Shown: one piece after another, positions 1 to 25,363 of the stretch
Numbering within the stretch: the stretch's first letter is position 1
How the letters are laid out: the number at the start of each line of letters is the position of its first letter
DNA from: a virus
Length of the DNA stretch: 25,363 nt
Reading direction: 5' to 3' (one strand)
IMG/VR virus record: IMGVR_UViG_3300030388_000598
Coordinates: 1-25,363 of that record
The notes under the pieces: generated by a model
Told to the model about the DNA's origin: nothing
Seen by the model: the letters and a program-made list of their open reading frames with translations, nothing else
The model's database searches: none
Program-made: the position numbers and the translations under genes

Positions 1-1335
1 AGTGGTAAGTGGGAAAGACCTGATAATATTTTAAACAACTGGCGTGTAACAAAGACATGTCTAAGGTTGGGTAGTAAGGTTATCGGTAAGTGTATGATGG
101 GCTCTACGTCTAACGCACTAGACAAGGGTGGTAGAAACTTTAAGAGTCTGTATGAGGACTCGTTTCCATCTAATCGTAATGCAAACGGACAGACTAAGAG
201 TGGGCTATACTGTTTGTTTATACCTATGGAATGGAACTTTGAGGGATACATTGACAGGCATGGTATGCCTATATTTAAAACACCCCCCAAACCTGTTATA
301 GGTATAGATGGGGAAGACATTACTATAGGAGCAATAGACTACTGGGAGAATGAGGTTAACTCACTAACACAAGACCCTGATGCACTTAATGAGTTCTATA
401 GACAGTTTCCCCGAACAGAGTCTCACGCCTTTAGGGATGAGAGTAAGCAGTCTATATTTAACCTAACAAAGATATATCAGCAGGTAGACTACAACGACTC
501 TCTAATGATTGACCACCATATTACTAGGGGTTCGTTTCATTGGAAGGATGGTATAAAGGATACGAAGGTTGTGTGGGCACCCAACAAGGACGGAAGGTTC
601 TTAGTAAGCTGGACACCCCCTCCTAACCTTCAGAATAGTGTAGTTATCGAGAGGGGTATTAAGAAGCCAGGGAACGAAGACATCGGATCATTTGGCTGTG
701 ACTCCTATGACATATCAGGAGTCGTGGTTGGTAAAGGTTCTAATGGTGCGTTGCATGGGTTGACCAAGTTTAATATGCAGGAGGCCCCAAGTAATGAGTT
801 CTTTTTAGAGTACATTGCAAGACCACAAACAGCAGAGATATTTTTTGAAGAGGTTCTTATGGCGTGTATATTTTACGGTATGCCTATCTTGTGCGAGAAT
901 AATAAACCAAGACTACTATACCACTTTAAGAATAGAGGATACAGGGGGTACTCACTGAATAGACCTGACAAGACTTATATAAAGCTGTCTAAGACAGAAA
1001 GAGAGTTGGGAGGCATACCTAATACATCTGAGGATGTTAAGCAGTCTCACGCCTCCGCTATTGAATCATATATAGAAAAGTATGTGGGCATTGATTTTAA
1101 TGGTACGTATAGGGATGAAGGAGATATGGGAACAATGTTTTTTGGTAAGACACTGGAGGACTGGGCTAAGTTTGATATAAGCAATAGGACTAAGTTTGAT
1201 GCGGCTATAAGTTCTGGATTAGCTATAATGGCTAACCAAAAGCATATGTACACTCCTACTAAAGAGAAATCGAAAATAAGTATTAACTTTGCTAAATACA
1301 ATAACACCAGCAATAAAAGTCAAATAATTAGATGA
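1..1335 (+). CDS. terL: Terminase large subunit, C-terminal part (5' end outside window)
   Basis: This is the DNA-packaging motor: an ATPase that drives DNA through the portal plus an RNase H-like nuclease that cuts the concatemer. The frame is open from base 1, so the N-terminal ATPase core with the Walker motifs lies upstream; a TTG at 67 is not a credible start. The first residues carry a coupling-motif-like GSTSNALDKGG (about 99-131). The nuclease domain follows, with candidate acidic metal ligands in GCDSYDISG (Asp codon at 700), CENNKPRLLYHFKNRGYRG (Glu at 895) and RTKFDAAISSG (Asp at 1198), spaced as expected for the family. The stop overlaps the portal start as ATGA. The last 60 bases also contain a promoter-like element. 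The assignment as terminase is secure; the exact catalytic residues are inferred from motif order. Confidence 0.93.
   Translation, partial: SGKWERPDNILNNWRVTKTCLRLGSKVIGKCMMGSTSNALDKGGRNFKSLYEDSFPSNRNANGQTKSGLYCLFIPMEWNFEGYIDRHGMPIFKTPPKPVIGIDGEDITIGAIDYWENEVNSLTQDPDALNEFYRQFPRTESHAFRDESKQSIFNLTKIYQQVDYNDSLMIDHHITRGSFHWKDGIKDTKVVWAPNKDGRFLVSWTPPPNLQNSVVIERGIKKPGNEDIGSFGCDSYDISGVVVGKGSNGALHGLTKFNMQEAPSNEFFLEYIARPQTAEIFFEEVLMACIFYGMPILCENNKPRLLYHFKNRGYRGYSLNRPDKTYIKLSKTERELGGIPNTSEDVKQSHASAIESYIEKYVGIDFNGTYRDEGDMGTMFFGKTLEDWAKFDISNRTKFDAAISSGLAIMANQKHMYTPTKEKSKISINFAKYNNTSNKSQIIR
1274..1291 (+). promoter_or_regulatory. Bacteroidetes-type promoter element inside the end of terL
   Basis: The 18 bases AAATAAGTATTAACTTTG occur here and again, identically, at 3784-3801. 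Both copies end in TAACTTTG, which fits the Bacteroidetes -7 consensus TAnnTTTG, and both lie a short way before a gene start (portal at 1332, scaffold-like gene at 3817). No clear -33 TTG is visible. Here the bases also code for terminase residues, so chance is harder to exclude than for the intergenic copy. Confidence 0.4.
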
Positions 1336-3767
1336 AAGACGTTAATATAAATATAAATTCTGCTGCGTTCCCTGATCAATTTGTAAGTGACAAGCAGAAA
1401 GCTACAGATGAGTTTGGGTTACAGGTAGGTCAGGCTATACAATACGAGTGGTTTAGAAAAGACGGTAATGGTTGTAGGTTCTATAGCCAGTGGGCAGAGT
1501 TTCACAGGCTAAGACTGTATGCACGTGGAGAACAATCCGTTGCTAAGTATAAGAATGAGTTAGCGGTAGACGGTGACCTTTCATACCTAAACTTAGATTG
1601 GACACCTATTCCTATCATACCAAAGTTTGTAGATATTGTTGTTAACGGAATGTCTGACAGGCTATTTAAAATAAACTGTATTGCCATGGATGCTATGTCG
1701 GCAGAGAAGCGTAACGAGTTTCAACGTATGGTTGAGGTTAACGTGGTGGCTAAAAATTTATTTAAGCAGGTTGAAAAAGACTTTCAGGTTCAAATGTTTC
1801 AGGTAGACCCTGAAACTTTACCCACAAACGATACCGAGATGGAGTTGTATATGCAGCTTAACTACAAGCCAGGTATTGAGATAGCAAACGAGATTGCTAT
1901 AAACACCATGCTTGAAGAGAACCATTACTCCGACACGAGGAAAAGAGTTGACTATGATATTACTACGTTAGGTATAGGTATAACAAAGCATGAGTTTCAA
2001 CAGGGTGATGGTATTAGGGTAGAATATGTAGACCCTGCAAACGTTGTGTATAGTTATACAGAGGACCCATACTTTAAGGACTCATTCTATTGGGGTGAGA
2101 TTAAAACTGTTCCTATAGGGGAGGTTGTTAAAATAGACCCAGACATTACACTAGATCAATTAGAAGAAATATCCAAGTACAGTCAGTCATGGTATGACTA
2201 CTATAACGTTGCGGCCATGTACGAGAACAGTATGTTCTCTAGAGACACTGTTACATTGATGTACTTTAATTATAAGTCAACAAATAGTTTTGTATATAAA
2301 AAGAAGAAGACAGGCGAGGGCACGTATAAGACTGTAGAAAAAGATGATGAGTTTAATCCACCACAGGAGATGATGGATGAGGGCGAGTTTGAAAGGGTAG
2401 AAAAAAGAATAGACGTTTGGTACGAGGGTGTTATGGTTATGGGTACAAACATAATCCTTAAGTGGAATATGATGGAGAACATGGTCCGACCTAACTCTGC
2501 TAACCAATATGCAATGCCTAACTATGTGGCGTGTGCACCAAGGATGTACAAGGGGGTACTAGAGTCTTTAGTGAGACGCATGATCCCTTTTGCAGACCTT
2601 ATACAAATAAGTCACTTAAAGATACAACAAGTTGTATCTAAGGTAGTTCCTGACGGTGTGTTTATAGATGCTGACGGATTAAACGAGGTAGACCTTGGTA
2701 CAGGGGCTGCATACAATCCTGAAGACGCTTTAAGATTATACTTCCAAACAGGTAGTGTTATCGGTAGGAGCTTCACGCAGGACGGGGAGTATAATAATGC
2801 AAGGGTTCCAATTACACAGCTTACATCTAGCAGTGGGCAGAGTAAGATGCAGATGCTTATAGGTAACTATAACCACTACCTAGACATGATAAGACAGGTG
2901 ACTGGACTGAATGAGGCTAGGGACGGGTCAATGCCTGACCCTAATTCATTGGTTGGGGTACAGAAACTTGCCGCATTAAACTCTAACGTAGCTACAAGAC
3001 ATATACTAAACGCAAGTTTATATATAACTAAGACTTTAGCTGAGTGCTTATCTATAAGGACGGCAGATGTTTTAGAGTACGCAGATTTTAGAGATGAGTT
3101 TGCTATGCAGATAGGTAAGTATAACCTAGGTATACTAGAGGATATTAAAAACCTATACATATATGACTTTGGTATATTTATAGAGATGAGTCCTGATGAG
3201 GAAGAGAAGGCACAGCTTGAGCAGAATATACAGATGTCATTACAGAACGGTGGTATTGACCTAGAGGACGCTATTGATATAAGGACTATTAACAACCTTA
3301 AGATGGCTAACCAGCTACTAAAAGTTAAGCGTAAGCAGACACAGGCAGAACGTCAACAGCAGGAGCAGCAGAAACAGGAACAGATTGGTCAGCAACAGAT
3401 GCAACTGCAACAGCAAGCGGCACAGGCTGCGATGCAAAAATCTCAAATGGAGACGCAGGCTAAGATTCAAATAAAACAAGCTGAGATTGCTTTTGATATT
3501 GAGAAACAGAAAAACGAGGCAGACCTTAAGCGTCAGTTAATGGATGTAGAGTTTAACTACGCTATGCAGATGGCAGGCTTACAACAGTCTCAAGTAGACT
3601 CAAGAGAAACACAAAGAGAGGACGCTAAGTCTGATCGTATAAGCAAGGGTAATACTCAGCAGTCTAAGATGATTGAACAGCGTAAGCGTAACCTACCCGC
3701 AATAAACTTTGAATCGAATGAGGATAGTTTAGATGGGTTTGACCTCGCAGAATTTAACCCTAGATAG
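1332..3767 (+). CDS. Portal protein, crAss-like
   Basis: The portal is the dodecameric ring at the capsid vertex through which DNA enters and leaves, and on which the connector proteins sit. At 811 residues it has the large size seen in crAss-like phages. The N-terminal region holds LRLYARGEQSVAKYK, then SYLNLDWTPIPIIPKFVDIV, which I recognise as a conserved block of this portal group (about residues 60-110). The central part is mixed alpha/beta clip and stem-like sequence. From about residue 660 the protein becomes strongly Gln/Lys/Glu-rich and heptad-like, a long coiled coil expected for a portal barrel or tail extension into the capsid. The start is the ATG inside the ATGA overlap with the terminase, which implies translational coupling. 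The stop is TAG. Its place between the terminase and the scaffold/capsid genes is standard. Confidence 0.9.
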   Translation: MKDVNININSAAFPDQFVSDKQKATDEFGLQVGQAIQYEWFRKDGNGCRFYSQWAEFHRLRLYARGEQSVAKYKNELAVDGDLSYLNLDWTPIPIIPKFVDIVVNGMSDRLFKINCIAMDAMSAEKRNEFQRMVEVNVVAKNLFKQVEKDFQVQMFQVDPETLPTNDTEMELYMQLNYKPGIEIANEIAINTMLEENHYSDTRKRVDYDITTLGIGITKHEFQQGDGIRVEYVDPANVVYSYTEDPYFKDSFYWGEIKTVPIGEVVKIDPDITLDQLEEISKYSQSWYDYYNVAAMYENSMFSRDTVTLMYFNYKSTNSFVYKKKKTGEGTYKTVEKDDEFNPPQEMMDEGEFERVEKRIDVWYEGVMVMGTNIILKWNMMENMVRPNSANQYAMPNYVACAPRMYKGVLESLVRRMIPFADLIQISHLKIQQVVSKVVPDGVFIDADGLNEVDLGTGAAYNPEDALRLYFQTGSVIGRSFTQDGEYNNARVPITQLTSSSGQSKMQMLIGNYNHYLDMIRQVTGLNEARDGSMPDPNSLVGVQKLAALNSNVATRHILNASLYITKTLAECLSIRTADVLEYADFRDEFAMQIGKYNLGILEDIKNLYIYDFGIFIEMSPDEEEKAQLEQNIQMSLQNGGIDLEDAIDIRTINNLKMANQLLKVKRKQTQAERQQQEQQKQEQIGQQQMQLQQQAAQAAMQKSQMETQAKIQIKQAEIAFDIEKQKNEADLKRQLMDVEFNYAMQMAGLQQSQVDSRETQREDAKSDRISKGNTQQSKMIEQRKRNLPAINFESNEDSLDGFDLAEFNPR

Positions 3768-3783
3768 GCTTAAATAAATAAAT

Positions 3784-3801
3784 AAATAAGTATTAACTTT
3801 G
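3784..3801 (+). promoter_or_regulatory. Promoter element before the scaffold-like gene
   Basis: Intergenic copy of the same 18 bases found at 1274-1291, ending in TAACTTTG (3794-3801; Bacteroidetes TAnnTTTG). Transcription would start near 3805-3808, giving a leader of only about 10 bases before the ATG at 3817. A convincing -33 TTG is absent. Its location in the 49-base gap before the scaffold/capsid pair makes it a plausible late promoter. Confidence 0.55.
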
Positions 3802-3816
3802 TAAAAATTAAATCTA

Positions 3817-4923
3817 ATGGAAGAAAACAAATTTACTGTACGTGAAGTTACAGGTACCGAGAAGTCGGCAGTAGAAGTTGAGGAGCAGTTACTAAAGGAG
3901 CACGAAGAAAAGTTCGAGGACTCCACTAACACTGAGCCTGAAGTTGATAGGGTAGAGATACCAACAGAAGAAACTCCTGCACCAGAGTTAAATGATGCAG
4001 ACATTCTTTCTTATATTAAGAATAGGTACGATAAAGATATCGACTCTGTAGACCAGTTGTTTGAAACACAAGAATCAAACGAGGAATTACCTGAGGATGT
4101 ATCTGCGTACTTTAAGTACAAAAAAGATACTGGTCGTGGTATCGAGGACTTTGTGAAGACACAGAGAGACTATGATAGCATGGACAGTAACACACTGTTG
4201 TCTCAGTATTATGCTCACACCGAAGAAGGTTTGGATAGTGAGGATATAAAGGACTTAATGGAGGACAGGTTTGGTTACGATACGGAACTAGATGAGGAGT
4301 CAGACATTAAGAAGATTGAGAGGGCAAAGAAAAGAGAACTTGTAAAAGCTAAAAAGTTTTTCAATGAGCAGAAGGATAAGTATAAAATTCCTCTTGAGTC
4401 AAGTGGGGGTGGATTATCTGACAGTGAAAATGAAGACTTGAGTAGCTATAAAAGTTATATAGAGGAATCTAACACTGCGAAAGAAGCACAGAAGAAGAGG
4501 TACGATTATTTTCTGAATAAGACCGATGAGGTCTTTAACGATGAGTTCAAAGGTTTTGAGTTCAATGTCGGAGAGAAAAATTTCACTTTCAAACCTGGTG
4601 ATGCGAATGAGTTAAAGAGTAAGCAGTCTGATGTAAACAACTTCATAAATAAGTTTATGGATAGTGACTCAGGCCTTATGAATGACGCTCAGGGATATCA
4701 TAGAGCCTTATCGGTTGCTATGAATCTTGACAAGTTTGCTGAATTCTTTTACAACCAGGGTATGACTGACACTGTAGATAATGTTTCTAAAAAATCAAAG
4801 AACATTAATATGGAAGTAAGGAACACCCCACAGAATTTCAGTAAAGACGGATTGAAGATTAGAACCGTAGGCGACACGAGCAGTGGTAAGGGACTCAAAA
4901 TTAGGAGTATTAAAAAATTATAA
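3817..4923 (+). CDS. Acidic scaffold-like protein upstream of the capsid gene
   Basis: Probable capsid-assembly scaffold, judged by position (between portal and major capsid gene) and composition; no catalytic motif is seen. The 368 residues are highly charged. The first 80 are very acidic (runs of Glu/Asp with TEETPAPELND), followed by a helical Tyr/Asp-rich middle (LPEDVSAYFKYKKDTGRG, residues about 91-108) and a basic helix ERAKKRELVKAKKFFNEQKD near 170. The C-terminus is basic and contains a doubled GLKIR motif (4849-4863 and 4891-4905) ending in IKKL. Basic tails of this kind are typical of the capsid-binding end of scaffolds. It starts at the only good ATG after the A/T-rich leader and lies 20 bases before the capsid gene. 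It may instead be another head protein. Confidence 0.6.
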   Translation: MEENKFTVREVTGTEKSAVEVEEQLLKEHEEKFEDSTNTEPEVDRVEIPTEETPAPELNDADILSYIKNRYDKDIDSVDQLFETQESNEELPEDVSAYFKYKKDTGRGIEDFVKTQRDYDSMDSNTLLSQYYAHTEEGLDSEDIKDLMEDRFGYDTELDEESDIKKIERAKKRELVKAKKFFNEQKDKYKIPLESSGGGLSDSENEDLSSYKSYIEESNTAKEAQKKRYDYFLNKTDEVFNDEFKGFEFNVGEKNFTFKPGDANELKSKQSDVNNFINKFMDSDSGLMNDAQGYHRALSVAMNLDKFAEFFYNQGMTDTVDNVSKKSKNINMEVRNTPQNFSKDGLKIRTVGDTSSGKGLKIRSIKKL

Positions 4924-4943
4924 ACTATTAAAAAATTTAAAAA

Positions 4944-6395
4944 ATGGCAGTAAATGCAACACCAGGATTTGATTTGCAACCTAGTGCTCAACAGGTAGCA
5001 CTTGCATCAAATTACATTACTAACTTCGACTTCTTGAACCAGTATCTTCCAGATACATACGAGAAAGAATTCGAGCGTTATGGAAACAGAACAGTAGCAT
5101 CATTCTTACGAATGGTTGGTGCTGAGATGCCTTCTAACTCAGACCTTATCAAATGGGCAGAGCAGGGGCGATTACACACAAAGTACACAGGATGTACTTC
5201 AGCTTCAGGAGCAGGAGTAGCTGTAGCAGTAATTACTATTCCAGTTGGTCAAGTAAACCCAGGAGTACCAGCTTCAAGTGCACCAGCTAACGGTTTTCAA
5301 GCAATTAGAGTAGGTCAGACTATTATGATTTCTGATTCTACAGCAGGTTCAACACTTCAGAATAAAGCAATTGTTACAGCGTCTACTTCTACTTTAGGTG
5401 GTGGTGGTGACCACGAGATTACTGTAGCTTACTATGAGGCTACAGGTCAAGCAATGGCAACACTTGTAGCTTGTGACATCTTTATCTACGGTTCTGAATT
5501 TAAGAAAGGACAACTTGGGATGGTAGGTTCTTTAGAGGCTCAAGATTTTATCTTTGAGAACTCTCCAATCATCATCAAGGATACTTACGAGGTAAGTGGT
5601 TCTGACATGGCGCAGATTGGATGGGTAGAGATTGCTACTGAGAACGGAGGGACAGGATACCTATGGTACCTTAAGTCTGAGCATGAGACTCGTCTACGTT
5701 TTGAGGACTACTTAGAGACAGCAATGGTTGAAGCAGTTCCAGCTGAGGCAGGTTCAGGTGCTATTGCTACTACAGGTCCAGAAGGAAACAAAGGTTCAGA
5801 GGGTATCTTCTATGTTGTAAACAACAGAGGAAACGTTTGGTCTGGAGGTAACCCAGTTGCTCTTGCAGGATTCGATAGCGTTATCCAACGTTTAGATAAG
5901 CAAGGTTCTATTGAGGAGAACGTAATCTTTGTAAACAGAGATTTCTCTTTCGATATTGATGATATGTTAGCGGCACAAAACTCTTACGGAGCAGGTGGTA
6001 CGTCTTACGGATTATTTGATAACGATAAGGACATGGCTCTTAACTTAGGTTTCACAGGATTCCGTAGAGGTTATGACTTCTACAAGTCTGATTGGAAATA
6101 CTTAAATGACCCAACAATGCGTGGTGGTTTAACAGGTGGTAAAATTAGCGGACTTATGGTTCCTGCTGGTTCTACAACTGTATACGACCAAATCTTAGGG
6201 AAGAACGCAAAGCGTCCATTCTTACATGTACGTTACCGAGCTTCTGAAACTGAAGATAGACGTTACAAAACTTGGATTACTGGTTCAGCTGGTGGTGCAA
6301 GAACATCTTCTTTAGATGCAATGACGGTAAACTTCTTGTCTGAAAGAGCTGTATGTACTTTAGGTGCAAACAACTTCTTCTTGTTTCAAGATTAG
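4944..6395 (+). CDS. Major capsid protein, HK97-type, crAss-like
   Basis: This is the main shell subunit. Its 483 residues fit the usual size of crAss-like capsid proteins. The N-terminal part (LPDTYEKEFERYGNRTVASF, about 35-54) is helical. Residues about 82-184 form a Gly/Ala/Thr/Ile-rich beta segment ending in IYGSEFKKG, a block I recognise from this capsid group. The rest (for example the WYLKSEHETRLRFEDYLETA region and FTGFRRGYDFYKSDWKYLND) resembles the P and A domains. The leader is A-rich, without Shine-Dalgarno. Base use differs from the neighbours: every Ile codon I read is ATT or ATC and none is ATA, which is frequent elsewhere in the window. This fits a very highly expressed gene. 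A strong terminator follows 14 bases after the TAG stop. Confidence 0.92.
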   Translation: MAVNATPGFDLQPSAQQVALASNYITNFDFLNQYLPDTYEKEFERYGNRTVASFLRMVGAEMPSNSDLIKWAEQGRLHTKYTGCTSASGAGVAVAVITIPVGQVNPGVPASSAPANGFQAIRVGQTIMISDSTAGSTLQNKAIVTASTSTLGGGGDHEITVAYYEATGQAMATLVACDIFIYGSEFKKGQLGMVGSLEAQDFIFENSPIIIKDTYEVSGSDMAQIGWVEIATENGGTGYLWYLKSEHETRLRFEDYLETAMVEAVPAEAGSGAIATTGPEGNKGSEGIFYVVNNRGNVWSGGNPVALAGFDSVIQRLDKQGSIEENVIFVNRDFSFDIDDMLAAQNSYGAGGTSYGLFDNDKDMALNLGFTGFRRGYDFYKSDWKYLNDPTMRGGLTGGKISGLMVPAGSTTVYDQILGKNAKRPFLHVRYRASETEDRRYKTWITGSAGGARTSSLDAMTVNFLSERAVCTLGANNFFLFQD

Positions 6396-6408
6396 TAACC
6401 AATAATAT

Positions 6409-6437
6409 AGGGGGGACTAACCTCCCCCCTTTTTTTT
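6409..6437 (+). terminator. Rho-independent terminator after the capsid gene
   Basis: Perfect 8-bp stem AGGGGGGA / TCCCCCCT with the 6-base loop CTAACC, followed at once by a run of eight T. It lies 14 bases after the capsid stop codon. It is the most G/C-rich spot in its neighbourhood and the strongest terminator in the window. Confidence 0.9.
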
Positions 6438-6459
6438 AATTTTAATTAAATTATATATA

Positions 6460-7212
6460 ATGAAAAAAGTAAACAAAACAGTATCTAAAAGCTATAGACT
6501 ATTATCTGATATAGCTCCATTATCATTTATGTTAAGCTCACACCATAACCACCGTACATCACTACTTTATTTTGATGAGGAAAAAGGTGTTAACAGGCCT
6601 CTTCGTTACGCAAGAAACCAAAGGAGTCCGTTCGAGGATGAGCAGGATGGTAACGCTATACTAGAACCTATTATTTTTGAGGATGGGTTCCTACATGTCC
6701 AAAGAGAAAATCAAGTACTCCAACAATTTTTATCTTACCACCCAGGTAGCGGTAATATATTCGGAGAGATTAATGAGGCTAAGGATGCTGCAGAAGAATT
6801 GGATTTAGAGATGCTTATATTAGACGCTCAGTTGTTAGCTAGAGATATGAGCCTATCAACCTTAGAGACAGTATCACGAGTACTTATAGGTACAGGTGCT
6901 GACACTAAGAGCACTGCAGAATTGAAAAGGGATGTGTTAGTATATTCTCGTAACTATCCTGAGGACTTTATTGATATACTAAACGACCCGTCACTACAGA
7001 TGTATGATGATGTTGTTCAAATTTTTGGTAGTAATCTATTATCACTAAGGAATAAGAACAGGGATGTATACTTTAACCTTAAGGATAATAAGACTAAGAT
7101 ACTTACAGTACCTTACGGAGAGAATCCTAATGACATTATGTCCTCATACTTTCAAACAGATGAAGGTGTAGAGACGTATAAATTATTAAAGCAAATGCTA
7201 AAAAAAAAATAA
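6460..7212 (+). CDS. Conserved phage protein of unknown function in the head-gene cluster
   Basis: I do not recognise a named function. The 250 residues start with a basic segment (MKKVNKTVSKSYRLL), followed by a hydrophobic stretch APLSFMLSSHH. Next come SPFEDEQDGNAILEPIIFED and GFLHVQRENQVLQQFLSYHP (about 58-97), a pattern I associate with proteins next to capsid genes in marine Bacteroidetes phages. The second half is helical and acidic (residues about 105-190), and the end is lysine-rich. There is no signal peptide and no catalytic signature. It lies between two strong terminators, so its transcript must either read through the first or start in the A/T-rich gap before 6460. A head-completion or minor head role is possible from context only. 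Confidence 0.75.
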   Translation: MKKVNKTVSKSYRLLSDIAPLSFMLSSHHNHRTSLLYFDEEKGVNRPLRYARNQRSPFEDEQDGNAILEPIIFEDGFLHVQRENQVLQQFLSYHPGSGNIFGEINEAKDAAEELDLEMLILDAQLLARDMSLSTLETVSRVLIGTGADTKSTAELKRDVLVYSRNYPEDFIDILNDPSLQMYDDVVQIFGSNLLSLRNKNRDVYFNLKDNKTKILTVPYGENPNDIMSSYFQTDEGVETYKLLKQMLKKK

Positions 7213-7233
7213 ATAGTATTCATAAACTATATG

Positions 7234-7263
7234 AAGGGCACCTTGAATAGGGTGCCTTTTTTT
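7234..7263 (+). terminator. Rho-independent terminator
   Basis: Stem AAGGGCACC (7234-7242) with GGTGCCTTT (7251-7259); the core is six perfect pairs, GGCACC/GGTGCC, extended by one G-T wobble and two A-T pairs. The loop is eight bases and a T run follows (7257-7263). It lies 22 bases after the stop of the preceding gene and directly before a promoter-like element, so it separates two transcription units. Confidence 0.85.
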
Positions 7264-7265
7264 GT

Positions 7266-7275
7266 TTATCTTTGT
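7266..7275 (+). promoter_or_regulatory. Promoter element before the MEKF gene array
   Basis: The 10-mer TTATCTTTGT contains TATCTTTG (7267-7274), a match to the Bacteroidetes -7 consensus TAnnTTTG. A TTG at 7243-7245 lies 21 bases upstream and could act as the -33 element, although it falls in the loop of the terminator. The expected start near 7280 would leave a leader of about 24 A/T-rich bases before the ATG at 7304. The same 10-mer occurs at 9172 and 18236, each time just before a gene. Confidence 0.65.
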
Positions 7276-7286
7276 ATCTTATTAAT

Positions 7287-7315
7287 CATAAATTATTTTT
7301 ATTATGGAAAAATTT
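7287..7315 (+). repeat. Direct repeat, copy 1 (leader and start of MEKF gene 1)
   Basis: A 29-base stretch that covers the A/T-rich translation leader, the ATG and the first codons is identical to 7612-7640. The homology therefore extends from the coding start into the non-coding leader, as expected from gene duplication including the ribosome-binding region. Confidence 0.85.
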
Positions 7316-7597
7316 TTAAGCATACCTGTAACTTCACAAGGAAACCAGTTAGTTCCTGTTACAGATTTAAAACTAATTGAAGCGGCAACGGTTACTACTT
7401 CTACACTAACATACGGTAGCGGAAAGGTGACTACAATTACTCATGCAACAGTAGGTGCAGCGTCAGCAACAAACTCAGGGACACAGTTCAGAAGATGGCT
7501 ACAACAAAATGCTACAGAAGCATTGGCTACGTCTTGGACTAACGCTTCCTATGAGGCTATACCTGAGTATGCAGTTTCAGATATCACTATAGCATAA
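7304..7597 (+). CDS. MEKF-family small protein 1 (probable capsid decoration protein)
   Basis: First of four tandem paralogues. The 97 residues start MEKFLSIPVTSQGNQLVPVT. A beta-like core follows (TSTLTYGSGKVTTITHA), then a helix with the family motif ALATSWT, and the end is SDITIA. No signal peptide, membrane segment or cysteine is present. The other members (7629, 7982, 8831) share the MEKF start, the hydrophobic beta strand, the A/S-L-x-T-x-W motif and usually a short aliphatic end. The family lies between head and connector genes and has its own promoter and terminator. A small, abundant virion protein such as a decoration or cement protein is my inference; the molecular role is not shown by the sequence. 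Confidence 0.75.
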   Translation: MEKFLSIPVTSQGNQLVPVTDLKLIEAATVTTSTLTYGSGKVTTITHATVGAASATNSGTQFRRWLQQNATEALATSWTNASYEAIPEYAVSDITIA

Positions 7598-7611
7598 CAT
7601 TATTATTAACA

Positions 7612-7640
7612 CATAAATTATTTTTATTATGGAAAAATTT
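7612..7640 (+). repeat. Direct repeat, copy 2 (leader and start of MEKF gene 2)
   Basis: Identical over 29 bases to 7287-7315, again covering the leader, the ATG (7629) and the first codons of an MEKF gene. The two coding regions diverge soon after it. Confidence 0.85.
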
Positions 7641-7979
7641 CTAAGTATCCCAGTATTAGATGGTCATGGGACAAATAGTCAAGATCAACTGGTATCAGTT
7701 ACAGGAATCCTAAGCATAGGACAGCCTACTACATCTAGTGCTACTATTAATTACATTGGAGGAAAGGTGGTTACCTTACAGTGGCCAAATCAATTTCCTT
7801 CTCCAATTCTTAAGGAGGCAATTCAGACAGCCTCTATGAACGCATTAAAATCAGGATGGACTTCGGTTTCCGACTACTACGCTCCGAAAGGAATGGTGGC
7901 TGGGGCAGCAGTAAACTCTAGTACAGAGCCTAACTCATTCTTAAATACTAACCCGCTTACATCAATTGTAATAGCTTAA
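7629..7979 (+). CDS. MEKF-family small protein 2
   Basis: Second paralogue, 116 residues, beginning MEKFLSIPVLDGHGTNSQDQ. It keeps the family plan: an N-terminal strand, LVSVTGILSIG, a second strand region SATINYIGGKVVTLQW, a helix leading to ALKSGWT (ALATSWT in copy 1), and an aliphatic end SIVIA. It is about 20 residues longer than copies 1 and 4. The additions are a short loop near the start and a Ser/Asn-rich stretch before the C-terminus. It lies 31 bases after gene 1 with a duplicated leader, so it is almost certainly co-transcribed. Probably a small virion surface protein, by context. Confidence 0.75.
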   Translation: MEKFLSIPVLDGHGTNSQDQLVSVTGILSIGQPTTSSATINYIGGKVVTLQWPNQFPSPILKEAIQTASMNALKSGWTSVSDYYAPKGMVAGAAVNSSTEPNSFLNTNPLTSIVIA

Positions 7980-7981
7980 TT

Positions 7982-8803
7982 ATGAACACTAACATGGAAA
8001 AATTTATAAACTTTAAACAACTTGATGTTGTTAAGACGGGAACATCTACAGCAAATGGTGATGCTTCTTTAACATTAACCGATAGTGCTGCGGTTTTTAC
8101 ACAGCTTGTATTGCCTCATGCTATTGTATGGGATAGAACTACAGACAGAAAGTACCTTGTAACAGCAGTAACTTCAGACACAGTTTTGGCTCTTGAGTCT
8201 ATAGGTGTGGATACTGGTACAGGTATCCCAGATGCAACTGCTTACTTTATCTATATGCCAGAGTATACTGTGAGACAAGCAGGGACTGCTGACGGAACAG
8301 GAAGTTTTCAGTTGATTGATACTGGGGTAGACTTTGTAACTGCTGGTGTAAAGGTAGGGGACTATGCTTTAGATATAACAGCGGCTGTAACAGCTAAGGT
8401 AACTGCGGTGACGCCTACTATCTTAACGGTAGACACAGACACATTTTTAGGTGGAGATGCCTACTTAGTGTACAGCGAGGGTGCTAATGACCTTGACGTT
8501 ATAATGAGGTCTGCTGACGTTGCTGACGTTTCAAATGCTGCAACAGATTCTTCTATTGTCAACGTTACCTATGAGTCATCAGTGTCATCAGTGGTAAAGA
8601 TTGATTACGCATACTCTTCTACTGTTGGAAGTAATTCTGATATGAGGGGTGCTGTTCAAGATGCTATAGTAGAATCACTAGAGACTGCATGGCCAAATGT
8701 AACATATGACTTTCCAGGACTTTTAAACCCTGCCGTTGCTGTTACTAATGCAACCTGGCTTGGTGGAAGAAATTATTTCTTCTTACGGATACAGAAAGTA
8801 TAA
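7982..8803 (+). CDS. MEKF-family protein 3, enlarged by two inserted beta modules
   Basis: Third paralogue, 273 residues. The family N-terminus MEKFINFKQL begins at residue 5, so the true start may be the ATG at 7994 rather than 7982. The family C-terminal half (VVKIDYAYSSTVGSNSD through SLETAWPNVTYDFP) appears only after about residue 200. Between them lie two related modules of about 70 residues (18-91 and 98-164). Each runs Gly-Thr ... Asp-x-x-x-x-Phe-Thr ... Val ... Leu-Val/Lys-Val-Thr-Ala-Val-Thr ... Asp-Ala-Tyr-(Phe/Leu)-(Ile/Val)-Tyr. The protein is therefore a small domain interrupted by a beta insertion, which would project if the family coats the capsid. The predicted start lies 2 bases after the previous stop. 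Function is inferred from the paralogues. Confidence 0.75.
   Translation: MNTNMEKFINFKQLDVVKTGTSTANGDASLTLTDSAAVFTQLVLPHAIVWDRTTDRKYLVTAVTSDTVLALESIGVDTGTGIPDATAYFIYMPEYTVRQAGTADGTGSFQLIDTGVDFVTAGVKVGDYALDITAAVTAKVTAVTPTILTVDTDTFLGGDAYLVYSEGANDLDVIMRSADVADVSNAATDSSIVNVTYESSVSSVVKIDYAYSSTVGSNSDMRGAVQDAIVESLETAWPNVTYDFPGLLNPAVAVTNATWLGGRNYFFLRIQKV
8033..8473 (+). repeat. Tandem beta modules inside MEKF protein 3
   Basis: Protein-level repeat: copy 1 at about 8033-8254 and copy 2 at about 8273-8473. Shared features in order are an N-terminal Gly-Thr/Asn-Gly segment, Leu-x-Asp-(Ser/Thr)-x-x-x-Phe, a strand ending at a Asp/Thr turn, (L/K)VTAVT, and DA-Tyr-(F/L)-(I/V)-Tyr. Similar modules are visible at 9539-9769 and 12818-13039 in other virion genes. 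Confidence 0.6.
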
Positions 8804-8830
8804 CTAAAAAAAATATAAAATTATAAAAAA

Positions 8831-9109
8831 ATGGAAAAATTTATCAAGGTTACAAATGCTCCTATCACTAATCAATTGATTAGTCTTAACGGAATAAAAT
8901 CAATCGCTACAGCAAATGCAACAGCAACTACTGTTGTTGTTAAGTACGTGGACGGAACTGCTACTACGGTAACAACTGCTGTTCAGGTTGCTCATGATGT
9001 GTACACATCTATACTAGATGCTGCTGCGGAAGCGTTATCTACAAGCTGGACAAAACCAATGTACTCTCTTGCTTTACCTAAGGCTGTGACAAGCATTTTA
9101 AATGCTTAA
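8831..9109 (+). CDS. MEKF-family small protein 4
   Basis: Fourth paralogue, 92 residues, beginning MEKFIKVTNAPITNQLISLN. It contains the strand ATTVVVKYVDGTATTVTTA, a helix with ALSTSWT and the end VTSILNA, so it is closest in size and pattern to copy 1. The leader before the ATG is almost pure A/T (aaaattataaaaaaATG), with no Shine-Dalgarno sequence. A strong hairpin terminator follows 26 bases after the stop, closing the array. As with the others, a small abundant capsid-surface role is an inference from position and tandem expansion. Confidence 0.75.
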   Translation: MEKFIKVTNAPITNQLISLNGIKSIATANATATTVVVKYVDGTATTVTTAVQVAHDVYTSILDAAAEALSTSWTKPMYSLALPKAVTSILNA

Positions 9110-9135
9110 CTAACTTAGCGTCACACTTAAGAACT

Positions 9136-9170
9136 AGAGGTCTACTAAAAAAGTAGGCCTCTTTTTTTTT
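9136..9170 (+). terminator. Rho-independent terminator closing the MEKF array
   Basis: Stem AGAGGTCTACT (9136-9146) with AGTAGGCCTCT (9152-9162), 11 pairs including one T-G wobble, loop AAAAA, then T at 9162-9170. It is immediately followed by a promoter-like TATCTTTG, so a terminator and a promoter are abutted at this boundary. Confidence 0.9.
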
Positions 9171-9171
9171 G

Positions 9172-9181
9172 TTATCTTTGT
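9172..9181 (+). promoter_or_regulatory. Promoter element before the connector/tail operon
   Basis: Second copy of the 10-mer TTATCTTTGT, containing TATCTTTG (9173-9180), a Bacteroidetes -7 match. It begins right at the end of the terminator T run. Transcription near 9184 would give a leader of about 16 bases before the ATG at 9200. No -33 TTG is visible at the usual distance, because that region is occupied by the terminator hairpin. Confidence 0.6.
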
Positions 9182-9199
9182 AGCAAATGTTTATGTAAT

Positions 9200-10162
9200 A
9201 TGTCAGCATCAATAAATGAAGTAAGAAATACTGTATTAGCTATAGCGAATAAAAATAACTACGGATATATATCACCACAAGATTTTAACCTTTACGCACA
9301 GCAGGCTCAGATGGATATGTTTGAGGACTACTTCTATTCGTACAACAACTGGATACAGAGGCAGAACGCCCGTCAATCAGGTACAGGATATGCGGATATA
9401 GAGAAGGGACTGGTTGAGGTAATAGATAGTTTTTCTACACAGGTTTTTTTAGCACAGGCTAACGCTAATACGTTCTCACTACCAAGTGACTACTACCTTG
9501 TTAATAAATTATTTTATTATTCCACACCTTTATTTACGGGGAGTATAACTGGTACTGCTACAGGTAATACTGTTACAGACTTTTCTAAGGTTGCTTTATG
9601 GACAAACATTCCAAACTCAAACCCAACACCACCAATAGGTAGTATTATAGTTAACACAACCACACTACAGGAGGCGTATATAACAAGAGTGGATGCACCT
9701 AACACAGGTACAATATCCGTTAGTTCCGCAATATTTTCTATAGGTGACGAGTATGTTATTTATTCAGATACAAAAATTAGGGAGGTAGAAAGAGTTAACC
9801 AAAGTAAAATATTTTTACTAACTAACTCAATGTTAACAGCACCTACAAAGACATACCCTGCGTATGTATTAGACGGTAACACTATCACAGTATACCCTAC
9901 AACAATAACAAACGCAGGTGCAATAAGATCACAGTACATAAGATACCCCTTTGCTCCTAAGTGGACATTTATAGATGTCGGTGTAGGTGAGCCAATCTTT
10001 AATGCAACACAGCCTGACTTCCAAGACTTTGAGTTACCTGACTCTGATGAGCCTACGCTTATTGCAAAGATATGTCAGTACGTTGGTATAGAGATTAGAG
10101 AAGCTGACGTATATAATTTCGGAAAGGCTGAAGAGAATAGTGACACACAAGAAACAAGTTAG
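9200..10162 (+). CDS. Connector/ring-type tail protein with an inserted beta module
   Basis: Probable component of the ring stack below the portal. The 320 residues begin with a helical N-terminus (SINEVRNTVLAIANKNNYGY, then QDFNLYAQQAQMDMFEDYFY, about 4-46), a block I recall from crAss-like ring proteins. Residues about 114-190 form a beta module (GTATGNTVTDFSKV ... IGDEYVIYSD) resembling the modules in MEKF protein 3. After it comes a connector-like region (RSQYIRYPFAPKW) and an acidic C-terminus (DSDEPTLIAK). The next gene starts 2 bases after the TAG stop. Position before a gp4/gp11-like protein and the nozzle-like gene supports a portal-proximal role. Which ring it forms cannot be read from the sequence. 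Confidence 0.65.
   Translation: MSASINEVRNTVLAIANKNNYGYISPQDFNLYAQQAQMDMFEDYFYSYNNWIQRQNARQSGTGYADIEKGLVEVIDSFSTQVFLAQANANTFSLPSDYYLVNKLFYYSTPLFTGSITGTATGNTVTDFSKVALWTNIPNSNPTPPIGSIIVNTTTLQEAYITRVDAPNTGTISVSSAIFSIGDEYVIYSDTKIREVERVNQSKIFLLTNSMLTAPTKTYPAYVLDGNTITVYPTTITNAGAIRSQYIRYPFAPKWTFIDVGVGEPIFNATQPDFQDFELPDSDEPTLIAKICQYVGIEIREADVYNFGKAEENSDTQETS
9539..9769 (+). repeat. Beta module related to those in MEKF protein 3
   Basis: Residues about 114-190 of the ring-type protein: GTATGNTVTDFSKV, then PPIGSIIVNTT, AYITRVDAP, TISVSSAIFSIGDEYVIYSD. The order of Gly/Thr start, VTDF, (V/I)G(D/S)xx(V/L), central strand and Gly-Asp-x-Tyr-x-(I/V)-Tyr end matches the modules at 8273-8473 and 12818-13039. 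Confidence 0.55.
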
Positions 10163-10164
10163 AT

Positions 10165-11085
10165 ATGGCATATATTACAGACTATCAATACTACGAGAAC
10201 GGACAGACCGTTCCAACAGATGCTAACTGGGGTTCGTACCAATACGTTACCTTAGAGGATATTGTAAACAACTTTATGTTAATGCATCAGGGTAACAATG
10301 AAATTATAAACAACATAAACAGATACCAAGTTTTATTTCACGCAAAGAGAGGGATACAGGAGTTGAACTACGATGCGATGAAGGAGGTAAAGATATTGGA
10401 GCTTCAGGTATGTGACCAGCTACGATTTGTTTTACCTCAAGACTATGTAAATTGGGTTAGAATATCTAAGGAGGAGAACGGTATGTTGTTCCCGATGACT
10501 GAGAATATTCAGACAAACTGGAGTGGGGCGTACCTACAGGATAATGACTGTCAAATACTTTTTGATATAGACGGAAACGTACTAAAGCCTGACAACTCAT
10601 TCTTTGACAGACAGAGGTTAGATGGTCAGCAGAAGAATATGTATCTAGGAGATGGACCATATAACGGTCAAGAGGGTTACAATATAGATGGTAACTGGTA
10701 CTTTGATTACAACATAGGTGCTAGGTTTGGTTTAAACACAGAGACAGCGAACGTTAACCCCACCTTCAGTATTAATAAGAAGGGTGGTGTAATTAACTTT
10801 ACGTCAGGTATGTCAGGAAAACTTGTGGTTTTAGAATATATCTCTGACGGACTAGAGTCGGGAGATGATTCTAGCGTAAGTGTTAATAAGTTATTCGAGG
10901 CATTTATATATGCTTACATAAAATACTCTATATTGAACGGTCGTTATGGTGTACAGGAGTACGTTATAAACAGGGCAAGAAAAGATAAGTCATCACTTCT
11001 TCGTAATGCAAAGCTAAGGCTAAGTAACATTCACCCTGGTAGACTACTACAAAACATGAGAGGGCAAAACAAATTAATTAAATAG
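10165..11085 (+). CDS. Head-tail connector / adaptor (P22 gp4 / T7 gp11-like)
   Basis: Probable adaptor that docks the tail nozzle to the portal. It has 306 residues. The recognisable part is HAKRGIQELNYDAMKEVKIL, then DQLRFVLPQDYVNWVRISKE (about 53-108), typical of the gp4/gp11-type adaptor: an N-terminal helical bundle followed by a strand and the LPxDYVxW turn. The middle is Asn/Asp/Gly-rich (residues about 130-200) and the C-terminal half returns to helices (LFEAFIYAYIKYSILNGRYG), ending in a basic tail. The gene lies 2 bases after the preceding one and 1 base before the nozzle-like gene, so the three are one tightly packed unit. The adaptor family is likely; the precise homologue is inferred from gene order. 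Confidence 0.7.
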   Translation: MAYITDYQYYENGQTVPTDANWGSYQYVTLEDIVNNFMLMHQGNNEIINNINRYQVLFHAKRGIQELNYDAMKEVKILELQVCDQLRFVLPQDYVNWVRISKEENGMLFPMTENIQTNWSGAYLQDNDCQILFDIDGNVLKPDNSFFDRQRLDGQQKNMYLGDGPYNGQEGYNIDGNWYFDYNIGARFGLNTETANVNPTFSINKKGGVINFTSGMSGKLVVLEYISDGLESGDDSSVSVNKLFEAFIYAYIKYSILNGRYGVQEYVINRARKDKSSLLRNAKLRLSNIHPGRLLQNMRGQNKLIK

Positions 11086-11086
11086 G

Positions 11087-14000
11087 ATGGCTCAAACAAG
11101 AACAGACTTTATAGCAGGTAAGATGAACAAGAGCGTTGATGAACGTTTAGTTCCACCTGGACAATATATAGATGCACTTAATGTTAGGCTTGGTTCAACG
11201 GAGGGTACAGAGATAGGTGCGGTAGAAAACTCTAAGGGTAACTCTAAGTTGACTCAGCTAGAGTACGCAGGTGCTCCTTTAACAGGAGAGGTCAGAACTA
11301 TAGGTTGTTTTGAGGATGGTATCAATGAGACTATATATTGGTTTATTCATAACGAAAACAATCCTCTCTCTACAATTACAGGGGTAGTGGATATGATTGT
11401 TTCCTTTAATACCAATACCAATACACTTACATATCATGTAGTTACGGTTTCTTTACTTAACTTTAGTTTCTCAAACTTAATTACAGGGGTATCAAAAATT
11501 GAGAACCTATTATTTTTTACCGATGACTTAAACCCTCCAAGGTTAATAAATGTAAAAAGAAATTACGCACAACCCATTGGTATTAATGACCAAATTGAGG
11601 AGGAGGATATTGGTGTAATTGTTAAGCCTCCAGGGTTTGAGGACTACGATACAGTAGCCCCTCTTGGGACACCTCATATAGAATTTTTAAGTATACCTGG
11701 TGAAGAAAATTATATGGACACTAGGTTCTTATCGTTTGCTTACAGGTATAGATACGAAGACGGTGAGTATAGTGCAACGTCTTTATTTTCAACCCCTGCT
11801 TTTCAGCCTCTATCATTTCAATTAAGTTTACAAAACTATTGGAACGAGGGTATGCAGAACTTGTATAACGCATGTAATATTACTTTCTCTACAGGAAGTA
11901 GTCGTGTAAAAGAAATAGACCTTCTATATAAGCAGTCTACGTCTAATGTTATATATGTAATTAAAAGATATGTTAAAGATCAATATGGTTGGGGTGATAA
12001 TAACTTTCAAACTACTCAGTTTTCTAACAGCGAGATATACACAACTCTTGGCTCTGATGAACTGCTAAGACTTTATGATAATGTACCTAGGCTAGCTAAG
12101 GCTCAAACTATTCAAGGAAACCGTCTCATGTACGGAAACTATGTTGACGGATATGATATAACTAGCACCGAGGGTGGTACAGATATTTTCATAGACTATA
12201 GATTAAAAGGAATCAGCAGGGAGATAGGTGGTGTGGACTTAGGAAACTTAAGCCCACAGAACCCTACAATATCTACGGGGACTTATAATATAGACCCTGT
12301 AAATTTAAACAAATCAGTAAATGGTTCTGTATTAAATTGGGATTTAAGTGGACTTATACCTACTGGATCTACAAACATAACAGCAGGAACTACTATAAAT
12401 TTTACTTTTCAAATAGAACAGATTATTAGTCCAGATTGTACATCAATAGGTACAAATTCTGAGTGTAGTAATACTTCACTTCAGTCACCATCACCCTTTG
12501 ATATATCTATATCTTTTACTTGTCAACAACCATATCCCAGTGTAGATGACTTACTAAGTGACACATTATTTATAAGTAGGTTTGGACAGAGTGTGGTTCA
12601 AAATGCTAGCACATCTCCTCCACCTCAAGGACTATACCCTTGTGATAATAGTGGGGCGGGAGGTACGTTGAGTGATAAATTTTATTTAGCTGCAGAAAGC
12701 CCAATGGCTGGTTCAGAGTTGCAATTAGTTTACGGTAGTGTTAACAACGAATGCTCAACGGCTAGTATGGATACAAACCCATTCCCAACCGTATGTGGCA
12801 CAACTGTATTAAATTTTGGTACTACTGACGGGGCTAGTACAGGTGAGTTAACAAACACTTCGTTTGACTTTAGTACTCTTACAGGTATAAGTGTTGGTGA
12901 CATTGTTACAGACACGACAACAGGAGAGCAAGCTACAATAACTGCTATACCAGGTGCAGGAGGTAACAATACTATTGCGATAACTAACTTGAACGGTGGA
13001 ATAACAACGCTACAAGAAAGTGGTACGTCTTATGAAATTACACCCGCAGATGCTACCACACCATTTTGTCTACCTGATGGTTTTGAATATAACCATACTC
13101 CTGGTGCAAGTACATTTACTTTACAGGTACCTGCAACACAATACTTTTTTGCAGACGGTACAGCAAGTAATAACACAGCAACAGCGTTTAGATATTATAA
13201 TTTTAGAGCTTTTAACTGCACAGCGTTCTTTACGCTTCAACCATACTCAGGGAGCTTACACTCTAATAGAGACTATGAGGTAGGCGTGGTATATATGGAT
13301 GAGTATGGCAGGGCTTCTACTGTGCTTACAAGTGCTAATAACACGTTGTTTTTTGGTGCAGCAACATCCGTAAATAGAAATCAAATACAGGTTACCCTTT
13401 CTAATATACCTCCTTATTGGGCAAAGAAGTATAAGTTTGTAGTGAAGCCAAGTCAAGGTACATACGAAACTATATATTCTAACACATTTTTTAGACCTAA
13501 CGGTTCAGCTACAGAAACTTCAGGGCTACCTATTTTAACTAATGACCCTAGTCAAGTATGGTTTAAGTTAGAGGGACAAAACAGTAACATACTACAGATA
13601 GGAGATGAACTTACGGTTAAGCAAGATAGTGATGGACCCGTATTAAATCAACCTACTTCTGTAGTGTTAGATATACAAGCGTTCTCAGGTAAAGGAATAA
13701 CATCTATATCTTTAGCTGGTTTGTATATGAAACTAAGGCCTGATGGTTGGGTGGCTAATGTTCCTGATGATGCATACTACTTTTATGGAACTAATTCAGA
13801 GATTAGATATCTAAATGATGGTAATAGTTATATTCCTCAGCTTATTTGGCAAGGTGGTGATGCTATAGCTTATGGGGGCTTAAATTCTTACCCATTAAAT
13901 GATGTTAATAACGTTCCTTACAGTATACCTGTAGGATCATCTATAACAATTAAGATATCTGTTTGGAGGGGTGGTAACAAGTGTAGACGAAGACTTACGT

Positions 14001-16387
14001 ACTCTAGAACATTTGTCTCTTCAGCAGACTATGCTAATTTTCATGCATGGGCCATAGGTGATGACTTGGAATCAAGAATATATACCCCATACGATAACGA
14101 GGATACAATTGGGGTATCGGAAAATGATGGGTTATCTCTTACTTTTATTCCTAATTTAGTAACAACTCAAGTTCCTACGAGTACAGATCTACAAGCCTTA
14201 ACTGTAGCTCCATCCCCTTGGGATAATTTTTCTTTAAATATACCTCCCACACCTAATCTTCAGGTTTCTTTACGGATATGTACTAACGCTACTGGTGGTT
14301 TATTTATGGCCTTAAGTGCTGGTATTGGTGATTGTGCAGAGTTTAATTTTGGAGATACAGGATTGTTTTTTCCTCACGCATCGTTAACAATAGAGGTTAG
14401 AAGAGTTACGGGTACATTTGTTTTTGAAACAAAACCTCAAGAGGCAGACCCTAACTTATTTTATGATGCCTCAGATTTATTAGAAATAGAACCTGAATTA
14501 CCTGGTACTCAAGCGTTTCATAAAGCTAAAAGAAATTTTAACCCACTAGATGAGGCTTATAATCTGCCTGATGGAGACCAAGACCAGTCATCAACGGTGG
14601 CTTTAGTTACAACGCTAGACGCTCAAAACTGTTACACCTTTTCTAATGGTGTAGAGAGCTACAAGATATACGACAGCCCTGCAGGTAAATCATTTAATTT
14701 AGGGGAGAGAACAATGGCTGTATCTAACCAAGACTTTAAGGAGGCAGATAGGTTTGCAAGTGTAACATATAGCGGTGTGTTTAGAGAGAACGCTAACATT
14801 AATAACCTAAATGAATTTAATTTAGGTTTAGTTAACTATAGAGACTATGAGACAATTTTTGGTCCTATACAGTTAATGCACGCTAGGCGTACAGATGTCT
14901 TAACATTACAGGAGGATAGGATAACATATATCATGGTGGACAAAGATATTATTAGTGATGCCGTTGGCGGTGGTGCTATTGTTTCTACACCACAAGTATT
15001 AGGAAAGCAGATTGCTAGAATTGAGGAGTATGGTATTAGTTTTAACCCAGAGAGTTTTGTGGCTTGGGGTTCTGATATGTTCTTTACAGACGTTAAGCGT
15101 GGTGCTGTTATAAACCTTAAAGGGGCTAGTCAAGGATCAGACCAACTACAAGTAATTTCTAGGTTTGGTATGAACTCATGGTTTAGAGACTCGTTTAACA
15201 CGCAGCTTACCACGCAAAAACTAGGGGCGTATGATCCTTACATGGATGAATATGTTTTAGGGACTAACTTGATAAAGGTGCCTGTGCCTTTAAATCTTGT
15301 ACCTTGTGGTCAGCAAGGACAACATGACAGGTCTTCTCAGATTATAAGTTATGATGTAGACTTAGGAAACGTTATTGGTCAGGTAGATGTAGTATACGGT
15401 GTAACGTTAGGCTCTGTAGATATAACTGTTACATGGAACGGAAACGTTTCATCGGTTACAGCTAATACGGCAGGAACCTTAAGTTTTCAAAAAACTTTAA
15501 ATACTCCAACTTTATGTTCTATATTAATTACACCTAGCGAGCCTTCAAGCTATACTATAAATGTAAATTGTCCTGAAGAAAAAGAGGTAAGGGTAATTCA
15601 GGTAGTAAGAAATAGTCCAAACTATGCCTCACAGTCTATACACACAAACTACAGTTGGACAAACGGAAATATAACAAGCCCATCTACAGGGTTTTCTTCT
15701 GCCAACTTAGTACTTCTTCAGCCTTCAGAGTATGAAGAGAGTATAGGAGTCAGATCTGTGGGAGTTTTCCCTTATTCAGGGACAGACATAACGCTTAGAA
15801 CAGAAAAATACGGTAGTGATGATTTTGATTTTAATCCTACGTATCACACGTTTAGAATACTATCATCTAATACACTGTATAATAATAATACAGCAGAGGT
15901 AAATTCTTTAATAGCAGCGAGTTCTATAATAGCACCTGTAAGTAATCCTTCTACGGGAGTAAATCAAGCAACAGCTACTAGCTTTAGTATGCCTGACGCT
16001 AACCTATACCTATACCTTATATGGGACTTTACTCAGATAACAAAACAGGAGGTATGTTTTTGTACAGCTCCATCTAGTATAGAAGAAGTTTGCTGCACGT
16101 GTACAGGTATATGTAAGAATGTATTTATAGGTCCAAATACAGCGTCTATAGACCAAGCCTGTACTACAGATGTAGACTCACCTCAGGTAGGAAGTAATAA
16201 TGTTTCATTCCTTGGTAATGGATCTATACCAACTATTGGAGATATTATCTACAATAGTAATAACTGTGGCCTACCTGTACGAACAGGGGGATTCTATATA
16301 GTAAGTGCAGTATCGCCTTCTATACTACCTAAAACTTATGTTGAAATTAATAATTCAGGGATAGTAATATCATCAGGAACATGTTAA
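11087..16387 (+). CDS. Giant tail nozzle ('muzzle')-like protein
   Basis: Probable tail nozzle at the distal end of the connector. At 1766 residues it is the longest complete gene here. The N-terminus (FIAGKMNKSVDERLVPPGQY, about 8-27, then DALNVRLGSTEG) resembles the start of T7 gp12/P22 gp10-type nozzles. FFTDDLNPPRLINVKRNYA near residue 145 and LGAYDPYMDEYVLGTN near 1380 are blocks I recognise in crAss-like muzzle proteins. A Thr/Ser/Cys-rich insertion (about 400-720) includes a beta module at 12818-13039. The C-terminal 200 residues contain a beta domain (YLYLIWDF), a six-cysteine cluster (codons 1657-1676) and a 53-residue cysteine-ended module (from 16226). No start ambiguity: the ATG follows the adaptor stop by 1 base. 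Adhesin-like elements may be fused to the C-terminus. Confidence 0.75.
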   Translation: MAQTRTDFIAGKMNKSVDERLVPPGQYIDALNVRLGSTEGTEIGAVENSKGNSKLTQLEYAGAPLTGEVRTIGCFEDGINETIYWFIHNENNPLSTITGVVDMIVSFNTNTNTLTYHVVTVSLLNFSFSNLITGVSKIENLLFFTDDLNPPRLINVKRNYAQPIGINDQIEEEDIGVIVKPPGFEDYDTVAPLGTPHIEFLSIPGEENYMDTRFLSFAYRYRYEDGEYSATSLFSTPAFQPLSFQLSLQNYWNEGMQNLYNACNITFSTGSSRVKEIDLLYKQSTSNVIYVIKRYVKDQYGWGDNNFQTTQFSNSEIYTTLGSDELLRLYDNVPRLAKAQTIQGNRLMYGNYVDGYDITSTEGGTDIFIDYRLKGISREIGGVDLGNLSPQNPTISTGTYNIDPVNLNKSVNGSVLNWDLSGLIPTGSTNITAGTTINFTFQIEQIISPDCTSIGTNSECSNTSLQSPSPFDISISFTCQQPYPSVDDLLSDTLFISRFGQSVVQNASTSPPPQGLYPCDNSGAGGTLSDKFYLAAESPMAGSELQLVYGSVNNECSTASMDTNPFPTVCGTTVLNFGTTDGASTGELTNTSFDFSTLTGISVGDIVTDTTTGEQATITAIPGAGGNNTIAITNLNGGITTLQESGTSYEITPADATTPFCLPDGFEYNHTPGASTFTLQVPATQYFFADGTASNNTATAFRYYNFRAFNCTAFFTLQPYSGSLHSNRDYEVGVVYMDEYGRASTVLTSANNTLFFGAATSVNRNQIQVTLSNIPPYWAKKYKFVVKPSQGTYETIYSNTFFRPNGSATETSGLPILTNDPSQVWFKLEGQNSNILQIGDELTVKQDSDGPVLNQPTSVVLDIQAFSGKGITSISLAGLYMKLRPDGWVANVPDDAYYFYGTNSEIRYLNDGNSYIPQLIWQGGDAIAYGGLNSYPLNDVNNVPYSIPVGSSITIKISVWRGGNKCRRRLTYSRTFVSSADYANFHAWAIGDDLESRIYTPYDNEDTIGVSENDGLSLTFIPNLVTTQVPTSTDLQALTVAPSPWDNFSLNIPPTPNLQVSLRICTNATGGLFMALSAGIGDCAEFNFGDTGLFFPHASLTIEVRRVTGTFVFETKPQEADPNLFYDASDLLEIEPELPGTQAFHKAKRNFNPLDEAYNLPDGDQDQSSTVALVTTLDAQNCYTFSNGVESYKIYDSPAGKSFNLGERTMAVSNQDFKEADRFASVTYSGVFRENANINNLNEFNLGLVNYRDYETIFGPIQLMHARRTDVLTLQEDRITYIMVDKDIISDAVGGGAIVSTPQVLGKQIARIEEYGISFNPESFVAWGSDMFFTDVKRGAVINLKGASQGSDQLQVISRFGMNSWFRDSFNTQLTTQKLGAYDPYMDEYVLGTNLIKVPVPLNLVPCGQQGQHDRSSQIISYDVDLGNVIGQVDVVYGVTLGSVDITVTWNGNVSSVTANTAGTLSFQKTLNTPTLCSILITPSEPSSYTINVNCPEEKEVRVIQVVRNSPNYASQSIHTNYSWTNGNITSPSTGFSSANLVLLQPSEYEESIGVRSVGVFPYSGTDITLRTEKYGSDDFDFNPTYHTFRILSSNTLYNNNTAEVNSLIAASSIIAPVSNPSTGVNQATATSFSMPDANLYLYLIWDFTQITKQEVCFCTAPSSIEEVCCTCTGICKNVFIGPNTASIDQACTTDVDSPQVGSNNVSFLGNGSIPTIGDIIYNSNNCGLPVRTGGFYIVSAVSPSILPKTYVEINNSGIVISSGTC
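12818..13039 (+). repeat. Beta module inside the nozzle-like protein
   Basis: Residues about 578-651: TTDGASTGELTNTSFDFSTL, then GISVGDIVTDTTTGEQATIT, then a strand pair ending GTSYEI. The VGDxVxDxTTGxxATIT core matches the VGDYALDITAAVTAKVT core of MEKF protein 3 (8273-8473). Confidence 0.55.
16055..16114 (+). other. Six-cysteine cluster near the C-terminus of the nozzle-like protein
   Basis: Within 20 codons the protein has C-F-C, then after nine residues C-C-T-C, then after three residues C (residues 1657, 1659, 1669, 1670, 1672, 1676). Such density is unlike the rest of the large proteins upstream and suggests a metal site or a disulphide knot. Confidence 0.6.
16226..16384 (+). repeat. 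Cysteine-ended module, copy a
   Basis: The last 53 residues of the nozzle-like protein: GDIIYNSNNCGLPVRTGGFY, a strand, then YVEINNSGIVISSGTC at the very C-terminus. It shares its plan with 16438-16572 and 17221-17370: (I/V)(Y/F) + turn + Leu-Pro/Ala + Gly-x-Tyr + spacer + Gly/Ser-(I/V)-V + terminal Cys. Confidence 0.5.
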
Positions 16388-16401
16388 ATAATAAATAAAA
16401 T

Positions 16402-17373
16402 ATGGCTTGTAATAATCAACAAACAATTTTTTGGGAGGGATTAACATTTGGTTCGGCTTCTCAAATATTTACAGACTCAGCTCTTACCTCAGTTGCCTCC
16501 GATGGTTTCTATTCATTTGGGGGGACCGTAAGACAAATGCTGAACGGAAACTTATTAGCACCACAGTCATGTGCCCCTTGTAATATCCCTTGTGGTAATC
16601 CTAAAAACAATACTATAACAGGAGGAGGTTTAGGAAGGGGTACTTATCAATTTAATATAGATGTAGGAACTAACACAGGTGCGGTAATAATAAAAATGAA
16701 CCCACAAGTAAACCCTTCTAGATTAATTTGGTCCTACGATGGTATAACTTCTTCTGAGTATAGCAGCAGCACTTGGGGATATGCTCAAGGAATAATCGGG
16801 CAGTACGACTCACCTGTTATAAATGGGGGGAGTGTTACATGTGACGGTAATACGGTGAGTAATAATAATGGAAGTAATAGTCAAATATTTTCTGGGTTTT
16901 CGTTTTCTTTTGATTTTTCAACTCAATCATTTGTATCTCCTATACTACCTGTACAAGTAAATCTAGGGCCTTACAACCCAAGCGATGTAAATTTAGTTCC
17001 AGGTATTCCAAATGAATACACTATGGTTATACCAAAACCAAATGCGACACCAAGCATAGTTTCCATAACAATAGAAACTATATGTGATTCTTCAAATTGG
17101 ATTGTGGGAACTAACTGCCCTCAGCCACTTTTATCTTCTCCATTAGGAGTAACTAGGTGTGCACTATATACTACCACAGTGTATTCAGCGTCTTCATTTA
17201 TGGATTCAGGATATTCAAGTTTAATTGAAATTAATGATTTTGTGTTTACAGATGTTAATGGTGTTAACCCTTTAGCTGCTGGAGTATACTACGTATTTAC
17301 AAGTGGAATAGACCAAATAATGACGGTATCATCGGATGGTGTAGTAACTAACCTAGTTGCATGCACACCTTAA
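16402..17373 (+). CDS. Tail-associated beta protein bounded by two cysteine-ended modules
   Basis: I do not recognise a named family. The 323 residues are Ser/Asn/Gly/Thr-rich and beta-like, as in tail fibre or tip proteins. The first 57 residues form a module ending in LNGNLLAPQSC, followed by SCAPCNIPCGNP. The last 50 residues (17221-17370) form a related module ending NLVACTP. Between them lies a Gly/Asn-rich beta domain with QPLLSSPLGVTRCALY near 253. There is no signal peptide and no coiled coil. The gene begins 15 bases after the nozzle-like gene, whose own C-terminus carries the same module, so the two genes look evolutionarily linked. A receptor-binding or tail-tip role is possible but unproven. 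Confidence 0.7.
   Translation: MACNNQQTIFWEGLTFGSASQIFTDSALTSVASDGFYSFGGTVRQMLNGNLLAPQSCAPCNIPCGNPKNNTITGGGLGRGTYQFNIDVGTNTGAVIIKMNPQVNPSRLIWSYDGITSSEYSSSTWGYAQGIIGQYDSPVINGGSVTCDGNTVSNNNGSNSQIFSGFSFSFDFSTQSFVSPILPVQVNLGPYNPSDVNLVPGIPNEYTMVIPKPNATPSIVSITIETICDSSNWIVGTNCPQPLLSSPLGVTRCALYTTTVYSASSFMDSGYSSLIEINDFVFTDVNGVNPLAAGVYYVFTSGIDQIMTVSSDGVVTNLVACTP
16438..16572 (+). repeat. Cysteine-ended module, copy b
   Basis: Residues about 13-57 of the 16402 gene: GLTFGSASQIFTDSALTSVA, SDGFYSF, then LNGNLLAPQSC. It keeps the (I/V)FTD, Gly-x-Tyr and terminal Cys landmarks of copies a and c. Confidence 0.5.
17221..17370 (+). repeat. Cysteine-ended module, copy c
   Basis: Last 50 residues of the 16402 gene: EINDFVFTDVNGVNPLAAGV, YYVFTSG, then MTVSSDGVVTNLVACTP. 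The landmarks FTD, Gly-x-Tyr-Tyr and SDGVV...C align with copies a (NSGIVISSGTC) and b. Confidence 0.5.
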
Positions 17374-17383
17374 TATAAAAAAA

Positions 17384-18229
17384 ATGTCAGATAGAAATAA
17401 AGAATATACAGTAACATACAGTGAGCAGGCAAAGGGGTGGCCTTCGTTTTACTCATATCTTCCTGACTACATGACGGGTATGAATGGGTTTTTCTATACG
17501 TGGAATGGGGGTAACCTGTACCGACATAATACGAATTCATTACGTAACAACTACTACGATGTACAGTATAACTCTACGATAACATCAGTGTTTAATACTC
17601 AGCCCATGGATATAAAACTTTTTAAGACAATGTCTTACGAGAGTGATGACAGGTGGGAGTGCACATCTTTATTTTCAGACCTAGGTACAGGCTCTATGCT
17701 GTCCACATACTTTCAACAAAAGGAGGGAGAGTGGTTTACATTCCTTAGAGAGAATGATGGGAACATAAACTTTAAACAAAGATCAGCGAATGGTATTGGA
17801 AACGCAGTAACAGTCATTGGTCCTACAGACGCAGTCGTTGTTACATTTAGTGTAAACATAGATAGTATAATAAGCGTTGGAGATAGGATATACTGGCAGA
17901 GTACTACTGCACCTACACCTACTGTAGAATTTGCAGGCGTGGTTATAAACGTGGTGAACCAAAGCACTACGTCAGTGGCGGGAGTGGTAACCCCCTCCTC
18001 TATTACGATAGACACTATAGGACCTTACCCTGCGGCTAACCCTGACACCACTATCCCATTCCCAGGATTGGTTCCATCTGCATCGGACTTTATATTCTTT
18101 ATAAAGAACGCTGTAGCAGAGTCACATGGTGCACGTGGATACTACTTAAACTTTACATTGAAGAACACTAATACTGCGGCTGTTGAATTGTTTGCGGTTG
18201 GAGGTAGTGTCATGCAAAGTTTTCCATAG
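17384..18229 (+). CDS. Conserved crAss-like virion protein (tail/connector region)
   Basis: 281 residues from the ATG at 17384. An in-frame TTG at 17357 would overlap the previous gene and is rejected. The N-terminal half is aromatic-rich (SEQAKGWPSFYSYLPDYMTG, then NGFFYTWNGGNLYRHNTN, about 12-52), followed by YESDDRWECTSLFSDLGTG and FQQKEGEWFTFLREND. I recall these blocks from structural genes of crAss-like phages, next to the muzzle gene. The middle (about 145-230) is a Thr/Val/Ile-rich beta segment with SVGDRIYWQ. The C-terminus GYYLNFTLKNTNTAAVELFA and VGGSVMQSFP is a compact conserved end. No enzyme motif is seen. It is probably a ring, hub or tail-shaft component; which one is not decidable here. 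Confidence 0.65.
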   Translation: MSDRNKEYTVTYSEQAKGWPSFYSYLPDYMTGMNGFFYTWNGGNLYRHNTNSLRNNYYDVQYNSTITSVFNTQPMDIKLFKTMSYESDDRWECTSLFSDLGTGSMLSTYFQQKEGEWFTFLRENDGNINFKQRSANGIGNAVTVIGPTDAVVVTFSVNIDSIISVGDRIYWQSTTAPTPTVEFAGVVINVVNQSTTSVAGVVTPSSITIDTIGPYPAANPDTTIPFPGLVPSASDFIFFIKNAVAESHGARGYYLNFTLKNTNTAAVELFAVGGSVMQSFP

Positions 18230-18235
18230 ATTTTA

Positions 18236-18245
18236 TTATCTTTGT
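18236..18245 (+). promoter_or_regulatory. Promoter element directly before the acetyltransferase gene
   Basis: Third copy of the 10-mer TTATCTTTGT (TATCTTTG at 18237-18244). It ends only 5 bases before the ATG at 18250. A Bacteroidetes -7 box places the transcription start a few bases downstream, so the transcript would begin at or next to the start codon, essentially leaderless. A -33 element is not clear. Lying in the 20-base gap between two genes, it probably serves the acetyltransferase and the genes after it. Confidence 0.6.
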
Positions 18246-18249
18246 GGTA

Positions 18250-18660
18250 ATGAACTTAAACATTATACCACTAAAAGAATCAGACTACGACAATATACTG
18301 TGTGGTTGGTGGACAGATTGGAGGTGGACACCTCCGTCTAGAGACTTTTTACCTGACAATGGTAAGGGTGGTTTTATAGTTTACGATGGGGATACACCTG
18401 TGTGTGCAGGCTTTATGTATGACACAAACTCAAAGGCTGTGTGGTGTGACTGGATAATATCTAACCTACACTATACGAACAGGCAGAGAAGAAAGGATGC
18501 CTTGGAGATGTTGGTCAGTAAGATAAGCAACGAGGCAGCCTTGTTAGGTAAGAAATATATCTACGCATTAATTAAGAACCAGCCACTAATAAACACGTAC
18601 AAAAAAGTAGGTTTTGTTGAGGGCAGTTCTTACACAAAAGAAATGATAAAAAAATTATAA
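18250..18660 (+). CDS. GNAT-type N-acetyltransferase
   Basis: Small protein of 136 residues that fits the GNAT acetyl-CoA transferase fold. It opens with a strand NIIPLKESDYDNI, followed by CGWWTDWRWTPPSRDFLPDN, a Trp-rich segment I recall from acetyltransferases of marine phages. A beta meander GGFIVYDGDTPVCAGFMYDT comes next, then a central helix ALEMLVSKISNEAALLGKKY, and the end ALIKNQPLINTYKKVGFVEG is typical of the GNAT C-terminus (strand, then Tyr-x-x-x-Gly-Phe). A canonical RxxGxG/A loop is not obvious, so substrate and activity are open. ATG 18250 is preferred over an in-frame GTG at 18244, which lies inside the promoter box. It ends 1 base before the next gene. An enzyme among virion genes suggests a modified virion or host target. 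Confidence 0.8.
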   Translation: MNLNIIPLKESDYDNILCGWWTDWRWTPPSRDFLPDNGKGGFIVYDGDTPVCAGFMYDTNSKAVWCDWIISNLHYTNRQRRKDALEMLVSKISNEAALLGKKYIYALIKNQPLINTYKKVGFVEGSSYTKEMIKKL

Positions 18661-18661
18661 T

Positions 18662-19411
18662 ATGGCAGCAATAACATCAGCGGTAGTAGGTATAGCATCA
18701 GGAGTAGGAAGTGCGGTAATGGAATTTAATAATGCAAAGGAGCAAAAAGATTTAGCCTCTGAAGCTGACAAGGCGGCAGCAAAATTCATGGCGGATGCTA
18801 GAAGAAAGGCTGAGAAGGATATGTACGAGGGGCTAACAATTCCTATGGATGCATACGAGGCACAGTTTGAAAACAATTTAGCTGTACAACAACAACAAAC
18901 TGAGGCTTTACAAGAGGGTGACGTAAGAGGATTAGCAGCAGGTGTAGGTAAGATAGGTGCAATAGGTGGTGCAAACGCAGAGGCTACACGTATTAAGATG
19001 GGTAAAGAAATATCAGCTCTAGAAAGAACTAAGGCTGACTCTAAGGACGCTATAAACCAACAGCTTTTAGAAATGGATGCTGCGGGTGCAAGGGAACAGA
19101 ACCAACGAAAAAGAGACGCTGAGGCATCTCGTGCAGCTTCTATGACACAGGGTGTGGCAGGTGTTACTCAGGCCTTAGGTTCGGCTGCAGACTTGGTACC
19201 ATTGTATGGTAAGAATGCGGGAGATAGAAGGGCATCAAAATTAATAGATAAGTTTGGTGATACTTCTGCTCTTCAAGGTAAAAGTAGGGGTGAGCAAATG
19301 GATTTGTTTTCAGGGCTTACTAAAGACCAATATAAATCATATATAGATAAAGACTTTACTACCGATCAATTTGAAATGTTAAGCAATTTTGATTTTAATT
19401 CTTTACCGTAA
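18662..19411 (+). CDS. Small internal virion protein (T7 gp14-like in character)
   Basis: 249 residues. The first 20 form a small-residue hydrophobic helix (TSAVVGIASGVGSAVMEFNN), and the rest of the first two thirds is a charged Ala/Lys/Glu/Gln-rich helical region (AKFMADARRKAEKDMYEGLT, then QQQQTEALQEG). A Gly/Ala segment follows (GVGKIGAIGGANAEATRI), with a second hydrophobic patch (VAGVTQALGSAADLVPLYGK, about 161-180). This pattern (N-terminal membrane-active helix, long helices, Gly/Ala patches) is that of the smallest ejected internal protein of T7-type podoviruses, which forms an outer-membrane channel. The order small, medium and giant protein downstream supports this. There is no sequence motif that proves it. 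The ATG lies 1 base after the acetyltransferase stop. Confidence 0.6.
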   Translation: MAAITSAVVGIASGVGSAVMEFNNAKEQKDLASEADKAAAKFMADARRKAEKDMYEGLTIPMDAYEAQFENNLAVQQQQTEALQEGDVRGLAAGVGKIGAIGGANAEATRIKMGKEISALERTKADSKDAINQQLLEMDAAGAREQNQRKRDAEASRAASMTQGVAGVTQALGSAADLVPLYGKNAGDRRASKLIDKFGDTSALQGKSRGEQMDLFSGLTKDQYKSYIDKDFTTDQFEMLSNFDFNSLP

Positions 19412-19424
19412 AACTAGATAACAA

Positions 19425-21230
19425 ATGGCAAATCAATTTTCTAAAAAACAAATAGACTTTGATGTTTACGAGAGAGCAAACCCTGAGTCACAGGTAGATT
19501 GGTCTCAGGCGGCTAAAGACATTACTGATAAATTTGAAACCATACGTGACGATAGACAGACACGTAAGGATGATTTACTTAAGTCATACCAAGAACAGCA
19601 GGAGGAGTTAAATAATTTAGGTGAATACGACAGCCCCACTACCCAACAGTTAGTGATGAATGCTGGGTCGGACGCAGCAGAAAAAATGACAAACTATAGG
19701 GACCTTATGACTCGTGGACTTGTTAAGCCTTCTGACATGAATATGTTTGAACATAATGTAAGCTCAGGTTTTACCCTACTTAAAAAGAATGCACTTGCTT
19801 ACGACACGTTATTCAAGGAGGTTGCCCTTCGTACTAAGGAAGGAGATAACTCAGCCACTGAGCAGTGGAGGACTACACTTCTTGAAAGCTTTGGTAGACT
19901 AGAAAACGCTCAGATACAGACAAACCCAGAGACAGGTGCACTATCGTTTCTTAGAGTTGAGCCACCTTTTAAAACAGATGAGTCTGGTAATAAAGTTAAG
20001 AACCCAAACGCAGGACAGCCAGTGGAAGGGGGTAGCATGAGCCTACAGCAGATGACACTGTTAATGAAACAGAAGACTGACAGTATTGATATAGAGAAAA
20101 AAATAAAAGCTATAAAAGACAACCTTGGGGACATTGTTCTAGCGAGCACTGGTCAACAAGGACGTAAGGGAACAGTAAGCACCGTAGAGATGAGTAGGTT
20201 AGAGACACAGTTCTTTGAGTCTCCTGAAGGAAAAGAATACTTAAGACTTAAGGCAAGTGAGCTGCAGGTTGGTGAAGATGCTGCTACGTTAATAACTCAG
20301 ACTAACCAAGTAAATTCTAATGGTGAGAATTTTAAACCAGGTACTGAGGATGAGCATAAGAAATGGGAAGAGGATAACAAGGATAAGGGCACTACTACGT
20401 TTGATGTTCCTGCCCTTAAAGATAAGTCGGAGGGAGATGCCTTTAGACAGTGGGTTAATAATAACTACGCTCAGTACGCACAGGACAATGACCTAGACCC
20501 GTCAGGATCTTTTGATAACGAGTTTATTAATGAGGCATACAGTAAGTACGGTGAGGAGTATGCTCGTGATGTGTTAAAAATTGAGGGTACCACAACAAAA
20601 GCTGTCAACCCTGTACTTATTCAAAACTTTGAGAACCAGTCGTATACAACTGACCTTACTCCTGAACAAAGGGGTGTGTCTGATAAGGTCGCTATGGACC
20701 AGGTAACGATAGCATTAGACTACAAGGAGAAGGTTGCAGTTAGTTACAGGTCTCCAAACCCTAGAAGTCCTGGTATTCAAAAATGGCAATGGGATGCACA
20801 ACAAGACGCAAAGCAGTATAGAACATATGCGGAACTTACAGACGCATATGACTTAGCAAAGAAAAGCCTACAAAAGGGATATTCATTAACAGCTGAAGAG
20901 GAAACTATACTACAAGAGAGTTTAACAGCATTAGCTGGACAATCTGATAACGCCATGGATATAGAGTTTAATGAGGATGAGGAAGTGTTTGTTATTATAG
21001 GTGGTGATAATGCTGGTGAGACAATTAGTTTTAAAGATCCTGATTCTAAAAAATATTTAGCTCAGTATGTTTACGGTACTTCTGAAGGTGGGAAACAAGA
21101 GTATGAGTTATATGAAGAAGAAGAGAAAAAATATAATGCAGCCGAGAAAAAAAATAATGCAGCCAAGAAAAACAATAAAGCAGCTCCCAAGAAAAAGAAA
21201 AAGAAAAAACTTAACGGGCAAAAAACGTAA
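19425..21230 (+). CDS. Helical internal virion protein (T7 gp15-like in position) with Lys-rich tail
   Basis: 601 residues, mostly predicted helix, with high Gln/Asp/Glu/Lys. The start MANQFSKKQIDFDVYERANP leads into long helices (KDITDKFETIRDDRQTRKDD, about 27-46). The middle is soluble and acidic (EDEHKKWEEDNKDKGTTTFD near 300), with LTPEQRGVSDKVAMDQVTIA near 415. The end is low complexity: repeated (N)NAA/KAA units and a run of lysines before LNGQKT (about 565-601). No membrane segment or catalytic motif is visible. It lies 13 bases after the small internal protein and 9 bases before the giant gene, in the place of the middle ejected protein of T7-type phages. The lysine tail suggests contact with DNA. 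The functional label is inference. Confidence 0.6.
   Translation: MANQFSKKQIDFDVYERANPESQVDWSQAAKDITDKFETIRDDRQTRKDDLLKSYQEQQEELNNLGEYDSPTTQQLVMNAGSDAAEKMTNYRDLMTRGLVKPSDMNMFEHNVSSGFTLLKKNALAYDTLFKEVALRTKEGDNSATEQWRTTLLESFGRLENAQIQTNPETGALSFLRVEPPFKTDESGNKVKNPNAGQPVEGGSMSLQQMTLLMKQKTDSIDIEKKIKAIKDNLGDIVLASTGQQGRKGTVSTVEMSRLETQFFESPEGKEYLRLKASELQVGEDAATLITQTNQVNSNGENFKPGTEDEHKKWEEDNKDKGTTTFDVPALKDKSEGDAFRQWVNNNYAQYAQDNDLDPSGSFDNEFINEAYSKYGEEYARDVLKIEGTTTKAVNPVLIQNFENQSYTTDLTPEQRGVSDKVAMDQVTIALDYKEKVAVSYRSPNPRSPGIQKWQWDAQQDAKQYRTYAELTDAYDLAKKSLQKGYSLTAEEETILQESLTALAGQSDNAMDIEFNEDEEVFVIIGGDNAGETISFKDPDSKKYLAQYVYGTSEGGKQEYELYEEEEKKYNAAEKKNNAAKKNNKAAPKKKKKKKLNGQKT
21115..21227 (+). repeat. Low-complexity Ala/Asn/Lys tail
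   Basis: The coding end of the 19425 gene repeats units of the form KYNAAEKKNNAAKKNNKAAP, followed by seven lysines. In DNA this is a purine-rich A-tract region that may be unstable in length. Confidence 0.7.
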
Positions 21231-21239
21231 CTCAAAAAT

Positions 21240-24200
21240 ATGAACGAAGAATTTCAACAGCTATACGATTATATTAAGTCTCAGGACATGACGGACTTAA
21301 GTGAGCAAGAGTTTTATGATGCTTACAGTAACCCTGAAAGTGCCTCTGAACTTTTTGGGTATATAAGTTCTGAAGACATGACGGACTTAAATGAACAAGA
21401 ATTTTTCTCTGCATACTTTAGCGGAGGCGTTGAAAAAAAAAGTCCAAATGGTACTTCAGAAGAGGAAGTTACGGAGTCCGTTACAGAAACAGAGACGGTT
21501 CCTACTGGCTCATCGGATTCTTCAGGTCAAGGCAGTAGCTTTTCCGCTTCAGATTTTGTAGCTAAGGATACTGCATTTGAACAAGGGTTTCAGTCAGAAC
21601 CTGAAACCGAACAGGATACAAGTGAGTTCGCAGGTATAATGACAGACAGAGAGTCTGAACAACAGAGAGCATTTAAGGAAGACTTTGACACTAGGGAGTT
21701 TACAGAGGAGGAGCAAGTAAGTCGTGACGAACAAGATGTTATACCTTTATCTGATCTTACACCTAGAAAATATACTGACGCTGCGGGAAATGTTTTTGAA
21801 GGAAAAAGTATTGATGAGGCAAGGAAGGTAAAGGAAATAGCAGAGAGAGGTAGAGAAGAAGAGAAGCCACTAAGTGCAGAGGAAGCATTAGATAAAAATA
21901 ATTTTCTTGAGGGCATAGACAGAAACTTTATAGTAGATAATAGTGCTGATGAAATAGCTGAGTCACTAAGAAAAAAATATAGTGACAAAAGTTTTGTGTT
22001 TACTACTGATGGAGATATTCTTACAGTAACATCAGAGTATGATAAAAAAGGTATAACACTAGACCTAGGTGTGGGGGAAGTGTTCTCAGACCGAGGAGCA
22101 TTATCTGATATATCAGATAGAATAAACCCAGGTATTTCAGTGATAGGTAAAATAGCTCGTGGTATAGATTATATCAGTGGAGAGGCTAGTGAACAACGTG
22201 ACATTCAAGTAGACCTTTTACGTAACTTCCTGTATGATAACCAATCAATTTCAGAGGGTAAGAGTAGTGACGAGGTACTAAGCCTTATGCGTAAGGGTAG
22301 GCAGAAGTCTGTTAGCCCTGAAGAGTATAAGAAGTATAGCACAGAAATAGAAACTAAAATAACAAACTTACGGGAGACAGAGAATAGTATTGCTGAATCA
22401 TTTAACAACTTAAATAAAATAATCCAAGAACAAGGGGGTGGTACACCTGAACAACTTAAGGAGCTTAATTCTATAAGACAAAGTTATATAGACAATAAGA
22501 AAAACATTAAGGAAAACTACGAGATACAAAAAGATATAAACAATGCAGTCGGAATAAGTATTGACCAAAATATAAGACGTAAAGAAAAACTCGGAACAAC
22601 TACTGGTGCCTTGGGTAATAAATTATTAGCAGGTATAGAAAATATACCTAGTGGGCTAGGAACTTATGCGGCTACCTTTGAGTCAGTGAAGGATGATTTA
22701 AAAAAAATGTTATCGTCTCAAGTATTAAAAGTTGTTTATGGAGAAGATTCAGAAAAGGCTATTGAAGCTGTAGATCAGTTGTTTAAGTCTAGGGATATTA
22801 ATAGAAAGGATGCTATAGTAAGGTTCAGGGAAATTGTAAAGGGTTCATTAGTAGATGCTATAGGTTCATCTACAACTAAAGAGTATACAGAGTCCGAGGA
22901 TAGAGGCACCTTAATGCAGGCAGCTATGGGTGTAACGGAGTCACTTCCCGCTATGGCAATGACAGCAGTAAGTGGTGGTGCTGGATTTGCAGCTATGGCC
23001 GCACAGTCTTTTGATGCTGTAGCTGAGGAATGGGTAAACAACCCTGAGTTTGAGAACATGCCACTACGTGACTTGTTTATAGTTGGTGGAGGGATTGGTG
23101 TAATACAAGGCCTACTTGAGAGAGCTGGTCTTAGTTCTTTACTAAGCAAAAGCCCTGTAGGTAAGTCGTTTACCAATAAGGTTATGAGTAACGTTATGGG
23201 TAAGGTTACTAAGAAGACAACTTCCGCACAGTTTTCAAAATTAATAAGTGCAGAGACTAACAGCCTACTTAAGAATGGTGTTGTTAAAATAGTGGGGGGT
23301 ATGCTAGTTGAGGGCGAGACGGGTGCCTTACAAGAGGTGTCTGATGTAGTCATAAAAGAAATATATAACTGGAGTAAGGGGGAATCTATTTTCGCTACCC
23401 CTGAAACGGGATGGGACTTTTTATTACAGGTAGGTGAGGCATCATTAATGGAAGCCGTTGGTGGCGGAATGATCAAGGGTGCTATGGTTGCACCTCAAAT
23501 GGTATCTAGGGGTTACGCTGGTATAGGGATGAAGAAGGATATGTTTGATGCACTTCACTTTATGTCAGACTCTCCTGATATGCGTAGCAACATGGCTAAG
23601 ACTTTGAAGATGGAAATCTTACAAGGAAGGATGACTAAGCAACAGGCTTTAGAGACTATGGAGTCCTTTGAGGTTATGACGGGGGTCATGAATGAAATAC
23701 CAGGTAGTATAAATAAAAAGGGTGAGGCCTTCGACCTTATACTAGAAAAGAATAGAATAACACAAGAGATACAGGGAAAGTCCCCTGAGTTAGTTGCAAA
23801 AGAAACCAACAGAATAAAAGAAATAAACGATGCCCTTATTAACTTAGCTACTCAAACTGAAGTAGTAGAGGAAACTGAAATTACAGAAGCTCCAGTAGCA
23901 GAGGAAACTCCACTAGGAGAGGAGGCTTCAAAGGAAGTAGAGAAGGATATTATAAACCAATTCTCTAACCTAAAGGGAGAGCTAGAGTTAGAGAACGCAT
24001 CTAACTTTAATGAGGCAGGAAAGAAGGCTGCTAGGGGTGAGTCCCTGAATGAGGCAGAGATAGATAATGCTATAGATGAGGGGTACAAGGCCTTAATAAA
24101 TCTAGAGAATGAGAAGGGTTCAGAGGTAGAAATAATAAAAGAATTAATAGAAGATCAAATACAAATTTTAGAAGGCTATGACAATATCACAACGACTGAG

Positions 24201-25363
24201 ACTAGAACAGTTACCGAAGAACGTACAAGGAAAGTTTCTAAGAAAACTAAAAGAAAGACAGTCCCAAGGAAAGAAAAAAACTTTGTCGGACAAAAAGTAA
24301 ACTTCACTGACAATAAAGGTGACGGGGCTAGGGGTACTATAACTATATCCGAAGGTCCTGACGGAAGAGAATACTACGTACTAGAGAGTGCAAGTGGGGA
24401 GCAGAAGGTTATATTAGGTGACAGGAGTAAGGCTTTTAAAGATGGTGTTGTTAACTTCGATAAGAACAACAACCCTGTTAGTGTAACATTCACTAACAAC
24501 TCTGGACTGCAGTCTACTATAAAGTCTCCGCAGATAGCTGGAGAAGTTTTACAGGAGCAGACTATACAAGAGGAGTTCGATGAAGAAATATTTACAGAGG
24601 TCTACACCGAAGTAGTTGGAGAAGAAAATATTGAAGTACCAAAACCTAAAACTAAAACAGATGCCATTCCAAAGCAAAGCACAGAGACGGTGGATGCACA
24701 AGAATCTACCAGAGATAGCAAGTCGGTGGGAGAAAGAGACGTCAAGTCCACAGACACTACCCAGCAGGAAACAACCGAAGAAGACAACGAGGCTCGTTCT
24801 AAAAAAACAACGGAGGAGAAAATAGACTCCCTTGTTGAGAGGTTCTCACCGAAGACGGAGGAGGCACCAGCCAAGACACGTAAGCAGAAGCAGAAGACAG
24901 AACGTCAGGTCGATAACGCTAAGAAGGCATTAGCTAAGGTGGCACCTGAGGTGGAGATAGTGGTACACGAAACTGATGCTGCGTACAGGGAGGCTACGGG
25001 TGAACAAAATAGAAACCAGTCTACTAACGGAGCGTACAATCCCCAAACAAAGGTTATTAACATAAACCTATCTAAGTCACAGGAGAACACTGTGGCACAC
25101 GAGGTGTTCCATGCACTGCTCTTGAGTAAGGGTATGACTAACGCTCAGGCACAGGCAGTAACGGAGCGTATGCTTGCCGCAGTAAGAAAGGTTGCTTCGC
25201 CTGATATGTTAGTTGAGCTAGATAAATTTGCAGCTACGTATCCACAGGGGTTATATAGTGAGGAGAGTATAGCTGAGTTGTTTGGTATACTGGCGGCAGA
25301 GTTTGATACGCTACCTAAACCTACACAGACACTGATTAAGAAGTGGCTTGACAGACTGGCTAA
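21240..25363 (+). CDS. Giant ejected/polyvalent virion protein with metallopeptidase motif (3' end outside window)
   Basis: The frame is open from ATG 21240 to the last base (1374 full codons, no stop), so the protein is longer than 1374 residues. Parts in order: a tandem 30-residue repeat (residues 2-61); an acidic Ser/Thr/Glu linker (to about 230); long helices (about 300-440); Gly/Ala hydrophobic segments (VTESLPAMAMTAVSGGAGFA near 565, LFIVGGGIGVIQGLLERAGL near 613, VKIVGGMLVEGETGALQEVS near 683); more helices and Glu-rich linkers; a small beta domain (NFVGQKVNFTDNKGDG near 1015); a basic linker; and the zincin motif HEVFH at residues 1287-1291 (25098-25112), with a downstream EESIAELFG that could give the third ligand. 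This matches giant internal virion proteins that are injected with DNA and the 'polyvalent' proteins carrying peptidases. The exact role is inferred. Confidence 0.8.
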   Translation, partial: MNEEFQQLYDYIKSQDMTDLSEQEFYDAYSNPESASELFGYISSEDMTDLNEQEFFSAYFSGGVEKKSPNGTSEEEVTESVTETETVPTGSSDSSGQGSSFSASDFVAKDTAFEQGFQSEPETEQDTSEFAGIMTDRESEQQRAFKEDFDTREFTEEEQVSRDEQDVIPLSDLTPRKYTDAAGNVFEGKSIDEARKVKEIAERGREEEKPLSAEEALDKNNFLEGIDRNFIVDNSADEIAESLRKKYSDKSFVFTTDGDILTVTSEYDKKGITLDLGVGEVFSDRGALSDISDRINPGISVIGKIARGIDYISGEASEQRDIQVDLLRNFLYDNQSISEGKSSDEVLSLMRKGRQKSVSPEEYKKYSTEIETKITNLRETENSIAESFNNLNKIIQEQGGGTPEQLKELNSIRQSYIDNKKNIKENYEIQKDINNAVGISIDQNIRRKEKLGTTTGALGNKLLAGIENIPSGLGTYAATFESVKDDLKKMLSSQVLKVVYGEDSEKAIEAVDQLFKSRDINRKDAIVRFREIVKGSLVDAIGSSTTKEYTESEDRGTLMQAAMGVTESLPAMAMTAVSGGAGFAAMAAQSFDAVAEEWVNNPEFENMPLRDLFIVGGGIGVIQGLLERAGLSSLLSKSPVGKSFTNKVMSNVMGKVTKKTTSAQFSKLISAETNSLLKNGVVKIVGGMLVEGETGALQEVSDVVIKEIYNWSKGESIFATPETGWDFLLQVGEASLMEAVGGGMIKGAMVAPQMVSRGYAGIGMKKDMFDALHFMSDSPDMRSNMAKTLKMEILQGRMTKQQALETMESFEVMTGVMNEIPGSINKKGEAFDLILEKNRITQEIQGKSPELVAKETNRIKEINDALINLATQTEVVEETEITEAPVAEETPLGEEASKEVEKDIINQFSNLKGELELENASNFNEAGKKAARGESLNEAEIDNAIDEGYKALINLENEKGSEVEIIKELIEDQIQILEGYDNITTTETRTVTEERTRKVSKKTKRKTVPRKEKNFVGQKVNFTDNKGDGARGTITISEGPDGREYYVLESASGEQKVILGDRSKAFKDGVVNFDKNNNPVSVTFTNNSGLQSTIKSPQIAGEVLQEQTIQEEFDEEIFTEVYTEVVGEENIEVPKPKTKTDAIPKQSTETVDAQESTRDSKSVGERDVKSTDTTQQETTEEDNEARSKKTTEEKIDSLVERFSPKTEEAPAKTRKQKQKTERQVDNAKKALAKVAPEVEIVVHETDAAYREATGEQNRNQSTNGAYNPQTKVININLSKSQENTVAHEVFHALLLSKGMTNAQAQAVTERMLAAVRKVASPDMLVELDKFAATYPQGLYSEESIAELFGILAAEFDTLPKPTQTLIKKWLDRLA
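21243..21422 (+). repeat. Tandem 30-residue repeat at the start of the giant protein
   Basis: Copy 1 (21243-21332) reads LYDYIKSQDMTDLSEQEFYD and copy 2 (21333-21422) LFGYISSEDMTDLNEQEFFS. The shared pattern is (L)xxYIxSxDMTDLxEQEFxxAY. A stretch of 16 bases, GACATGACGGACTTAA, is identical in both copies. Confidence 0.85.
25098..25112 (+). other. Zinc metallopeptidase active-site motif HEVFH
   Basis: HExxH with preceding VA and following ALL (VAHEVFHALL), the helix of a zincin-type peptidase. Two His ligands and the catalytic Glu are present. A Glu in the downstream EESIAELFG is a candidate third ligand. The window ends about 80 residues later, so the domain's end cannot be seen. Confidence 0.75.

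Follow-up and report, generated by a model that had tools for sequence, protein, structure and literature searches.

A predicted giant virion protein from a flavophage-like virus, with a zincin-like domain and a doubled, exchangeable N-terminal tag

In the internal core of phage T7, an octamer of gp15 is accompanied by four visible copies of gp16, and the N-terminal part of gp16 stabilises and stitches together the C-terminal regions of gp15 (PMC8954989). In polyvalent proteins, zincin-like MPTase domains are the commonest ones, and either self-processing or action on host proteins has been proposed for them (PMC5512222). How phages choose and load large co-injected proteins is poorly known. 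Here, we describe a viral locus that bears on both systems, found in a stretch of 25,363 nucleotides (the window) that makes up bases 1-25363 of a virus record of 25,748 bases.

Genes in the window match PHROG families for terminase, portal, capsid protein and other virion proteins, and follow the order terminase-portal-capsid-tail-giant, with the giant gene adjoining the late virion genes as in phage polyvalent proteins. The portal is 68% identical to that of Manatee Spring podovirus, 47% to that of Panino, 46% to those of Flavobacterium elemo phages and 35% to that of Cellulophaga phi38:1, the last figure spanning 99% of its length; portal and gene order in common with phi38:1 constitute a Pervagoviridae-like flavophage feature. 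One tail gene carries the muzzle C-terminal domain of crassviruses (48.6 bits against a cut-off of 27), and this domain alone passes; the Crassvirales capsid protein PF23898 reached 13.3 bits, under its cut-off of 27. In the window phage, Manatee, elemo, Panino and phi38:1 alike, the last three genes of the structural operon are small, medium and giant in turn (Table 1), and in the isolate phi18:3 this trio (gp120, gp121 and gp123) is annotated from virion MS/MS. By analogy with these relatives, in which virion presence is seen, the window giant is probably a virion protein of a short-tailed flavobacterial phage, and it may be ejected into the host. The initial annotation had read the frame as a giant virion protein that occupies the T7 gp16 position, which agrees with its being the last gene of the trio and with the relatives' MS/MS. 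The accompanying label "T7 gp16-type" is not supported as worded, as sequence kinship with T7 gp16 is undetectable and the analogy comes from gene order. The N- and C-scaffold profiles matched no T7 chain in the PDB, and homology to T7 gp16 was dropped because the profile searches gave no T7 match; T7 therefore serves as a functional model only.

The frame of the giant, previously described as free of stops from 21240, does start there, with an ATG, and is open to 25361 on the plus strand, and the HEVFH motif reported at 25098-25112 corresponds to residues 1287-1291. The hydrophobic Gly/Ala segments noted earlier are present; their strength is only moderate, with best 19-residue Kyte-Doolittle means of 1.31 (residues 569-587), 1.31 (608-626) and 1.14 (727-745), under the usual transmembrane cut of 1.6. 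The frame seemed unfinished because a 10-N scaffold gap lies directly 3' of the window; beyond this gap it stays open to the contig end. The near relative L003, which has a complete version of the same gene, holds nine bases at the position of the ten N, and hence the frame appears to shift across the gap. The record and L003 are 100% identical in DNA from about 24817 to the contig end, whereas upstream of about 24817 the giant proteins are about 52% identical. This switch may reflect either recent recombination or an assembly join, and since the peptidase stretch is identical to that of L003, the exact peptidase sequence of the window phage depends on that join.

Table 1. Coordinates of the trio of genes at the end of the structural operon and of the features within them
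Feature	Position	Strand	Basis
gp14-like small virion protein gene, 249 aa	18662..19411	+	phrog_13764 virion structural protein, E=1.6e-6; phi18:3 counterpart gp120 from MS/MS
gp15-like ejection protein gene, 601 aa, preceding the giant	19425..21230	+	gene order; 32% identity to L003 563-aa protein; phi18:3 counterpart gp121 from MS/MS
C-terminal end KKKKKKKLNGQKT of the preceding gene, proposed tag partner	21189..21227	+	same end (KKKKLNGQ) before the same tag class in otherwise unrelated L399-L401; KxLNGQ end unique among ORFs checked
Giant virion protein gene, 5' part, 1,374 codons, open at window end	21240..25361	+	complete 2,940-aa homologue in L003; same gene place in elemo, Manatee, Panino, phi38:1
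N-terminal tag, copy 1 (EEFQQLYDYIKSQDMTDLSEQEFYDAY)	21246..21326	+	self-similarity p<=0.01 vs shuffles
N-terminal tag, copy 2 (ESASELFGYISSEDMTDLNEQEFFSAY)	21336..21416	+	self-similarity p<=0.01 vs shuffles
Joint rich in Ser/Thr/Glu	21425..21531	+	96% DNA identity to L003 between diverged flanks
Run of nine A, right end of swapped cassette; exactly ten in most relatives	21433..21441	+	run counts in relatives
N-terminal scaffold, hydrophobic Gly/Ala stretches and GxxxEGxTExxQ-like motif	22860..23837	+	profile A6 match, residues 541-866
Predicted zincin metallopeptidase domain, truncated by contig gap	24858..25361	+	profile A4 E=3.3e-67; Pfam M78 17.1 bits, below cut-off; AlphaFold2 model
HEVFH, zinc-binding and catalytic motif	25098..25112	+	H, E, F, H invariant in 74 distinct relatives
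EExxxE on distal helix (E1341, E1342, E1346), likely third zinc ligand	25260..25277	+	E1341/E1342 invariant, E1346 93%; model helix 135-147

The more unusual features here are the doubled tag of the giant, the poly-A run and, where the preceding gene ends, the partner of the tag; the initial annotation mentions none of the three. Giants of this kind start with a short element in two copies, and of 101 distinct N-termini, 63 reach the floor of the shuffle test for self-similarity; in the first set, doubling was found in 40/66 N-termini and in 1/66 control segments. The elements vary by phage (ELDEFGIP, FVPPSDAV, KPWEKY, or helical-looking units of about 28 residues), and because codons agree at only 59% of identical residues, most copies are not recent duplicates. 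No tag copies were found elsewhere in the same phage. The tag and the upstream protein's C-terminal end move as one cassette, which ends at a run of nine to eleven A. DNA identity between relatives starts exactly at this run, with a sharp crossover, and among pairs with the same joint the tags are unrelated in 96 of 121, as likewise is the upstream gene end; the same swap separates the named isolates phi13:2 and phi18:3.

The run itself might be a slippage site, acting in transcription or on the ribosome to give free tag and full-length giant in a set ratio, or else a phase-variable switch. Within the first 390 nt of the giants, exactly A10 occurs in 61 of 97 and A11 in 5 of 97, with no run of at least ten A in the other 738 kb of giant sequence, and the run is found in all three codon phases; moreover, in five named phages (phi46:3, phi18:3, phi19:3, phi13:2 and Panino) the run is A9 and the body is out of frame with the tag. 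However, the records of these older isolates may under-call homopolymers, the frame is continuous in most relatives and in the window, where nine A stand in frame, and phages outside the flavophage group lack the run, so that slippage or switching is a serious possibility but short of a probable one. Such a role would be compatible with the docking and self-processing discussed below.

The proposal that a metallopeptidase is embedded in the giant is borne out by invariant catalytic residues and a predicted zincin core. A domain scan returned 134 viral loci; in each of the 80 retained, the domain of about 170 residues lies inside a long frame (about 1,900-3,700 residues where complete). H1287, E1288, H1291, E1341 and E1342 are unchanged in all 74 distinct sequences; by chance, HExxH appears in shuffled giants at 0.5% per protein. 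In the L003 giant, the catalytic glutamate E1288 is residue E1378. As one scan pattern itself held HExxH, relatives were resampled by the C-terminal scaffold, independently of the motif: the peptidase domain was present in 23 of 49 giants whose N-terminus was complete, and HExxH was kept in all 23. Loss of the motif in close relatives, which would have spoken against a peptidase, is thus not seen, including in relatives sampled without it. Around HEVFH, AlphaFold2 (mean pLDDT 77) predicts the elements H-E-(H)-E-E-H(HExxH)-...-H(E), that is, an N-terminal helix, three strands, the HExxH helix and a distal helix with the glutamate, which is the zincin MPTase order and agrees with the polyvalent MPTase core (PMC5512222). 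Among solved structures, IrrE proteins come closest by sequence, with a weak match (E=0.03); in Foldseek searches, the elemo giant and polyvalent proteins are among the matches to viral models, and the PDB gave nothing at E<0.001, with a mixed top list containing many zincins. The Pfam family PF06114 (Peptidase_M78) gave 17.1 bits, or 21.6 for the domain alone, not reaching the cut-off of 22, and NCBIfam gave no match; scoring under the curated cut-offs, the domain represents a zincin clade without a curated model. Judged from the conserved residues and the model, we are confident that the zincin is real, and it is very probably active as a peptidase.

Kinship in theme with polyvalent proteins, also proposed earlier, is supported. 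The window gene itself is truncated by the gap; in the complete L003 homologue, Pfam finds the peptidase alone, but in 15 family members LPD23, ART-PolyVal, GNAT and others; across the family, the middle cargo comprises ART-PolyVal, LPD23, methylase, nuclease and GNAT domains. In a small sample of 34 distinct giants, picked by C scaffold with kinship ignored, HExxH precedes the C scaffold in 19/19 giants that have 1,850 or more residues there, against 2/15 shorter ones (Fisher p=1e-7), and deducting 400 residues to allow for the domain leaves the difference in place (p=1e-4). In some giants the motif is that of the window's peptidase family, in others a zincin-like HEFSH, HEYAH, HELAH or HEVGH. 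Some zincin, replaceable by another, accompanies long chains; a stricter rule, in which this peptidase family is present exactly when cargo is, was rejected because long giants without the family also carry cargo. KKK as a cleavage site was rejected as well, given that KKK also occurs in phi38:1, which has no peptidase, and that the A run is kept in every codon phase.

Because the zincins are exchangeable and tied to long chains, processing of the chain fits better than one fixed host target. Against this, some long giants carry cargo with other zincins in place of the window's family, and phage N4 packages its virion RNA polymerase uncleaved (PMC5512222); we hold the case for the embedded zincin processing its own chain to be evenly balanced. 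Alternatively, the zincin might be an effector that cuts a host defence or regulatory protein after ejection, as IrrE cuts a repressor, a role suggested by its closeness to IrrE proteins, by M78-type regulators and other zincin proteases in the Foldseek list, and by the conflict-type domains that adjoin it. However, its mean identity of 0.49 nearly equals that of the C scaffold (0.53) and well exceeds that of its neighbours (0.21-0.32), unlike the outcome of a host-specific arms race, and the replacement by other zincin families when the chain is long points to a generic job, which leaves the effector role rather doubtful. A cell-wall protein as target, another suggestion of the initial annotation, is unsupported.

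The type of tag covaries with the last residues of the upstream protein (partial Mantel test over 84 loci, controlling for joint, giant body, upstream body and preceding segment: r=0.52, p=0.0005). Where bodies are similar, C-terminal ends agree in 12/16 same-tag pairs versus 0/30 different-tag pairs, and where bodies are unrelated, in 14/31 versus 6/3,381; the end is common to 31 of 43 same-tag pairs with unrelated upstream bodies. Tag length and length of the conserved end are inversely related (rho=-0.74, from 21 non-independent pairs), short tags going with ends conserved over about 26-39 residues and long tags mostly with 4-10-residue motifs, among them GNVR and LNASNRK; L012/L017 are an exception, and the L021 group, L034/L052, L083/L103 and L387 are tag classes with weak or no match. 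In held-out tests by new scans with tag DNA, the predicted end was found in 8/8 readable distinct cases for FVPPSDAV (6 of them new) and in 14/15 for KPWEKY, the latter mostly before giants unrelated to the window's giant family and with an end pattern absent from 3,985 control ORFs. The scan with the window's tag found L399-L401, with 54% identity limited to the tag, and the KxLNGQ ending that they share with the window occurs in no other of 11,019 ORFs checked. C-terminal ends resemble the tags of other phages no more than by chance.

Since tag and C-terminal end are adjacent on the DNA, linkage alone could hold them together, and they might covary only as neighbours in one recombining cassette, without binding; the contiguity of the cassette and its sharp crossover, also between phi13:2 and phi18:3, are consistent with this. 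However, the pairing persists between phages that share no detectable similarity on either side, and also in phages lacking the A-run, and linkage alone predicts neither the inverse lengths nor the amino-acid conservation seen in both halves, and we regard linkage alone as unlikely. The tag and the preceding protein's C-terminal end would instead probably form a docking pair resembling T7 gp15 and gp16, and docking is proposed because, with the gp15:gp16 stoichiometry of T7, two tag copies would suit two partners per giant. For the natural read-through of one pair, AlphaFold2 gave a pLDDT of about 90 for the C-terminal end and a disordered tag (about 50), with no predicted contact.

Overall, we infer docking, ejection, cleavage and the timing of cleavage, and lean slightly towards an explanation that joins them. 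The frame would encode the N-terminal half of a polyvalent cargo protein, about 3,000 residues long, that travels in the virion; its doubled tag would dock onto the C-termini of the gp15-like protein from the preceding gene, loading the giant on the internal core and ordering its exit; and after ejection, the embedded zincin would cut the giant's own chain and release the enzymatic cargo from the scaffold. A virion maturation protease, trimming structural proteins before or during packaging, is very improbable, because despite the cleavage of P1 DdrB ahead of packaging (PMC5512222) and the place of the giant gene within the structural operon, HExxH is absent from the homologous giants of phi38:1, Panino and phi46:3 and from 13/34 distinct sampled giants, making the zincin dispensable for assembly. 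It is reasonably likely that a general docking code exists, in which an ejection protein of tailed phages ends in a socket or plug, the giant starts with two matching copies, and the pairs are swapped as cassettes so that new cargo loads. A paired, swappable tag and C-terminal end was not found in the open-access literature searched. With such a pair, which can be read in the sequence, loading partners could be predicted and injected proteins recognised in phage genomes that lack annotation; it would also offer a way to load harmless reporter cargo in laboratory phages. In addition, the length rule for zincins makes the old self-processing proposal for polyvalent proteins directly testable.

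Finally, the giant and its peptidase form a new family of a kind that, together with the prediction of self-processing, was already described, and to which the length rule is added. Like polyvalent proteins (Iyer et al. 2017, PMC5512222), it is a giant, probably multidomain protein near virion genes with a mid-chain zincin of HExxH plus glutamate, and its relatives carry LPD23, LPD38 and ART-PolyVal; unlike them, it belongs to a flavophage family, and a term search of the PMC5512222 text found neither a doubled, swappable N-terminal tag nor a poly-A run. The peptidase shares with IrrE and M78 peptidases an alignable HExxH helix and preceding strand, but it scores under the Pfam cut-off, and no HTH or sensor domain was found. 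With T7 gp14-gp15-gp16, the trio shares the small-medium-large order that closes the structural operon, and in T7 the C-terminal region of gp15 touches the N-terminal region of gp16; unlike gp16, the window giant is more than twice the size, has peptidase and cargo added, shows no sequence similarity in the searches made and has no transglycosylase domain that could be found. The Flavobacterium phage elemo giant structural protein (3,694 aa) has the same peptidase family (40% identity, with HEIFH) in the same gene place, but contains an extra DUF3293 domain, and its tag doubling is not recognisable. The phi38:1 (Pervagoviridae) gp99-gp100-gp101 and phi18:3 (Pachyviridae) gp120-gp123 loci resemble the window in gene order, a related portal and a doubled tag with A-run; the giants of phi38:1 and phi46:3, unlike that of the window, are without HExxH, and in phi18:3 the giant body is present in virions.

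DNA identity to L003, the relative with a complete 2,940-aa giant protein, jumps from about 70% elsewhere to 98% in the segment that starts at 24641 and then to 100% from about 24817 to the contig end, and this jump reflects either recent recombination or an assembly join at the scaffold gap.

Farther along the giant in L022, L026, L029, L033, L039, L044, L052, L061, L063, and L078, there is a second motif, HE[IVL]QH, which is probably Pfam LPD23, so that some giants have two zincin-like motifs. The 3,859-aa giant of Manatee Spring phage (MW202828), the closest portal relative of the window phage, lacks the window's peptidase family and contains HEFGH twice, with 885 residues between the copies.

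In phi46:3 (gp119), and likewise in phi18:3, phi19:3, phi13:2, and Panino, the annotation places the N-terminal tag in one frame and the giant body in another, with the change at a stretch of nine A, owing to either a homopolymer under-call or a true frameshift. In L051, L053, and L058, a tag-like A10 site precedes the frame that encodes the peptidase by 3 kb, which gives the appearance of a giant divided between two ORFs. In phages without the closing A-run (scan loci L282-L388), the tag KPWEKY is paired with the preceding gene's C-terminal end GYxFxGGDPxxxxxW, and their giants mostly show no kinship to the window's giant family.

Coordinates of the features discussed
Feature	Position in window	Other locus
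Segment nearly identical to L003	24641-25363 and beyond	L002:3642-4749
phi46:3 gp119		L009:23119-23427
Four small ORFs in a row, between capsid and tail genes	7304-9109	
Small protein (phrog_17252), within tail operon	18244-18660	

The four small ORFs, with similar N-termini (MEKFLSIPV..., MEKFIKV...), are apparently tandem paralogues. The phrog_17252 protein looks like a GNAT acetyltransferase, and the corresponding Manatee protein carries the annotation "acetyltransferase subunit".
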